A DNA stretch of 64,000 bases from Acidobacteriota bacterium (GCA_016184455.1 JACPCS010000109.1:1-64000), one strand, 5' to 3'; counted from the first letter of the stretch, positions 1-64,000 are shown. Numbers and translations: made by a program. The notes: generated by a model not told the origin, from the sequence alone.

Positions 1-170
1 TGGACGCTCACCTCCGAAAACGTCACGAGGAGCGACCTGGCGTCGGAAAACGGCGTGTCCTTGAGCAGAACTGTCAGATTTGCCGATCCGGTCGGACCCG
101 TCGCCGAGTCGCCGCCGCACGCCACCATCGTGATCGCAAGTGCGAACGCAGACATCATGCTCGAACGCAT
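1..170 (-). CDS. DUF4382-like lipoprotein, 3' end outside window
   Basis: The gene enters from the left edge on the minus strand, so only the first 56 residues are visible. It opens with a hydrophobic export signal ending in MVAC, a plausible lipobox with the lipidated Cys followed by GGD. The next stretch (NLTVLLKDTPFSDARSLLV) resembles the start of DUF4382 domains of secreted bacterial lipoproteins. A strong ribosome binding site (GGGAGG) lies just upstream of the ATG at 170, which supports the start. It is probably a periplasmic or surface lipoprotein; the function is unknown and the family call rests on about 35 residues. Confidence 0.6.
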   Translation of the reverse strand, partial: MRSSMMSAFALAITMVACGGDSATGPTGSANLTVLLKDTPFSDARSLLVTFSEVSV

Positions 171-387
171 ACGTCCTCCCGCGAGGCGGTACGTCACAAC
201 TCGTGCCAACTGGAACGGGGGGACGAAATCACGGGAGATGAACGATTTAGACCGGCGCGTCGTTCGGGACGGCTGGCCGATCGTGCAATTTCTTCCGGCC
301 CCGAACGGTTCCGCAACAGCCGACACGGCCGTTGTCGCGGAAACGCCCCGGCACATTTCTTGAGAACTCTGCCGTCAGGGAGGAGCC

Positions 388-798
388 ATGAACCCATCTC
401 ACCTGTTGATGATCGTCGCCGTCGTCTGCGCCTGCGCTGTTTCTGTCGATGCGGCCCAGCGCGGTGCGGGCCGCGGTGCGGGGCGTGCCCCGGCGCCGGC
501 AGTCCGCGGCGCGGCGCCAGGTCCGCGCGCCGATCGGCCCGCGCAGGCACCGAAGCCCGATCGATCGATCGCCGCCAACATCGCGAAGGATCCAAAGCTC
601 GAAGCGCGCGTGAAGGCGATGCTGCCGCCCGGCATGACGCTCGAGGAGGCCTCCGAGGGGTTTCGCAATCAGGGGCAGTTCGTCGCGGCGCTGCAGGCCT
701 CGAAGAATCTCGATCTCGATTTCGCGGATCTGAAAGCCGAAATGACGGGAGCGAATCCGCTCACGCTCGGCGAGGCGATTCAGAAGCTGAAGCCGTAG
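388..798 (+). CDS. Small exported protein of unknown function
   Basis: This is a 136-residue protein with a clear N-terminal signal peptide (hydrophobic core LLMIVAVVCACAV, cleavage probably near VDAA-QR), then an Arg/Ala/Pro-rich linker to about residue 65. A compact C-terminal segment of about 70 residues follows, with KLEARVKAMLPPGMTLEEAS as its most distinctive part. AGGAG precedes the ATG at the right distance. No catalytic motif is visible. Short secreted proteins of this build are common in Acidobacteriota, but I cannot assign a function. It converges on the response-regulator gene. Confidence 0.7.
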   Translation: MNPSHLLMIVAVVCACAVSVDAAQRGAGRGAGRAPAPAVRGAAPGPRADRPAQAPKPDRSIAANIAKDPKLEARVKAMLPPGMTLEEASEGFRNQGQFVAALQASKNLDLDFADLKAEMTGANPLTLGEAIQKLKP

Positions 799-816
799 GG
801 CGGCGCCTCGTTCGCC

Positions 817-1257
817 CTACGGCTCCGCCTGCAGCGGACTGCCCTCGCAGACGACATATCGCTTCACCACTTCCAGCAGGTCATCGCAGCGGAACGGCTT
901 CTCGAGCCAGCCGTCGGCGCGGAGCGCGGCGCGGTCCTCCGGATCGACGCTGACGCCGGTCACGACGACCGTGGGAATGCACGCGAGCGCCGGGTCGGCG
1001 AGCTGGCGCAGGCGGAAGTCCTTCCCGCTCATGCATCCGGACAGCAGCAGGTCGAGCAGGATGAGCGCGACGCCGCCCGGTTCGGGGCGCAGCTGGCGGA
1101 TCGCCTCTTCCCCGTCGCGTGCGTCGGCGACGAAAAAGCCGTGGAGCTCGAGCAGCTGAGCCATGCCCTGCCGCACGTCGTCGCGATCCTCGACGACGAG
1201 GACGGCGCCGCGTCGGGGCGGTTCGGAAGGTCGAGGTGGCTCGGTAAACGGAATCAT
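817..1257 (-). CDS. Stand-alone response regulator receiver protein
   Basis: The protein (146 residues from the ATG at 1257) is essentially one CheY-like receiver domain. Near the start it has VLVVEDRDDVRQGM with the acidic pair, then LILLDLLLSG with the phospho-acceptor Asp, VVVTG with the conserved Thr, and WLEKPF with the conserved Lys-Pro. There is no output domain, so it presumably signals through protein contacts or a phosphorelay. The reading frame is open for 17 more codons upstream, but ATG 1257 gives a normal receiver N-terminus. It lies 58 bases downstream of the cyclophilin gene and may be co-transcribed. The cognate kinase is not in the window. Confidence 0.85.
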   Translation of the reverse strand: MIPFTEPPRPSEPPRRGAVLVVEDRDDVRQGMAQLLELHGFFVADARDGEEAIRQLRPEPGGVALILLDLLLSGCMSGKDFRLRQLADPALACIPTVVVTGVSVDPEDRAALRADGWLEKPFRCDDLLEVVKRYVVCEGSPLQAEP

Positions 1258-1315
1258 GAGACTGCCCCCGGTGGGTGTCCCGGGGTTCACGGCGCGTGCC
1301 AGCGCCACAGTCGAG

Positions 1316-1831
1316 CTACCGTCGCTGGATGGTGACGGTGTGAATGACGATGGGATTCAGGGGACGGTCGTGCTCGTTGGTCGGCGTACTGCCGATCTTC
1401 TGAACCACGTCCATTCCCGACACGACTTCGCCAAAGACGGAGTGGCGGTCGTCGAGGTGCGGCGTCGGCGCGAGCGTAATGAAGAACTGCCCGCCGTTCG
1501 TATTGGGTCCGCGATTGGCCATCGAGAGAATGCCGGGCTTGTCGTGGCGCAGCGTGGCGTGGAACTCATCCGCGAACGTATAGCCCGGCCCGCCGATGCC
1601 CTCGCCGAGCGGGTCGCCGCTCTGGATCATGAAGCCGTCGATCACGCGGTGAAAGATGAGGCCGTTGTAGTAGGGCCGCTTGACGAACTCATTGGTCCGG
1701 GGATCCCGCCACTCCTTGGTCCCTTCCGCCAGGCCGACGAAGTTCTCGACCGTTCGCGGCGCCTCCTGGTCGAAGAGGCGGACGACGAAGGTTCCCTCAC
1801 TGGTCTCGAACTGCGCGTACAGGCCGGGCAC
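1316..1831 (-). CDS. Cyclophilin-type peptidyl-prolyl cis-trans isomerase
   Basis: This 171-residue protein catalyses cis-trans isomerisation of Xaa-Pro bonds during folding. Cyclophilin landmarks are present: [15 protein letters not shown] (catalytic Arg of the FHR motif and the FMIQGGD-like loop), [16 protein letters not shown] and [15 protein letters not shown] chose the GTG at 1831 because AAAGGAG sits six bases upstream and the protein then begins [13 protein letters not shown], like other bacterial cyclophilins. The frame stays open further upstream, where it would overlap glgB. No signal peptide is present, so it is probably cytoplasmic. It is divergent from glgB with about 50 bases between the starts. 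Confidence 0.93.
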
Positions 1832-1880
1832 CGCGGCTCCTTTGTCTGCTGGGATGGCGTTGTGGGTGCTACAGGATATC

Positions 1881-3881
<2,001 letters not shown>

Positions 3882-4021
3882 ACAGCGATGCCGCCACGTA
3901 CGGCGGCAGCAACATCGGAAACGCCGGCGGCGTGATGGCTGAGCCGGAGCCGGCGCACGGGTTCCCGCACTCGCTCTCGCTCATCGTCCCGCCGCTCGGG
4001 TTTCTTTTGTTGAAGAAATAG

Positions 4022-4089
4022 GCTTCAGGCTCCGGGTTTTTGGCTCTAGGCGAAGCCCAAAGCCCAAAGCCCAACGCCCAACGCCTAAA
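4022..4089. repeat. Near-heptameric intergenic repeat between glgB and the PfkB kinase gene
   Basis: Between two convergent genes the sequence runs through AAGCCCA, AAGCCCA, AAGCCCA, ACGCCCA and ACGCCTA units in tandem, preceded by a partly complementary GGCTCCGGGTTTTTGGCTC stretch that could fold back on it. It may act as a bidirectional terminator. Similar repeats of different sequence occur at other gene ends in the window. Confidence 0.6.
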
Positions 4090-5017
4090 GCCGTGTGAGC
4101 GACATCGTGTCTTCCACCGTCGGCACGCTCGCGATGGCGCCGATGCGCGTGCAGCTCAAGGCCGCGGCCGCGTTGGCGAAGCGCAGGATCTGCTCGGGCG
4201 AGTCGCCGCGCAGGAGCGCGACGATGAACGCACCGCGGAAGATGTCGCCCGCGCCGGTCGTATCGATCACCGACACCTCGTGCGCGGGTTCGTGAAGCAG
4301 CCGGTCGCCGGCGAGCAGCATGGCGCCTCGCGGTCCGAGCGTGACCGAGACGAGCCCCTCTGCGTACGTGGCGTCCGGCTTCAACCGGACCTGTGACCGG
4401 ACCTTCCGGAGCTTGCGCAGCGCGCGTTCCACGTCGCGCTCGCCCGTGAGCGCCTCGGGCACGCGCTCGGCGAGGATTGGTACGGTCACGGCGGCTACGA
4501 GCTCCTCGGTCCGCGCCGTGACGTGCTCGATGTCGCTCGTCACCGGCAGCCCCGCGTCGCGCGCGATCCGCGCCGCCTCGATCGCCGCATCCTCGTCGAC
4601 ATCGTCCACGTGCAGCAGGCGCGCGCTGCGGACGAGCGGTGCATCGAGCTCGCCGGGCCGCAGGGCGAGCCCTGAACCGCGGTGCCAGAGGACCACCCGC
4701 TCGCCCCGCTCGTCGAGCAGGATGACGGCAAAGGGATTCACCGCGTCGCGGATCGAGGCGTGCGCGACGTCGACGCCGCGGCCCGCGAGCTCACCGCGGA
4801 TCCGCTCGCCGTTGGGATCGTGGCCGAAGGTGCCGAGGTATGCGGTGCGCAGCCCCATGGCCGCGCAGGTGCAGAGTGCGGTGGCCGTCTGGCCACCGCA
4901 CGTCACGAGATGGTCGGCAATCCGCAGCTTGGCCGACGGGCTGTCGGGCTGCGGGAACTGCGGGAGGCGGTAGACGTAGTCGACCGAGTTCGCCCCGACG
5001 CCGACAACGTCCACCAC
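4085..5017 (-). CDS. PfkB/ribokinase-family carbohydrate kinase
   Basis: This is a cytoplasmic ATP-dependent sugar or nucleoside kinase of about 310 residues. The N-terminal sugar-binding region reads VVGVGANSVDYVYRLP and CGGQTATALCTCAAMGLRTA; near the C-terminus is the family signature DTTGAGDIFRGAFIVALL, which contains the catalytic Asp and anion hole. The start is uncertain: GTG 5017 or 5014, or TTG 5026, which would overlap the upstream stop. It directly follows the exported metallo-hydrolase gene and may be co-transcribed. A stretch encoding SQVRLKPDATYAEG interrupts the domain near the middle and looks like an in-frame insertion of an interspersed repeat. The substrate cannot be read from the sequence. 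Confidence 0.85.
   Translation of the reverse strand: MVDVVGVGANSVDYVYRLPQFPQPDSPSAKLRIADHLVTCGGQTATALCTCAAMGLRTAYLGTFGHDPNGERIRGELAGRGVDVAHASIRDAVNPFAVILLDERGERVVLWHRGSGLALRPGELDAPLVRSARLLHVDDVDEDAAIEAARIARDAGLPVTSDIEHVTARTEELVAAVTVPILAERVPEALTGERDVERALRKLRKVRSQVRLKPDATYAEGLVSVTLGPRGAMLLAGDRLLHEPAHEVSVIDTTGAGDIFRGAFIVALLRGDSPEQILRFANAAAALSCTRIGAIASVPTVEDTMSLTRL
4360..4400. repeat. Palindromic repeat inserted in frame in the PfkB gene
   Basis: The core is a perfect inverted repeat, GTCCGG-CTTCAA-CCGGAC (4373-4390), followed by a second partial palindrome CCGGACCTTCCGG. On the coding strand it is read as VRLKPDATY, a peptide I associate from memory with interspersed repeats in acidobacterial genes. 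It falls between conserved blocks of the kinase and keeps the frame open. Confidence 0.5.
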
Positions 5018-5022
5018 CGGGT

Positions 5023-6582
5023 TCAATCCGTCTTCGGGACCGCCTTCATCGCCTCCATGAAGGTGCTCCACGGCACGGGCTTCCCCTGCATCGACGGCAG
5101 CTGCGCCGCGCGCGGCGGCTCGTGCGTGTCGAAGAGATCCGCCTCGAACGCGATGCGCTCCGCCGGGAGGTACGCCATCAGCATGCCCGCGACATGCCGC
5201 AGCGGCTGCACGTAGTACACGCGCAGGATGCGGCTGTTGTCGGTGATGACGAAGTTCTCCTGGGTCGCCTCGTAGTTGTACCCCTCGGCCACTTCCGTCG
5301 GCGGCCAGAGCGACAGGATGTCGGGCTTGACCGTTCTCGGCCTGTAGGTGAGCACATCCCGGTTCAGGAACTTGAGATTGATGTAGTGGGCGACGACAGT
5401 CGCCCCAATGTGGTTGTAGGTCCTGATGCCGCCGAGGTGATCGAAGTGCGGGTGCGAGGTGATGAGCCAGCGGATCGGCTTGTTCGGCGCCAGCTTCGCC
5501 ACCGCCTCGATGACCCCCAGGCTGCGCTCCTCGTTGAGCGGCGCCTCGAACACCGCGACGAAGTCGCGGAATTCCACCATGTAGCTGTTCGCCGGACCGC
5601 CGCCGAGCAGGTACACCCCGTTGGCCAGCTTCTCGACGTCCACGCGCGCGTAGTTCGGCGGCGCGGCCTGCTTCACGGCCTCGGGCACGGGCACGGGATC
5701 GCCGCAGGCGTTGGCTTCGACCATCGGAAACTTGCCGCCGTACGCGTTGTGACCGGTGCTCTCGGAGTTGAACTGCCAGTTGTCGTCCCAGCCCTGGTGC
5801 GAGTGCCAGGCGATCGGCCACTTCGAGGTGCCGGCGTCGATGAAGTTGGTCGACTCGTGCTCGATGTTGAAGTCGCCGAGCACCGGCTCGTTCACGGTCG
5901 TCTTGATGCGCGTGATGATGTTCTGGCTGTTGATCGTCGCGTCGACGCGGTACTTGCCGAGCACGGTGATCCCGACGACGTGGACTTTCTCGGGGGCGAC
6001 GACGTTGCCGTCGCGTCCCTTTTCGAGCTGTTCCCAGCGCCACATCGCGCGCGGGTTGGCGCCCGGCTTTCGCGCCGCCTTCAGGAACCCGTGCGGCGTC
6101 AGCCAGATGTCGAGCTGGTAGACCTCCGCGAGCTCCGGCGGCACGGCGACCGGCGCGCCGTTGCCGTCCATGTGCCACGCGTACGGCCCGTTGACGATGT
6201 GTGTCTGGCGGAGCTCCTTCTGCGTGGGCGTGCCGCCGACCCACCCGAGGCCGTACTTCCAGGACGCGGGGTTGTTTCCGGGCTTGCGGTCGAACGTCTC
6301 CTTGCTCGTCCCGGTGTCCCAGTTGATGGTCCGCGTGTAGCTGGCCATCTCGCTGCGCGGCCAGTCGATGTTGGGCGCGTTCTCGAACGTCTGGCCGACC
6401 GGGCCGCTGTAGCCCGTGCCGGAGAAGGTGACGCACCGCAGGTTCTGTTCACCGATGGCCTTGGAGGCGGCCGCCAGAATGGGGGCGGGATCCACGAAGC
6501 CGGGTGGGTACTGCTGGGCGGGAGTCGAAATGCCCAGTGCGACGAGCGCCACCAGCACACCGAACGACAATCTCCTGGTCAT
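5023..6582 (-). CDS. Exported metallo-beta-lactamase-fold hydrolase
   Basis: This 519-residue protein begins with a signal peptide (FGVLVALVALGISTPAQ), so it acts outside the cytoplasm. Residues from about 30 to 290 form a family-specific N-terminal region without a known motif. The MBL domain follows, with YLLGGGPANSYMVEF and the zinc motif SHPHFDHLGG (HxHxDH), and further His residues at VQPLRHVAG. GAGGAC precedes the ATG and a TATAAT lies about 30 bases upstream. The substrate is unknown; the domain could be a lactonase, beta-lactamase-like or phosphodiesterase-type enzyme. The kinase gene follows immediately downstream. Confidence 0.85.
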   Translation of the reverse strand: MTRRLSFGVLVALVALGISTPAQQYPPGFVDPAPILAAASKAIGEQNLRCVTFSGTGYSGPVGQTFENAPNIDWPRSEMASYTRTINWDTGTSKETFDRKPGNNPASWKYGLGWVGGTPTQKELRQTHIVNGPYAWHMDGNGAPVAVPPELAEVYQLDIWLTPHGFLKAARKPGANPRAMWRWEQLEKGRDGNVVAPEKVHVVGITVLGKYRVDATINSQNIITRIKTTVNEPVLGDFNIEHESTNFIDAGTSKWPIAWHSHQGWDDNWQFNSESTGHNAYGGKFPMVEANACGDPVPVPEAVKQAAPPNYARVDVEKLANGVYLLGGGPANSYMVEFRDFVAVFEAPLNEERSLGVIEAVAKLAPNKPIRWLITSHPHFDHLGGIRTYNHIGATVVAHYINLKFLNRDVLTYRPRTVKPDILSLWPPTEVAEGYNYEATQENFVITDNSRILRVYYVQPLRHVAGMLMAYLPAERIAFEADLFDTHEPPRAAQLPSMQGKPVPWSTFMEAMKAVPKTD

Positions 6583-6612
6583 CTGTCCTCCTCACCGGTG
6601 AAGTGACGGGCG

Positions 6613-6618
6613 ATTATA
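6613..6618 (-). promoter_or_regulatory. Candidate -10 box for the exported MBL hydrolase
   Basis: A perfect TATAAT on the minus strand lies about 30 bases before the ATG at 6582 and overlaps the stop of the upstream TrmH gene. The distance suits a short leader that carries the visible GAGGAC ribosome site. No good -35 box is seen. Confidence 0.45.
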
Positions 6619-7417
6619 CGATCCGGCGGCTCACCTCATACAGCGCGATCGCAGTGGCCGTGGCGACATTCAGCGAGTCGGTCGCCGCGGTGATCGGGAT
6701 GCGTGCGCGATGCGCACAGGCCGCTGTGGCCGCGTCCGTCAGGCCCTCGCCTTCGTGGCCGAGCACCAGCGCGACCGGCTGCGCGGCCGCCGCCTCGGCG
6801 ACCGCCGCGAGTGGGGGCGCCGACGCCGCGGGTGTCAGTGCCAGCGTGGTGAAGCCGCGGTCCGCGAGCGCGGCGAGCACGTCCGGCCACGGCTCCGCGC
6901 GCGCGAACGAGACGCCGAGCGCGGCGCCCATGGAGGTGCGGATCGCCTTGCGGTACAGCGGATCGGTGGAGGCCGGGTCCAGCAGCACGGCGTCCGCGCC
7001 GAACGCCGCCGCGTTGCGGAACACGCCGCCGACGTTGTCGGCGTTGGCGATCCGTTCGAGCACGACCACGACGCGCGCGCCCGCGATCACCTCCGTCCAT
7101 GGCCTCGGGGCCGGGCGTTCACCCACCGCCAGGCAGCCGCGATGAATGTTGAACCCGGCGACGCCGTTCATCACCGTCTGCGGGACGACGTAGACCGGGA
7201 CGTCAGCCCGCGCCTCGAGCACGTCGGCCAGCGCCGTGCACGCCGGTTCGGTCACCATGACGGACCGCGTGGTGAAGCGCCGGTCTGTCAGGAGCCGCCG
7301 GACGACGAGCCGGCCTTCGGCGATGAAGATCCCGTGGCGGCGTGCGAGCTCCGGGTCGGAGACGGCGCGGTAGTCGGCGATGCGTTCGTCGCTGGGGTCG
7401 TGAAGTGGAGTTGTCAT
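6614..7417 (-). CDS. TrmH/SpoU-family RNA 2'-O-methyltransferase
   Basis: This SPOUT-class methyltransferase transfers a methyl group from SAM to a ribose 2'-OH of tRNA or rRNA. The 267-residue protein has an N-terminal substrate-binding part (HGIFIAEGRLVVRRLL) and the three SpoU motifs: NADNVGGVFRNAAAFGA (motif 1), LVLGHEGEGL (motif 2) and DSLNVATATAIALYE (motif 3), which form the trefoil knot and SAM site. ATG 7417 was chosen because the protein then starts at a normal position; upstream codons run into an AGTGGAA repeat. The target nucleotide cannot be deduced. Confidence 0.92.
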   Translation of the reverse strand: MTTPLHDPSDERIADYRAVSDPELARRHGIFIAEGRLVVRRLLTDRRFTTRSVMVTEPACTALADVLEARADVPVYVVPQTVMNGVAGFNIHRGCLAVGERPAPRPWTEVIAGARVVVVLERIANADNVGGVFRNAAAFGADAVLLDPASTDPLYRKAIRTSMGAALGVSFARAEPWPDVLAALADRGFTTLALTPAASAPPLAAVAEAAAAQPVALVLGHEGEGLTDAATAACAHRARIPITAATDSLNVATATAIALYEVSRRIV

Positions 7418-7420
7418 GGC

Positions 7421-7465
7421 CAAGTGGAAAAGTGGAGAAGTGGAAAAGTAAGCACAAAGTGCAAC
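7421..7465 (+). repeat. AGTGGAA-type repeat, first arm
   Basis: Tandem AAGTGGAAA/AGTGGAGA units followed by AAAGTAAGCACAAAGTGCAA. The reverse complement of a closely similar sequence lies at 9116-9172, so the two form an inverted pair about 1.7 kb apart around the transposon relic. This copy immediately precedes the TrmH gene. Confidence 0.6.
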
Positions 7466-7532
7466 GTGCTGCTGCGCGCAGTCGGATTCTGGCCCAAATT
7501 CGTGTGGCATCCCACGTGCTGCGTGCGGCGAC

Positions 7533-7811
7533 ATGCCGACGCGCGACCTCCTCGAACGTACGCACCTCTTTGCGCTTGCTGTGCTGAAGTTCTGTCGTCG
7601 TCTGCCTGGCACCCCGGAGGCGCAGGAGGCCGCCGCGCAGCTGCGGCGAGCGGCTAATTCTGTGCGGTCGAACTACCGAGCCGCGCGCCGAGGACGCTCG
7701 CGCGCGGATCTTCGCAAAGGCGGTCAAGACGGCGCGCGCCAATACAATCCGTCTAAAGAACCTCCCAAACAGCTAAACAGGATCTCGCGGACCTCGATCC
7801 ATTTCCGTTGA
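7533..7811 (+). pseudogene. Truncated four-helix-bundle (S23-type) protein gene
   Basis: The first 58 residues match the start of four-helix-bundle proteins related to those encoded in 23S rRNA intervening sequences: helix 1 LLERTHLFALAVLKFCRRLP, then QLRRAANSVRSNYRAA, the most conserved part. After SRAD the expected continuation (AKxxxxxxEADE-type helix) is missing and the sequence becomes basic and unrelated, ending at residue 92 instead of about 120. A frame change or rearrangement beside the IS630 relic probably broke it. The role of the family is unknown. Confidence 0.55.
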
Positions 7812-7813
7812 GG

Positions 7814-8067
7814 GCAGGCCCGAGGTGTTCGGCCGGCGCCTCCCGGCTCCGCACGCCGGAAATCTCGCTCCGCTCGTACCCTGACGCCGCCGCCGCGAGT
7901 AGTGCCCAATTCCGACGCCTGCCAGCCTGGCATGCACCGCCACAGCTGATTCGCTCGATACGGATCACGCGGCACGAACTCGCGGCGTGGAATCGCTCCG
8001 CTCGATTTCAGGCGATCCGGGTCGGCGTGCTCCGCAGGTCGGCGCCCGCCGAACACCTCGGGCCTGC
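7814..8067. repeat. 27-bp inverted repeat enclosing 200 bp
   Basis: Arms at 7814-7840 and 8041-8067 are complementary at 26 of 27 positions; the core is GCAGGCCCGAGGTGTTCGGC. The enclosed 200 bases hold no convincing gene, and open frames on either strand there look like chance. The unit lies just upstream of the transposase relic. It may be a separate non-autonomous repeat or part of the element's left end. Confidence 0.6.
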
Positions 8068-8135
8068 TCGCATCGCGGTTGACTTCCGATCCCGACGGGA
8101 TCACTGTGTCTCGATCACCGACATGGGAGGTGGTC

Positions 8136-9087
8136 ATGGCACGGCCCAGAACGGCGAGGCGATCGGTCCACGTGGACGCTCGCCGTCGGGTCGGAAGAAG
8201 CTCCGGCGACTGATCCGGACCGCCCTCTAGGCGAACGACTTGGACGTCTGGCGTCGGGGCCGCGCCGTCCTCGGATACATCGAAGGGCGCCGAGTCGTCG
8301 ACCTCGCGGCAGCACTCGCGGTCACGCGCGGCTCGGTCAACCGGTGGTTTCGCTGGTACGAGACGCTCGGCGTGACGGGCCTGCTCACGGGCAAACCGCC
8401 CGGCCCAGCCCCCCGTCTCAGTGAGGCCCAGCGCACGGAGTTGACGGCGCGAATCGAGCAAGGGCCGGCGGCGGCCGGATATACCAGTGGCGTCTGGACC
8501 GGCCCGATGATTGGCGACCTCATTGCCCAGCAATACGGCGTGCGGTACCACAACCACCACGTACCGCGGCGTAGTCATGTACGAGGACGAGGCCAGCTTC
8601 TGGCTCGACGGGACGCTGCACCAGACCTGGGCGCGCGTCGGCGTCCAGCCCCGCGTCGACACGTGTGGGATGCGCAAGACCGCGCACATCTTCGGCGCAC
8701 TCACCCTGGAGGAGCGGCCCCGGTTCCACGATCAATGTGCGCCGGTCTTCAATGCGCAGACCTTCTGGGAGTTTCTCCGGCTGCTCGTCCGCCGGGCGCG
8801 ACGGAAAGTCTTTCTCATCATCGACCATAGTCCCTGTCACAACCTCGATGGCGACGGCACAGCCTGGCTCGCGGCCAACCGCCGTCGCCTGGAGCTCTTC
8901 CGCCTCCCGTCGTACTCCCCGGAGCTCCAATCCGATCGAGGGCGTCTGGAAGAAGACCAAGAAGCGGACCACGCACAACGTCTTCTTCCACACGACCGAC
9001 GAACGAGATGCCGCGCTGACGGCGACCTTCGACACCTTTCGGGCACAACCGTCGCTGATCGCCGCTCAGGTCGCCCGTTGTGTGTGA
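8136..9087 (+). mobile_element. Eroded IS630-family transposase
   Basis: The three DDE residues are recognisable but lie in different frames: YEDEASFWLDGT (first Asp), FLIIDHSP (second Asp) and NPIEGVWKK (Glu). The N-terminus is MARPRTARRSVHVDA from ATG 8136, with a strong GGGAGGTGG upstream. A frame change then leads to RKKLRRLIRTAL, a TAG at 8228 replaces an expected sense codon before ANDLDVWRRG, and the helix-turn-helix VTRGSVNRWFRWYE follows. About 45 residues are missing near 8560, between GVRYHNHH and the first Asp, and a one-base insertion near 8932 separates SPEL from NPIE. The element is therefore dead. Clear terminal repeats and target duplications were not found. Confidence 0.85.
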
Positions 9088-9115
9088 TGATCCCATGTCC
9101 GCGCGACTCTGTTTA

Positions 9116-9172
9116 GTTGCACTTCCGACTTACTTTTCGACTTCTTCCACTTCTTCCACTTCTTCCACTTCG
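9116..9172 (-). repeat. AGTGGAA-type repeat, inverted second arm
   Basis: Here the repeat reads CTTCTTCCA in three tandem nonamers, flanked by TTACTTTTCGA and GTTGCACTTCC. Its reverse complement aligns with 7421-7465 over about 45 bases with few differences. It directly adjoins the stop codon of the prephenate dehydratase gene. Confidence 0.6.
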
Positions 9173-9175
9173 AGT

Positions 9176-9997
9176 TCAGACCGCGACCCTGTCTCGTTCC
9201 CAGCCCTTATAAGTGCCCAGCACCCGCGTCCACTTCGCGAACTCGCCAAGGTGGGTGAGCGCACGGGCACACGCGAGGTCGTCCCGGCGCGCGTCGATGT
9301 CGACGTAGAACAGGTACTCCCACGGCCGCCCGCGGATCGGGCGGCTCTCGAGCTTGCTCAGGTTGATGTCGCGAAGCGCGAATACGCTGAGCGCGCGGAA
9401 GAGCGACCCCGGCGTGCTCGGCAGCGCAAACACGATCGTCGTCTTGTTGGCGTCGCTCGGCTGCGCGCCGCCGATGACGAAGAAGCGCGTGATGTTGAAC
9501 TCGTAGTCCTGCACCGCCTCCTGGAGGACCTCGAGCCCGAAGACCTCCGCCGCGCGCCGCGACGCGAGCGCGGCGGCCCCGGTGAGCCGCTGCTCGGCCA
9601 CGAGCTTGGCGCCCCCGGCCGTGTCGTACACGGCTTCCACCGTCGCGCCGAGGTCCTTGAGGTACCGCTCGCACTGCGCGAGCGCCTGCGGGTGCGAGTA
9701 GACGATCGTGATGTCCCCGATCCGCGTGCCGGGCAGCGCCTGCAGACAGTGGACGACGTCGAGCTCGACTTCACCCGTGATCGGGATCTCGTGGTCGACC
9801 AGCAGATCGTAGTTGCGATGGATGGTGCCGCCGATCGAGTTCTCCATCGGCACGATGCCGTGCGTCGCGCGCTTCTGACTGACGGCGTCGAAGACCTCGT
9901 CGAACGTCTTGCAGGAGAGCGTCTCCGTGTGCGGCGAATAGAGCAGCGCGGCGGCTTCGCTGTAGGCGCCCGGTTCTCCCTGATACGCGACTCTCAC
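9176..9997 (-). CDS. pheA: Prephenate dehydratase
   Basis: The enzyme converts prephenate to phenylpyruvate in phenylalanine synthesis. The protein has 273 residues from the GTG at 9997. The PDT domain carries MRVAYQGEPGAYSEAA at the start, GIVPMENSIGGTI, and DYEFNITRFFVIGG with the catalytic Thr of the TRF motif. A C-terminal ACT domain follows (PGSLFRALSVFALRDINLSK and the ESRP loop), which in relatives binds phenylalanine for feedback inhibition. AAGGAG is well placed for GTG 9997; GTG 10003 would overlap that site. There is no chorismate mutase domain. A small membrane protein gene ends nine bases upstream. Confidence 0.95.
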   Translation of the reverse strand: MRVAYQGEPGAYSEAAALLYSPHTETLSCKTFDEVFDAVSQKRATHGIVPMENSIGGTIHRNYDLLVDHEIPITGEVELDVVHCLQALPGTRIGDITIVYSHPQALAQCERYLKDLGATVEAVYDTAGGAKLVAEQRLTGAAALASRRAAEVFGLEVLQEAVQDYEFNITRFFVIGGAQPSDANKTTIVFALPSTPGSLFRALSVFALRDINLSKLESRPIRGRPWEYLFYVDIDARRDDLACARALTHLGEFAKWTRVLGTYKGWERDRVAV

Positions 9998-10006
9998 AAT
10001 CACTCC

Positions 10007-10429
10007 TTAGGCACTCTGGCTCGTTCCCGCCGCTCTCGCGCGGATCGAAGCGCCGGCGAGCATTGCCGGGCCGGTGAGGGCGACGAGCACGACCCGCATC
10101 CACACGGGCGTGAACGCCGCGTACTCGCCGACGGTAAAGCCCCACGCGAACGCGGCAGTCTGCAGGAGCGCGCCGACGCCGCCGTGCAGCATTTCGCGCG
10201 TGCCCGCCACCTTGGCAATCATGTAGCCGCCGAGCATGGCCGCCAGCGTGTTGTAGACGAGTTTGGCAGCGAGCATCACCGGCTGGTTGCGGATGGCGAA
10301 ATAGCCGGTCAGATCGATGATCGCGCCGCCCGCCCGCGCGCTGACGAGCGTGAACTCGAGCACTTCCACGACCACCGAGATGAGCAGGATGCCGCCGAGC
10401 ACTGCGACGATGCTGCGGATCGGATTCAT
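10007..10429 (-). CDS. Small integral membrane protein, unknown function
   Basis: A 140-residue protein with about four predicted membrane segments: SIVAVLGGILLISVVVEVL, then near LAAKLVYNTLAAMLGGYMIA, FAWGFTVGEYAAFT and RVVLVALTGPAMLAGA. No motif indicates a reaction or substrate. It lies between the rhomboid and pheA genes with gaps of seven and nine bases, which suggests one transcript, though the three functions are unrelated. Confidence 0.7.
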   Translation of the reverse strand: MNPIRSIVAVLGGILLISVVVEVLEFTLVSARAGGAIIDLTGYFAIRNQPVMLAAKLVYNTLAAMLGGYMIAKVAGTREMLHGGVGALLQTAAFAWGFTVGEYAAFTPVWMRVVLVALTGPAMLAGASIRARAAGTSQSA

Positions 10430-10436
10430 GTCGTCG

Positions 10437-11291
10437 TCACTGCATGAACTGCAGCCCGTGCAGCACGGATGCGACGATCGCCAGGATCGATGCCGCCAGG
10501 CAGACGAGCGCGATGCCGATGTGGTCGATCCGTTCCGGCTTCAGCGGGTCGAGGAGCCTCGCCGCCAGGAAGCCGCCGCCAAAGCCGCCGGCGTGCGCAT
10601 AGTTGTCGACCCCCGGCATCAGGAACCCGAAGATGCCGAGCATCAGCGCGTACGACAGCGCCTCGCTGCCGACCATGCGGCTCCCGCCGCGGCGGCCGTA
10701 GTAGACGAGCGCGCCGAGCAGGCCGAAGATCGGCGCCGACGCGCCGACGGTGAACTGGCCTCCGCGCAGAAAGAACAGGTCGGGAAAGTACGCGCCCGCG
10801 ACCGAGCTCAGCGTGAATCCCACGATCCCGGCCGCCGTGTAGATGATCACCATGCGACCTGGTCCGTACAGATCCGCAGTCGCCGGCGCGAGCTGCCGCA
10901 CCCACATCATGTTGAACAGGATGTGGAGCGCGCCGCCGTGCAGCCAGGCCGCGCTCAGCACGGTCCACCAGCGATCGGCAATGAACACCGGAATCGCGCC
11001 GCTCGCGCCGAAGAGGAAGAGGCTCTGCCGGCTCGGCGCGAGGAACGAGAAGACGCCGCCCGTCCCGATACTGCCCCCCGAGGCGACGAGCGTCAGCCCG
11101 TACAGCACGACGCAGGTGCCGATGACGAACGGCACGAAGCCCATGTCGTGGCCGAGCGCGCGGAGCGCGGGCGCAAACCCCCAGAGCCCCGGATTGCGCC
11201 GGCCGCAGTTGTAGCAGCGGTCGTCGTTCACCCCCACGAGCACGCCGCAGGAGGTGCAGATCACGGATCCCGAGGTCTGGCGCCTGAACAC
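10437..11291 (-). CDS. Rhomboid-family intramembrane serine protease with zinc ribbon
   Basis: The protein of 284 residues starts with a short zinc ribbon, CTSCGVLVGVNDDRCYNCG (two CxxC pairs), followed by about six membrane segments. The rhomboid catalytic serine is in GASAPIFGLLGALVYYG and the catalytic His in NYAHAGGFGGG; the WLHGGALHILFNMMW segment matches the family L1/TM2 region. It therefore probably cleaves within membranes; the substrate is unknown. GTG 11291 and GTG 11264 are both possible starts, but the second would remove the residues before the ribbon and neither has a strong ribosome site. Confidence 0.88.
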   Translation of the reverse strand: MFRRQTSGSVICTSCGVLVGVNDDRCYNCGRRNPGLWGFAPALRALGHDMGFVPFVIGTCVVLYGLTLVASGGSIGTGGVFSFLAPSRQSLFLFGASGAIPVFIADRWWTVLSAAWLHGGALHILFNMMWVRQLAPATADLYGPGRMVIIYTAAGIVGFTLSSVAGAYFPDLFFLRGGQFTVGASAPIFGLLGALVYYGRRGGSRMVGSEALSYALMLGIFGFLMPGVDNYAHAGGFGGGFLAARLLDPLKPERIDHIGIALVCLAASILAIVASVLHGLQFMQ

Positions 11292-11310
11292 CGGTTCGAT
11301 GATAGCCTGT

Positions 11311-11371
11311 AGAAACTCCCAACTCCCAAATAACCAACTCCCAAGCCGCTTGGGAGTTGGGAGTCGGACGT
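11311..11371. repeat. CCCAACT near-heptameric repeat with strong hairpin
   Basis: ACTCCCA units recur in tandem, then turn back on themselves: 11334-11345 and 11349-11360 form a perfect 12-bp stem with a CCG loop (core AACTCCCAAG / CTTGGGAGTT). It lies in the gap between the divergent rhomboid and ubiX genes, so a role as a terminator is unlikely. A 5' untranslated structure or a mobile repeat is possible. Confidence 0.65.
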
Positions 11372-11386
11372 TGTGGGAGTGTCCTC

Positions 11387-11980
11387 ATGCGAGTGATCGT
11401 CGGCATGACCGGAGCGACCGGCGTGATCTATGGCGTCCGGCTGCTCGAGCGGCTGCGCGAGGCCGGCGTCGAGACGCATCTGGTCATCAGCCGGTGGGGC
11501 GCGCGCACGCTGCTCCATGAGACGCCGTACTCGCGCGAGCAGGTGGAAGCGCTCGCGCACACCGCGTACGCGGCGAGCGACATGGGCGCCGCCATCTCGA
11601 GCGGCTCGTTTCAGACCGCCGGGATGATCGTCGCGCCGTGCAGCGCGCGCACGCTCGGCGCCATCGCCCACGGCTTCGGCGACAGCCTGATCCACCGGGC
11701 GGCGGACGTCGTGTTGAAGGAGCGGCGGAAGCTGCTGCTCGCGGTCCGCGAGGCGCCGCTCAGCGAGATTCACATCGAGAACATGCTGAAGCTCGCGCGG
11801 ATGGGCGCGGTGATCCTGCCGCCGGTGCCGGCCTTCTACAACAACCCGCGGTCGCTCGCCGACATCGTGGAGCATACCGTCGCGCGCATGCTCGATCAGT
11901 TCGGGATCGACGTGCCCGGTGCGACGCGCTGGACCGGCGAGATGGGCGTCACCGGCGGCCGCGGCCTGAGCGAAGACTAG
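11387..11980 (+). CDS. ubiX: Flavin prenyltransferase UbiX
   Basis: UbiX joins a dimethylallyl group to FMN to make the prenylated flavin cofactor of UbiD-type decarboxylases. The 197-residue protein begins MRVIVGMTGATGVIYGVRLL, the FMN-binding start of the family, and contains IVAPCSARTLGAIAHG and LLLAVREAPLSEIHIENML with the conserved Arg and Glu, then PPVPAFYNNP. ATG 11387 was preferred over an upstream GTG because it gives the canonical N-terminus. No ubiD partner is visible here. The gene overlaps the downstream convergent gene through a shared CTAG. Confidence 0.94.
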   Translation: MRVIVGMTGATGVIYGVRLLERLREAGVETHLVISRWGARTLLHETPYSREQVEALAHTAYAASDMGAAISSGSFQTAGMIVAPCSARTLGAIAHGFGDSLIHRAADVVLKERRKLLLAVREAPLSEIHIENMLKLARMGAVILPPVPAFYNNPRSLADIVEHTVARMLDQFGIDVPGATRWTGEMGVTGGRGLSED

Positions 11981-12930
11981 TCGCGAGCATCACGCGTGCG
12001 GCGGGCCTCCTCGAGCGCGCGTTCGGCGTCGGCGACCGCCTGCGCCGCTTCCTCCGCTTCCGCCGCCACGCGCCGCGCCTCCTGACGGGCGCGATCGGCA
12101 TCGGCCGTGAGCGTCTCGAGTCGCGCCGCGACCGTCTCCTTTTTCTTCTCCGCGTCCTTCGCCCGCGCCGCGGCCTGCTTGAGCGTCGTCTCGGCGCGCG
12201 CGGCCGCCTTGCGTGCGTCCGCGAGCGCGCGCTCCGCGTCGCGGACCGCCGCCGCGAGCGCCTTCCGTTCCGCCTCGCGCCGGCGCCGCTCGGCGGCCGG
12301 ATCGGCCGCGTCTCCGCCGCGCTCGGCCTTGGGCTGCGAGAACGGGATCACGCGGGTGCGCGCCGCGCCGCGTGCGCGCCCGCCCTTGACGAGTGACGCC
12401 AGCGCCTCGATCCCGGGCGCCTCGATGTCGTCGGTCAGCCGCCCAGGCTGGGGCCCTCCGGACTGGCGGCCGTAGGTCGCGAGCGCATCGAGAGTCGTCA
12501 TGATCCGGCGCGTGAGGTCCGGAGTGGCCGCGTGTCCCGCAGCCTCGAGCAGCGCGCCGGCACGCGTGGTCAACTCGGCGAGCGCGTCGCGCCGTGCGTC
12601 CATGGCGTGGCGCAGGCCGCCGCTTTGCGATCCGGCGGCGCGCAGGCTCGTCGCCTGCACCCGGCGCAGCCGCTCGCCGGCCGTCAACAGATCGTCGAAT
12701 GCCTTGCGGTGCCGCCAGTGCAACTGGTTGACCGCCCACGCCGAGAGCGGCGGCTTCGGAATGTCCTTGACGCGCGCGGCCGCTTCGGCGCGCCCTGCAG
12801 CCTTGAGCTTGTTGGCAAGCGCGTTCCGGGCCGTCGTGAACTCGTCGAGCGGAAGCCGGAACAGCGCATCGATTTCGGAGACGTCGGCCGCCATGTGGAG
12901 ATCTTCGGAGGGGGTGACCTGCTCTGTCAC
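11977..12930 (-). CDS. Coiled-coil protein of unknown function
   Basis: This 317-residue soluble protein has no recognised catalytic motif. Residues about 15-180 contain scattered conserved-looking segments (LFRLPLDEFTTARNALANKL, KPPLSAWAVNQLHWRHRKAF). From about 205 to the end it is almost pure charged Ala/Glu/Arg heptads, which predicts one long coiled coil. The first part resembles hypothetical actinobacterial and acidobacterial proteins with an N-terminal SAWAVNQL motif. GTG 12930 and ATG 12894 are both possible starts. Its stop overlaps that of ubiX in the palindrome CTAG. Confidence 0.75.
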   Translation of the reverse strand: MTEQVTPSEDLHMAADVSEIDALFRLPLDEFTTARNALANKLKAAGRAEAAARVKDIPKPPLSAWAVNQLHWRHRKAFDDLLTAGERLRRVQATSLRAAGSQSGGLRHAMDARRDALAELTTRAGALLEAAGHAATPDLTRRIMTTLDALATYGRQSGGPQPGRLTDDIEAPGIEALASLVKGGRARGAARTRVIPFSQPKAERGGDAADPAAERRRREAERKALAAAVRDAERALADARKAAARAETTLKQAAARAKDAEKKKETVAARLETLTADADRARQEARRVAAEAEEAAQAVADAERALEEARRTRDARD

Positions 12931-12944
12931 GCCCTGTTTTTAGG

Positions 12945-13018
12945 CTGGTAGGTAGCTGAGTGGCTAGGTAGCTCGGTCTGACCCCAGCTACCCAGCTACC
13001 TAGCCCGCAGCTACCCAA
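12945..13018. repeat. TAGCTACC-type repeat with long hairpin
   Basis: GGTAGCTGAGTGGCTAGGTAGCT is mirrored by AGCTACCCAGCTACCTAGCC. The arms 12962-12973 and 12994-13005 are perfectly complementary over 12 bases with a 20-base loop. Units are seven or eight bases long, as in the other gene-end repeats here, but the sequence differs. It lies between two divergent genes. Confidence 0.65.
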
Positions 13019-13029
13019 GGAGACCGCCC

Positions 13030-13344
13030 ATGGCAGGCCAGCTCGCGTTGTACGAACCCCAGCCGGCACCGGTGCGATCCGCGCGTCGGCCGGAACCGCA
13101 GGCGCCGCTGTGTGCCGCCTGCCGCGCCCGCGAGGCGCGGTACGGCTTTCAGCCCGACCGCGACGATCCGCAGGTCGAGCGGCCCCGGACGTTGTGTTTC
13201 GACTGCTTCCGTCTCGAGATGACGCGGCGGCAGGAGGCGGCACGGACCGTCCAGGCCCGGCTGCCGCTCGAGCAGACGCTCGACGCGCTCAACCGCCGGC
13301 GGCGCCGCGCGCAGATTGCGGCGCGGAAGGCGCTTGGCCTCTGA
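13030..13344 (+). CDS. Small putative zinc-binding protein
   Basis: A 104-residue basic protein. Two Cys pairs, CAACRARE and CFDCFR about 30 residues apart, form a likely zinc knuckle. The C-terminal third (LEMTRRQEAARTVQ and NRRRRRAQIAARKAL) is strongly basic and helical. AAGGAG lies upstream of the ATG. The 3' end overlaps the convergent AttH-like gene by 56 bases. It could bind nucleic acid; nothing proves it. Confidence 0.65.
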   Translation: MAGQLALYEPQPAPVRSARRPEPQAPLCAACRAREARYGFQPDRDDPQVERPRTLCFDCFRLEMTRRQEAARTVQARLPLEQTLDALNRRRRRAQIAARKALGL

Positions 13345-14740
13345 ACGTCTCGGCGCTTCCCGGCGCGCTGAAGTGCAGCCGGCGCTGGCCGGCGCGCCCG
13401 GTCACGGTGTAGGTGCCGCGCATCTGGAGGAAATCGAGTCCGCTCGCCCGCGGCCCGCTGCCGGCCGCCGGGGTCGTCACGGTCGATTCGACCGTGAAGG
13501 ACACCTGCAGGTCGAGGTCGCCGCCTTTCGCCGTCAGCGAGATCGCCTGCGGCCGCCCGCGTGCGTCGTTTGATTCGGAGATGGTCACGCGTGTTGCGCC
13601 TCGGTTCGGGCCCGCCGGGTTCGTGAACGCGATGGGACCGTCGGGTCCGAGGACGCCGACAAACGGCGGCAGCCGCTCCGGATCGGCCGCCTCGCGCGGC
13701 GGGAAGATGCGGCCGTAGAGCAGCGACACATCGCCCGACTGCGCCTGGCCCCACTGCCACGACACGCCTCGCCAGAATCCCCAGTTGTGATCGTGATATC
13801 CGGCGCCATCGTCAAACGAGAGCCGCTCGCTGTCGACGTCGAGCGTCCCCTCGAGCGTCCCCGACATGACCGGCACGACATACCCGGTGCGCCAGCCGCC
13901 CGCACCGTCGATCTCGAGCGGCGGCAGCAGCCGGCCGGGTGAGGCGTGCAGCGTCAGGTCGCCCCTCACGCGCCGGCCCTTCTCGCCGCGCAGATCGAGG
14001 TGCACGCGATAGCGCATCCCGTCCAGCCGCACGGAGTTCCTGCCGATCACGAGATCGGGCGCGCGAAGAGCCTCCTCCTCACTGATCGGCTGGCTCGCGC
14101 TGAACGCCTCCATGCGTCCGCCGCGATCGAGCTGGAGCCGCACCCCAGCCGCACGGCGGCCGTCCTCGAGGGTCGGTCCGACGAGAAACGTGAGATAGAA
14201 GCGCGCGTCGGTCCCGCGTCCGTTGAAATAGAGCCACTCCGCCCACGAATCGGCCCAGGCCGGCGCGTCGGGAATCGGATGAAAGCGGTCGATGTACCTG
14301 AGCACCCGCCCGGGCGACTCCTGCGTCCACGCGCGGTCGTCGGCCGAGTCGCGCCACGCGGCGAGTCCGGCGGTCTCGGTGTCGCCGACGGCCTGTTGCA
14401 GGCTGGGGATGCTGCCGAAGGCGGTGACCGGCGTGCGTCTGCCGTTGCGCACGAGCAGCAGCGTGGCGGAATGTGCCGGCGCGGCGGCGCGAATCCGCGG
14501 CCGCAGCGCGTCAGATTGCAGCGTGCCCGAGAGCAGCAGCCGTCCCGGCAGCGGCGGCGCCACCGTGATCAGGACGTCGCCGCCGCCGACGAGCGCGGGC
14601 GCGCGCGACTGCTCGAGCACGATCTGCGCGACCCCGAGCAGAATCGCCATGACGGCCACGCCCAGGCCGAAGCCTGCGGCGAGCACGGCGCTGCGAACCG
14701 GATGCGTCGTCAGCGACCGAACGGCGAGCCGCCCGATCAC
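13289..14740 (-). CDS. AttH/CrtC-like lipocalin-domain protein of an ABC operon
   Basis: The 483-residue protein starts with a membrane anchor (SAVLAAGFGLGVAVMAILLG), so the rest is probably periplasmic. Two lipocalin-like halves follow; the diagnostic motif GAGYHDHNWG near residue 315 is shared with AttH and carotenoid 1,2-hydratase (CrtC) families. It is the last gene of a four-gene operon in which each start overlaps the previous stop by four bases, as in AttEFGH-type systems with one ATPase, two permeases and AttH. A role in moving a hydrophobic ligand across the envelope is likely by association. No carotenoid genes are near, so hydratase activity is unlikely. Confidence 0.75.
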   Translation of the reverse strand: MIGRLAVRSLTTHPVRSAVLAAGFGLGVAVMAILLGVAQIVLEQSRAPALVGGGDVLITVAPPLPGRLLLSGTLQSDALRPRIRAAAPAHSATLLLVRNGRRTPVTAFGSIPSLQQAVGDTETAGLAAWRDSADDRAWTQESPGRVLRYIDRFHPIPDAPAWADSWAEWLYFNGRGTDARFYLTFLVGPTLEDGRRAAGVRLQLDRGGRMEAFSASQPISEEEALRAPDLVIGRNSVRLDGMRYRVHLDLRGEKGRRVRGDLTLHASPGRLLPPLEIDGAGGWRTGYVVPVMSGTLEGTLDVDSERLSFDDGAGYHDHNWGFWRGVSWQWGQAQSGDVSLLYGRIFPPREAADPERLPPFVGVLGPDGPIAFTNPAGPNRGATRVTISESNDARGRPQAISLTAKGGDLDLQVSFTVESTVTTPAAGSGPRASGLDFLQMRGTYTVTGRAGQRRLHFSAPGSAETFRGQAPSAPQSARGAAGG

Positions 14741-15432
14741 TGCCGCACCTCGCCTTCAATCCGTCCATCGCGCATCGTCAGCACGCGCCCCGCGCGGCCG
14801 GCGAGGGCCGGGTCGTGCGTGACGATCACGAGCGCCGTGCCATCGGCGTTCACGCGGTCGAGCAGTGCCGCCACCTGCTCGCCGGTGGCCTGATCGAGCT
14901 CGCCGGTCGGCTCATCGGCGAGCAGGAGCCGCGGCCGGTTGGCGAGCGCGCGCGCGATCGCGACACGCTGCATCTCGCCTCCCGAGAGCTGCGACGGCCG
15001 GTGATCGGCGCGGGCGCCGAGCCCCACGTACTCGAGCAGCTCGAGGCTCCGCCGCCGCCGTTCCCTCGCCGGCACACCAGCCTCGGCCTGCGGCAGCTCC
15101 ACGTTCTCGGCGGCGGTGAGCATCGGCAGCAGGAAGAAGCGCTGAAAGACGAAGCCGATGTGGCGCAGGCGCAGCAGGCTGCGCGCGCGGTCGTCGAGCG
15201 CGGCGATGTCGCGCCCCTCGAACACGAGCGACCCCGACGAGGGCGCGTCGACGCAGCCGAGCATGTGCAGGAGCGTCGACTTGCCGCAGCCGGAGGGGCC
15301 GCGGATCGCGATGTGCTCCCCGGGCGCGACCTGCAGTGTGACATCGCGCACGGCGACGACCGGCCCCGCCGGCATCGGAAAGATGCGCGTGATCCGGTCG
15401 GCCGAGACGATTACCCCGTTCACGCCGGTCAC
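14737..15432 (-). CDS. ABC transporter ATPase, LolD/MacB type
   Basis: A 231-residue ATP-binding subunit with Walker [11 protein letters not shown]-loop [14 protein letters not shown], signature [15 protein letters not shown], Walker [13 protein letters not shown] and H-loop VIVTHDP. The sequence is of the LolD/MacB (FtsX-coupled) class that works with mechanotransmitting permeases rather than classical channels. GTG 15432 overlaps the permease stop as GTGA, and its own stop overlaps the AttH-like start. It powers the two upstream permeases. Confidence 0.93.
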
Positions 15433-16610
15433 GAGATCACCTCGTTGCGGAGCGTCGCGGCGATCGGCAGGCGCGCGACGATGCGCATCGGATAGGCAGC
15501 GGCGAGCAGGGCCGTGGCCGCGAGCAGACCGGCGTGGAACAGGAGCGCCTGCGGCTCGAAGACGAAGAAATGCATCTGCTCCGGAATGCCCGGCATGCGC
15601 TTCAGGATGGTGTCGAGCCACCGCGCGAGCGCGATCCCGAGGGGCACCGACAGCACACCGCCGGTTCCGACGATGAGCGCCGACTCGCAGAGCACGTCGA
15701 GGACGACGCGGCGCTGCGAGAAGCCGAGCGCGCGCAGCGCCGCCACCTCGCCGAGCCGCTGATTGACCGAGACCGTGAGCAGCACGGTGATGAGCAGCAG
15801 CGCGAACGCCATGGTGATCGTGGCCAGCACGGTCGAGATCTGGCGGAAGTAGGTGAAACCGGTCTGCTGGACGCGGCCGATCAGCTGGTCGTTGGTGAAG
15901 GCGCGGAGGTCGGGCCGTGCGGCGCCAATGGCCACGGCGGCCGCCGCCGCATCGCCGGCCGACGTCACCGCGAGAAAGTCGGCGACGCCGGCGCCCGGAG
16001 CGCCGCACGCATCCTCGAGGTCCACCAGTCGCGCCGCTGCCGAAGCCGTCTCGGGCGTATCGAAGGGCAGCTCGGCCACGCCGGAGACGCGGAACTCCAC
16101 CGGGGGCGGCGCGGTCGGACCGTGGCTGCAGGACGCGCGCAGCGTCACCGTGGCTCCGGGCTCGACGCCGAGCGTCTCGGCGGCGTACCGGTTGATCACG
16201 AGATCGCGCCGGTTCTCCGGATCGCGGCCGCGCAGGATCGTCCATACCGGCGCGGTGCCGCCGACGCCGAGCAGGACGCTCGTTACCTGGCGATCGCGAT
16301 GGGCCAACTCGGCATCCTCGGAACGGATCGGCGTCACTGCGCGCACGGCGGGCAGCGCCGCGATCGCGGCGACCGCGTCGGGTGCGCCTTCGATCGCCGC
16401 CCCCATGCCCGGCAGCGCATCGCTCGCGGTGACGCGGACGTCGTAGCCCAGGCGATCGAGCAGCTCGCGCATGGAGAGGATGAGCCCTTCCGAGAGCAGG
16501 AGCATGTCGAGGAGCAGCGCGCCGACGGCCGCGACGCCGAGCACGCCGAGCGTGCTGCGCGGGGGCTGCCGCACCAGCGACCGCCAGGCGAAGGCGAGGG
16601 GGGCGCTCAT
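15429..16610 (-). CDS. FtsX/MacB-type ABC permease
   Basis: This 393-residue protein has one N-terminal membrane segment (LGVLGVAAVGALLLDMLLLS), a periplasmic domain of about 200 residues with MacB-like motifs (VTPIRSEDAELAHRD, DLVINRYAAETLGVEPGATV) and three C-terminal membrane segments that include NQRLGEVAALRALGFSQRRV, the cytoplasmic coupling loop for the ATPase. ATG 16610 overlaps the stop of the second permease. It is part of the AttEFGH-like operon; the substrate is unknown. Confidence 0.9.
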   Translation of the reverse strand: MSAPLAFAWRSLVRQPPRSTLGVLGVAAVGALLLDMLLLSEGLILSMRELLDRLGYDVRVTASDALPGMGAAIEGAPDAVAAIAALPAVRAVTPIRSEDAELAHRDRQVTSVLLGVGGTAPVWTILRGRDPENRRDLVINRYAAETLGVEPGATVTLRASCSHGPTAPPPVEFRVSGVAELPFDTPETASAAARLVDLEDACGAPGAGVADFLAVTSAGDAAAAAVAIGAARPDLRAFTNDQLIGRVQQTGFTYFRQISTVLATITMAFALLLITVLLTVSVNQRLGEVAALRALGFSQRRVVLDVLCESALIVGTGGVLSVPLGIALARWLDTILKRMPGIPEQMHFFVFEPQALLFHAGLLAATALLAAAYPMRIVARLPIAATLRNEVIS

Positions 16611-17458
16611 CGGCGGGCGAGCCTCAGGCCGCCGCGGCGCAACAGCGCCCACGAGGCGACCACGGTTGCCACCGCTCCGAGCGGCACGGCGATGGCGAGA
16701 CAGATGAGGGCGACGCGCGGCGTGATGCGGACGAAGACGAGCGCGGTGTCGTACCGCCACTGGAAGAAGCGGTTGATGAGTCCTTCGGATCCAAGCGCCA
16801 GCAGCAGACCGAAGAGGGCGCCGAGTCCCGCCACGAGCACGCCCTCGACGAGCACCTGCAGCAGGATCCGGCGCACGGGCAGCCCGATGAGGCGCAGTAC
16901 GCCCACCGTCTCGCGCCGCTCGTCGACGAGCATGACGGTGAGCGCGAGCAGGAAGACCGTCGCGGCGAGAACCGTCACCGCGGCAATGGCGGCATGGAAT
17001 CGCTCGAGCACGACGAACGTGGTGGCCGAATCGGTGGCGCGGCTCGTCGGGCGTGCGAACGCGCCCGGCGCCCGCGCGTTGAAGTCGCGGCTGAACGTCT
17101 CCGCGTCGGCCGGGTCGGCGAGCGCGACGTTGATCGCCTCGACGTGCTCGGTGCCGGCTGGCACGGCCGCGTCGCGTGTGAGCGCGAGCAGGTCCGGCAG
17201 GTGCATGCGCACCGAGAGCGGCACGCTGCCGAGGCGCATCGGATCGGGCGTCGGCTCGTAGATGCCGGCGATCCGGAACGTCCGCGAGCGCTCGCCGCGA
17301 ACGTCGGTTGCCAGCCGCATCTCGTCGCCGACCGTGAGGCCTTCACGCGCCGCCAGCTGCCGCGAGACGAGGATGGACGGTACGTCGGGCGCCTGCGCCG
17401 ACGGCGAGACCGCTGTGAGCGCCAGCAGTGCGGCAAGCAGGAACGTGGAAAACTTCAA
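16607..17458 (-). CDS. FtsX-type ABC permease, short periplasmic domain
   Basis: This permease of about 283 residues begins with a hydrophobic segment (FSTFLLAALLALTAVSPSAQA), has a short periplasmic domain (ILVSRQLAAREGLTVGDEMR, as in MacB-core domains) and three C-terminal membrane segments with the coupling loop ERRETVGVLRLIGLPVRR. I prefer TTG 17458, which overlaps the EVE stop by four bases (TTGA), over the in-frame ATG 17491 that would overlap EVE by 37 bases. It looks like an N-terminally shortened FtsX-like permease and could have lost its first half. It is the first ABC gene of the operon. Confidence 0.8.
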   Translation of the reverse strand: MKFSTFLLAALLALTAVSPSAQAPDVPSILVSRQLAAREGLTVGDEMRLATDVRGERSRTFRIAGIYEPTPDPMRLGSVPLSVRMHLPDLLALTRDAAVPAGTEHVEAINVALADPADAETFSRDFNARAPGAFARPTSRATDSATTFVVLERFHAAIAAVTVLAATVFLLALTVMLVDERRETVGVLRLIGLPVRRILLQVLVEGVLVAGLGALFGLLLALGSEGLINRFFQWRYDTALVFVRITPRVALICLAIAVPLGAVATVVASWALLRRGGLRLARR

Positions 17459-17865
17459 CCCGAACGGCTCATTTCGGTTATGCGCTTCCATTCCGCGTCG
17501 GATACCGGCATCACCGACAGCCGCGACATCCGCACGAGTGGAAACGACGCGAACGCCCGGTCGGCTTTGATCGCCGCGAGCGTCACCGGGTTCGGCAGCT
17601 TACGCTCTGGAGCGATGTCGACGACGTACAGCGTGCCGGCGCGATCGGTCGGGTCGGGGTAGGCATCGCTTACGGCGCGAGCGACGGCGACGACCGCCTT
17701 TTCCTTGCCGGTGTGATAGTAGAAGATGCGATCGCCTTTGCAGATGGCGCGAAGGTGCTTCTGAGCCAGCGGGTTCCGTACGCCGGCCCAGACGGTCTTG
17801 CGGTCGCGCTCGAGCTGGTCGTAACCGTAGTGATCCGGTTCTTCCTTCACCAGCCACTGCGCCAT
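17455..17865 (-). CDS. EVE-domain protein
   Basis: This 136-residue protein is a single EVE (PUA-like) domain: MAQWLVKEEPDHYGYDQLER, VWAGVRNPLAQKHLRAI, GDRIFYYHTGKEKAVVAVAR. EVE domains bind modified bases in RNA or DNA through an aromatic pocket; the bacterial role is unsettled. The start is fixed by the conserved N-terminus. A TATAAT lies only seven bases before the ATG, which suggests a leaderless transcript. Its ATG shares the palindrome CATG with the start of the divergent mug gene, and its stop overlaps the first ABC gene. Confidence 0.92.
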   Translation of the reverse strand: MAQWLVKEEPDHYGYDQLERDRKTVWAGVRNPLAQKHLRAICKGDRIFYYHTGKEKAVVAVARAVSDAYPDPTDRAGTLYVVDIAPERKLPNPVTLAAIKADRAFASFPLVRMSRLSVMPVSDAEWKRITEMSRSG

Positions 17866-18448
17866 GGCTCGAATTATATCGGCCCTCACAGGCAGCCTGC
17901 CGCCGCTCCGCGATCGCATCCGGCCCGGCATGCGCGTGCTGTTCGTCGGCATCAATCCGGGCATCCGCTCGTCGCTCACCGGCCACCACTTCGCCGGCTA
18001 CTCGAACCGCTTCTGGAAGCTGCTGTACGACGCGAAGCTCGTGCCCGAGCCGATGACCTCTATCGACGACGATCGGCTGCCCGACTGGGGCTACGGCATC
18101 ACGAACATCGTGCCGCGGCCGACGCGCGGCGTGAACGATCTGCGCCGGGAGGAGCTTGCCGGCGGCCGCGCGCGGCTGCGCGCGAAGATCCGGCGCTGCC
18201 GGCCCGCCGTGGTCGCGCTCGTCGGCGTGACGGTGTTTCGCGCGATGTTTCCCGATCGTCGCGGAACGATCGCGCTCGGGCCGCAGCCGGAGCGCGTCGA
18301 GGGCGCCGCCGTATTCGTGCTGCCGAACCCGAGCGGGCGCAACGCGAACTTCTCGTACGCCGAGATGCGCGCGGCATTTCGCGCGCTGCGGCGGCACATC
18401 ACCCGTGCGAAGACCCGCACCGCCAGCGAATCGGTCCGGGAGGTTTGA
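17864..18448 (+). CDS. mug: G/U mismatch-specific uracil-DNA glycosylase (Mug)
   Basis: The enzyme removes uracil or thymine opposite guanine in double-stranded DNA, starting base excision repair. The 194-residue protein carries RVLFVGINPGIRSS, whose GINPG motif holds the catalytic Asn of the TDG/Mug family, and VLPNPSGRNANFSY, the LPNPSG motif that widens the flipped base site. The start at 17864 is the only canonical codon before ATG 17931, which would cut the usual N-terminal dozen residues. The neighbour EVE protein also reads modified bases, so the pair may share a role in base quality control; this is inference. Confidence 0.9.
   Translation: MARIISALTGSLPPLRDRIRPGMRVLFVGINPGIRSSLTGHHFAGYSNRFWKLLYDAKLVPEPMTSIDDDRLPDWGYGITNIVPRPTRGVNDLRREELAGGRARLRAKIRRCRPAVVALVGVTVFRAMFPDRRGTIALGPQPERVEGAAVFVLPNPSGRNANFSYAEMRAAFRALRRHITRAKTRTASESVREV
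17873..17878 (-). promoter_or_regulatory. Candidate -10 box, leaderless EVE transcript
   Basis: Perfect TATAAT on the minus strand with its last base eight positions from the EVE ATG (17865). Transcription would start at or next to the start codon. No clear ribosome site precedes the ATG, which agrees with leaderless translation. Confidence 0.5.
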
Positions 18449-18463
18449 GGTACGATAACGCCC

Positions 18464-19045
18464 ATGGGCGCGACGCCGTCGACGATGCTGGAACTGGGAA
18501 CGCCGCTGCCACCATTCCGCCTGCGGGATCTCGATGGAAAGGTGGCGACATCCAACGATGTTCAGCAGGGTCCCGGTGTGCTCGTGGCCTTCATCTGCCC
18601 GCACTGTCCGTTCGTGCGGCACATCCGCGCCGAGTTCGCGCGTGCCGCGAAGGAGTTCCAGCGCCGCGGTCTCCCCGTCATCGCGATCAACTCCAACGAC
18701 GTGACGGCGTTTCCCGAAGACGATCCGGCGGGCATGCGCAAGGAGGCACAGGAGGTCGGCTACACCTTCCGCTACTTCTTCGACGACACGCAGGACGTCG
18801 CGATGGCCTTCCACGCAGCCTGCACGCCCGATTTCTTCCTGTTTGACGGCCGGCAGCGCCTCGTCTATCGCGGGCAGTTCGACGACAGCCGGCCGAAGAG
18901 TGACATCCCGGTCACCGGGAAGGACCTGCGCGCCGCCGTCGATGCGCTGCTGGCGGGGCAGCCGATCTCGCCCGCGCAGTGGCCGAGCCTCGGCTGCAAC
19001 ATCAAGTGGAAGCAGGGGAACGAACCGGCCTACTTCAAGACCTAG
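18464..19045 (+). CDS. Thioredoxin-fold (AhpC/TSA-like) protein
   Basis: A 193-residue cytoplasmic redox protein with the motif FICPHCPFVRHI, a CxxC at the active-site position of the thioredoxin fold, the segment IAINSNDVTAFPEDD and the cis-Pro region ACTPDFFLFD. It matches the thioredoxin-family peroxiredoxin-like proteins that end in GCNIKWKQGNEPAYF. It probably reduces disulphides or peroxides; the partner is unknown. Its stop overlaps the convergent DUF4159 gene through a shared CTAG. Confidence 0.9.
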   Translation: MGATPSTMLELGTPLPPFRLRDLDGKVATSNDVQQGPGVLVAFICPHCPFVRHIRAEFARAAKEFQRRGLPVIAINSNDVTAFPEDDPAGMRKEAQEVGYTFRYFFDDTQDVAMAFHAACTPDFFLFDGRQRLVYRGQFDDSRPKSDIPVTGKDLRAAVDALLAGQPISPAQWPSLGCNIKWKQGNEPAYFKT

Positions 19046-19869
19046 TGGGTCATCGTGTACAGCAGGACGTTAATGGCTACCTGATAGCCGTACACGGAAA
19101 ACTTCAGAAAGTAATTCGGATCCTCGCCCTCGCGCTCCCAGGAATCGCTGACGTCGGTGTTGTGCGTCATGAGCACCATGACGCGCCCCTTGGCGTCCAT
19201 GATCGCGCGCGTGTGCACGTCGGCGCTGTCGCGCCCGCGCTCGGAGGTGCCGCCGCCGCTCCCGTACCAGAAGTTGATGCTGGGGATCTGCGGCACGCCG
19301 GTGCGAAGATCGAAGTGCATGCGGAAGATCGGGTGGTCGGGCGGCAGGTCGACGATCGGGTACTCGTTCGGCGGAAAGACCTTCCGGATCTGGCTCGCCC
19401 AGACGTCCCACGCATAGGAGCCCCAGAAGTCGTCCACCCAGAGGAAGCCGCCCTTGAGCAGATAGAGGCGCAGCCGCGCCGCGTCCTCCTCGCTCAGGAA
19501 GATCGTCCCGACCTCCTGCATCATGATGAACGGGCACTGGAACAGCGTGTCGTCGGTGAGGCGGACGATCAGATGTTCGGGCTGTCCCGTGCGGTCGAAG
19601 CCGACCGGCGTCTTGGTCAGCTCCGCGACGCGGATCATCAGGTCGATGTCGGCGTTGGGATAGTCGGTCAGCCAGCCGCCGCCGTCGCCGCGCGGGTTCA
19701 TGCGGTAGGCAGCCCGGCAGTAGTGGAAGCGGCCGTCGAAGCTCTCGGGGCGCGCCAGCCGTGCGCTGATGCGGAAATCGCCGCCGCGGCCGAAGCCGAA
19801 CTGCGCCCATGCCACACCGGCGCCCGCCAGCGCGGCGGCGACGACGAACGCTCCCACGCGCGTCCGCAT
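19042..19869 (-). CDS. DUF4159-domain exported protein
   Basis: This 275-residue protein starts with a signal peptide (VGAFVVAAALAGAGVAWAQ). The rest is one DUF4159 domain: FHYCRAAYRMNPRGDGGGW, QCPFIMMQEVGTIFLSEED, GGFLWVDDFWG, MVLMTHNTDVSDSWERE. The fold is glutamine-amidotransferase-like but no catalytic triad is obvious. Family members are often found with MoxR/DUF58/VWA gene sets; none is adjacent here. ATG 19869 was chosen for the signal peptide. Confidence 0.9.
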   Translation of the reverse strand: MRTRVGAFVVAAALAGAGVAWAQFGFGRGGDFRISARLARPESFDGRFHYCRAAYRMNPRGDGGGWLTDYPNADIDLMIRVAELTKTPVGFDRTGQPEHLIVRLTDDTLFQCPFIMMQEVGTIFLSEEDAARLRLYLLKGGFLWVDDFWGSYAWDVWASQIRKVFPPNEYPIVDLPPDHPIFRMHFDLRTGVPQIPSINFWYGSGGGTSERGRDSADVHTRAIMDAKGRVMVLMTHNTDVSDSWEREGEDPNYFLKFSVYGYQVAINVLLYTMTH

Positions 19870-19954
19870 GGACAGCAGTTTACGCCGGTTTGCACCGCGG
19901 TGGCGGTATTGACGAATTCGAAAATCTAGCGAGAATCGGGCCGGGAGGATCGCC

Positions 19955-20395
19955 ATGGATTTCAAGCGGATTGCGCTTGCTGCGGTCGTCACCTGGGTGG
20001 CCGACGTGATCTATGGGCTCGTCGTCTGGATGGGGTTGCTCGGTCCGGAGATGGCGCGTCATCAGGGCGTGTTCCGGTCGGAAGCCGCCATAAGCGCCGG
20101 CATGCCGCTGGCGTTTGCCGGCGCGCTCCTCGCGATGTTCGTGCTTGTCTACATCTATGCCAAGGGGTACGAGGGCGGGAGCGGCGCTGGGGAGGGCCTG
20201 CGGTTCGGGTTCCTGCTCGCGCTCTTCATGACCGGGTTCGTGTCGCTGCCGATCTATGCCTCGTTCAACATCGACGCGCGCCTGGGGCTGCTCGCGTCGA
20301 TCGCGTCGTTCATCGAGATGCTGTTCGTCGGCGCCGTGATCGGCTTCAGCTATCGGCCGGTGACCCGTCCGGCGGCGCATCATGCCGGAGCGTAG
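19955..20395 (+). CDS. Small four-helix membrane protein
   Basis: The protein has 146 residues with about four membrane segments: IALAAVVTWVADVIYGLVVW, MPLAFAGALLAMFVLVYIYA, LRFGFLLALFMTGFV and LLASIASFIEMLFVGAVIG. No functional motif is seen. GGGAGGAT precedes the ATG. It overlaps the next gene by 14 bases, so the two are likely co-translated. Confidence 0.75.
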   Translation: MDFKRIALAAVVTWVADVIYGLVVWMGLLGPEMARHQGVFRSEAAISAGMPLAFAGALLAMFVLVYIYAKGYEGGSGAGEGLRFGFLLALFMTGFVSLPIYASFNIDARLGLLASIASFIEMLFVGAVIGFSYRPVTRPAAHHAGA

Positions 20396-21077
20396 GGCCG
20401 TGCGCCGGCTGGCTGGTGTCGCGTGCGTGCTGCTGGCGGCCGGTGTGTCGGGTGTGTGGGCGCAGGGAGGCGCGGCACCGGCCGCGCCTCCGGCGCCGCG
20501 CCCGAAGATGGCGCCGAGCGTCGCACCGACCTATCAGGTCGACCTCATGACGCGTGAGGGCGTCGCCGTGTTCGGCGGACAGTGGCGCGCGATGGACGCG
20601 CAGATCGTCGAGGGTCTGCCGCGGCCGAACGCCGGCCCGTGGAAGGCCTCGTGGGACCTGCAGCCCAAGGCGGCCGCGGCGGATTTTGACGACTCGTCGT
20701 GGCCGGTGATCGATGCGCCGACGCTCGTGACCGATCGGCGCGGCGGCGGCGGCGCGTTCATGACGTGGTACCGCCTTGCGCTCACGATCCCGCCGAAGAT
20801 CGGCGCCTTCGATCCGACCGGTGCCATCGTCGTCTTCCACATCGTCGTGGACGACTACGCGGAGGTGGCGGTGAACGGGCAGATCCCCCGCCAGGTGGGG
20901 CGGCCGAGCGGCAACATGATCGTCGGCTTCAACATGCCGAACCGCGCCGTGCTGAGCGAGGCGGTGCAGCCCGGCGACCGGTTCCAGATTGCCGTGCTCG
21001 GGATCAACGGTCCGATTGCGCTGGCGCCGCTCAATCCGGTGTTCATCCGCGAGGCGCGGGTGGAGTTCTTCAAGTAG
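20382..21077 (+). CDS. Exported galactose-binding-like domain protein
   Basis: A 231-residue protein with a signal peptide (AGVACVLLAAGVSGVWAQ), a Pro/Ala linker, and a jelly-roll domain resembling the sugar-binding modules of beta-galactosidases: WKASWDLQPKAAAADFDDSS, TWYRLALTIPP, VVDDYAEVAVNGQIPRQ, NRAVLSEAVQPGDRFQIAVL. In related bacteria such modules are joined to a gluconolactonase-like propeller; here it stands alone, so it is probably an accessory or binding protein outside the cytoplasm. Assignment is by visible fold signature only. Confidence 0.65.
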   Translation: MPERRAVRRLAGVACVLLAAGVSGVWAQGGAAPAAPPAPRPKMAPSVAPTYQVDLMTREGVAVFGGQWRAMDAQIVEGLPRPNAGPWKASWDLQPKAAAADFDDSSWPVIDAPTLVTDRRGGGGAFMTWYRLALTIPPKIGAFDPTGAIVVFHIVVDDYAEVAVNGQIPRQVGRPSGNMIVGFNMPNRAVLSEAVQPGDRFQIAVLGINGPIALAPLNPVFIREARVEFFK

Positions 21078-21080
21078 TAC

Positions 21081-21512
21081 TTACGCAGTCTTGGTTCGAA
21101 CGACGAGATCGACTTCGCAGTTGCGCACCTGAAGCAGCGCTAATACCTGATCGACGGACTTCCGGTCGTTGGTCTGGTCGAGCAGTCGAGACAGTTGTGC
21201 GGCGGAGGTGCCGAGCCGTCGTACGATCTCGCGCTTGGAGAGCGGGCTCTCGGCAATTCGCTCTTGCGCTTCGAGCGTCAATCGGTAGAGCAGGAGATCG
21301 CGGAGATATGAGAGGTCCTGGTTGTATTCGAGCACCTGCTCGACGTGGACAGTCCCGGTCCGGCCGGAGTGGAGCACGTAGGTGAAGGCCTCGCGGCCGA
21401 CCTCGGCGTCCACGGAGAGTTCTGTGATCGGGTCCTGAACAGTCGGCGTCGGGTCCACCTCGGAGAACGGGAAGACAAGCTTCTTCGTGGATGTGCGGAC
21501 CTCGAAGATCAA
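21081..21512 (-). CDS. Helix-turn-helix protein, probable DNA-binding regulator
   Basis: The protein has about 143 residues. The C-terminal half carries a helix-turn-helix, LSKREIVRRLGTSAAQLSRL, followed by DRKSVDQVLALLQV, close to XRE-like domains of antitoxin-type proteins. The N-terminal half (LIFEVRTSTKKLVFPFSEVD, EVGREAFTYVLHSGRTG) is a small beta domain. The start is uncertain: TTG 21512 begins at the conserved part, while TTG 21650 would cover the promoter of the divergent 110-aa gene. The gene is divergent from the radical SAM pair and could regulate it. A toxin partner is not seen. Confidence 0.6.
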   Translation of the reverse strand: MIFEVRTSTKKLVFPFSEVDPTPTVQDPITELSVDAEVGREAFTYVLHSGRTGTVHVEQVLEYNQDLSYLRDLLLYRLTLEAQERIAESPLSKREIVRRLGTSAAQLSRLLDQTNDRKSVDQVLALLQVRNCEVDLVVRTKTA

Positions 21513-21631
21513 CGGTCCGATCGCGCTGACGGACTCTAACGAACTTCGGGGTTCTCGGCCGCCGCGCCGGTTCGCTCGCTGCTGGTCGCTCGTTACTCCC
21601 CATGTGTCGCAATCGCGACCAAGGAGCGACC

Positions 21632-21964
21632 ATGCACACCACGACAGCAAGTCCGGTGACCACCCGTCTCTCGCAGCGTCTGGCGAACTTCAAGCTCGGT
21701 GACGCAGTGATTGCGTCGCTCGCCGAGCGCGTGGCCATCGACGGTCTCGCGATCGGCCGCATCAACCCCTGCATCTATGGCATCTGCGTCGATTACTTCT
21801 CCGATCGGCTGCCGCGGCTCGACACGCTGACGGCGAAGCGCGGCGTCTCGAAGTGGGAGGTCTTCCCCTACGGGATCATCGACTGGGATCGCTTCCACGT
21901 CCGCGTCGCGTTCAACGTCGACGAGCTGGAAGGGCGGGGGCTGGCGCGTGAGTTCGGACACTGA
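21632..21964 (+). CDS. 110-residue protein paired with a radical SAM enzyme
   Basis: I do not recognise this protein. It has 110 residues, no signal or membrane segment, and an excellent AAGGAGC ribosome site. The middle contains INPCIYGICVDYFSDRLP with the only two Cys residues, followed by KWEVFPYGIIDWDRFHVRV, rich in aromatics. Its last 17 bases overlap the radical SAM gene, so the two are almost certainly made together. It may be the substrate (RiPP-like precursor or modified protein) or a subunit/recognition element of the enzyme. The acidic C-terminus (NVDELEGRG) has no obvious GG-type leader cleavage. Confidence 0.6.
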   Translation: MHTTTASPVTTRLSQRLANFKLGDAVIASLAERVAIDGLAIGRINPCIYGICVDYFSDRLPRLDTLTAKRGVSKWEVFPYGIIDWDRFHVRVAFNVDELEGRGLAREFGH

Positions 21965-23018
21965 ATCCTGCGCGGCGGCCACGTCAACGATGCGGTCCGG
22001 CTTCCTGCCGGACCGTATCGTCCACCTGCATCCCACGCGGCTGTGCAACCTGGCGTGCCGGCATTGCTATTCGGAATCGAGTCCGCAGCGGGCGGCGGCG
22101 CTCGATCCGGTCGTGGTCGGCGACGCGCTCGCCCGGCTGCGCGATGAAGGGTACGCCGTTGTCAGCTTGTCAGGCGGTGAGCCGTTGCTCTACCGTTCGC
22201 TGCGCGCCGTCGTGGAGCGCGCGAAGGAGCTCGGGTTTCGCGTGACGATGGTCAGCAACGGTCTGCTGGCCGAGCGGGCGGATTCCGTGCTGTCGCTCGT
22301 CGACGCCGTCGCGATCAGCTTCGACGGGCTCGCCGGGTCACACAACGAGATCCGCGGGCGCGCCGACGCGTTCGAGCGGGCGTGCGCCGCGGTGCGGCGA
22401 CTGGCGGCTGTGGGGCGTCCCGTGGGCGCGGCGATTTCGCTGACGCGCGCGGCGATTCCCGAGCTGCCCGATCTCGCGGACCATCTGACCGGCCTTGGCG
22501 CCCGCGCGCTGCAGATCCGTCCCGTCGCACGCGCCGGCCGTGCCCGCGAACTGGGCGAGGCGACGTTCTACCGTCCGGCGGATCTGGCGCGGCTGTACCT
22601 GGTGTCGCTTGCCCTCGAGCAGGAGCTGCCGAACGTGCGCGTCCACTGCGACGTCGTCCCGACCGAGACGCTGTGGCAGCACCGGGAGGCGTACGCCAGC
22701 CTCCTCGGTGCGTGCGACGGCTTGCCGATCCACGAGCGGCGGCTTTCGGATCTCGTCAATCCGCTGGTCGTGACCGACACGGGCGTGCTCAAGCCGATTT
22801 CCTACGACTTCAACCGCCGCTTCGACATCGCGTCGCTCGAGGAGCTCTCGTCCGACGGCGTCAGGCGGTACAAGAAGCACGGTGCGCTCGAGTTCCAGAC
22901 GCTGGTCGGCCGTACGGTGGCCAGCCTGCAGAATCGCGGTGACTTCATCGACTGGTTTGACTACTGCACCCGCTACAGCGAGGCCGTCGGCGCACCCGTC
23001 TCGCTCGTGCGCGCCTGA
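21948..23018 (+). CDS. Radical SAM enzyme of unknown specificity
   Basis: A 356-residue cytoplasmic enzyme. HPTRLCNLACRHCYS (Cys33, Cys37, Cys40; CxxxCxxC) binds the [4Fe-4S] cluster that cleaves SAM, VVSLSGGEPLLY is the GGEP motif, and MVSNGLL matches a later core strand. The barrel is followed by about 130 residues lacking the Cys-rich SPASM set; only GACDG and DYCTRY carry Cys. The closest architecture is MoaA/PqqE-like peptide modifiers without auxiliary clusters. GTG 21948 overlaps the 110-aa gene; ATG 21990 is an alternative. The 3' end overlaps the convergent importer gene by 46 bases. Confidence 0.85.
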   Translation: MSSDTESCAAATSTMRSGFLPDRIVHLHPTRLCNLACRHCYSESSPQRAAALDPVVVGDALARLRDEGYAVVSLSGGEPLLYRSLRAVVERAKELGFRVTMVSNGLLAERADSVLSLVDAVAISFDGLAGSHNEIRGRADAFERACAAVRRLAAVGRPVGAAISLTRAAIPELPDLADHLTGLGARALQIRPVARAGRARELGEATFYRPADLARLYLVSLALEQELPNVRVHCDVVPTETLWQHREAYASLLGACDGLPIHERRLSDLVNPLVVTDTGVLKPISYDFNRRFDIASLEELSSDGVRRYKKHGALEFQTLVGRTVASLQNRGDFIDWFDYCTRYSEAVGAPVSLVRA

Positions 23019-24534
23019 CGACGGCCGAGGAACTGGCGGACGACCTCGCGAACGTCGCGCCGGTCGATGTCGACGGCGGCATTGAGCCGGCGCATGTCCT
23101 CTTCCGACACGCGGTTGCCGAGCGTCTCCAGCGCGCGGGCGATGGCGGGCTGGCGGAGCAGCGACGCCGTGCGCACGACCGGCACCGCGGCGTAGGGCGG
23201 GAAGTACTGCCGGGTGTCGGCAAGCGGCGCCAGGTCGAGCGCGGCGATGAGCGCGCTGGTCGCGTCGCCCGCGATCACGTCCACCTGGCCGTCGGCCAGC
23301 GCGCGGTAGATCAACGAGAGATCCATCGCGCGCGGCGGCGCGGCGAACCGCAGCCCGTACGTCTTCGCCAGGCCCGGGTATCCATCCTCGCGCTGCAGGA
23401 ACTCGTACCCGAATCCCGCGGTCCACTGCGCCGTGACGGCGCGCAGGTCGTCGATCGTGCGGAGGCCGAGGCGGCGGGCGTCCCCGCCGCGGACCAGGAT
23501 CGTGAACGTGTTGTTGAACCCGAGCGGCGTCGAGACGGTGATGCCATAGCGCGCGTACAGCTCGCGCGTGCGGTCGAGCGCGGCGCGCGGATCGTGCGGC
23601 GCGTCCTCGTGGAAGACGGCCGTCAGCGCCGTCCCCGTGTATTCGACGTAGACATCCAGCTCGCCGTTGCGCAGCGCGCGATCGCAGATGAAGGTCCCGC
23701 CGAGATTCAGGCGGCGGACCACGCGCACGCCTTCGGCTTCGAGGCTCTGTGCGACCAGCTCACCGAGAATGACCTGCTCGGTGAAGTTCTTCGAGCCGAC
23801 GACGACGGCATCGCTGCCCGCGCGCGCGTACGCCGCACCGGACGCCGCGGCCAGCAGGGCGACGGCCACGCCGGTGGCTTTGAGCGCGATCGCCGATGTG
23901 AGGCGCGCGTGCGCCAGCCGGCGCCCGATCCACCCGAGCACCGCGTCCGCAGCCAGCGCCAGCGCCGCCGCCGGAATCGCGCCGGCCAGGATGGTGGTCG
24001 TGTCGGCCATGGACAGGCCGCGAAAGATGTACTCGCCGAGGCCGCCCGCCCCGATGGCCGCGGCGATTGTGGCGGTGGCGACGCCGATGACCGTCGCCAC
24101 GCGAATGCCCGCGACGATCGAGGGGAGCGCGAGCGGCAGCTCGACGAGCCAGAGCAGCTGCCGATCGGTCATGCCCATCGCCACGCCCGCTTCGATCACT
24201 GCGCGATCGACCTGGCGCAGCCCGGTCGTCGTCGACCGCAGGATCGGCAGCAGCGCGTAGATCGAGAGCGTGAGGAGCGCAGTTCGCGGACCGAGGCCGC
24301 CGACGAGGGGCACGGGGAGGAGGAAGCCGAGGAGCGCAAGGCTCGGGATCGTCTGGGCGACGTTCACCACGCCGAGGATCAGACGGGCGGGGCGCGGCCG
24401 TCTCGCCGCGAGCACCCCTGCGGGAACGCCGATCAGGATGGCCGCGCCGGTCGAGATGAGCACGAGCGCCGTGTGCTGCAGCAGCAGCGTCGCGAGCTCG
24501 CTCCGATGCGCGATCCAGAAGGTGAGGAGCCCCA

Positions 24535-24535
<1 letters not shown>
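22973..24535 (-). CDS. Glycine betaine/choline-type ABC permease fused to substrate-binding domain
   Basis: The protein has 520 residues. The first 215 or so are an OpuCB/ProW-like permease with five or six membrane segments (LLQHTALVLISTGAAILIG, AIEVG-like EAGVAMGMTDRQLLWLVELP, the EAA loop). After a further hydrophobic segment comes an OpuCC/ProX-like binding domain (VVVGSKNFTEQVILGELVAQ, LDVYVEYTGTALTA, DATSALIAALDLAPLAD). Fusion tethers the binding domain to the outer face of the membrane. The start overlaps the stop of the ATPase gene by one base (TGATG). Likely substrates are quaternary ammonium osmolytes; aromatic-box residues were not verified. Confidence 0.9.
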
Positions 24536-25284
<749 letters not shown>

Positions 25285-25333
25285 GCGCTGCCGCCCCAGT
25301 ATGCCGCGAACGGGTCCCGCGTTACACTGCGAG

Positions 25334-25783
25334 TCACACGCCGGCGGTCCGGGCCTCGGCGAAGACTTCGAAGAGTGCCGCGGATTGCGTGAGGGCCGGC
25401 TTCAGGTCGACGAGTGGTGTGGCGTCGATCGCTTCCAAGCCTCGCACGTGCACCCAGCCGCGGCTCGTCACTTCCAACACGCGGACGCGATGCAGACCAA
25501 TCGGGTTGGGCCGGTCCGAGGACCGAGTCGCAAAGACGCCCTTCAGCGCCTGCGTGTCATCATCACGCGGGTGAACGCAGAGCGCGTTCCGCTGCGCCTC
25601 ATGGAGCCATGTGAGGACCACGATCTCACAGGCAGCGGCAATCCCCTCGAGCGCCGGTGCGAATTCTGGAAAAATCTCCAGCCACGCGTCCGGCGCTCCC
25701 TCCCAGCCCTGCTTGGGTGCCTTCGCGCGCTCTTTCAGCTCGGAATGAACGCGCCCGATCGGAACAATCGTGTGACGGTTCAC
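25334..25783 (-). CDS. TrmO/TsaA-like tRNA methyltransferase
   Basis: The 149-residue protein corresponds to the beta-barrel VirR/TsaA (TrmO) domain, which in Escherichia coli methylates N6-threonylcarbamoyladenosine at position 37 of tRNA with SAM. Family motifs: IGRVHSELKERAKAPKQGWEG at the start, FATRSSDRPNPIGLHRVRVL in the middle and DATPLVDLKP near the end. It lacks the C-terminal extension of the Escherichia coli enzyme. GTG 25783 overlaps the stop of the upstream DoxX-like remnant by four bases. Other members of this fold may have different substrates. Confidence 0.82.
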   Translation of the reverse strand: MNRHTIVPIGRVHSELKERAKAPKQGWEGAPDAWLEIFPEFAPALEGIAAACEIVVLTWLHEAQRNALCVHPRDDDTQALKGVFATRSSDRPNPIGLHRVRVLEVTSRGWVHVRGLEAIDATPLVDLKPALTQSAALFEVFAEARTAGV

Positions 25784-26100
25784 GCGACCACGTGTCTCCG
25801 TCGTACCGGAATCAACTGACGTAGACGATCCTCGCGCATGAGCAATCCTCTCCAGACCGCCACGGCCATATGGATCGGCGCGAGCGCGTGGGTCCAGAGC
25901 GGGTCCTCAATCCGCACGTGGGTCGCAACGGCGCCGCCGAGGTATCCGGTAAGCAAGACGGCTCCCACGATCGAGCTCCGTGGGATCAGGTATGTCACGA
26001 CGCAGAGAAGCTCGACGAATCCGATCACGGAGGCGAGATGCGTCGGATATCGGCCTGCTAGAGGCGCCGCTCGCGACTTGGATTCATTGGTGCCTGTCTA
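25780..26100 (-). pseudogene. 5'-truncated DoxX-like membrane protein gene
   Basis: The recognisable part reads YPTHLASVIGFVELLCVVTY, LIPRSSIVGAVLLTGYLGGA and ATHVRIEDPLWTH, the C-terminal two thirds of DoxX-like proteins. The expected first helix and Met are missing: upstream the frame runs through a short unrelated segment (TNESKSRAAPLAG) into a TAG. GTG 26028 could still start an 82-residue product. It lies just left of the tRNA-Ser gene, so loss of the 5' end may be linked to rearrangement there. Confidence 0.6.
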
Positions 26101-26263
26101 AACGACACCAGTCGACCACGCGCCTATCGCGCTGCATCAACACGATGATCGCGGGTAGCCGTTGAAATGTGCGGAGATGCCGACAGGGTTAGGGCACAAT
26201 CCGGGGCACAATCCCCTTTTCGGCTCGATCCTGGTTCCCGTAAGTGCTAGATTCTAAAAGCGC

Positions 26264-26353
26264 GGAGAGATGTCCGAGTGGTTGAAGGAGCACGCTTGGA
26301 AAGCGTGTGTGGGGGAAACTCCACCGTGGGTTCGAATCCCACTCTCTCCGCCA
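26264..26353 (+). tRNA. tRNA-Ser (GGA)
   Basis: The acceptor stem GGAGAGA pairs with TCTCTCC, with discriminator G and encoded CCA. The D arm begins TCCGAGTGGTTGAAGG, the anticodon loop CTTGGAAAG gives anticodon GGA, a long variable arm (GTGGGGGAAACTCCACC) is typical of class II serine tRNA, and the T arm is GTGGGTTCGAATCCCAC. Its 3' end is repeated at 31844-31869. Confidence 0.97.
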
Positions 26354-26453
26354 ACTCGTTCTCTGAAAATCAACACCTTGCTGCCGTCAGTGTCAGCGCG
26401 CCACGTGCCCAGATCCTTCCGGCCCGTCGCCGGTGAGCGGCGCAGCGGTCCTG

Positions 26454-29084
26454 TCACCTGGCGCGCTGCTGGTCGGCGACCCAGATGTCGGACTCGGACC
26501 GCGTGCCACCGTAGAGGACCACGCGATCATCCTTCGAGATCGCCAGAAGTTCGTCGGCCGGTGGCAGTGGGATCTGCGCCTTCACCACGCGACGGTCCAT
26601 CGAGACCGTATCCAGAAGTACCAGCTCACCGCCTGATGTGAAGTAGACGATTCGCCGGCTGTCCGACAGCCACACCGGACTGTACGTCGCCTCGACGCTG
26701 ACCTTTCGGGCGGCGCGCGTGACGAGATCGTACACGCCGATGCCCACCGGACGACCGTTGGGGTTGCCTATGGGGCCGACGACTTTCGTGCCGTCCCGCG
26801 ACCACGACGTGCCGACAATCGTCCCGTCGGCGACCCGCGCCGTTTCGAGCGGCCGGAACGCTGCCGACCGTTCCGTCAGGTCCATTATGAACATTCCGCC
26901 GAAGCCCGAGGCGATCAGCCGATCCCCTCCAGGCGAGAGCAGCGGAACCGTGAGGTCGTTATCAGGAACGCCGCCGACCTTCTGCAGGTTGCCCCCATCG
27001 CGCCCGATCCGCCAGATGGCCCATCGGCCATCCCGGTTGGAGAAGAAGAGCAGCGAGCGGCCGTCCCGCGTCCACACCGGTCCGCGATCACGCGCCGCGT
27101 CATCGATGATCCGGCGCAGCCCGGAGCCATCCGCAGCGCTGACGAAGATGTCTTCCTGCCGCTCGCCGAGGTTGTAATAGGCAACCGAGGCACCGTCGGG
27201 CGACAGGTCGGTCGGCACGAGCATCGCGTTCGAGGTGTTGAGGATCACGGCGGGGCCGGCGACCGCGGCTCCGACGTCGAGCGGCAGCGCCACCGGATTG
27301 ATCGCCGACATCCTCGAACGGAACGCGAGGCGCCTGCCGTCGCGGGAGAGCGACGGCTGCTCGAGCGCGGCCTGCACGCCCGCGGTCACCGGCTCCGGCG
27401 TGCCGGAGGCCCGGCCGGAGGATTGATCGACCGCGATCCGCCACAGGTTCATCGATCCACCCCGATCGCTGGCAAAGATCAGGCTGCGTCCCTCGGGCGT
27501 CCAGATGGGCCCCCAGTCGATCGCGCCATCCTCGGTGACGCTGGTGCGCTGCCCGCCTGAGACCGGGATCGTGTAAATGTCGCGCTGCCCGCCGGTATTG
27601 CTCCAGTACGCGAGGCGCTCCCCGGACGGCGACCATGACGCCTGCGCCGCGTCGCCGGTCCCGTCGATGCGCCGCGGCGCGCCGCCGGCCACATCAGCCA
27701 CCCACAGCGCGCTGGCGGCCAGACGCGACGCGGCGAGGACGATGGCTTCGGTCGTAAATGCGAGCCGGCGTCCGTCGGGAGACCACGCGGGATGAAACCC
27801 GAAGTCGGTGATGCGCCGTGCGGCTTCACCTGTGGCGCCGACGATGAAGATGCCGCCGTCGTCGTCGCCTTCGTGAAACGCGATGAGGCCGCCGTCGGGG
27901 GAAAACGCGGGACTGGCTTCGTCGCGCTCCGGATCCGCCGCCACGGGCGTCGCGTTGCGGCCACCCACCCGCTGGGCATACACGTCCCAGGTGCCGCGCG
28001 CGCGTGTGGCGTAGGCGACGTGCTGCCCGTCCGGCGAGAGGCTCGGCGCCCCTTCTTCACCGGCGGCATCGGTCACCTGCAGGAACTGCTCGAAGCGCGG
28101 TGCCGGCGGCGCACGACGGAGGAAGGCCCAGACAGCAAGGGTCAGCGCGGCGACGACGACCAGAGCCGCCGCCGCGACGGCCGTCGTCGGTGCGCGGGCC
28201 CGCCCCGGCGTCACGGTGCCGGTTGCGCTCACGCGCGTCGTGGAGGTCAGGGTGTCCAGCGCGAATGCCAGGTCGCGCGCTGACTGGAAGCGGAGCTCGG
28301 GCTTCTTTTCCAGGCACCGCCGCACGATCCGGTCGAGGGCCGGCGGGACGCGGCCGGTGGCGACATCCAGATCCGGCGGATCGGCGTTCAGGATGGCGCT
28401 GATCGTGTCGGCGGCCGTCTCGCCATGGAATGCGCGCCGGCCGGCCAGCATCTCGTACAACACCGCACCGAACGCAAAGAGATCCGCGCGATGATCCGTC
28501 GCGAGGCCGCGTACCTGCTCGGGCGCCATGTAGCCCATGGTGCCGAGGACGGTGCCCGCCGCGGTGCCGCCCGTGTTGGCCATCGTGGCGCTGGCCGGCG
28601 CCGTGTCGAGCGCCTTGGCGAGCCCGAAATCGAGAATCTTCACGCGGTCATCGCGCGTGATGAACAGGTTGTCCGGCTTCAGGTCGCGGTGTGCCCTCCC
28701 CGAATCGTGTGCCGACGCGAGACCCTGCGCGATCTGGACGGCATACTCGATCGCCTTCCGCGGCGGCAGCGCGCCGGCGGCGAGCGTCTCGCGGAGGCTC
28801 ACGCCTTCCAGCAGCTCCATCACCGCGTAGACCACGCTGCCGTCGCGTCCGAAATCGTGGATGGCGAGGATGTTCGGATGCGACAGCGCGGCGACCGCCC
28901 GCGCCTCGCGCTCGAAGCGCGCCAGCCGGTCCGGTTCCGACGCAAAGACCGCGGGCAGCACCTTGATGGCGACGCGGCGGCCAAGCCTGGGATCACGCGC
29001 TTCATACACTTCGCCCATACCTCCGGCACCAAGCGCGCGGAGGATCTCGAAGGTGGCGATGCGTGCGCCGGGGGCAAGGGTCAC
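26454..29084 (-). CDS. Membrane Ser/Thr protein kinase with beta-propeller sensor domain
   Basis: An 876-residue Hanks-type kinase. Kinase domain at about 10-275: GAGGMGEVYEARD (glycine loop), VAIKVLP (Lys41), AHRDLKPDNLFI (catalytic Asp134), LDFGLAK, GYMAPEQVRG. A membrane segment follows near 310-330 (VVVAALTLAVWAFL). The outer 540 residues consist of TolB/PD40-type propeller blades with repeated SPDGxxxA and WSPDGRRLAF motifs. The layout is characteristic of Acidobacteriota: an extracellular sensor coupled to cytoplasmic phosphorylation. GTG 29084 is the start; a TATAAT lies 17 bases upstream. Ligand and targets are unknown. It lies between the tRNA-Ser repeats. Confidence 0.93.
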   Translation of the reverse strand: MTLAPGARIATFEILRALGAGGMGEVYEARDPRLGRRVAIKVLPAVFASEPDRLARFEREARAVAALSHPNILAIHDFGRDGSVVYAVMELLEGVSLRETLAAGALPPRKAIEYAVQIAQGLASAHDSGRAHRDLKPDNLFITRDDRVKILDFGLAKALDTAPASATMANTGGTAAGTVLGTMGYMAPEQVRGLATDHRADLFAFGAVLYEMLAGRRAFHGETAADTISAILNADPPDLDVATGRVPPALDRIVRRCLEKKPELRFQSARDLAFALDTLTSTTRVSATGTVTPGRARAPTTAVAAAALVVVAALTLAVWAFLRRAPPAPRFEQFLQVTDAAGEEGAPSLSPDGQHVAYATRARGTWDVYAQRVGGRNATPVAADPERDEASPAFSPDGGLIAFHEGDDDGGIFIVGATGEAARRITDFGFHPAWSPDGRRLAFTTEAIVLAASRLAASALWVADVAGGAPRRIDGTGDAAQASWSPSGERLAYWSNTGGQRDIYTIPVSGGQRTSVTEDGAIDWGPIWTPEGRSLIFASDRGGSMNLWRIAVDQSSGRASGTPEPVTAGVQAALEQPSLSRDGRRLAFRSRMSAINPVALPLDVGAAVAGPAVILNTSNAMLVPTDLSPDGASVAYYNLGERQEDIFVSAADGSGLRRIIDDAARDRGPVWTRDGRSLLFFSNRDGRWAIWRIGRDGGNLQKVGGVPDNDLTVPLLSPGGDRLIASGFGGMFIMDLTERSAAFRPLETARVADGTIVGTSWSRDGTKVVGPIGNPNGRPVGIGVYDLVTRAARKVSVEATYSPVWLSDSRRIVYFTSGGELVLLDTVSMDRRVVKAQIPLPPADELLAISKDDRVVLYGGTRSESDIWVADQQRAR

Positions 29085-29263
29085 GGCAGTGGGTGAGCCG
29101 CATTATAGTGGCGCGGCCGGGCTCGCACGATCTGCGGAGCGCGGCCGAGGCTCAGCAGATCCCGGCCCGTGACCGGAACGGCCCACCCTGGAGTCCGAAC
29201 CAGTGCGGAGGCTGGGGTTGCCGATTGACTGTCCATGGGACGGCGCGACGCGTAGCGGCCGCG

Positions 29264-29548
29264 TCAGGCCACTCGACGCCGCGAAGGCTTCAGGACAAAG
29301 CGCACGCGCATGCCAAGACGCGCCAGCATGTGCTGAATCAACAGGTCGGCGCGGACCAGCAGATGGTCGGCTTCTTCGGCCGAAAGCCCGAGATCGAGTC
29401 CCACGCTCGTCATCGGTTTCCAGTCGTCCGGATCGAGCCCCTTTTGCACTCGTCGAAGCTGAAAGCGGCTGCGGCGCCGCGCATCCGGCGGAAATGCTCG
29501 GACGTCGCGCCGGGCGCTTCCAAGCCACACGACAGGCTTATCCGACAC
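29264..29548 (-). pseudogene. HigB-HigA toxin/antitoxin deletion fusion
   Basis: The first 48 residues match the N-terminus of HigB/Gp49-type toxins (KPVVWLGSARRDVRAFPPDA, then GLDPDDWKPMTSVG). Where the toxin should continue with its catalytic strand (VREIRI-type), the sequence switches to the N-terminus of an XRE antitoxin (LDLGLSAEEADHLLVRADLL) and then to an unrelated basic tail. One in-frame deletion joining the two genes explains this. No RNase core or HTH remains, so neither activity is expected. A TTGACA-like box lies upstream of GTG 29548. Confidence 0.6.
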
Positions 29549-29764
29549 GACTCACTATGCTCTTGTATATTGTCAACGCCATGGAATCGCACGACAGAAA
29601 TGAGAGGGACAGTTTTCAGCAGCTGTTCATTGTTGATGCGATCCGGTTCCATCGGTTCGCCCAAGCGCGAGACGTGCGGGCTGGCAACCCGCGGCTCCGC
29701 ACATCTGCGTCGGATCGCACGTCCCGTCGTCTCGCGCGTGCCGACCTCGACATCCCATGACACG

Positions 29765-29905
29765 ATGACATCACACGCGACGCGCATCGGTGGCACGCAG
29801 GCGAAGTCCGCGGTGCGAAACCAGCGGAGTATCCGCCGCCTGCGCGGCAGCGTCGCGTGGGAAGGCAATCTTGAGGAGTCGCGACTCGGCCGCTCCACGA
29901 AGTAC
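29765..29905 (+). pseudogene. Remnant of a VapB-type antitoxin C-terminus
   Basis: A short stretch, SIRRLRGSVAWEGNLEESRL, resembles the C-terminal end of VapB antitoxins, which contacts the VapC toxin. The DNA-binding N-terminus is absent and no stop follows at the normal place; the frame runs on into low-quality sequence. No VapC partner follows. I treat it as a scar of a lost toxin-antitoxin pair. Between this and the HigBA relic (29549-29764) I see nothing coding. Confidence 0.4.
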
Positions 29906-29924
29906 CCCGGCGTCCGTCTTGGAC

Positions 29925-30048
29925 ATCGGCCAACGGATCGGCCAAACACCGCGCCTGAGCTTGTCCGCCGACCCGCCATCACCCTGGGGTTCTTCCGAAC
30001 ACCTGTCGGGTTGGACTGATCAACGAAGATCGGCCAAGAAATCGGCCA
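29925..30048. promoter_or_regulatory. Paired ATCGGCCA direct repeats upstream of fic
   Basis: ATCGGCCA occurs at 29925, 29937, 30029 and 30041: two pairs, each with 12-base spacing, about 104 bases apart. A degenerate fifth copy (ATGGCCA, 30061) overlaps the fic promoter. The regular spacing suggests binding sites for a regulator, possibly autoregulation by the winged-helix end of the Fic protein. Confidence 0.45.
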
Positions 30049-30077
30049 CAGTCCGACTTGATGGCCAATAAATAGCC

Positions 30078-30083
30078 TATAAT
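30078..30083 (+). promoter_or_regulatory. Candidate -10 box of the fic gene
   Basis: Perfect TATAAT ending 12 bases before the ATG at 30096, in an AT-rich patch unlike its GC-rich surroundings. A GACTTG at 17-base spacing could be a weak -35. The leader would be about five bases, so translation is nearly leaderless. Confidence 0.5.
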
Positions 30084-30095
30084 TAGCTCGATTCG

Positions 30096-31310
30096 ATGTC
30101 ATCAGATCGGCCAGACGAGCCGCTGGAAAGTGCCCAGCGCATCGAGCCTGCCCGTGTCGAGAACCCGCCGGAACGGGTCGCTGACCTGGCTGCCGAGCTG
30201 TCTGCGGCATCGGCCACATTGGGTCGTTCATTACACGCGCGCACCGCGGCAAACCTTGCGGACCTCGTACGCATCATGAACACCTGCTACAGCAATCTCA
30301 TCGAAGGACACAACACGCGTCCGCGCGACATCGAACGCGCGCTCGCAGGGGAATTCGACCGGGACGAAGACCGCCGCAACCTCCAACTCGAAGCAGCTGC
30401 ACACGTGCACGTTCAGTCGGAAGTGGATCGAATGGCGGCTGCGGGGACGCTTCCCGAGCCCGCGTCCCCCGAGTTCATCCAGTGGCTGCATCGGGAATTC
30501 TATCGAGATGCTCCTGGGCCGATGCTTCGGATCACTGGCGTTGGTCGAGAGTTCACGATGACGCCGGGTGAATGGAGATCGCGACCGGAACATGACGTCG
30601 CTGTCGGCAGGCATCAGCCGCCATCCAGCGCGCGCGTTGACGACTTCATGCGCTACTTCGCGCAGCGGTATCGATTCGACGGCATGGGCCGGGCGGGTCG
30701 GATCATCGCGATGGCCGCCGCTCATCATCGGTTCAACTACATCCATCCGTTCCCGGATGGAAACGGGCGCGTCAGTCGCTTGATGAGCCACGCGATGGCG
30801 TGGCACGCCGACGTTGCCGCCCATGGTCTCTGGTCGATCTCCCGTGGATTGGCACGCGGACTCGAGAGTCGCACTGAGTACGAGCAGATGATGGATCTCG
30901 CGGACACTCCGCGGCAGGGCGATTTCGATGGCCGAGGAAACCTGTCCGAACGCTCCCTCATTGATTTCGTCACATGGTTCTTGCGCGTGGCGCTGGATCA
31001 AATCACGTTCATGTCGGAGCTCTTCGATCTCGATAATCTGGCGAACCGGTTACGCACGTTCATGGCGCGTCAGGACCGATTCAAGCCTGAAGCGGCAGCC
31101 CTGCTCGAACAGACACTGGTGCGTGGCGAAATCGAACGTGGCGAGGCATCGCGGATCACGGGCCTTCCTGTTCGGACGGCGCAGCGCGTGCTCAACGAGC
31201 TGGTCGGCGAAGGCCTGCTCGCGTCGGCGACGCCGAAAGGCCCCGTGTCGCTGCGCTTTCCGGCCCAGACCCTTGAGGCGCTTTTTCCACGTTTGTACTC
31301 TCTCGCGTAG
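30096..31310 (+). CDS. Fic-domain protein (putative AMP-transferase), class II
   Basis: A 404-residue protein. The Fic motif HPFPDGNGR (216-224) carries the catalytic His and phosphate-binding loop for NMP transfer to target hydroxyls. Upstream, SNLIEG (66-71) matches the inhibitory helix motif S/T-x-x-x-E-G/N, so it is self-inhibited from its own N-terminal part (class II). The C-terminal 70 residues ([20 protein letters not shown]) form a winged helix, which suggests DNA binding or autoregulation. A near-leaderless promoter and paired repeats precede it. It lies between the tRNA-Ser repeats. The target is unknown; a toxin-like or defence role is possible. Confidence 0.93.
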
Positions 31311-31323
31311 CGAGCCATCCGTA

Positions 31324-31562
31324 GCGGCGGGGCGGAGAAATCAGAGTGGCATCTCCATCAGGATTTCGTCACGACATTGGGCCTGAAACGCGAAGGTGAC
31401 GTCTGGGTCAGGCCAGACCAAGACTACGTGGAGGTCGCCAAGTTAACCCCTTCGACTGAGGGTTCCGCAGTTCTCTTGGAAGTGCGTGCCTCGCACCTGC
31501 GTGACTACCTATGCGCACGCGGAATGGGACTCCTTATCGGGATCGATGAGGCATCGCCCTTC
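31324..31562 (+). pseudogene. Unidentified gene fragment, open at both ends
   Basis: An open stretch without a plausible start reads WHLHQDFVTTLGLKREGDVW, then VRPDQDYVEVAKL, LLEVRASHLRDYLCARGMGL and LLIGIDEASPF. It has the texture of real coding sequence but ends in unrelated residues, and no ribosome site is present. I do not recognise the family with confidence. The rest of the interval to the tRNA repeat (31563-31809) shows nothing else. Confidence 0.5.
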
Positions 31563-31809
31563 GTAGTCCAGGGTACCAGCTGCTTGACGCGGCCGTGTCG
31601 GCGATCTACGGAATCTGCGGCGTTATCGAACCCACGTGGTGACGGGAGAATGGCTTCTGGTTCCGCCCACTCGTTGTCGTAGATCGGATGCGATCCTCAG
31701 TTCGCAGGTCGAAGCGCTCGCTCATGCGCACCCAACAGCTGAGCCCGCGTGCAATGGCGTGCAAGGCGCCACGGCATCGCTGGCATCTATGGCATCGTCG
31801 GTTTTTTGA

Positions 31810-31828
31810 AATCTGTAAGTTACAGATT
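31810..31828. promoter_or_regulatory. Perfect 9-1-9 palindrome beside the putative att repeat
   Basis: AATCTGTAA-G-TTACAGATT. This AT-rich perfect palindrome lies 15 bases before the copy of the tRNA-Ser 3' end. It could be a recombinase or excisionase arm site, or an operator of a lost gene. Confidence 0.45.
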
Positions 31829-31843
31829 CCATTGGAGGCGTCA

Positions 31844-31869
31844 GAGTTCGACTCCCACTCTCTCCGCCA
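31844..31869 (+). repeat. Partial copy of the tRNA-Ser 3' end (putative attachment site)
   Basis: Bases 31844-31869 match the tRNA 3' end (26328-26353) at 24 of 26 positions, including TCCCACTCTCTCCGCCA. Neither the anticodon nor D-arm sequence precedes it, so it is not a second complete tRNA. Repeats of a tRNA 3' end are the usual footprint of site-specific integration. No integrase gene remains between the copies. Confidence 0.65.
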
Positions 31870-31919
31870 GCCTTCGCTCGCCTGCCGGCGAGCTTCGGCT
31901 AGGCAGGCCAGCGAAGGCT
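31869..31919. repeat. Large palindromic repeat downstream of the MBL gene
   Basis: Outer arms AGCCTTCGCT (31869-31878) and AGCGAAGGCT (31910-31919) pair perfectly; inside them GCCTGCC (31880-31886) pairs with GGCAGGC (31902-31908). It lies 11 bases after the stop of the minus-strand MBL gene and may terminate it. There is no T-run, so it may simply be an interspersed palindrome. Confidence 0.6.
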
Positions 31920-31930
31920 GTCCCGCCCGC

Positions 31931-32980
31931 TTACTTCGAATCAGTCAGGAAGTGGTACATCCCGAGAACGTTGAGGGGGACCCAGTCGAAGCCGTCCCAG
32001 TGGCTGTACTCCGCCATCGTGATGTCCCGCTGCATCTGTTCCAGCGTCTGTTTCCTGGCAATGCCGGCGGCAACCGCGGTTCGGAGCTTCTCGAAGTACA
32101 CGCGCCACGCGGTGATGTCTTTCACCGTGCCCACCGGTCCATGGCCGGTCGCCACGTGCCTGAAGCCGGCGGCCAGCTTCTCCGCGTTTCGGATGGCGGT
32201 CATCCACTGTTCGAATCGCCCGAGCTCGTAGTCCATCTCCCGGTTGGGCAGCCGCCGGAACGACACGAAATCGACGAGAAACAGCACGCCGTCGTCCGGA
32301 AAGGCGATGTAGCTCGAGTCCAGCGAGTGATTCATTTCCCCGACCCAGCTCACCTCCACCCGTTTGCCGCCCAGGCGGATCTGATGCGTGTCCTTGTACG
32401 TGATATCCGGAGGACGGACGAAGCTCACGGGTCCGCGCATGACCTCCGCGCCGCTGAGCCTGCCGTCGCGGTTCGCGTCGTACGCGTCGAACGGGACGGT
32501 CGCCGGCGCTTCGGCCCTTTCAACCACGCCGTTGCGATTCGCATCGAGCTTGGCCACCTCCGCAAACTCCCCGACGATTTGCGAGAGCGTGGTGGACGCT
32601 GGCGGCAGCGCCAGGTGCGAGAGCATGTTGGCGTGACCGACGAACCGGGCCGTGTCCGCGAAAACGTCGCCGCCTGAGGCATGGTCCCAATGGTGATGGC
32701 TGTAGACGACGTATTCGACCGGAACCTTGAATCGTGTGGCGAGCTCCGCCTTGAGCCATCTCGAGAAGTCAGCGTTGATCGGGTCCCCCAGAATGATGCC
32801 CTCTGGCGTGACCACGAACACGGTACGGTGGTTGTTGTTCGTCGCCGTGTACACGCCACCACTAATCAGCTCAATGGACCGGCGCGGCGCGGCGGCCGGC
32901 GACTGGCCCAGGGCCTCAGAGGCCACGACCAGCACTGCAACCATACCCACGAGGATCCTCGTTGTCGTACTGCTACCCAT
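31931..32980 (-). CDS. Exported metallo-beta-lactamase-fold hydrolase with two EF-hand loops
   Basis: A 349-residue protein with a signal peptide (ILVGMVAVLVVASEALGQ). The MBL zinc motif is SHHHWDH at 94-100. Inserted after it, residues 146-157 (DANRNGVVERAE) and 168-179 (DANRDGRLSGAE) are two canonical calcium-binding EF-hand loops 22 residues apart. MBL motifs then resume (WVGEMNHSLDSSYIAFPDDG, VATGHGPVG). AAAGGAGA precedes the ATG. The combination suggests a calcium-dependent or calcium-stabilised secreted hydrolase; the substrate is unknown. Confidence 0.88.
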   Translation of the reverse strand: MGSSTTTRILVGMVAVLVVASEALGQSPAAAPRRSIELISGGVYTATNNNHRTVFVVTPEGIILGDPINADFSRWLKAELATRFKVPVEYVVYSHHHWDHASGGDVFADTARFVGHANMLSHLALPPASTTLSQIVGEFAEVAKLDANRNGVVERAEAPATVPFDAYDANRDGRLSGAEVMRGPVSFVRPPDITYKDTHQIRLGGKRVEVSWVGEMNHSLDSSYIAFPDDGVLFLVDFVSFRRLPNREMDYELGRFEQWMTAIRNAEKLAAGFRHVATGHGPVGTVKDITAWRVYFEKLRTAVAAGIARKQTLEQMQRDITMAEYSHWDGFDWVPLNVLGMYHFLTDSK

Positions 32981-33057
32981 CGCGGTCTCCTTTGCGCCTA
33001 TCGATACGCGGCCTCCGCACGCCCGTCGCCTGGACTCATTGCTCCCGTGAAACGGAT

Positions 33058-33290
33058 TCAGTGTAGTCGAACTGGCCGCCCGGCGCTGCAGACGTACGAC
33101 AGCGGATAGCCCCACGCGTCAGCCGCAGGGCCCAGGAGCGGCTGCGCGGCAACCGCGCCTGACGATTCAAGCAGCGAGTCGAATGACAGCACGGTGGCAC
33201 GCTCCCGCGATTCGATCAGCCGTTCAAGTACGCCTGCCGGAAGGGATCGAGTGTGTCGCCGGAGGCCGCCGAGTACTGCCGTCACCACGA
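33058..33290 (-). pseudogene. C-terminal fragment of an MFS transporter
   Basis: The sequence ESRERATVLSFDSLLESSGA and QPLLGPAADAWGY is the late cytoplasmic loop and helix of MFS drug or sugar exporters. Just upstream, in another frame, lies DPFRQAYLNG, which belongs before it; a one-base deletion separates the two. All earlier membrane segments are gone and the normal C-terminal helix is cut short. A dead remnant. Confidence 0.65.
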
Positions 33291-33449
33291 CTCAGCGTGA
33301 TCGCTGGTGCCTGCCCGACGATGTACGGCGACGGCGTCGACGTTGGCCACGCGTGCATGCGGTGGATGCTGAGACTCACGGGCGGCCTGCCGACGTAAGG
33401 TGCAAGCCGTGCGTGCCGGTCAGTTGATGGACCCCAACTGGTCCCCGCC

Positions 33450-33743
33450 TCACAACCATCGCCGAACCGACGCCTGGTAGTTGGCGTACTGGTTTGGAAA
33501 TCGGGCTTTCAGGTAGCGCTCCTCGCGCGGGACGACCACCAGCGCGATGAGCGCCAAGTAGGTCGGCTCGAGCGCCTCCGCCCCGAGGACCATTGCGCCG
33601 ATCATCCTCAGCGGCATCGCGGCGGCATCTGGACCCATCAGAAGGGCCGCCGCGAACATCTCGAACGCAGCAAAGATGATCCCGGCAACGATACCCGTGG
33701 CGACGATCGTGCCGAGCCCGAAACGAACCGCGACCCTTGCCAT
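33450..33743 (-). CDS. Small membrane protein, apparent chimera of two families
   Basis: A 97-residue product with GGGAGGTGACAG before the ATG. Residues 1-60 (TIVATGIVAGIIFAAFEMFA, MPLRMIGAMVLGAEALEPTY) resemble the N-terminus of small four-helix membrane proteins. The last 30 (PREERYLKARFPNQYANYQA) match the C-terminal end of isoprenylcysteine-methyltransferase-like/NnrU-type proteins, normally preceded by several helices and a SAM site absent here. The simplest explanation is an in-frame deletion between neighbouring genes. It could be expressed but is unlikely to keep either function. Confidence 0.5.
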   Translation of the reverse strand: MARVAVRFGLGTIVATGIVAGIIFAAFEMFAAALLMGPDAAAMPLRMIGAMVLGAEALEPTYLALIALVVVPREERYLKARFPNQYANYQASVRRWL

Positions 33744-33863
33744 CTGTCACCTCCCGGATGAAGTCCTCTCGTGCAACGGTGGTTCCACCACGTCGCTCGG
33801 CGTGCGCGGGTCCAGCCATTGCCCGTGCCGGCACGGTCGAGCGGTTCACCAAGGAAGAGATGG

Positions 33864-34113
33864 ATGACAGTGCTCTATTCGGTAGGCGTGTGTGCTGCTG
33901 CCGTGATTCTGCCGAATATGGCCCTGTTCGCCCAGGCGACATCCCAGCCACAAGCGGCACCTTCTGCCGCAGCACAACAGACAGTCGGCGACCAGCAGGG
34001 TAACTGTGATCGGATGCATCCAGCGTGAAGCCGACTCCCGTCGCGCCAGAGATGCCGGCCGGGGCGGGGTCGCGGGGACTGGTGCGGGTGTTGGCAACGA
34101 GTTCGTCCTGATC
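33864..34113 (+). pseudogene. Frameshifted small exported protein gene
   Basis: From ATG 33864, with AAGGAAGAG upstream, the product begins with a signal peptide (YSVGVCAAAVILPNMALFAQ) and a Gln/Ala linker. Near 34003 a one-base shift is needed to enter the frame VTVIGCIQREADSRRARDA, followed by GRGGVAGTGAGVGNEFVLI, as in a family of small secreted acidobacterial proteins with a VTVTGCIQRE motif that I know from memory. The expected C-terminal half is replaced by unrelated sequence. Confidence 0.5.
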
Positions 34114-34138
34114 ACGCATCCACCCGTCGATCTCGAGG

Positions 34139-34657
34139 TCAAACCGCAGGGCTGCGCACGTTCGCGACTTCATTGTCCGCGATCGTATCGGGCGGAACCG
34201 AACCGTCCACCGAACGTGAAGCCCACGATCGACATTCAACACGGAGGCGCTCGGCCTCTGCGCTGATTGCACGAGCCAGTTCACCAGCCAGGCGACTCTG
34301 TTCCGTCACTTGGCGCCACGCTTCTGTCGATACCTTTTCGCGAGCCAGGCGCTGATCCGCCGCGAGCGCTTCGCCAGCGCGCCGGTATTCGCGAAGAAGC
34401 GTCACTCCTTCATCGTCGAGGTAATCGGTCAGCGACACGTAGGCGATTTCGAGGTAGTCGCGGAGTTCGAGGGTCAGTTGACCGGTCGACACGAGAGCCT
34501 CGACGGACGTCCTGAACGCCGATTGGATCAGCGCCTTTGGATGCGGCAGGTCGCGGACTGAAGCGGGGTAAACGTCCGCCGCCGTCTGCGCCTCGACGAG
34601 CGCCAGGAACGCGGCGACGACCCGCTGCGCGTCGGTCGGGATGCTAGGGTCCAACAT
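34139..34657 (-). CDS. Helical protein of unknown function
   Basis: A 172-residue soluble, mostly helical protein: RVVAAFLALVEAQTAADVYP, SAFRTSVEALVSTGQLTLEL, YLEIAYVSLTDYLDDEGVTL, with a charged C-terminal half. GGAGGCGG lies upstream of ATG 34657, which overlaps the end of the large activase gene by 14 bases, so it is probably translated with that operon. I recognise no family; the last 15 residues may be altered by a nearby deletion. Confidence 0.6.
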   Translation of the reverse strand: MLDPSIPTDAQRVVAAFLALVEAQTAADVYPASVRDLPHPKALIQSAFRTSVEALVSTGQLTLELRDYLEIAYVSLTDYLDDEGVTLLREYRRAGEALAADQRLAREKVSTEAWRQVTEQSRLAGELARAISAEAERLRVECRSWASRSVDGSVPPDTIADNEVANVRSPAV

Positions 34658-37600
34658 GGGAGACGTGACCGCCTCCACCGTCGGCGTTCACGATTGGCAG
34701 GAGCGTGCGGGTCATCTTCATCTCCTCCGCCAGTGCCTGGTGGCGTTCTGACAGCGCAGTCAGTTCCGCCGCACGCAACAGCTCCTCACGGAGTCGCGCC
34801 TCGTACTCGGCGAGATGCCGGTCGAGATCGGCATCAGTGACCGGGCGCTTCTGCATGTCCTCGATGTATCGCTTCAGGAAGTAGTGAATCGTCTCGACAC
34901 GGATCTTGATCGAGCCGCTCGGCTTGTTCTCGTCGATATCCTTGAACGAGAAATACGGCGTGCCTGACTTCTCGATGATCGATTCGACCACCGAGTAGAT
35001 GGGCGCGTCGTGGCCGCACTTGAAGCTGGAGAGCTCGAGCGCGACGAGATTCCGGTGGCGCGCCGTGAACTTGGCCGCCCAGACCTTCTGGTTCGTGTTG
35101 GCCGAATAGCAGTTCTTCCAGACGTCGGTAATCTCGAGCGGGTCCCGAATCACGCCCGCCCGGACCTCGTCCCCAAAGAGCCGCTCCAGCAGGTCCGGAT
35201 CCATCGGAAGCGTGCTCTGCGAGAACACGGGATACCCGAGCTTCTGGAACTCCTCGAGAATCTCGTGGTTCAGGCCCGGATCGTGGTGGTACGGCCGGGC
35301 GAGCACGACGATGCCCACCCGCTTCTCGCGTTCGAGCTGATCGAGCACCTCGCGCGCGCGCCGCTGGATGTCGGCCTCGAAGGCGAGCAGCTCGCGGAAG
35401 CCCACTTCTACGGCCCGGCGATTCTCGTCTGCCGAGAGACCCAGGATTTCTCCCCATGCCTCGAACAGCTGTCGGCAGAGCAGAGGCCGATCCGCGAAGT
35501 TCAGGAGCGGGCAGAGGTACTTCACCCCCTGCTGCGCGAAGACATCGCCTTCCTTGGTGAACGCCGCCTTCGCCGTCTCCGGCGTGACGGTCACCGTCGG
35601 ACAGGCGTTCGAGCCCTGCAGATGGGTGAGGTTCGTGTGGAGCACGTCCACCATCGGGAAGAAGATGTAATCGAGCTTCTTCTTCGCATGCTTGGCGAAC
35701 AGCAGGTTGTGGACGTGCGCGACGCCAATCTTTGCCGGGAAGCACGGGTCGATCGCGCCGCGTCCCGCGCCGTCACGATACAGCTCGCCGCTCGTGTAGT
35801 CGGAGTACACGATGTTGCCGCCCAGCACGCCGAGGCTCTCGAAATAGCCGCTGAAGAACGGCGCGTACGTGTACATGTTCAGCACGCGCGGGATCCCGAT
35901 GTGGATGCTCCCGCGCCGCTGCATGGCCGCTGCGCGGTCGCGCTCCGCCTGCGGCCAGAACCTGCTCCTCGGACCGGCCGGTGGCTGCGGGATGGGATCC
36001 GCGACGCTGGCCGGGCCGCGCGGCCGGAAGGCTTCCTTCGATGCAATCTCGACGAAGTTTGGACTCGCCTTCTTCACGTCGTCGATGCCGGCCTTGATGC
36101 CGCGCATCTCGTTGACGTCCTCGACACTCCCTTTCTCACACGTCGCGATGATCAGCCGGCGCTCGTCGTCCGCCTTCGGTACCTTCGAAATGAACTTCAC
36201 CGGTGCTACCTGTGCGGCCGGTGTGGAAGCGGCATCGGACATCCTGACGTCGATGAACGTGCGCAGACAGTTGTTCTTGCAGAAATTGCAGCGCGTTGAC
36301 TCGTTCCGCGTGGTGCGGTAGCTGATCTTGCGCACTGCGTCGATCCCGATGAACGTCGTTCGCCGGCCGGCGTTGTACAGGCGCATCGCTTCCACAGCGG
36401 CACCAATCGCGCCCGACTCGCCGCAGTGCTCGTGGACGATAACCTCGGGCTCGATACCCGCTCCGCGGAAGTTGGAGCGAATGAAATCCACCTCCGCCTT
36501 GACGGCCGCGAGATTGTGCTGTGTGCCACCCTGCAAGATGAACGTCGACCCAAGCTTCGCGAGATTCGGAATGCTCGCGACGTACAGAAAGATGTTCTTG
36601 GGCAGCACGGCGGCGAGCCCGGCAAGAATCTCCTCCGGCGCCCACCCCTGGCGCTGGAAGTTGACGATGTCGGACTGCATGAAGACGGCGCAGCCGTAGC
36701 CGAAAATCGGCATGGCCCGGGCCGCGAACGCGTTGTCGGCGAAGTCATGCACGTCGATGCCGAAGCCTTCGGCCGTCGACTGGAGGAAATAGCCGTTCCC
36801 CGCTGAACACTGCGTGTTGAGCTTGAAGTCCTTGACGCGCCCTTCGTTGAGGACGATCAGCTTGATGTCCTGACCGCCGACGTCGACGATGACGTGCGGG
36901 TCCTCGTAGAAGCGGATGGCGGATTCGGTGTGCGCCACCGTTTCGACGAGTGCGGCGTCCGCCTGCAGGACGTCCTTGAGGATGTCCTTCGCGTAGCCGG
37001 TGGTGCCGACGCCGAGGACCTCGAGGCTCGCGCCGGCGTCCTCCACTTGCCTGCGCAGGCCATCGAACATGTCGATGGTGTCCTGGATCGGGTTGCCTTT
37101 CGACAGCTGGTACACCTTGCAGAGGACGTCGCCGTCGGTAGAGAGCAGCACCGCTTTCGTGGAGGTCGATCCGCCGTCCACGCCAACGAAGCCGCGCACG
37201 ACCTCGCCGCGCGTGAACGTCGCCGGGACGAACTTCTTTGGCTTGTAGCGCTCCCTGAACGCCCGCAGCTCCTCCTCGGAGGCGCTCAGGCCGCCGCCGC
37301 CAGACGCCGCCTTCTCGGCGGCACGTCCGTCCGTGATGTAGTGGTCCAGCCTGGCCGTGCCGGCGTAGCGTCCGACCCTCGCATCCTCATCCCGCGCGAA
37401 CTGCACGGCGCCCAGCGCGGCGAAGTACTGCGCGTTCGCGGGCACTGTGATGAGGGATTCGGGTGATCCACCGTCCGGGATTTCGACGCCGCGCTCCTTC
37501 CATGTCTTCGGGATGTTGTGCTGCCACGCTTCCCGCATGCCGCGGATGAACGTGTTCGGCCCGCCGAGGAGCAGCACGTACGGGTGCAGCGTGTGGCCGC

Positions 37601-38240
37601 GAGTGAGCACCGTCAGGTTCTGCAGCACGATGGCGTCGAAGAGCGACGCCATCAGCTCGTCCGACGGCGTGCCTTCCTTCTGCAGACCGTTGATGTCGGT
37701 TTCGGCGAAGACGCCGCACTTGCCGGCCACCTTGTGCAGCTTGATCCCGAGGTAGCCCTGATTGCACAGCTCGTCGACGGGAATGCGGAGCTTCGCGTTG
37801 ATCTTGTCGATGACCGCGCCGGTGCCGCCGGCGCACTTGTCGTTCATCGAGGGGATCTTCTTCTTGCGTCCGCTCTCCGAATCTTCCTTGAAGACGATGA
37901 TCTTCGCGTCCTGACCGCCGAGCTCGACCACCGAGTTCACCTCGGGGTGCAGCTTTTCGACGGCCAGCGACACTGCGGTGACCTCCTGGACGAACTTGCC
38001 CCCGACGAGAGGGGCCAACGCACCGCCGCCGGAGCCGGTGAAGAAGATGCGACAGTTGTCGGCTGTGATGCGGAGGTCCGCTTCGAGCCGGTTCAGGAAC
38101 TCGAGCGTCTTTTCCGGCTGTTTGGTCTCGTGCCGCTGATAGTCGGACCAGACGATCGAGTCGTGGTCCACGTCGACCGCCACGGCCTTCACGGTCGTCG
38201 AGCCGACGTCCATCCCAACGATGTACTGCGCGCCGCTCAC
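34644..38240 (-). CDS. Double-domain BadF/HgdC-type CoA-dehydratase activase with C-terminal DUF2229-type region
   Basis: A 1198-residue cytoplasmic protein. Two ASKHA ATPase domains occur in tandem, each with the fingerprint GxDxGSTxxK: VGMDVGSTTVKAVAV near residue 8 and GVDGGSTSTKAVLLS near 345; VVELGGQDAKIIV and VIVDVGGQDIKLIV are the matching ADENOSINE-like loops. Between and after them, conserved Cys (KCAGGTGAVID, STRCNFCKNNC) could bind a [4Fe-4S] cluster. From about 780 on, a domain as in COG3580-type proteins follows (GIPRVLNMYTYAPFF). In fermenters such activases inject ATP-driven electrons into 2-hydroxyacyl-CoA dehydratases. GTG 38240 has AGGAG upstream. The role here is unknown. 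Confidence 0.85.
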   Translation of the reverse strand: MSGAQYIVGMDVGSTTVKAVAVDVDHDSIVWSDYQRHETKQPEKTLEFLNRLEADLRITADNCRIFFTGSGGGALAPLVGGKFVQEVTAVSLAVEKLHPEVNSVVELGGQDAKIIVFKEDSESGRKKKIPSMNDKCAGGTGAVIDKINAKLRIPVDELCNQGYLGIKLHKVAGKCGVFAETDINGLQKEGTPSDELMASLFDAIVLQNLTVLTRGHTLHPYVLLLGGPNTFIRGMREAWQHNIPKTWKERGVEIPDGGSPESLITVPANAQYFAALGAVQFARDEDARVGRYAGTARLDHYITDGRAAEKAASGGGGLSASEEELRAFRERYKPKKFVPATFTRGEVVRGFVGVDGGSTSTKAVLLSTDGDVLCKVYQLSKGNPIQDTIDMFDGLRRQVEDAGASLEVLGVGTTGYAKDILKDVLQADAALVETVAHTESAIRFYEDPHVIVDVGGQDIKLIVLNEGRVKDFKLNTQCSAGNGYFLQSTAEGFGIDVHDFADNAFAARAMPIFGYGCAVFMQSDIVNFQRQGWAPEEILAGLAAVLPKNIFLYVASIPNLAKLGSTFILQGGTQHNLAAVKAEVDFIRSNFRGAGIEPEVIVHEHCGESGAIGAAVEAMRLYNAGRRTTFIGIDAVRKISYRTTRNESTRCNFCKNNCLRTFIDVRMSDAASTPAAQVAPVKFISKVPKADDERRLIIATCEKGSVEDVNEMRGIKAGIDDVKKASPNFVEIASKEAFRPRGPASVADPIPQPPAGPRSRFWPQAERDRAAAMQRRGSIHIGIPRVLNMYTYAPFFSGYFESLGVLGGNIVYSDYTSGELYRDGAGRGAIDPCFPAKIGVAHVHNLLFAKHAKKKLDYIFFPMVDVLHTNLTHLQGSNACPTVTVTPETAKAAFTKEGDVFAQQGVKYLCPLLNFADRPLLCRQLFEAWGEILGLSADENRRAVEVGFRELLAFEADIQRRAREVLDQLEREKRVGIVVLARPYHHDPGLNHEILEEFQKLGYPVFSQSTLPMDPDLLERLFGDEVRAGVIRDPLEITDVWKNCYSANTNQKVWAAKFTARHRNLVALELSSFKCGHDAPIYSVVESIIEKSGTPYFSFKDIDENKPSGSIKIRVETIHYFLKRYIEDMQKRPVTDADLDRHLAEYEARLREELLRAAELTALSERHQALAEEMKMTRTLLPIVNADGGGGHVSHVGP

Positions 38241-38250
38241 CGTCCTGCTC

Positions 38251-40122
38251 CTACGCCGCCTGTCCCGCCGAAGCCTTGGCGGAGGCGGACGCCGAGGCGC
38301 CAACCATGCTGCGACGCCGGGCTGCCGGTTTCGGCAGCCGGCTGAACCGCGCGCGACCATCCATCACGTCCGCCACATGCCGGACGAACATCGCTGCCGT
38401 GCCCGTCATGCCGTGGTAGTGCGGTACGCGATAGAACGGATTGCGCAGCTCGGGACGGCTGTCGACGAACGATCGAATCTCGTCGAGGGACTTCCCAGTG
38501 GCCGTCAGCGTCTGCATGAACTCGAGGCGCGCCTTGGCTTTGGCTTCCCCGAGCGCCATCTGCACCCGGCTGTGGGCGTTGATCTCGCCTTCGCCGGACG
38601 TTTCGATCGGCAGGAAGATCATGTCTTTGAAGTGGTTCATCACCGCCGACTGCACGCCGTCGGACTGCGACGAAGGCATGCAACCGAACGGCTTCAGACT
38701 GAGCACCATGTGCGCCTTCTTCGTGACCGTGTAGTAGATGTTCTTGGCGACCTCCATGTGCCCTTCGCCGCCGCGCGCGAACACGTTGTAGTACGGCGCG
38801 GCGAGCGACGCCAGTTCGTCGAGGCTGACGAGCGGATGGGCCAAGCCGCCGAGCTGATCGATGACGCGTCGGTACTGATGGTTCCAGAACCAGTTGCCGA
38901 ACGTGAAACCCGAGACCTTGCCCAGAAACTTCAGCTCGCGCATCACGCGTCCACGCACATCGGTCCAGGGCGGAGCCGGATAATCGATGTCCTTCCGCCG
39001 GATCTTGTTCGCCTTGGCGAGCCATAGCATGTACATGACCCACGTGCCGATCGGCTCCACCATGACCTGCGCGCCTTCGCGCTCGAGGAAACTGAACATC
39101 CGGAAATTGCCATCGCCTTCTGTCGTCTGAGCCCAGAACTCGCCCGTGACCTTCACGACAGGCTTGACGCGCAGACGATCGACCTCGATCGCGCCAATGC
39201 GGTCTGTGGCTGCGGCGAGCGCCTCGACCGTCTGCGGCCCGTACAGGTGGTCGTACATCTTGCCGAGGACATTGAACGTGTCGCGTACCGCCTTCTTGCG
39301 GTGGAGTTGCTCGAGGAGCCACTGCGGGGCGTGCTCCTCGATTTCGTACTTCCGCCGGTCACACACCGTCCGCGTCAGGTTGTCCATCACATCATGCATG
39401 ACGGTGTCGGTCTGGCCGGCCTGCACCTCGAACGGGCGAATCTGGTACGTCATGTCGTTGAGGATGTCGCCCAGGTTCAGCGCGTTGAACGCGCCCATGC
39501 CGAAATCGACGGTGAACTTCAGCCCCGGTTCGCCCGAGGCGGCTTTGATCCCGTCGGTCTGCTGGAACAGCAGGACGCGGAAGCCGTCGAACCCCGCGTT
39601 CTGCACACCCAGCCGGTATTCGGCTTCGTACATGCCGAAGCGGCACGGGCCGCAGGATCCCGCGGTGAAGAAGACGTAGTTGTCGATGATCTCCTGCCGT
39701 GACAGGCCGGTCGATTCGAGGTGCTGCAGGTACTCGATCAGATGCCCAACCGTGAAATAGGTGGGATTGCATTGCCCGTTATTGCCGTACTCCTTGCCGA
39801 GCTGGAACGACGCGACGTCTGGTGTCGGCAGTACCTCGATCTTATAGCCGGCAGACTGAAACGCGGACTTGATCAGCCACTCATGTTTGGATGTCAGGCC
39901 GCCAAACAGGATGGTGACGCGGTCGCGCTCGGCCGCCGTAAAGGGCCGCTCGATCGGGCGGTGAAAGTGCTCGCGCACCGGCTGCGCTGCGACAGTTGCC
40001 CGCAATCGCGCTCGTTCCGCCTCCACGCGACGACGAATTTCCGCTTCGATGGCTTCGCGAGTGCGAAGCGGGATGACCGAAGCAGGGCTGGATGTGGGCA
40101 GACGATCGCGAGCGCAGCTCAT
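38251..40122 (-). CDS. HgdB-like CoA-dehydratase-related protein (COG3581 type)
   Basis: A 623-residue partner of the activase, ten bases upstream of it. Cys-containing motifs EYGNNGQCNPTYFTVGHLIE, TAGSCGPCRFGMYEAEYR and LKPFGCMPSSQSDGV resemble the cluster-binding loops of 2-hydroxyglutaryl-CoA dehydratase subunits. AAGGA precedes ATG 40122. The C-terminus ends in a low-complexity Ala/Ser/Lys tail. The pair lacks neighbouring CoA-transferase or acyl-CoA genes, so the substrate is open. A low-potential, ATP-driven radical reduction is the family expectation. Confidence 0.82.
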   Translation of the reverse strand: MSCARDRLPTSSPASVIPLRTREAIEAEIRRRVEAERARLRATVAAQPVREHFHRPIERPFTAAERDRVTILFGGLTSKHEWLIKSAFQSAGYKIEVLPTPDVASFQLGKEYGNNGQCNPTYFTVGHLIEYLQHLESTGLSRQEIIDNYVFFTAGSCGPCRFGMYEAEYRLGVQNAGFDGFRVLLFQQTDGIKAASGEPGLKFTVDFGMGAFNALNLGDILNDMTYQIRPFEVQAGQTDTVMHDVMDNLTRTVCDRRKYEIEEHAPQWLLEQLHRKKAVRDTFNVLGKMYDHLYGPQTVEALAAATDRIGAIEVDRLRVKPVVKVTGEFWAQTTEGDGNFRMFSFLEREGAQVMVEPIGTWVMYMLWLAKANKIRRKDIDYPAPPWTDVRGRVMRELKFLGKVSGFTFGNWFWNHQYRRVIDQLGGLAHPLVSLDELASLAAPYYNVFARGGEGHMEVAKNIYYTVTKKAHMVLSLKPFGCMPSSQSDGVQSAVMNHFKDMIFLPIETSGEGEINAHSRVQMALGEAKAKARLEFMQTLTATGKSLDEIRSFVDSRPELRNPFYRVPHYHGMTGTAAMFVRHVADVMDGRARFSRLPKPAARRRSMVGASASASAKASAGQAA

Positions 40123-40460
40123 AACTTGCCATCCTTTTCATGCAGGCGAATCGTGACGCAGTGAGTGAATGCGTGCGACTGACGGCGAGAGTGACGCGAT
40201 TCATGTCGCCGAAAGGAACGCGATGAGGGCGTGCCGGTCACAATCCTACACCTGTGAAGGCGTGAGCCGCGCCGGGTGCAACCCGCGGGCCAGACCCGAC
40301 GCCTTTTATGCATGGAATCGCGTATGGGAGTGTGACGATGGCTCCAGGCGGCCGAGGTCGCACGTGTGCGGCATTCAGCACATGCGGTTCGTCGCTTGCA
40401 CAGCCTCTGCGGCTTGCACAAATCAGTCGCGCAGAACGCAGGAAGAGAGAGGAGTGCTGT
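40123..40460. other. Gene-free interval
   Basis: I see no credible gene, RNA or strong repeat in these 338 bases between the divergent HgdB-like and Hsp20 genes. It probably holds both promoters. Open frames here lack ribosome sites and coding texture. Confidence 0.5.
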
Positions 40461-40631
40461 ATGGCGGAACGACAGACCGCGATGACACCGACACGCGAAG
40501 AGCGGCGCCTCGGCTCGACCAGACCATGGGGTTGGGGCGGCAGCCCATTCGGGACGCTACAGCGGATGGCCGACGAGATGGATCGGATGTTCGAGGACTT
40601 CGGCGTCGGCCGTCGGTGGACAGGCCTCTGA
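40461..40631 (+). pseudogene. Hsp20 N-terminal remnant
   Basis: A 56-residue product with GAGAGAGGAG upstream of the ATG. GSPFGTLQRMADEMDRMFED is the N-terminal arm of small heat-shock proteins, but the stop comes right after FGVGRRWTGL and the whole alpha-crystallin domain is missing; nothing like it is found in the following 250 bases (40632-40881), which otherwise look empty. Deletion of the 3' part is likely. Confidence 0.65.
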
Positions 40632-40881
40632 GGCATCAGCGTCACAGGGATGAACGCGCTGTTCGCGTTTCATGCACGGCGTCTGACCCGATCACCGAGG
40701 ATGTGGCGCTTCCACCTGCAGTTAGCGGGTCGCGTGCATCGGCTCAGTCGGCAGACAGCTTGCACCACGGCCCCCCACTATCCGCCTCGATGACGACTTT
40801 GGTGAGTGCCCGAACGTGCGCGGTCGCTGTGGAGCGCGCAAAGGGGCACGGCGAGCATCAGGCGCGAAAAGAGAGGCAGCT

Positions 40882-41343
40882 ATGAAGGTGAAGGAACTTG
40901 CGGCGTTCGATCTGAAATCCTGCTCTCCAGACACCGACCTCGCCACCGCCGCGAAGATCATGTGGGACTGCGATTGCGGTGTGGTTCCCGTCATGAACGA
41001 GGACCGGAAGGTCGTCGGTATGGTGACCGACCGTGATATCTGCATTGCGGCGGCGACGCGGGCGGCGAGGCCCTCGGATATTCAGGTGAGAGATGTCATG
41101 TCTGGTGACGTCGCGGCATGTCGCGCCGACGACGATATCCACACTGCCCTGAAGACGATGAAGGAGCGGCGCGTCCGGCGCCTTCCCGTACTCGACCGAG
41201 AGCAGCAGTTGGCGGGAATCATTTCGATGAACGATCTGGTGATGCGCGCCGAATGCCGTGCGGGCGCAGACGTACCCGGCGAGACGTTCCTCGACACGCT
41301 CAAGGCTATTTGTGCGCACACTCGAGAGGCGGTGCCTGCGTAA
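40882..41343 (+). CDS. Two-CBS-domain protein
   Basis: A 153-residue protein of two CBS domains: first at about 8-60 (DCDCGVVPVMNEDRKVVGMV, TDRDICIAA), second at about 72-125 (MKERRVRRLPVLD, LAGIISMNDLVMRA). CBS pairs bind adenine nucleotides and sense energy state; stand-alone forms are often induced by stress. AGAGAGGCAG precedes the ATG. It appears intact amid damaged stress genes. Confidence 0.9.
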   Translation: MKVKELAAFDLKSCSPDTDLATAAKIMWDCDCGVVPVMNEDRKVVGMVTDRDICIAAATRAARPSDIQVRDVMSGDVAACRADDDIHTALKTMKERRVRRLPVLDREQQLAGIISMNDLVMRAECRAGADVPGETFLDTLKAICAHTREAVPA

Positions 41344-41349
41344 GCTCGG

Positions 41350-42294
41350 TCAATCACTCGCGCCCTCGCGGCGGCCGACGGTAATCATCGCGGGCAGCAT
41401 CACGAGCACCACCAGGTCGGTAATTGCCGCGCCGATGCACACCAGCCCGCCGAGTCGTTGTGTGGGTGGGAAGTTCGAGAGGAGAAACAGCGCGAATCCG
41501 GACGTGACGATGAGCATGGAGGCGAGGATCGGGGCCCACATCTGCATGAGCGCCTGACGCCATGCCTCCCAGAAGCCGCCGGCGCGTCGGTGGAAGTGAC
41601 GCACGCGATGGCCGAGGTGGATCATCTCGTCGATCCCTCACGGCAGCGCGACGTTGGCCGCAGGAGCCGCGATGATGTCGAGCGGCATGCGCAACAGGCC
41701 CACCAGCCCGAACAACGCGAGGGGAGTCAGGGCCAGGCAGATAGTCATCGCCAGCGCGCTTCGGATCGAGCGCGTCACTACCAGGACGATCACCGCAAAG
41801 GCGGCCAGCAACCCTCCAAGGCCGCGGAGGACGCTCCTTTGTACGAGCTCTGAGAGTTCGCCCTGCAGCGAATAGAGGCCGCCAATCATCCTGAACCCCT
41901 GCGCACGCACAACGGCCTCGATTTCACGGATGATGGCGGCGCGGGGCCGCGACCGCGCCGTTTCCTCCATCCGCAGGATGAACCGGCCGCGACGTCGATC
42001 CTGGCTGATGAAGGTACGGCCGATCCGGCCGTACTCAGGTTTATCGAGCTCCTCGAGCTTCGTTTCCCATGAGAAGAGGAACGAGTACCAGGGATCCGTG
42101 TTGACGCGCCAGGCAAAAGGTGCCAGCGCGAGCGCCGCGAAGAACGCGGCGCCGGCCAGGCGCGGGTGCCGCGTCGTAAAGAACCGCTCGCAGCGCTGCG
42201 CCAACCCATTCGCGATTTCATCCGCGAAAAGACTGCGCAGATTCGCGGGCGTCGCTGTCTCTCGACTTACTTGAAGGCTCAAGTACGTCCGCAT
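41350..42294 (-). pseudogene. C-terminal half of an RND/MMPL-family transporter with nonsense codon
   Basis: The frame gives a membrane segment (LAGAAFFAALALAPFAWRV), a periplasmic-type loop, then helices VLRGLGGLLAAFAVIVLVV and ALAMTICLALTPLALFGLVG and the motif DIIAAPAANVALP. A TGA at 41638 stops it, and the same frame continues GIDEMIHLGHRVR and two further helices, the normal next part of MMPL proteins. The N-terminal half of the transporter is absent. One in-frame stop plus 5' truncation marks it as dead. Confidence 0.75.
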
Positions 42295-42391
42295 AACGTG
42301 TCTGAACCACGTGCATCAGGATGGTTCCGTATTTCGATGGCAGGCGTGGATGTGTTCAGGGTGGAGGGAGGCGTACTATGGCGGTACCTCC

Positions 42392-42805
42392 TTGAGGAAG
42401 AAGAAAGCGACCACTGACTACTATCAGGCGCTCGGAGTCAGCCGTGACGCCGAGTTCCGGACAATCAAGTCAGCCTATCGCCGTCTTGTGAAGCGATACC
42501 ATCCTGACGTTGCGCGAAATAAGGCCGCGGAACGGCGATTCCTCGCCATTCAGGAAGCTTACGAAGTCCTGTCCGATCCCAAGAGGCGCCGGCAGTACGA
42601 CCGGCTGATCTCCGAATCAGTCCCGGTGGTGCCACGTTCGAGCAGGCAGGCGACTGCTCGCAGCACCGCCCCTTGGACTGTTCCTTCGATGCTGGGCCGC
42701 GGTGTCCGGATGGTCGTTGATGCACTGGGTATTCGCATTGATGCCGGCGTCCGCTTCGGCGGCGGTTCACATCGTCACGCCGGTCGAAACCGAAAACAAC
42801 GGTAG
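42392..42805 (+). CDS. DnaJ-domain protein
   Basis: The product has about 137 residues: a J domain (DYYQALGVSRDAEFRTIKSA, helix II YRRLVKRYHPDVARN with the HPD motif that stimulates DnaK ATPase, and FLAIQEAYEVLSDPKRRRQY), then 60 residues of basic, low-complexity tail. The start is unclear: TTG 42392 fits, but the nearby ATG 42378 is in another frame and may be the old start before a small indel. Zinc-finger and client-binding domains of full DnaJ are absent. Confidence 0.75.
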   Translation: MRKKKATTDYYQALGVSRDAEFRTIKSAYRRLVKRYHPDVARNKAAERRFLAIQEAYEVLSDPKRRRQYDRLISESVPVVPRSSRQATARSTAPWTVPSMLGRGVRMVVDALGIRIDAGVRFGGGSHRHAGRNRKQR

Positions 42806-42983
42806 GTCGGCTCTTGGCGAGATTGGTGCGCTGCCCCGAGCTCAGCATCGGGGGGAGGGCCGGCCCATGTGTTTACCGACCGGGGACTGCCTGAACCTTG
42901 CCTGTCAAAGACCTGAACCTTGCTTGTCATAGAGATGTCATAGAGAAACGCCGCGAACGTGCCGGAACAACGGGGCCATTCTC

Positions 42984-43400
42984 ATGGAGCGACGTCGTGG
43001 GCTCGCGTACGCGTTCATCACCGCCGCAGGGGCGGTGCTGGGCCTTCTGCTTCTTCGAGCCGCATTCTCATTCGTGCCGTCGCTGACCTTCGAATTCTTC
43101 GTGAATCGTCTCACCTATGTCTACGTGTTCGCGGCAACCGCCCTGGTGTTCCTGGTGCTCGGCTATATCCTGGGGCGCCGAATCGACGAGCTTCGACGCC
43201 TGTCAACCACCGACGCATTGACGGGGCTAGCCAACCGACGCGCGTTCCAGGCGCGACTCCGCGACGAATGGCAGCGGGCCCGCCGATACGCATCGCCCTT
43301 GTCGTTGCTGCTGATTGACATTGATGGTCTCAAGCAGATCAACGATGAGCGTGGCCATGCCGCCGGTGACGAGGTGCTGCGAGCCGCTCGTGGTCAATGA
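42984..43400 (+). pseudogene. Truncated GGDEF protein
   Basis: Two membrane segments (AYAFITAAGAVLGLLLLRAA and TYVYVFAATALVFLVLGYIL) lead into a diguanylate cyclase domain (LSTTDALTGLANRRAFQARL, LLLIDIDGLKQINDERGHAA). It stops at GDEVLRAA, before the GGDEF catalytic motif, so it cannot make c-di-GMP. The break abuts a universal-stress-protein fragment on the other strand. Confidence 0.75.
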
Positions 43401-43524
43401 AACCCTCAATGACGTGAAGCAGGATGAGACGCGCGTCCGTCTCTTCGGCCAGCGTGAGGGCGTATGTCAGTGCACGTGTGGAAGGGTCCGAGAATTCGGT
43501 GGGACACAGGATGGTCTTGTACAC
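43395..43524 (-). pseudogene. N-terminal fragment of a universal stress protein
   Basis: From GTG 43524 the product begins VYKTILCPTEFSDPSTRALT and continues LAEETDARLILLHVIEGF, the first strand and helix of UspA proteins, then runs straight into antisense of the GGDEF fragment. The ATP-binding loop of the C-terminal half (GxxGxxG) is missing. The flanking stretch 43525-43827 shows nothing I can identify. Confidence 0.65.
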
Positions 43525-43862
43525 CAATGATGCAGCCGGTCGAACGTGGCGTGCTCGAGCTGCTGCAGGCGCGTTGGAATCAATCCACTTGCTGTCCATC
43601 GATCGCATTGATGGGAACGGCTGACACCAGCCAAGGACTGCGGTAACCAGGGCGCGGGCGCTGAGCGTGTTGACATCACATAACCCGCTCTCTTCAGTAT
43701 AGGCGCCGCAGAAAGGGCGCTTGACGCGCACGACGCCCGATCTGACGTGCGGTTCGTTCGCGCTGAAACAGCCGACTCAGGCAGAGGTTGAACAATAGGC
43801 AGAATGAGCGAGGTCTAGAATGTGATTATGGCCAGCACCGAGAGGCGCGCATTGCTGAGACT

Positions 43863-44099
43863 GTGATCGCTGTTGCGTTGCTTGCCGGCGCGACGCTGGC
43901 GTGGGTTCGTCCGACGTCGGCGCGTGCAGCGGGTCTGGCGGCGCAAGGCTTCGCGCTGTTCGGCACGCTGGTCGGCATCGTCACGATCGCCATCGGCATT
44001 GGGCCTCGTTCGGTGCTCGACGTCGTGTATCACGTCGCCATCGTGGCTGTTCTTGTGTGGGGTCTCGTCGTGGCATGGCGAGCACGAATGCCGGCGTAA
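43863..44099 (+). CDS. Small two- or three-helix membrane protein, possibly frameshifted at its start
   Basis: From GTG 43863 it encodes 78 residues with helices IAVALLAGATLAWVRPTSA, LFGTLVGIVTIAIGI and VVYHVAIVAVLVWGLVVAWR. A better start, ATG 43828 (MASTERRALLR), lies in another frame and ends after 12 codons; joining it by a small indel to RIAETVIAVALL would restore a natural N-terminus. Function unknown. Confidence 0.5.
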   Translation: MIAVALLAGATLAWVRPTSARAAGLAAQGFALFGTLVGIVTIAIGIGPRSVLDVVYHVAIVAVLVWGLVVAWRARMPA

Positions 44100-44126
44100 C
44101 AACATGGCAGGTCGAGGAGTGCAGCT

Positions 44127-44507
44127 GTGAAAACGAGTGAGCTTCCATCAACGCTGAAGGATTCGCCAGCGGAAGCGAAGCGTGCGTTCATGAAGACGTA
44201 TGACAGTGCCGTCAAGCTGTACGGGGAAGGTGAACGCGCGCGGCGGACAGCCTTTGCGGCGCTCAAGTACTCGTTTGAGAAAGTGGGCGATCAGTGGAAA
44301 CGGAAACGGCGCCCAGGACCATCCGACCCGCGGGCGATGAAATCCACGCGCGAAAAGCGGCTTGGCAAGGGAGCGACGTTCGGAGGCCTCGACTATTACG
44401 GCCATTCGAAGGCGGAGCTGTACAGGCGCGCCCGCGCCCTGCGCATCGAGGGGCGCTCGAAGATGTCGAAGTGGCAGCTCGCGCGAGCGATTGCGCGAAA
44501 GCAATAG
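44127..44507 (+). CDS. ChaB-family protein with Rho-N/SAP-like tail
   Basis: This 126-residue basic protein starts with a ChaB domain (LPSTLKDSPAEAKRAFMKTY, GERARRTAFAALKYSFEKVG), linked in Escherichia coli to cation transport regulation by old annotation only. The C-terminal 40 residues (YYGHSKAELYRRARALRIEG, SKMSKWQLARAI) form a helix-extended-helix like Rho-N or SAP DNA-binding modules. GAGGAGTG precedes GTG 44127. It is intact and followed seven bases later by the NUDIX gene. Confidence 0.82.
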   Translation: MKTSELPSTLKDSPAEAKRAFMKTYDSAVKLYGEGERARRTAFAALKYSFEKVGDQWKRKRRPGPSDPRAMKSTREKRLGKGATFGGLDYYGHSKAELYRRARALRIEGRSKMSKWQLARAIARKQ

Positions 44508-44514
44508 CGGAGCA

Positions 44515-44979
44515 GTGCCGAAACAGAGTGCCGGGCTGTTGCTCTTTCGCGGTAAGCCGGGCGCGATCGAAGTCCTCCTTGTCCATCCTGGTGGTCCGTT
44601 CTGGGCGAAAAGGGACGAGGGCGCATGGTCAATACCAAAGGGCGAATTCTCGGACGACGAAGATCCGCTCCGAGCAGCTATCCGGGAGGTCAGAGAGGAA
44701 CTGGGTGAAGGAATCGCCGGTGAGTTCATCGCCCTCAAACGGCAGCGGCAGGCTGGAGGGAAGACCGTCTACGCCTGGGCGGTGCGAGCCGATTTCAATC
44801 CTTCGCGGCTCCGTAGCAACACGTTCTCGATCGAATGGCCCCCGCGATCCGGACGACAGCAGACGTTTCCGGAGATTGATCGCGCCGCGTGGTTCCCGCT
44901 CGACGTGGCGCACAAGAAGATTGTGAAGGGGCAAGTAGGTTTTCTGGAGGACCTACAGACGAAGCTGATGCCCAAGTAG
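44515..44979 (+). CDS. NUDIX hydrolase
   Basis: A 154-residue hydrolase of nucleoside-diphosphate-linked compounds. The NUDIX box is complete: GEFSDDEDPLRAAIREVREE followed by LGE (Gx5Ex7REUxEExGU), with metal-binding Glu residues. The start SAGLLLFR and WSIPKGEF fit the ADP-ribose/diadenosine-polyphosphate-like subclass that acts in stress cleanup. GTG 44515 is the start, seven bases after ChaB. Confidence 0.9.
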   Translation: MPKQSAGLLLFRGKPGAIEVLLVHPGGPFWAKRDEGAWSIPKGEFSDDEDPLRAAIREVREELGEGIAGEFIALKRQRQAGGKTVYAWAVRADFNPSRLRSNTFSIEWPPRSGRQQTFPEIDRAAWFPLDVAHKKIVKGQVGFLEDLQTKLMPK

Positions 44980-44997
44980 TGTGTCGCGCTCCTCACC

Positions 44998-45201
44998 TTA
45001 CTGCGTCCACGTGCCGCGGTAACACCACCGCGTGGCGACCTCCGTCACTGCCACGTACAGCACGGTGATGCCGACGATCGTGGCAAGCAACTGTCCCGGC
45101 AACGGAACGAATCCGAAGATCCTGACGAATGGCAGATAGGGAATGGCAAGCGTCAGGAGCATCAACGTCGCCGTGGACCAGAGAAGGACATGGCCCGGCC
45201 G
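44998..45201 (-). pseudogene. C-terminal fragment of a Mg/Ca-type P-type ATPase
   Basis: The last 65 residues of a large ATPase remain: LLWSTATLMLLTLAIPYLPF, FGFVPLPGQLLATIVGI and LYVAVTEVATRWCYRGTW, the final two membrane helices of MgtA/MgtB-like or Ca-type pumps. The phosphorylation domain (DKTGT) is not found anywhere nearby. Upstream, the frame is open but without resemblance to the family. Confidence 0.6.
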
Positions 45202-45412
45202 AGCATGAATCGGCCGATGAACCGCATAGGAGTCTGCACGTGGTCCCCGATGCGAGCGGCTCACTCGGCGCTCCTGGCGGGCGACATTTCGTGCGACATG
45301 TGATTGGCCACGGACGCAAATGGCGACGAACAGACGAAAACAGACGAAACGCGGCGAAAACGCCAATCGGCTGAACCGTACACGTTTAGCTCAGAACGTG
45401 ACCTCTCGTGAC

Positions 45413-45418
45413 TATAAT
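45413..45418 (+). promoter_or_regulatory. Candidate -10 box of the antitoxin-toxin pair
   Basis: Perfect TATAAT ending six bases before the antitoxin ATG (45424). No ribosome site separates them, which implies a leaderless transcript. A clear -35 box is not visible. Confidence 0.45.
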
Positions 45419-45423
45419 TGGTC

Positions 45424-45669
45424 ATGAGTGATGTCGGAATCGCGGAACTGAAAGCCCGCCTGAGCGAACATCTGCGATCCGTGCGTAACGGCAGCACGCT
45501 GACTGTGCTCGACCGAGACACACCGATTGCGCGGATCGTTCCGTACGCGGCGCAACCGCTCGAGGTTCGGAAGGCGAAGCGGCGCCTGCGCGATCTGAAA
45601 CTTCCCCCCAAGCCTTCGAAGCGCACCGACAGCGTCGCCGTCCTGGTTGAGGACCGGCGCCGCCGGTGA
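45424..45669 (+). CDS. Phd/YefM-type antitoxin
   Basis: An 81-residue protein. SDVGIAELKARLSEHLRSV and the segment DRDTPIARIVPY are the DNA-binding N-terminal domain of Phd/YefM antitoxins; the C-terminal part (KAKRRLRDLKLPPKPSKRTD) would wrap the toxin. Its stop overlaps the toxin start as GTGA, the usual coupling. Such antitoxins repress their own promoter. Confidence 0.88.
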   Translation: MSDVGIAELKARLSEHLRSVRNGSTLTVLDRDTPIARIVPYAAQPLEVRKAKRRLRDLKLPPKPSKRTDSVAVLVEDRRRR

Positions 45670-46082
45670 TCGCGTACATCGACACCTCCGCCCTGCTGCG
45701 CATCGTCTTGCGCGAGCCGGGTGCGCTCGACGATCTGCGGTCCTACGACGCGCTGGTATCGAGCGAACTCATTGCCGTCGAGAGCGCCCGTACGATCGAC
45801 CGGCTGCGTTTGCAGGGATCGCTGACGACCGAGGAAGCGGCCGCTCGCGTGCGCGCCGTCAACGACTGGCTGGAGGCCATCGATCTCGTGCTGCTCCGAC
45901 CGGCAGTTCTGAGTCGAGCCAGCGAACCGATGCCGATGCCGCTCGGTACACTCGACGCGTTGCACCTCGCGACGGCGCTCATCTGGCGCGACCGCATGGG
46001 ACCCCTGCCCACCATGGCCACGCACGATGCGGCGCTCGGACCAGCGGCTCAGACATTCGGATTCGATGTTCGCGGAATCTGA
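45666..46082 (+). CDS. PIN-domain ribonuclease toxin (VapC-like)
   Basis: A 138-residue PIN-domain protein with the acidic residues in place: MIAYIDTSALLRIVLREPGA (first Asp), SSELIAVESARTIDR (Glu), LGTLDALHLATALIW (Asp), and MATHDAALGPAA (last Asp). VapC toxins cleave specific tRNA or rRNA sites. GTG 45666 overlaps the antitoxin stop. The pair appears intact, unlike the relics near 29 kb. Confidence 0.92.
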   Translation: MIAYIDTSALLRIVLREPGALDDLRSYDALVSSELIAVESARTIDRLRLQGSLTTEEAAARVRAVNDWLEAIDLVLLRPAVLSRASEPMPMPLGTLDALHLATALIWRDRMGPLPTMATHDAALGPAAQTFGFDVRGI

Positions 46083-46169
46083 GCCGAGCTCGATTACGCG
46101 ACATCGTCCTGACACTGTCACACTGCCCCCGGGACGATCGACGGATTCCGCCGCATTCGTGGCCGCTCT

Positions 46170-47213
46170 CTATCGCTCACGCGCCCGCGCGAGCGTGAGG
46201 GCGAAGGCGGCATCGGGGTCGATCCACTGTGCGACGGAGTCGAACCCGGCGCCCGCCAGCTGCTGACGCAATCCCTCGGCGGTGTACTTATACGAGCTCT
46301 CCGTCCAGATGGCCTCGCCCTCCCCGAGGTCGATGTCCAGATCGATCGCCTCGATGCGCACGCGCTGCGCCTTCGTCGAGACGACGTACATCTCCATGCG
46401 CGAGCACCGCGGATTCCAGACGACCCGGTGGCGGAACGACGGGAGATCGAAACTGCCGCCCAGCTCCGTGTTGATGCGCAGCAGCACGTTGAGATTGAAG
46501 GCGGCGCTCACGCCGAGCGGGTCGTCGTACGCGAGCCGCAGGTCGCGTTCGGGCTTGACGAGATCCGCACCGATGAGCAGCGATCCTCCACGGCCGAGCG
46601 ACGCCGTGATCCTGCCGAGCAGCGCCGCCGACGCGGGGGGATCGAAGTTGCCGATGTTCGATCCCAGAAATGCAATCAGGGAGCCGTCGTGCGCCTCACC
46701 GGAGAGTGAGGACCGACGATCGGAGACCGTCTGCAGGCCGTCCTCGAACGACGTCTGATGCGAGACGACGGTGACGTGGGGCACGTCCGAGAGCGTGTGC
46801 GCGGCGCGCGCGAGCGCGGCGGCGGAGAGGTCGATGAGATGCGCGGTCAGCGGCGTCGACGTACCTTCGACCAGCGTCCGCAACTTGCGGCCGTCGCCGG
46901 GACCGAGCTCGACGATGCGCGTGAGGCCGGGGAGATGCGCGAAGATCTCGTCGCGATGGGCGGCGAGGCGCCGAGTCTCCGCGCGCGTGATGCGGTACCA
47001 CGGCAGCTCGCAGATGGCGTCGAAGAGCGCCGACCCGAGCGCGTCATACAGATACTGCGAGGGCAGTTGGCGCGGCGTGAGCTGCAGCGAGCACCGCACG
47101 TCCTCGGCACAGTCGTGCGCAGCCTGTCCGCCGGCTCGGTCCGCGAAGCGGACCGACGAGCCAGCGCTGTTCGTCGGGTCGCGCAGCGACCCGACCTGGC
47201 GCAGGCGGATCAT
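46170..47213 (-). CDS. egtD: L-histidine N-alpha-methyltransferase EgtD
   Basis: The enzyme trimethylates histidine to hercynine, the first step of ergothioneine synthesis. The 347-residue protein has SQYLYDALGSALFDAICELP (family N-terminus), the SAM site IVELGPGDGRKLRTL, FLGSNIGNFDPP, and the EgtD-specific RCSRMEMYVVSTKAQ and WTESSYKYTAEGL near the end. ATG 47213 overlaps the EgtB stop as ATGA; ATG 47222 is an alternative. It follows egtB in the same operon. Confidence 0.94.
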   Translation of the reverse strand: MIRLRQVGSLRDPTNSAGSSVRFADRAGGQAAHDCAEDVRCSLQLTPRQLPSQYLYDALGSALFDAICELPWYRITRAETRRLAAHRDEIFAHLPGLTRIVELGPGDGRKLRTLVEGTSTPLTAHLIDLSAAALARAAHTLSDVPHVTVVSHQTSFEDGLQTVSDRRSSLSGEAHDGSLIAFLGSNIGNFDPPASAALLGRITASLGRGGSLLIGADLVKPERDLRLAYDDPLGVSAAFNLNVLLRINTELGGSFDLPSFRHRVVWNPRCSRMEMYVVSTKAQRVRIEAIDLDIDLGEGEAIWTESSYKYTAEGLRQQLAGAGFDSVAQWIDPDAAFALTLARARER

Positions 47214-48460
47214 CTCGCGCATCGGAAGGTCGCGTAGACGTAGGGGTAGCGCGGGCGGAACCAGTTGCGGAACGTCGGCCGCAGCAGCTCGCGCGCGGTG
47301 GCCGGCGACGCGCCTTTCATCACCACGTGCTGACCGTCGAAGAAGTCGGCGGAGTACTCGGGATACGACGGCATCGCCCGGAATCCGGGGAAGGGCGCGA
47401 ACACGGTGCTCGTCCACTCCCAGCCGTTGCCCACGAGATCGTCCACGCCCCAGGCGCTGCGGCCGGCGGGATGCGAGCCGGCCGGCTCGGGGTCCCAGCT
47501 CGAAAAATCGAAGACGCCGTGTGCGGAGGTGGGCGCCGCCTCGCCCCACGGATGCACGCGCTCGGCCCCGTCGGGCGTGCCGTAGGCGGCGCGCTGGAAC
47601 TCCGCTTCGGTCGGCAGCCGCCATCCGCGCCACGCCGCATAGGCGGCAGCCTGCTCCTGCATCACATAGACCGGCCACGACAGGGGGCGCGGGATCAGGT
47701 CGAACATCCCGCGCCAGGCGAACGATCCGACGGCGCGTTCCCAGAAGAGCGGCACGGGCCCGCCCGCCTTCACGAACTCGAGATACGCCGCGTTCGTCAC
47801 GTCGTGGCGCTGGATCGCGAAGGCGGGAACGTCTTCTACGCGGCGGGGACGCTCGTTGTCCCATCCGAATCGCAGCGCGTCATCGTCTGCACCCAGCGTC
47901 GCGCAACCGGCCGGGATGTCGATCCACTCCTGGGCGGGCACGTCGCCGTCGCTTGGCGGCCGATAGTCCGCCGGCCGCCGCTTCTGATCGAACGGCAGCC
48001 GGTGCCACATGTAGAGCAGCGTCTCCTGATGCATCGCCTCGTGTTCGAGGATCGCGAAGACCGCCTCGGCGCGGTCGAGCAGCGGATGTCCGCGTCGCTC
48101 GAGATCGCCGCGCGCGAGCGCTTCGCGGACGCGGCGATCGGCTTCGGCCGCGAACTGCTGCACGGTGGCGCGCGAGGGCCATCTGTGCGCTTCCCCCGTC
48201 CGGCGGCCGTTGGACTCGTCAGGGTCGACGCCGCGAGCGAAGAGCGTCTCGAGCTCGGGGTCGATGCTTTCGCCGCCCCGCGCGCGCCTGACCAGCGTGT
48301 TGAAGCTGAACGCCGGCAGGTGCCCCTCGTAGAACACGATCGGATGACGCAGATCGATCGGCCGGCTGTAGTACGCCTCGTCTGCGACGAGGTCGAACAG
48401 CCCCTGCGTTCGCGCGCGGTTGCGCGCGTACCACTCGACGAACAGGGGAGCGTCGGACAT
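47210..48460 (-). CDS. egtB: Ergothioneine sulfoxide synthase EgtB
   Basis: EgtB is a non-haem iron enzyme that joins hercynine to a sulfur donor (gamma-glutamylcysteine or cysteine) with oxygen. The 416-residue protein has an N-terminal DinB-like part with HEAMHQE (His140, His144, Glu146), the iron-binding HX3HXE motif, and a C-terminal FGE-sulfatase domain (WRLPTEAEFQRAAYG, VGNGWEWTSTVFAPFPGF, VVMKGASPAT). It lies between DUF5996 and egtD. The EgtC amidohydrolase and EgtE lyase are not in the window, so a cysteine-using variant or remote genes are possible. Confidence 0.95.
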   Translation of the reverse strand: MSDAPLFVEWYARNRARTQGLFDLVADEAYYSRPIDLRHPIVFYEGHLPAFSFNTLVRRARGGESIDPELETLFARGVDPDESNGRRTGEAHRWPSRATVQQFAAEADRRVREALARGDLERRGHPLLDRAEAVFAILEHEAMHQETLLYMWHRLPFDQKRRPADYRPPSDGDVPAQEWIDIPAGCATLGADDDALRFGWDNERPRRVEDVPAFAIQRHDVTNAAYLEFVKAGGPVPLFWERAVGSFAWRGMFDLIPRPLSWPVYVMQEQAAAYAAWRGWRLPTEAEFQRAAYGTPDGAERVHPWGEAAPTSAHGVFDFSSWDPEPAGSHPAGRSAWGVDDLVGNGWEWTSTVFAPFPGFRAMPSYPEYSADFFDGQHVVMKGASPATARELLRPTFRNWFRPRYPYVYATFRCAR

Positions 48461-48468
48461 GCGGGTGG

Positions 48469-49371
48469 TCAGACCGCCATGCGCGTACGCTCGAGCGATG
48501 CGCGGTCCCATCGGGCGAGCGTCGCCGCCTGATCGTAGGTGCTGTCGATGAACGCGCGAATCGTCGCCTCGGGATCCGGCGACGTCCGCACGGCTTCGTA
48601 CGGCAGGATGAACTCGCCGAAATCGGTGTGGTAGGAGGCCGCGGCCGGCTGAATCTTCGCCTCTTTCAGTCCCGCGGGCTCCGGCACGGCGTACGCGTAG
48701 AACGCCGGCTCGAGCACCCAGCCGCTGCCGGGCCAGAATCCGTGGCTGATCACTTCCTGCGAGTACGCGTCGCGCATGAACGCGGGCCCTTCGCGCGAGG
48801 GTGCGGGACGCCCGGAGAAACGTGTGACGGCCAGATCGAGGCCGCCCCAGAAGACATGCACGGGACTGGCCTTGCCGATGAATGTCGCACGCCGCTCGTT
48901 GAAGACCGGCGCGATCCTCGTGAGAATCGTCCAGAAGCGATTCGCGTGCTCCGGGTTGTAAGTGTGATGCACGGTGTCCTCTTCGAACCGTATCACGTCG
49001 TCCTGAATCTCCACCGGCATCGACCAGATGCGTACCGGAAGCCCCAGGTCGCGCAGGAGCGCCATCACCGCGCGGTAGAAGTCGGCAACCGACCAGCTTG
49101 TCAGTGGCAGCGTCCGCGGCGCGTCGTCGGACGGGTGCACGATGAGCCGGTGCTCGACGAAGTCGAATTCCATGGCGAACGAGCGCGCGCCGTGCGGCAG
49201 CAGGTACGTCGAGAGTCCGCGCGGCGTGAGGTGCAGCGCGGCACCCCAGGAGTGATTGACCGGCGGCGCCTGCTTCAGTGCCACTTTGCCCACCACCTGC
49301 ATCCATCGATGCAGCGTGGCGTAGGTGTCTTTCCATTCCTCGTACGGCAGAGCCGGCCAGGCCCCGGTCAT
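48469..49371 (-). CDS. DUF5996-family protein
   Basis: The 300-residue soluble protein contains the DUF5996 signatures PYEEWKDTYATLHRWMQVVG, APPVNHSWGAALHLTPRGLS, FDFVEHRLIVHPSDD and ASYHTDFGEFILPYEAVR. Its biochemical function is unknown. It precedes egtB by eight bases on the same strand, so it is probably in the ergothioneine operon and may supply or modify a substrate. No cofactor motif is evident. Confidence 0.85.
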   Translation of the reverse strand: MTGAWPALPYEEWKDTYATLHRWMQVVGKVALKQAPPVNHSWGAALHLTPRGLSTYLLPHGARSFAMEFDFVEHRLIVHPSDDAPRTLPLTSWSVADFYRAVMALLRDLGLPVRIWSMPVEIQDDVIRFEEDTVHHTYNPEHANRFWTILTRIAPVFNERRATFIGKASPVHVFWGGLDLAVTRFSGRPAPSREGPAFMRDAYSQEVISHGFWPGSGWVLEPAFYAYAVPEPAGLKEAKIQPAAASYHTDFGEFILPYEAVRTSPDPEATIRAFIDSTYDQAATLARWDRASLERTRMAV

Positions 49372-49393
49372 CCGGCGAGCGTATCATGCGGCC

Positions 49394-49660
49394 ATGCCGA
49401 AGACCTGCACGCATATCGATGCGGTCACCGACGTCAGGCACCCGAAACGCCGGGTGTGTGACGAATGCATCGGGACCGGTGCACAGTGGGTGCATCTCCG
49501 CACGTGCCAGACCTGTGGATCGACGCTGTGCTGCGACAACTCCCCCAACCGCCATGCGCGTGCGCACGCCAATACGAGCCGCCATCCGGTCATCGCCTCC
49601 GCCGAGCCGGGCGAGCGGTGGCTCTATTGCTTCCCCGACGACGCGTACACCGAGTATTGA
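49394..49660 (+). CDS. UBP-type zinc-finger protein
   Basis: An 88-residue protein made of one ZnF-UBP module: CTHIDAVTDVRHPKRRVCDE, then CIGTGAQWVHLRTCQTCGST, CCDNSPNRHARAH, ending in WLYCFPDDAYTEY. Cys and His pairs bind three zinc-like sites. In eukaryotes the fold binds ubiquitin C-termini; bacterial copies have unknown roles. It stands six bases before the flavodoxin-like gene. Confidence 0.88.
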   Translation: MPKTCTHIDAVTDVRHPKRRVCDECIGTGAQWVHLRTCQTCGSTLCCDNSPNRHARAHANTSRHPVIASAEPGERWLYCFPDDAYTEY

Positions 49661-49666
49661 CAGGCC

Positions 49667-50737
49667 ATGACCATCGCGATCCGGAAGGGACAGGGCAGCG
49701 TCAAGCTGACGCGCGAGCAGTTCGAGCGCCGCCTGCGCGAGCGCTTCTTCGATCCCGCGTTCCAGGCCGTCGATCGTCAGATCGCGGACGTCGTCTCCGT
49801 GGCGTGGAAGGCGTACGACGAGTACCACAAGAGTCCCCGCACGCGGAACGCGGGTCCGGGCTTCGCGAATCCCGAGGTCGAGCTGCCGATCGAGTGGCTC
49901 GAGACGCGCGAAAAGATTCAGCGGGCGGAGCAGGAACACAAGGACGCCACCATGCCTGGCCGGGTGCTGCTCGTCTGCGGCGCGGCCCGCCACGATCAGA
50001 CCTGCCCGGGCGAGATGTCGAAGACGTTCCGTCTCGCGTCACAGGCGCGTGACGAGGTCGAACGCGCGGGCCTGCAGTGCGACTGTCTGGATCTGAGCCT
50101 GCTCACCGCGGAGTACGGCCGCCAGATTCTGCCGTGCAAGGCGTGCGTGTCCACGGCGATGCCGCTCTGTCACTGGCCGTGTTCGTGTTACCCGAATCAC
50201 GCGATGGGTCAGGTCAGCGACTGGATGAACGAGATCTATCCGCGATGGGCCGCCGCGCACGGCGTGATGATCGTCACGCCGGTCTACTGGTATCAGGCGC
50301 CGAGCGTGCTGAAGCTGATGATGGATCGCCTCGTGTGCGCCGACGGCGGCAACCCCGATCAGACGACGACGCACGGGAAGAACGTAGAGGAGGCAAAGGC
50401 GCTGGAGATGCGAGGGTGGCACTATCCGCGGCATCTCGCCGGCCGCGTCTTCGCCGTCGTCGTCCACGGCGATACGGTCGGTGCCGAGACGCTGCGGCGC
50501 TCGCTCAGCGACTGGCTCACCGACATGAAGCTGCTGCCCGCGATGCGGCAGGGCGGGATCGATCGCTACATCGGCTACTACGAGCCCTACGCCACGAGCC
50601 ACGATGCGCTCGACGAGGACGAAGCCGTGCAGCAGGAAACGCGCCACGCGGCGAAGGCGCTCGTCGAGGCCGTCGCCCGCATGCGGGCGGGGACGTGTCC
50701 CCGCCTCGAGGTCGAGTCCGACCCGCGGCCGAAATGA
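49667..50737 (+). CDS. Flavodoxin-like NAD(P)H-dependent FMN reductase family protein
   Basis: A 356-residue protein. The first 95 residues are a helical extension (QFERRLRERFFDPAFQAVDR) not typical of the family. The flavodoxin fold follows: GRVLLVCGAARHDQTCPGEM (FMN phosphate loop), ILPCKACVSTAMPLCHWPCS with several Cys, GVMIVTPVYWYQAPSVLKLM, FAVVVHGDTVGAETLRR. It resembles iron-sulfur flavoproteins/NADPH-FMN reductases. It forms a run with the ZnF and DinB genes. The substrate is unknown. Confidence 0.82.
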   Translation: MTIAIRKGQGSVKLTREQFERRLRERFFDPAFQAVDRQIADVVSVAWKAYDEYHKSPRTRNAGPGFANPEVELPIEWLETREKIQRAEQEHKDATMPGRVLLVCGAARHDQTCPGEMSKTFRLASQARDEVERAGLQCDCLDLSLLTAEYGRQILPCKACVSTAMPLCHWPCSCYPNHAMGQVSDWMNEIYPRWAAAHGVMIVTPVYWYQAPSVLKLMMDRLVCADGGNPDQTTTHGKNVEEAKALEMRGWHYPRHLAGRVFAVVVHGDTVGAETLRRSLSDWLTDMKLLPAMRQGGIDRYIGYYEPYATSHDALDEDEAVQQETRHAAKALVEAVARMRAGTCPRLEVESDPRPK

Positions 50738-50748
50738 ACGGAGGCGTC

Positions 50749-51222
50749 ATGAGCGATCCAGTACGTGAACAACTGGCGCGTCTCCTCGATTGGGAAGAGG
50801 CGCACGTCGGATTCGATCGAGCCGTCGACGGCATTCCGGCGGCGATGCGCGGCGCGCACGCCGGCGGCTTCGAGCACACGCCGTGGCAGCTCCTCGAGCA
50901 CATGCGGATCGCGCAGGACGACATCCTCGACTTCTGCGTCAACGATCACTACGCGCAGACCATGCAGTGGCCGGACGATTACTGGCCCGCGAGCCCTCAG
51001 CCGCCGAACGACGCGGCGTGGCGGAAGAGCGTGGACGCGTTCACGCAGTCTCGCGAGAAGCTCAAGGCGCTTGCACGCGAGGTCAAGGACCTCACCGAGC
51101 CGGTGCCGACCGGCACCCGCAATCAGACGTATCTCCGTGCGATGCTGCTCGTGGCCGATCACGCGGCGTACCACGTCGGTCAGCTTGTCGCGGTCCGGCG
51201 GGCGCTGGGAATCTGGACATAG
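50749..51222 (+). CDS. DinB-like putative metalloenzyme
   Basis: A 157-residue four-helix bundle of the DinB/YfiT class: [40 protein letters not shown] and [20 protein letters not shown] hold the three His (H-H-H metal site) seen in this family. Some members are thiol transferases; the reaction here is unknown. GGAGGC precedes ATG 50749, 11 bases after the flavodoxin-like gene. Confidence 0.88.
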
Positions 51223-51291
51223 GGCTATCGCTACGACGCGGTCGTCCTGGACGTGATGCTGCCCGGTCGCTCCGGCTTCCAATGGTCATGA
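51223..51291 (+). pseudogene. 23-codon relic of a response regulator
   Basis: Directly after the DinB stop, the frame reads [17 protein letters not shown], the phospho-acceptor Asp region of a CheY/OmpR receiver domain, then stops. Nothing else of the gene remains. An imperfect dyad, GGTCAT-G-ATGACC, overlaps its end about 70 bases before the redox operon. Confidence 0.55.
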
Positions 51292-51362
51292 TGACCCACC
51301 GAGCGGGGTCCGCTACGGTTCCGCTTGCCCGTTGTCGGCCGGCGAAGGTACTTTCAGAACGC

Positions 51363-52445
51363 ATGCCCCGCGTGGCGCGCGAACGTCTCAAAGCCGGGGT
51401 CTCCGGGCTGCTAACCAGCGGCGCCCTCGCGATCCTGATCGTCATCGGCTCCCGCAACCTCCAGCACTTCGACGCGGCGCTCGTCGGCTACACGTTCGCC
51501 ACGCTGTTTGCCGTCTTCGGCATCACCTATCGATACGCGATGTGGCTGCAGCGGCCGCCCACGCACATGTACTGGTGGCGCGGCTGGCAGGTCTTCACGA
51601 ACCCCCGCTGGATCGGCCGCAATCTCCTCGAGTTCCTGCGGCGCTTCTGTCTCGAGTTCGCGCTCAACCGGTTCATCTTCCGCCGCGGCGTCGAGCGCGG
51701 GCTCGCGCACTGGTCGATCATGTGGGGCTGCATCCTGGCGGCGGCCATCACGTTTCCCCTCGTCTGGGGATGGATTCACTTCAGGACGGTGCCGGGGCAG
51801 ATCGACGTGTACCGGACGTACGTGTTCGGGTTCCCGGTGCACGAGTTCCACATCGACTCGATCACCGCCTTCATCGTGTTTCACGGGCTGGTCTGGGCGT
51901 CGGTGCTCGTCATCGGAGGCGTGATGCTCGCCTTCCGGCGCCGGATGGTCGACTACGGGGCCGTCAGCGTGCAGCAGTTCGGGCAGGACATGCTGCCGCT
52001 CATCCTGCTCTTCGCGATCAGCCTCACCGGCCTGCTGCTGACCGCCAGCTATACCTGGATGCGGGGCTACGCCTACGACTTCCTCGCCATCCTCCACGCC
52101 GGCGCGGTCATCGTGACGCTGCTGTACCTGCCGTTCGGCAAGTTCTTCCACATCTTCCAGCGTCCCGCCCAGCTCGGCGTCAGCTTCTACAAGGAAGCGG
52201 GCGCCCGGAGCGAGCAGGCGCACTGCGCCCGGTGCCAGCGCCCGTACGCGTCGGCGGCGATGGTGCGCGACTTGATCACGGTGGAGCGGGAGCTCGGCTT
52301 CTCCTACGACATGGAGACCGCGCGACGGGCCGCCCACTATCAGGAGATATGTCCCCGCTGCCGGCGTGCGATGTACGGCCTGGCACAGGGCGCCGCCTGG
52401 CGTGGCCACGCAGGTGTCGCGCCGGACGGCGGCGGCGGCAGCTGA
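51363..52445 (+). CDS. NarI/DsrM-like membrane cytochrome b subunit with zinc-ribbon tail
   Basis: A 360-residue membrane protein with about six helices. His-bearing segments ([58 protein letters not shown] and FFHIFQRP) fit b-haem ligation as in NarI, HdrE and DsrM subunits that take electrons from quinol. The C-terminal 90 residues are cytoplasmic and carry two CxxC pairs ([18 protein letters not shown]), a rubredoxin-like or zinc ribbon that could dock the catalytic subunit. First gene of the redox operon; the start is followed by a basic N-terminus ([10 protein letters not shown]). Confidence 0.8.
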
Positions 52446-52455
52446 CGACCGCACG

Positions 52456-54726
52456 ATGGCGACGCTCCCAGCCGACGATCGCGCCATCACGGCCCGGTTC
52501 GGACCGCACCGCTCGGTCATGACGGGCGTGAGGCTCTCGACGAGCGTCGAGCCCGAGCGGCTCGTCAAGACGCACTGCTGCTTCTGCGGACAGCAGTGCG
52601 GCCTGCAGCTCAAGGTCCGCGACAATCAGGTCATCGGCTTCGAGCCGTGGGAAGAGTTCCCGTTCAACCGCGGCATGCTCTGTCCGAAGGGCGTGAAGCG
52701 GTACCTGCAGGGCGCGCATCCGGATCGCCTCACGACGGCGCTCCGCCGCGACCCGGCGGCGCCCCACGGCTTCAGCCCGATGAAGTACGAGGAGGCGATC
52801 GCGACGGTCGCCGGGGAGATCGATCGCATCCAGCGCACGTACGGCCCTCCGGCGGTGGCCCTGCTCGGCGGCGCGAGCCTCACCACCGAGAAGACGTACC
52901 TCCTGGGGAAGTTCGCGCGCGTCTGCCTGCGCACGCCGCATATCGACTACAACGGCCGGCTGTGCATGGTCAGCGCCGGCGCCGCCAACAAGAAGGCGTT
53001 CGGCATCGACCGCACGACCAATCCGTGGTCGGACATGGTCGGGACCGACGTGATCTGGGTGGCGGGATCGAACGTCGCCGAGTGCTCGCCGATCACGACC
53101 AACTACCTCTGGCAGGCGCGTGAGCAGGGCGCTCGCATCATCATCCAGGATCCGCGGATCACGCCGGCCGCACGAACGTGCGATCTGTACCTCCCGATTC
53201 GGCCGGGGCGCGACGCGGCGCTGTTTGCCGGCGTCCTGCAGCTCATGATCGAGCACGACTGGCTCGATCACGCGTTCATCGAGCAGTCCACCGTCGGCTT
53301 CGACCAGCTCGCCTCCTACTGCCGTCAGTGGACGCCCGCGCGGACGGCGGAGGTCACCGGCGTCCCCGAGCGGTCGATCCGCCAGGCCGCTGAATGGTGG
53401 GGCACGGCGAAGGCCAGCTTTCTCTTTCACGCCCGCGGCATCGAGCACCATTCCAACGGCGTCCAGAACGCGCTCGGGACGATCAACCTCGTGCTCGCCT
53501 CCGGCCGCATCGGCAAGCCGAAGTGCGGCTACGGCACCATCGTCGGACAGGCGAACGGGCAGGGCGGACGCGAGCACGGCCAGAAGGCCGATCAGCTTCC
53601 GGGCTGGCGCGACATCACCAATCCGGACCATCGGCGGTACATCGCCGGCGTGTGGGGGATCGACGAGAAGGATCTACCCGGCCCGGGCGTGGACGCGTAC
53701 GAGCTGTTCCGGAAGATCGATGCCGGCGAGATCAAGGCGCTGCTGACGATCTGCTTCAACCCCAAGGTGTCGCTGCCCGACAGCACGTTCGTGGCGCGCT
53801 GCCTGGAGAAGCTCGAGTTCTACACCGCGATCGATTTCTTCCTCAACGATACGGCGCGTCACGCCGACGTCGTGCTCCCGGGAAGTCTCCACGAAGAAGA
53901 CGAGGGGACGGTCACCCAGGTGGAGTGCCGCGTCATCAAGATCAACAAGGCCGTCGATTGTCCCGGAGACGCCCGGCAGGACTGGCGCATCATTCAGGAC
54001 ATCGCCCGTGCGCTCGGACGCGAGCGCGGGTTCACCTTCGCGAGCCCGCGCGAGATCTTCGACGAGCTGCGCGCGGCCAGCAAGGGCGGCGTCGCCGACT
54101 ACTCCGGGATCACCTACGAGAAGATCGAGCGGCGGATGGGGGTCTTCTGGCCCTGCTACAGCGAGGACCCGGAGACCGGCCGCCCGATCGATCATCCGGG
54201 CACGCCACGCCTGTTCGAACGGGGCAGCTACAACCCGGTCGCGCGCGGCACAGGGCCTTTCTACTTCCCCGACGGCAAGGCGCGCTTCAACGTCGCCGAG
54301 TACCGGCCGCCGGTGGACGACGCCGACGGCGAGTATCCGCTGTATCTGACGACGGGACGAGTCGTGAGCCAGTTCCTCTCGGGAACCCAGACGCGCCGCA
54401 TCGGTCCCCTGGTCGAGCAGTACCCGGAGCCGCGGATCGAGATGCACCCGCGGCTCGCCGCCAGGCTCGGGATTGCCGACGACGACTGGGCGGTCGTGGA
54501 GACGCGGCGCGGCGCGATCACGCTGCGCGCGATGGTGGTGACCACGATCCGGCCGGACACCGTCTTCGTGCCGTATCACTGGCCGGGGGAGAAGAGCGTG
54601 AACCGGGTGACCGTGGCCGCTCAGGACCCGATCAGCAAGATCCCCCAGTACAAGGTCTGTGGCTGCCGCGTGCGCAAGGCCGGCGGTCCGCCGGCATATG
54701 CGGCCATCCTCGAGCCGCAGCAGTAG
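52456..54726 (+). CDS. Molybdopterin oxidoreductase, NapA/NasA-like catalytic subunit
   Basis: A 756-residue DMSO-reductase-superfamily enzyme. Residues 41-76 hold a [4Fe-4S] motif (CCFCGQQC ... MLCPKG). [18 protein letters not shown] places Cys170 where NapA/NasA enzymes have the molybdenum ligand, which favours a nitrate-reductase-like chemistry. Bis-MGD motifs follow ([53 protein letters not shown]). There is no Tat signal, so it works in the cytoplasm. It lies between the cytochrome b and ferredoxin genes. Formate or other oxyanion substrates cannot be excluded. Confidence 0.85.
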
Positions 54727-54730
54727 CGTC

Positions 54731-55411
54731 ATGGCCAAGCCGGACCACCTGCATTTCTTCATCGATCCGAACCGCTGCATCGGGTGCCAGGCGTGCGTCC
54801 AGGCCTGCACGGAATGCGACACGCACCGCGGCGAGTCGATGATTCACCTCGAGTACGTCGAGCGGGCGCGGAGCGTGCAGACGGTGCCGGTCGTGTGCAT
54901 GCACTGCGAGCAGCCGACGTGCGCGGAAGTGTGCCCGGCCGACGCCATCAAGCGCACGGGCGACGGTGTGGTGCAGTCGGCGCGCAAGCCGCGCTGCATC
55001 GCGTGCGGCAACTGCGTCGTCGCCTGCCCGTTCGGCGTGCCGGAGCTCTACAACGACCGGCAGATCATGATGAAGTGCGACATGTGCTACGACCGGACGA
55101 CCGCGGGCAGGAAGCCGATGTGCGCCACGGTCTGCCCGAGCCAGGCGCTCTTCTTCGGCACGCGCGAGCAGATCGAGCAGCTTCGACCCCTGTCGGTGCC
55201 GGTGAACCGATTCCAGTTCGGCCATCAGGTGATTTCGACGCGCGTCTTCACGATGATGCCGCGCGAGGTGGCGAGGCGGCAGCCGTGGCTCGACGTGACG
55301 GCCGCCATGGACGAGCGGCCGCCCGAGCGCGCCGTGATGCTGCGCGTGCTGCCGTCCACGCCGGAGGCGACGGCCGACGTGGGCGATCCGTACGCCGAGG
55401 TCCTCATATGA
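54731..55411 (+). CDS. Four-cluster ferredoxin, NrfC/HycB-like electron-transfer subunit
   Basis: A 226-residue protein with 16 Cys in four CxxCxxCxxxC-type groups: [45 protein letters not shown] and [20 protein letters not shown]. It should relay electrons between the Rieske or cytochrome subunit and the molybdenum enzyme. Starts four bases after the catalytic subunit, stop overlaps the Rieske start (ATGA). The C-terminal 60 residues lack motifs. No Tat signal, so cytoplasmic face. Confidence 0.9.
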
Positions 55412-56076
55412 ACGACGACGTCCAACGCGAACGTGCAGAGGCGGATGATTCGCGGGCGCGAGTCGACCCGCGGATCGACACGCCCGGGCGGGAAGGGCTT
55501 ACCGGGACGGCGCCCGCCAACGTGTACCGGCGCCTGCCCGATGCCGAGCAGATCACGATCCCGCCGGACTGGCGGTCGATGGAGGCGCAGCCGCCCTGGC
55601 GCGGCGACTTCCCGATCGACTGGCCGCAGGACCAGTACGTCGAGCGGCGCGACTTCGTGAAGTTCATGGTCCTGACGAGCCTCGCCCTGACCGTGGGGCA
55701 GTTCTGGATTGCCGCGCAGAACTGGTGGCGGCGGCGCCGCGGCGTGCCGGCGATTCGGCGGATCGCCGCTCTCGATCAGATTCCCGCCGGCGGGCTGCTG
55801 ACCTTCACCTATCCGGGACCCCTGGACGACTGCGTGCTCGTGCGCGCGCTCGACGGGACGCTCGTCGCGTACAGCCAGAAGTGCACCCATCTGTCGTGCG
55901 CCGTCCGGCCGCAGGTCGAAAGCGGCATGATTCACTGTCCCTGCCACGAGGGCTATTTCGACCTGCGGTCAGGACGTCCGGTGGCTGGCCCGCCGCGCCG
56001 GCCGCTCGACGTCGTGCGTCTCGAGGTGCGTGGCCGCGACGTCTATGCCATCGGCATCGAGGCACGGACGGTCTGA
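55408..56076 (+). CDS. Rieske [2Fe-2S] protein with membrane anchor
   Basis: The 222-residue protein has a long polar N-terminus, then [20 protein letters not shown] near 90, a twin-arginine-like signal/anchor, and a Rieske domain with CTHLSC and CPCHEGYFD (C-x-H-x16-C-x2-H), typical of quinol-oxidising or ferredoxin-type Rieske centres. It would sit outside the membrane, anchored by its helix. Overlaps the ferredoxin by four bases. Its presence with a Mo enzyme and cytochrome b suggests a bc-like electron path. Confidence 0.9.
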
Positions 56077-56077
56077 G

Positions 56078-56314
56078 ATGGCTGATTACCGCCCCTTCAG
56101 CCGTCAGCAGCGAACGATCGTGATCCACGCGATGCTGGCGTTCGTCCTCATCATCGTCCTGCTGCAGCTCTGGCTGCTGACCGCGACGATGAACGCCTAT
56201 CTGGGCGGCGACGAGTCGGTGATCTGGCCCGCCGCGGGCGCCAGCCTGCTCTGCCTGCTGCTGAACGCGGGTCTGCTCTGGTACCTGTATTACCTCGATC
56301 GCGTGCGGCAATGA
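56078..56314 (+). CDS. Small two-helix membrane protein of the redox operon
   Basis: A 78-residue protein with two helices, TIVIHAMLAFVLIIVLLQLW and AAGASLLCLLLNAGLLWYLY, separated by a short loop. I think such proteins accompany Rieske operons (possibly DUF6755, from memory). It is one base from the Rieske stop, overlaps the transporter start (ATGA) and probably stabilises the complex. No cofactor-binding residues beyond single His. Confidence 0.75.
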   Translation: MADYRPFSRQQRTIVIHAMLAFVLIIVLLQLWLLTATMNAYLGGDESVIWPAAGASLLCLLLNAGLLWYLYYLDRVRQ

Positions 56315-57366
56315 GTGCGGGCCCTGCGGCGGCTGCCCGCCCGGCCGCCGCGACGATGCACCCGGCGTCGTTCGCCCTCGTGATGGCGACCGGGATCGTC
56401 TCGATCGCCTGCCATCTCCTCGGCGTCGCGTGGCTGGCGTCGCCCATGCTCTGGCTGAACGTGGCGTGCTACGTCGTGCTGTGGGGCCTCACAGGGCTGC
56501 GCGCCGTGCGCTTCCGGACCGAGCTGCTGGCCGACGTCGCCCACCACGGCCGCGCCGTCGGCTTCTTCACCACGGTGGCGGCAACCTGCGTGCTGGGCAG
56601 TCAGATGTGGGTCATCGCCAACGCGTGGACGGCCGCCGCCGCGCTGTGGGTGTTCGGGATTCTGCTGTGGGCGCTGGTGACCTACACGGTCTTCACGGTG
56701 CTGACGGTCAAGAGCACGAAGCCGTCGCTCGAAGAAGGGATCAACGGCGGCTGGCTCGTGGCCGTCGTCGCGGCGCAGTCGGTGGCGGTGCTCGGCGCGC
56801 AGCTGGCGGCCGGATTCGGAGCGGCCGCGCCCGACGTGCTCCTGTTCTGCCTCGGTCTGTGGCTGGGCGGCGGCATGCTCTACATCTGGATCATCTCGCT
56901 CATCTTCTACCGATACACCTTTTTCGTGATGAGCCCCACGGACCTGGCGCCGCCGTACTGGATCAACATGGGCGCCGTCGCGATCTCGACGCTCGCGGGA
57001 ACGATGCTGATTGCCGCGGCGCCGGCGTCGCCGCTGCTGACCGAGCTCCTGCCGTTTCTGAAGGGGTTCACGCTGCTGTTCTGGGCGACCGCCACGTGGT
57101 GGATTCCGATGCTCGTCGTGCTCGGCATCTGGCGGCACGTGTACCGCCGATTCCCGCTGCGGTACGACCCGCTCTACTGGGGTGCGGTCTTCCCCCTGGG
57201 GATGTATGCCGTCTGTACGTTCCGACTCGCGCAGGCGATCGAGGCGCCGATTCTCCTGGACGTCTCTCGTGTGTTCTTGTACGTCGCACTCGCCGCGTGG
57301 GCGCTGACGCTGGCGGGTCTGGTCCGTCGCCTCGCCACGGGCGCCAGGCGCGGCCTGGGGCTGTAG
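56311..57366 (+). CDS. TehA/SLAC1-family (TDT) anion channel or exporter
   Basis: A 351-residue protein with about ten membrane helices and the family signature: MHPASFALVMATGIVSIACH at the start, FALGxxLW-like segments, and FFVMSPTDLAPPYWINMGAV, AVFPLGMYAVCTFRLAQ. Family members carry small anions (nitrate, chloride, sulfite, C4-dicarboxylates, tellurite). The gene is last in the redox operon, so it may move the substrate or product of the Mo enzyme; nitrate/nitrite fits. Its 3' end overlaps the convergent NnrS-like gene by 193 bases. Confidence 0.88.
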   Translation: MSAGPAAAARPAAATMHPASFALVMATGIVSIACHLLGVAWLASPMLWLNVACYVVLWGLTGLRAVRFRTELLADVAHHGRAVGFFTTVAATCVLGSQMWVIANAWTAAAALWVFGILLWALVTYTVFTVLTVKSTKPSLEEGINGGWLVAVVAAQSVAVLGAQLAAGFGAAAPDVLLFCLGLWLGGGMLYIWIISLIFYRYTFFVMSPTDLAPPYWINMGAVAISTLAGTMLIAAAPASPLLTELLPFLKGFTLLFWATATWWIPMLVVLGIWRHVYRRFPLRYDPLYWGAVFPLGMYAVCTFRLAQAIEAPILLDVSRVFLYVALAAWALTLAGLVRRLATGARRGLGL

Positions 57367-58625
57367 AGCACGCCGATGTGGTCGACCCCCGCAACACCGA
57401 CGGCGACGAACAGCGACGCCGCTCCCAGTGCCACGAGCCGCGCGGATTCGAGCGCGATCCCAGCGGCCAGTGCTGGAATCCCGGCGACCCATCCGGCCAG
57501 TACGATCGCCTGCAGGCTGCGGTCGCGCATCCGGTGCGGCGACGGCGGCGCGACTTCGTAGCCGCTTCGCGCGTACGCCCAGCACCAGGTCGCCATCGGC
57601 AGCAGCCGGATCTCCATCGCGACGACCATCTGCGCCAGGAATCCGAGCAGTCCCACCACGCCGTACGCTGCCGCGGCGCGCAGCGACTCGGCCGACATCG
57701 GGGCAACCAGCAGACCGACTCCGAGCACGAGCGCCGCCACCAGACAGACCCCGGCGCAGGCGGCATGCGCGACCGCGAAGTCGAACCGCGGCGCGGCGGC
57801 CGGCTTCGACACCGGGTGGCGGAGCATCCAGACGACATGGCCGAGAAAGGCGGCGAGTCCGGCGACGATGAGCGCACCGAACAGGGCTGACCACGCGCTT
57901 TGCATCAGGAGCGCGGCGAAGAGCCCGAGGACACCCGCTTCGAGCAGAATCGCGCTGGCGTACATGGATGGTCCGGTGGGCATCTTCGAGGGCAGAACCA
58001 TCGAGACCAGGCGATAGCCGATGCCGACCACCATCATCGTCGCCCAGCCGATCGCGGCGAGATGGGCGTGTGCGAACACGTTCGACAGCACGAATCCCGG
58101 CAGCAGCGGCGCGGCCTTGTGAACGGCGATGAGCACGCCCATCGTCGCGGCCAGCCAGAAGTTCGCGCACGCGAGGATGATGTGCAGTCGAACGGCCGCA
58201 GGAATCGGCGCTCGCCTGACGCTGACCGCGATGCGCGCGGTCATGTAGAACGTGCCGGCCGTGATCGTGCCCGCCGACCACGCCATCCCCGAGTACTCCT
58301 CGATCCAGAAGTGCCCGACCATCCCGACGAGGCCGATCAGTCCGAGCGCGTACGCGGCGTAGTCCAGGCGGCGCACGCGCATCTCGATCCGGAGCGCCAG
58401 CGGTCCGACGATGAAGAACGCGCCGAAGATCGAAAAGGTGATCCAGCCGAGCGTGACCAGATGGACGAGCGCCAGCATCCACGAGTGGTAGAAGAAGCCC
58501 GCGACCGCGCGCGGCCACGCGAGCCCAAGGGCGCACGCCAGCGCCAGCGCCGCGTGCGCCGTGCCGAGGTAGAGCAGCGGCATCGTCCGGGCGATCGAGG
58601 TGATCGTGCCTCCCGTCCTTGCCAT
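57174..58625 (-). CDS. Haem-copper oxidase subunit I/NnrS-like membrane protein
   Basis: A 483-residue protein with about 12 helices. His-bearing motifs resemble haem/copper ligands: FFYHSWMLALVHLVTLGWIT, VGHFWIEEYSG, RLHIILACANFW, VFAHAHLAAIGWATMMV. Families with this layout include cbb3 subunit I, NO reductase and NnrS proteins linked to nitric oxide resistance. The last 65 residues (from GVLYSPRPRLAPVARR) are basic and read antisense to the TDT gene, so they may be a run-through after loss of the normal stop. ATG 58625 is used; ATG 58583 is possible. Convergent with the redox operon. Confidence 0.75.
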   Translation of the reverse strand: MARTGGTITSIARTMPLLYLGTAHAALALACALGLAWPRAVAGFFYHSWMLALVHLVTLGWITFSIFGAFFIVGPLALRIEMRVRRLDYAAYALGLIGLVGMVGHFWIEEYSGMAWSAGTITAGTFYMTARIAVSVRRAPIPAAVRLHIILACANFWLAATMGVLIAVHKAAPLLPGFVLSNVFAHAHLAAIGWATMMVVGIGYRLVSMVLPSKMPTGPSMYASAILLEAGVLGLFAALLMQSAWSALFGALIVAGLAAFLGHVVWMLRHPVSKPAAAPRFDFAVAHAACAGVCLVAALVLGVGLLVAPMSAESLRAAAAYGVVGLLGFLAQMVVAMEIRLLPMATWCWAYARSGYEVAPPSPHRMRDRSLQAIVLAGWVAGIPALAAGIALESARLVALGAASLFVAVGVAGVDHIGVLYSPRPRLAPVARRRTRPASVSAHAASATYKNTRETSRRIGASIACASRNVQTAYIPRGKTAPQ

Positions 58626-58659
58626 CAGGCCAGCATGGCCCGCCGGGGCGCGACCCGGC

Positions 58660-58675
58660 TATGACGCGTGTCATA
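58660..58675. promoter_or_regulatory. CRP/FNR-type palindrome in divergent promoter
   Basis: TATGAC-N4-GTCATA lies between the NnrS-like gene (start 58625) and the methyltransferase (start 58689). A six-base arm with four-base spacer fits CRP/FNR-family operators (HcpR/DNR/FNR-like), which often control nitrogen-oxide genes. The site is about 35 bases from the NnrS-like start and 14 from the other. Confidence 0.5.
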
Positions 58676-58688
58676 CGATTGAAGATCC

Positions 58689-59868
<1,180 letters not shown>

Positions 59869-59919
59869 GGCATCGGATCGCGCCTCCGAATGGCTCGAAT
59901 CGACGCTGGAGGGATCGCC

Positions 59920-60357
59920 ATGGCGGAACGTACTGAACGCGCGGTGATCAACGATCTGATCGAAACCTGCCGCGATGCGGAACGGGGGTTTCGGATGGCG
60001 GCCGAGCACGTCAACACCCCGGAGATGAAGGGGCTGTTCGTCCGGCTCGCGCAACAGCGACATGAATTCGCGGACGCGCTGCTGCCATACGCCCATCGGC
60101 TGGGCGGTGCGACCGACGGCGACGGGACAGGGATCGCGGCGGTGCACCGCACCTGGATGCAGTTCAGAGCGCGGCTGGCGTCGAATCCCGAGCGCGCGAT
60201 GCTCGAGGAAGCTCTGCGCGGCGAGCGCCATGCCCTGGCCGTCTACGAGGAAGCCGTGCACGATGTGCTGCCGCCGGATGCGCGGGAGCTGGTCGAAACG
60301 CAGGACCTCGGAGTTCGGGTTGCCGGGCGGCTCATGGCAGACCTGGCAACGCACTGA
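59920..60357 (+). CDS. DUF2383-type ferritin-like helical protein
   Basis: A 145-residue four-helix bundle (DUF2383/PA2169 family): RAVINDLIETCRDAERGFRM, FVRLAQQRHEFADALLPYAH, LEEALRGERHALAVYEEAVH. Ferritin-like His/Glu pairs are visible but a complete metal site is not proven. GGAGGG is well placed before ATG 59920. It stands 51 bases after the P-II gene and 64 before dabA. Role unknown; relatives are linked to stress. Confidence 0.8.
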   Translation: MAERTERAVINDLIETCRDAERGFRMAAEHVNTPEMKGLFVRLAQQRHEFADALLPYAHRLGGATDGDGTGIAAVHRTWMQFRARLASNPERAMLEEALRGERHALAVYEEAVHDVLPPDARELVETQDLGVRVAGRLMADLATH

Positions 60358-60421
60358 CGTCTCACGATCGAAAAGCGACGACGAGGGCAGCATAGAATGT
60401 TTCTGTACTCACAAGTCGCTG

Positions 60422-63415
60422 ATGCACCGCAGTTCCGCCCTGCCTGAGGGCAATCCAGCCGACAATCCGCTGGCGCACGTCATTGACGAGCTCGCGCACC
60501 TGCTGCCCGCGCAGGGGCCGATCAGCATCTTCATCCACCACAACACGCTGCACGCGTTCGAGCACCTGCCGTTCGAAGAGGCGGTCGAGCACGCCGCCGA
60601 GCGCCTCGGACGCGAACCCTTTCTGTCGGAGTCGCGCTACCGCGAGAAGCTGGCGTCGGGCCGCATTCGCGCGAAGGATGTCGACGCTCTGCTGCGGGAC
60701 GAGCTCGGCCCGAGCGCCACCGACGATGTGGCGGGCGTCGGACCGCGTGTCGATCTCTGGCGCGCCGTGGTGCTGCACGGCATTCCGGCCGCGACCGGGC
60801 GCGAGCTCTCGTGGATCCTCGAGGAGACGGACGCGCTCTCCCGGTTTCGCTCAGACCTGCCGGCCCAGGCCCGGTCGGCACTGGCCGCCGTGCGCGAGGC
60901 GGACGATCGCGCGGGCGAGCGGGGCGCGGTGCACCGCCTGTGGGACGCCTGCGTCGCGGCCGTCGGCCGTGCCGGCGAACGGCCCGCTCCGGCGGCGGAC
61001 ATCCCCATTCGTCACCGGGACCACCTGCTGGCGGTGTACGCCGTCGACACCGACGCCTGGATCCATCCCACGCTCATTCGATTCCTCGCCGGCTATCTCG
61101 ATCAGGGCCTCGCGCACTGGTCGATGCCGGCGCGGCAGCTCGGCATCCACGGCTGCTTCCTCGAGATCTACCGCACGTCCGTGGCGGGGCAGTGCGGCCC
61201 GTGGGCGCGTACGTTCCCCCGCATCATCGAGGAGGATCATGCGGCCGGCCGCACCGCGCTCGGCTCGATCGCGCATTCGCTGGCCGAGCTCGGCGTCGGC
61301 GACGACGAGCTCGCGGACTATCTGAGCGCGGAACTGCTGGCGCTGCGGGGATGGGCCGGCATCGTGCGTCAGATCGAAGAGCGGCCCGACCGCGTCCCTG
61401 TACGCGATCTCACGGTGACGTTGCGCGGATACCTGGCGGTACGGCTGCTCTGCGAGCGCGCGGCGCTCGAGGAAGCGGCGCGCCGGGTGTCGTTCGACGG
61501 CCCGTTGTCGGAGCTGCGCGCGTGGACGGGCAACCGGCTGCCCGTGCCGGCGCCTCCGACGACGATCGACCGCGCATGGCGGCTCTTTCATGTGGCGCAG
61601 CTCTGCGGCCTCGACGTCTCGATTGTCGAACAGTGGTCGCTGCGCCACGTGGCGGAGCTCGAAGCCGAGCTCGAGCGGATCGACGACCTGCGGCGGCGCC
61701 GGATCCTGCACCAGGCGTTCGAGCGCGCGATCCGTCATCGCCTGTACGACGCGCTGGCGCACCACGTCCCGCAATCGCCGTCCGGGCCGCCAGCGTTCCA
61801 GGCCGTGTTCTGCCTCGACGAGCGCGAGGAATCGATCCGTCGGCATCTGGAGGAAGTCGAGCCGGCGTGCGAGACGTGCAGCACCGCCGGCTTCTTCAAC
61901 GTGGCGATGTACCACGAGAGCGTGACCGACGCCCATCCACGTCCGCTCTGCCCGGTGGCGATTCGTCCCGACCATTACGTCGGGGAAATCGAAACCGACA
62001 GCGATCGCCTCGTACGGCGCTCGCAGCGTCTGCACCGGCGCGCCGCCGGCTTCCTCGGCTACAACGTGCACCTGGGCAGCCGGCTGCCGGTCCGCGGCGC
62101 CGTGCTGATGACCGCGTTCGGCTGGCTCGCGCTCGTGCCGCTCGTCCTCCGCGTCGTCTTTCCCTGGCTCTCGTCACGGTTGGGTGTGATGCACGAGACG
62201 ACGGTCGGCGGTGGCCCAACCCGCCTGCAGGTGGATCGCGAAGACGCCGCGCCGCCGATCGGGAAGTACGCGGGCTTCACCGTGCGGGAGATGGCCGGTA
62301 TCGTGCGCCGCGTGCTCGAAGACACCGGCATCCGCGGTCGCCTCTCGCCGCTCGTCCTCGTCATCGGACACGGATCGATCAGCCTCAACAACCCTCACGA
62401 GTCGGCGCACGACTGCGGGGCGTGCGGCGGCGGACGCGGCGGACCGAACGCGCGGGCCTTCGCGCAGATGGCCAACGACGCTCGCGTGCGCGAGGTGCTG
62501 GCGGCCGAGGGGCTGACCATCGACGCGGCCACGTGGTTCGTCGGCGCGCAGCGCAATACGTGCAACAACGACGTGACGTTCTTCGACGAGGCTCTCGTGC
62601 CGGCGGCCGTGTGGCCGCTGTTCGAACGCGCGGTCGTCGCCCTGGAGACGGCCAGGCGCCGCGAGGCGCACGAACGCTGCCGCCGGTTCGATGCCGTCCC
62701 GCGCTGGTATCCGCCGGCCGCGGCGCTCGCGCACGTCCAGGGGCGCGCGGCCGACCTCGCGCAGCCGCGCCCGGAGTACGGCCATGCCACCAACGCGTTC
62801 TGCATCATCGGCCGGCGGACGCGGACGCGCGGCGTGTTCCTCGACCGTCGCGCGTTCCTCGTCTCCTACGATCCGTCGCGCGACGACGATGGCGCGATCC
62901 TGGCCCGGATCCTCGCCGCCGTGGTGCCGGTCGTCGCCGGGATCAGTCTCGAGTACTACTTCAGCTACGTTGACCCGACCGGGTACGGCTGCGGCACGAA
63001 GCTGCCGCACAACGTGACCTCGCTCCTGGGGGTGATGGACGGCGCGCAGAGCGATCTGCGCACCGGCCTGCCGTGGCAGATGGTCGAGATCCACGAGCCC
63101 ACGCGACTGGCCATCGTCGTCGAGGGGCCGCGGGACCGCGTGTCGCGTGTCGTGCGGGCCAACCCGAGCATCGATCGGCTCGTCCGACACCGCTGGATCT
63201 GGCTCGCCTGCCTCGATACGGACTCCGGCGCCGTGTGGGAGCTTCGGTCGACGGGCTTCGTCGCGCACACCCCGGAACAGCCACTTCCCGTGGTCGTGGG
63301 CGACTCCGCCGCGTGGTACCAGGGCAAACGCGGGTTTCTGCCTCCGGTGGCGATCGTGCCAGGGTCCGCGGCCGCCTCCGACGAGCGGCTGGTGCGGGTG
63401 CCATGGTCGGGATGA
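60422..63415 (+). CDS. dabA: Inorganic-carbon accumulation subunit DabA (DUF2309)
   Basis: The 997-residue protein resembles beta-carbonic anhydrase; with DabB it hydrates CO2 in the cytoplasm, driven by ion flow, to trap bicarbonate. Zn ligands match Halothiobacillus DabA by motif and spacing: CLDEREESIRRHLEE (Cys464, Asp466), and IGHGSISL / DCGACGGGRGG with His650 and Cys665, 15 residues apart as in H524/C539. LPAQGPISIFIHHNTLHAFE near residue 30 is family-typical. The stop overlaps dabB by four bases. In a non-phototroph it may serve anaplerosis or autotrophy; no Rubisco is in the window. Confidence 0.93.
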   Translation: MHRSSALPEGNPADNPLAHVIDELAHLLPAQGPISIFIHHNTLHAFEHLPFEEAVEHAAERLGREPFLSESRYREKLASGRIRAKDVDALLRDELGPSATDDVAGVGPRVDLWRAVVLHGIPAATGRELSWILEETDALSRFRSDLPAQARSALAAVREADDRAGERGAVHRLWDACVAAVGRAGERPAPAADIPIRHRDHLLAVYAVDTDAWIHPTLIRFLAGYLDQGLAHWSMPARQLGIHGCFLEIYRTSVAGQCGPWARTFPRIIEEDHAAGRTALGSIAHSLAELGVGDDELADYLSAELLALRGWAGIVRQIEERPDRVPVRDLTVTLRGYLAVRLLCERAALEEAARRVSFDGPLSELRAWTGNRLPVPAPPTTIDRAWRLFHVAQLCGLDVSIVEQWSLRHVAELEAELERIDDLRRRRILHQAFERAIRHRLYDALAHHVPQSPSGPPAFQAVFCLDEREESIRRHLEEVEPACETCSTAGFFNVAMYHESVTDAHPRPLCPVAIRPDHYVGEIETDSDRLVRRSQRLHRRAAGFLGYNVHLGSRLPVRGAVLMTAFGWLALVPLVLRVVFPWLSSRLGVMHETTVGGGPTRLQVDREDAAPPIGKYAGFTVREMAGIVRRVLEDTGIRGRLSPLVLVIGHGSISLNNPHESAHDCGACGGGRGGPNARAFAQMANDARVREVLAAEGLTIDAATWFVGAQRNTCNNDVTFFDEALVPAAVWPLFERAVVALETARRREAHERCRRFDAVPRWYPPAAALAHVQGRAADLAQPRPEYGHATNAFCIIGRRTRTRGVFLDRRAFLVSYDPSRDDDGAILARILAAVVPVVAGISLEYYFSYVDPTGYGCGTKLPHNVTSLLGVMDGAQSDLRTGLPWQMVEIHEPTRLAIVVEGPRDRVSRVVRANPSIDRLVRHRWIWLACLDTDSGAVWELRSTGFVAHTPEQPLPVVVGDSAAWYQGKRGFLPPVAIVPGSAAASDERLVRVPWSG

Positions 63416-64000
63416 TGCCGAGCATTCCGTTGACCGTGCTGGTGCTGGTCGGCGTCGGATCGCCGGCGCTCCTGTTCGCGGTCCTCGGCGGCGCGTCACT
63501 CGTCAACCGCCCGTCGCCGGAGCGATCGACCGGTCCGCTCGCGGCGGGGGCGATGACCGTGTCGTGCGTCGCGTTGGTCCTGGCGTTCGTCGTCTACGGA
63601 ACGACGGCCACCGACGCGCAGCTGCTCTCCTACGGCGCCTGGTCGACGCTGCACGAGGGCGGCATCGCGATCGAATTCCTCGTCGATCGGCTGTCGCTCG
63701 GCTTCGCGGCGCTCTCGACCGCCATCGCGGGCGTCGTGTCGGCGTTCTCCAATCGCTACCTGCACCGGGAGTCCGGCTACAACCGCTACTTCGCGCTGCT
63801 GGCGCTGTTCGTGACCGGGATGCTGCTGGTGGCGCTGGCCGGCAATATCGCCGTCCTGTTCATCGGATGGGAACTGGTCGGCCTCAGCTCGGCGCTGCTC
63901 GTCGCGTTCTTTCACGAGCGGCCCGCCCCGCCCGCGAATGCGTTTCGGGTGTTCTCGGTGTACCGGATCAGCGACGCGGCCATGCTTTCGGCCGCGGTGC
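63412..64000 (+). CDS. dabB: DabB, NuoL-like ion-translocating subunit, 3' end outside window
   Basis: The first 196 residues are visible. They form NuoL/MrpA-type helices (TVLVLVGVGSPALLFAVLGG, FALLALFVTGMLLVALAG) with NIAVLFIGWELVGLSSALLV, which contains the conserved Glu of the antiporter-type channel. ATG 63412 overlaps the dabA stop as ATGA. DabB conducts protons or sodium and energises DabA. A free-standing NuoL paralogue is conceivable, but the pairing with dabA makes this assignment firm. Confidence 0.9.
   Translation, partial: MMPSIPLTVLVLVGVGSPALLFAVLGGASLVNRPSPERSTGPLAAGAMTVSCVALVLAFVVYGTTATDAQLLSYGAWSTLHEGGIAIEFLVDRLSLGFAALSTAIAGVVSAFSNRYLHRESGYNRYFALLALFVTGMLLVALAGNIAVLFIGWELVGLSSALLVAFFHERPAPPANAFRVFSVYRISDAAMLSAAV

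Follow-up and report, generated by a model that had tools for sequence, protein, structure and literature searches.

Several described systems share parts with the operon reported here. In NarGHI, as is probable for the operon, a cytoplasmic molybdenum (Mo) enzyme is joined to a ferredoxin subunit with four clusters and a quinol cytochrome b (NarI), and the transporter NarK is linked, as it is in relatives of the operon. The assimilatory enzymes NasC/NarB, the nearest kin of the operon Mo subunit, share its Cys-Met site, and those compared here are encoded near siroheme nitrite reductase genes; NasC enzymes are cytoplasmic. Arsenite oxidase AioBA likewise combines a Mo enzyme with a Rieske protein bearing a Tat motif, and AioB has the solved Rieske fold nearest to that of the operon. 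In Paracoccus, a Rieske-type protein, NasG, gives electrons to NasC, as told in PMC3475470. In haloarchaea and Methanoperedens, genes for a Rieske protein and a cytochrome b are associated with the nitrate reductase (PMC4683180). Thermogutta has been described with NarG, and the Rieske/cytochrome b of Caldithrix stands with Nap.

Acidobacteria have been reported to reduce nitrate to nitrite with only nasA-like genes and no known dissimilatory nitrate reductase (PMC5900883), and in acidobacterial genomes from Danish treatment plants dissimilatory nitrate reduction was counted through narGHI and napAB (PMC8100337). Here we describe six genes within a window of 64,000 nucleotides (GCA_016184455.1, JACPCS010000109.1:1-64000) from an acidobacterial draft genome of 4.7 Mb in 162 contigs, whose closest named relatives are Acidobacteria. 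In a literature search that covered few subscription journals, we found no paper joining nitrate reductase, Rieske protein, NrfA, Acidobacteria and NarK.

Results

A preliminary description of the window had noted six coupled redox and channel genes, and all six open reading frames were confirmed (Table 1). The genes are truly coupled, since they lie on one strand and their spacing never exceeds 10 bp: in gene order there are gaps of 10 and 4 bp, a 4-bp overlap, a gap of 1 bp and a second 4-bp overlap. Pfam assigned Molybdopterin, Molydop_binding and Fe4S4 domains to the Mo subunit and Fer4_11 to the ferredoxin subunit, in addition to the Rieske, DUF6755 and SLAC1 domains of the last three proteins. 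No NarJ gene is present in the six-gene operon, and relatives of the operon show no such conserved cluster.

Table 1. Genes of the operon, with positions counted from the first nucleotide of the window
Gene product	Position	Strand	Features
Cytochrome b (cytb), apparently NarI-like	51363..52445	+	360 aa, 6 TM, C-terminal 4-Cys ribbon
Mo-bisMGD catalytic subunit (Mo)	52456..54726	+	756 aa; nitrate-reductase type; alternative ATG 52519
Ferredoxin subunit (Fd)	54731..55411	+	16 cluster cysteines = four [4Fe-4S]
Rieske [2Fe-2S] protein, membrane-anchored	55408..56076	+	AioB/bc1-like; Tat motif; disulfide Cys pair
DUF6755 two-TM protein	56078..56314	+	Pfam DUF6755
SLAC1/TehA-family putative anion channel	56311..57366	+	Pfam SLAC1

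A scan of genome contigs detected at least 502 relatives, distributed among Acidobacteriota, Planctomycetota, Myxococcota, Chloroflexota, Armatimonadota, Gemmatimonadota and Deinococcota; the best 80 of these comprised 32 from Planctomycetota, 23 from Acidobacteriota, 15 from Myxococcota, 4 from Chloroflexota, 2 from Armatimonadota and single others. Within the phylum of the host, about 30 of 199 genomes contain a full-length relative of the cytochrome b, nearly all continuing with Mo, Fd and Rieske genes, and the block from cytb to DUF6755 was found again in about 100 loci of at least seven phyla. Among 107 loci (two pairs of which are the same contig), the Mo gene adjoins cytb on its downstream side in 101, Fd is the second gene after cytb in 88 and Rieske the third in 84; DUF6755 was called in 61. 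Because this sample consists of the nearest relatives, the uniformity of gene order is overstated; its conservation is far beyond chance. The preliminary description had made its reading depend on the conservation of the Rieske and channel genes with the Mo subunit. The Rieske gene is retained in nearly every locus, whereas the channel gene is present in roughly half of them and NarK takes its place in most others.

In the Mo subunit, Cys170 aligns with Sec140 of E. coli FdhF and occupies the position of the Mo ligand, as had been read from the window alone. It is followed by Met171, and this Cys-Met pair is found in 97 of 97 operon members, as in Nap and Nas enzymes; the formate dehydrogenases of our comparison set have mostly Cys/Sec-His at this motif. 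The column of FdhF Arg333, which is Arg in those formate dehydrogenases, holds Thr or Val in all 97, again like Nap/Nas. In a quick tree with some long outgroup branches, the operon enzymes group in a single clade (SH-aLRT 99), whose sister group consists of NasC enzymes encoded beside nitrite reductase (support 98); a split with support 99 separates the nitrate reductases, this clade among them, from formate dehydrogenases. Three of the sister NasC genes lie near genes for siroheme nitrite reductase (NIR_SIR), and one stands beside NirBD in Deinococcus gobiensis. The best NCBIfam family was NasC (778 bits, below its cut-off of 1100), and formate dehydrogenase alpha also scored below its cut-off (545 bits). 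The subunit is not of the NarG type (54 bits, cut-off 1084), nor is it NapA (231 against 930.55) or of the AioA type (126.5 against 359). Neither a signal peptide nor a transmembrane segment was predicted at its N-terminus, and a Tat signal of its own in the style of NapA is absent. By sequence, its neighbors in the PDB are mostly formate dehydrogenases. These results agree with the earlier view that the mix is not standard Nar, Nap, Nas or Fdh, and the "NapA/NasA-like" molybdoenzyme proposed there can be refined to a NasC-like one.

The cytochrome b matched no Pfam family and gave only weak TcuB/QmoC matches in NCBIfam; a PDB sequence search with its profile had no matches. Six transmembrane helices are predicted, with both termini inside. 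All 108 aligned members have H116, H245 and H263, while 102 keep H174 and 96 keep H139, and the four C-terminal cysteines are conserved; neither of the two candidate partners of H245 is present in the protein of one locus (L048). An AlphaFold2 model (pLDDT 88) had no significant match in Foldseek (best E 0.02). Its structural matches were headed by EtfD (Z 12.1), with E. coli NarI at ranks 2 to 9 (Z 10.0-10.6), scores slightly above unrelated TRPV/GPCR rows (about 9) and in a range that calls for caution with helical proteins. H245 and H263 are 18 residues apart, as are H187 and H205 in NarI. Since topology, histidine spacing and rank agree, the Z score by itself being insufficient, we read the protein as resembling NarI; with such a topology, H116, H263 and the C-terminal ribbon would face the cytoplasm. 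The "quinol-type cytochrome b" of the preliminary description stands as a membrane cytochrome b that appears NarI-like rather than bc1-like, with quinol as its putative donor.

The ferredoxin subunit is DmsB/FDH-beta-like, and no signal or anchor is predicted in it. In the Rieske protein, an RR pair is invariant (91 of 91 members), mostly within the motif [AS]RR[DE]FxKF, a Tat motif of the RRxFxK type. Cys164 and Cys179, which stand where the bc1 Rieske protein has its disulfide, are invariant as well. In 91 of 91 members, Gly and Phe replace the Ser and Tyr to which the bc1 Rieske protein owes its raised potential, and a lower potential is therefore predicted. Its closest solved structure is AioB (Z 16.7), with NirD entries at a Z of about 12. 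The charges flanking the transmembrane segment (N-flank -1.4, C-flank +2.6) speak against the Tat orientation. A cytoplasmic Rieske protein of the NasG/NirD type was rejected, because NirD ranks below AioB and because a disulfide pair together with a Tat motif is what exported Rieske proteins have; the cluster is probably on the periplasmic side. The Rieske assignment made earlier was thus correct and can be refined to an AioB/bc1-like protein with a Tat motif. DUF6755 forms a hairpin of two TM segments, in which Q30, W32, P51 and S56 are invariant, and presumably has a structural role; a search covering few subscription journals found no paper on it.

The putative channel belongs to the same Pfam family as SLAC1/TehA (154.7 bits, cut-off 27.9), and a PDB sequence search with it had no matches. 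TehA alone occurs in 34 loci, NarK alone in 25, both in 1 and neither in 12 (Fisher 2.6e-9). The NarK-type protein (TIGR00886 family) occupies one of two places: the position of TehA, some 4.8-5.6 kb from where cytb starts, or a position upstream of cytb, where seven loci have an in-frame NarK-cytb fusion (215 bits for the fusion of L040). TehA changes 14 times on the Mo tree, and independent pairs were opposite in 5-6 cases and the same in 0-1 (median p 0.06). With relatedness removed, the mutual exclusion is thus weaker, consistent but short of proof. Our search of the literature found no description of TehA replacing NarK in a nitrate-reductase operon. By comparison, this replacement supports the earlier proposal that the channel exchanges substrate and product; TehA may move nitrate and/or nitrite.

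The periplasmic nitrite reductase genes NrfHA adjoin the operon in several loci, among them L042, L044, L055 and L099, the last from Lacipirellula limnantheis, where the genes run cytb-Mo-Fd-Rieske-DUF6755-NarK-NrfH-NrfA. Recurrent flanking genes encode RIC, hemerythrin, CRP-type and Rrf2 regulators and Mo-cofactor proteins; siroheme nitrite reductase was not found among the flank families. Of the 30 operon genomes, 21 carry NrfA, compared with 32 of 169 others (odds ratio 6.5, p 0.0013 at the genus level). In contrast, NIR_SIR shows no association with the operon across the 199 genomes (odds ratio 0.8, p 0.69), being present in 11 of the 30, host included, and absent from 19. Neither NarG nor NapA exceeds its cut-off in 21 operon genomes, and since 14 of these hold NrfA, the operon enzyme is the foremost candidate for supplying their nitrite. 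NirK was rejected as a downstream enzyme, for it occurs in only 1 of 31 genomes.

Discussion

The product of the operon is probably a membrane-bound nitrate reductase that depends on quinol and has its catalytic subunit in the cytoplasm. At the NarI-like cytochrome b, close to the periplasm, quinol would give up electrons; these would traverse the membrane through two b hemes to the cytoplasmic face and go on by way of the ferredoxin subunit, with its four [4Fe-4S] clusters, to the [4Fe-4S] cluster of the Mo subunit, where nitrate would be reduced to nitrite at a Mo-bisMGD with Cys170 as ligand. TehA, or elsewhere NarK, may carry nitrate inward and/or nitrite outward, and in many hosts periplasmic NrfHA could then convert nitrite to ammonium. 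The membrane Rieske protein may serve as an extra relay from quinol, or from a periplasmic partner, to the cytochrome b. A membrane-coupled cytoplasmic nitrate reductase had been suggested in the preliminary description, and this is supported: neither of the refuting outcomes named there, on the grouping of the Mo subunit and on the conservation of the Rieske and channel genes, came true. A respiratory role is inferred.

Compared with NarGHI, the operon has a NasC-like Mo subunit (756 aa, Cys in the ligand position) rather than NarG, has no NarJ, and adds a Rieske protein, DUF6755 and a four-Cys tail, while TehA can stand for NarK. As it would work like NarGHI with no NarG-type subunit, we class it as a separate variant of respiratory nitrate reductase and not as Nar. 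Unlike NasC/NarB, it includes a membrane cytochrome b and a Rieske protein and has no linked nitrite assimilation gene. Its Rieske protein is membrane-anchored, carries a Tat motif and is AioB/bc1-like, whereas NasG of Paracoccus is NirD-like (PMC3475470). The haloarchaeal and Methanoperedens enzymes differ in being NarG-type, outside the membrane and accompanied by a bc1-type cytochrome b (PMC4683180). In contrast to AioBA, the Mo subunit is not AioA, and a cytochrome b and a four-cluster ferredoxin subunit are added. The operon is best read as a third way of building a cytoplasmic nitrate reductase that depends on quinol, apart from Nar, Nap and Nas.

Other readings have to be weighed. The Tat signal of the Rieske protein might export the whole Mo-Fd-Rieske unit, as AioA with AioB, so that nitrate would be reduced in the periplasm. 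The invariant RR motif and disulfide pair, the nearness of AioB and the lack of a signal in Mo and Fd would all agree with this, and it has some, though small, likelihood. However, linkage to NarK or TehA and the NarK-cytb fusion would be needless for a periplasmic enzyme, the invariant heme ligands H116/H263 and the C-terminal ribbon face the cytoplasm in the NarI-like topology, and the sister NasC enzymes are cytoplasmic. We also consider it unlikely that the enzyme is a membrane-linked assimilatory nitrate reductase, with the same chemistry and quinol donor and its nitrite passed to siroheme nitrite reductase for nitrogen. Kinship with NasC, in tree and NCBIfam score, and the NIR_SIR genes of 11 operon genomes speak for such a role. 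Against it, NrfA and not NIR_SIR is associated with the operon, the flanks hold genes for NO/nitrite stress and NrfHA, and two operon genomes (G125 and G086) have a separate NasC near NIR_SIR.

A bc1/NarI hybrid, in which quinol would send one electron by way of a periplasmic Rieske cluster to a c-type partner (NrfHA, for instance) and the other by way of the NarI-like hemes to the cytoplasmic NasC-type enzyme, appears very improbable. The least credible identities are membrane-bound formate dehydrogenase and an enzyme acting on chlorate, selenate or arsenate. The PDB neighbors and the Fdh-alpha score recall formate dehydrogenases, but their active-site residues are missing in 97 of 97 members and the tree, on which the preliminary description had staked its reading, groups the Mo subunit with nitrate reductases, and that identity was rejected; as for the other oxyanions, no gene for them is linked, whereas nitrate/nitrite transporters and NrfHA are.

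If the reading as a quinol-dependent nitrate reductase is true, a widespread respiratory enzyme has so far been taken as assimilatory or left unnamed, its carriers including major groups of soil and water bacteria. It would offer a testable answer to the puzzle of nitrate-reducing acidobacteria with only nasA-like genes (PMC5900883), change how much nitrate respiration and ammonification is estimated from metagenomes, and assign to SLAC1/TehA a function in bacteria, that of moving nitrate and nitrite.

The use of the operon may differ in the host genome, which holds NarG and NapA and in which neither NrfA nor NirK was detected. Several of the loci with neither TehA nor NarK belong to a genus with NarG about 14-17 kb away. 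On a Deinococcus plasmid, the block has the identical order with NarK genes flanking it on both sides, and its cytochrome b carries the annotation "MFS transporter."

Cytochrome b genes at related loci

Two of the compared loci have a cytochrome b gene but no molybdoenzyme gene. At one of them (L045, in genome G167) the cytochrome b is fused to the nitrate/nitrite transporter NarK. At the other (L107) the cytochrome b is joined to part of a Rieske protein, DUF6755 and TehA, an arrangement that looks like a deletion of the molybdoenzyme and ferredoxin. The public annotation labels the cytochrome b of a further locus (L146, 7889-9001) as an MFS transporter, which is probably a carry-over from NarK-cytochrome b fusion proteins.

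Genomic surroundings of the operon

The receiver-domain piece encoded in the gap 5' of the cytochrome b gene is apparently a gene remnant. At the other end, the 3' end of tehA is overlapped by ~190 bp by a convergent ORF, whose product resembles, by eye, NnrS or heme-copper oxidase subunit I; searches of Pfam and NCBIfam with this protein gave no match. A relative (49% identical) is encoded near the cytochrome b of L045. Besides the operon, the genome to which the window belongs encodes NarG, NapA and another Nas-like molybdoenzyme (contigs C155, C81 and C122).

Features flanking the operon in the window
Feature	Position	Strand	Basis
Response-regulator receiver domain fragment (22 residues)	51220-51290	+	encoded sequence
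Many-helix membrane protein ORF	57174-58625	-	likeness by eye
P-II protein, DUF2383 protein, DabA inorganic-carbon transporter subunit (consecutive)	59539-63412	+	Pfam
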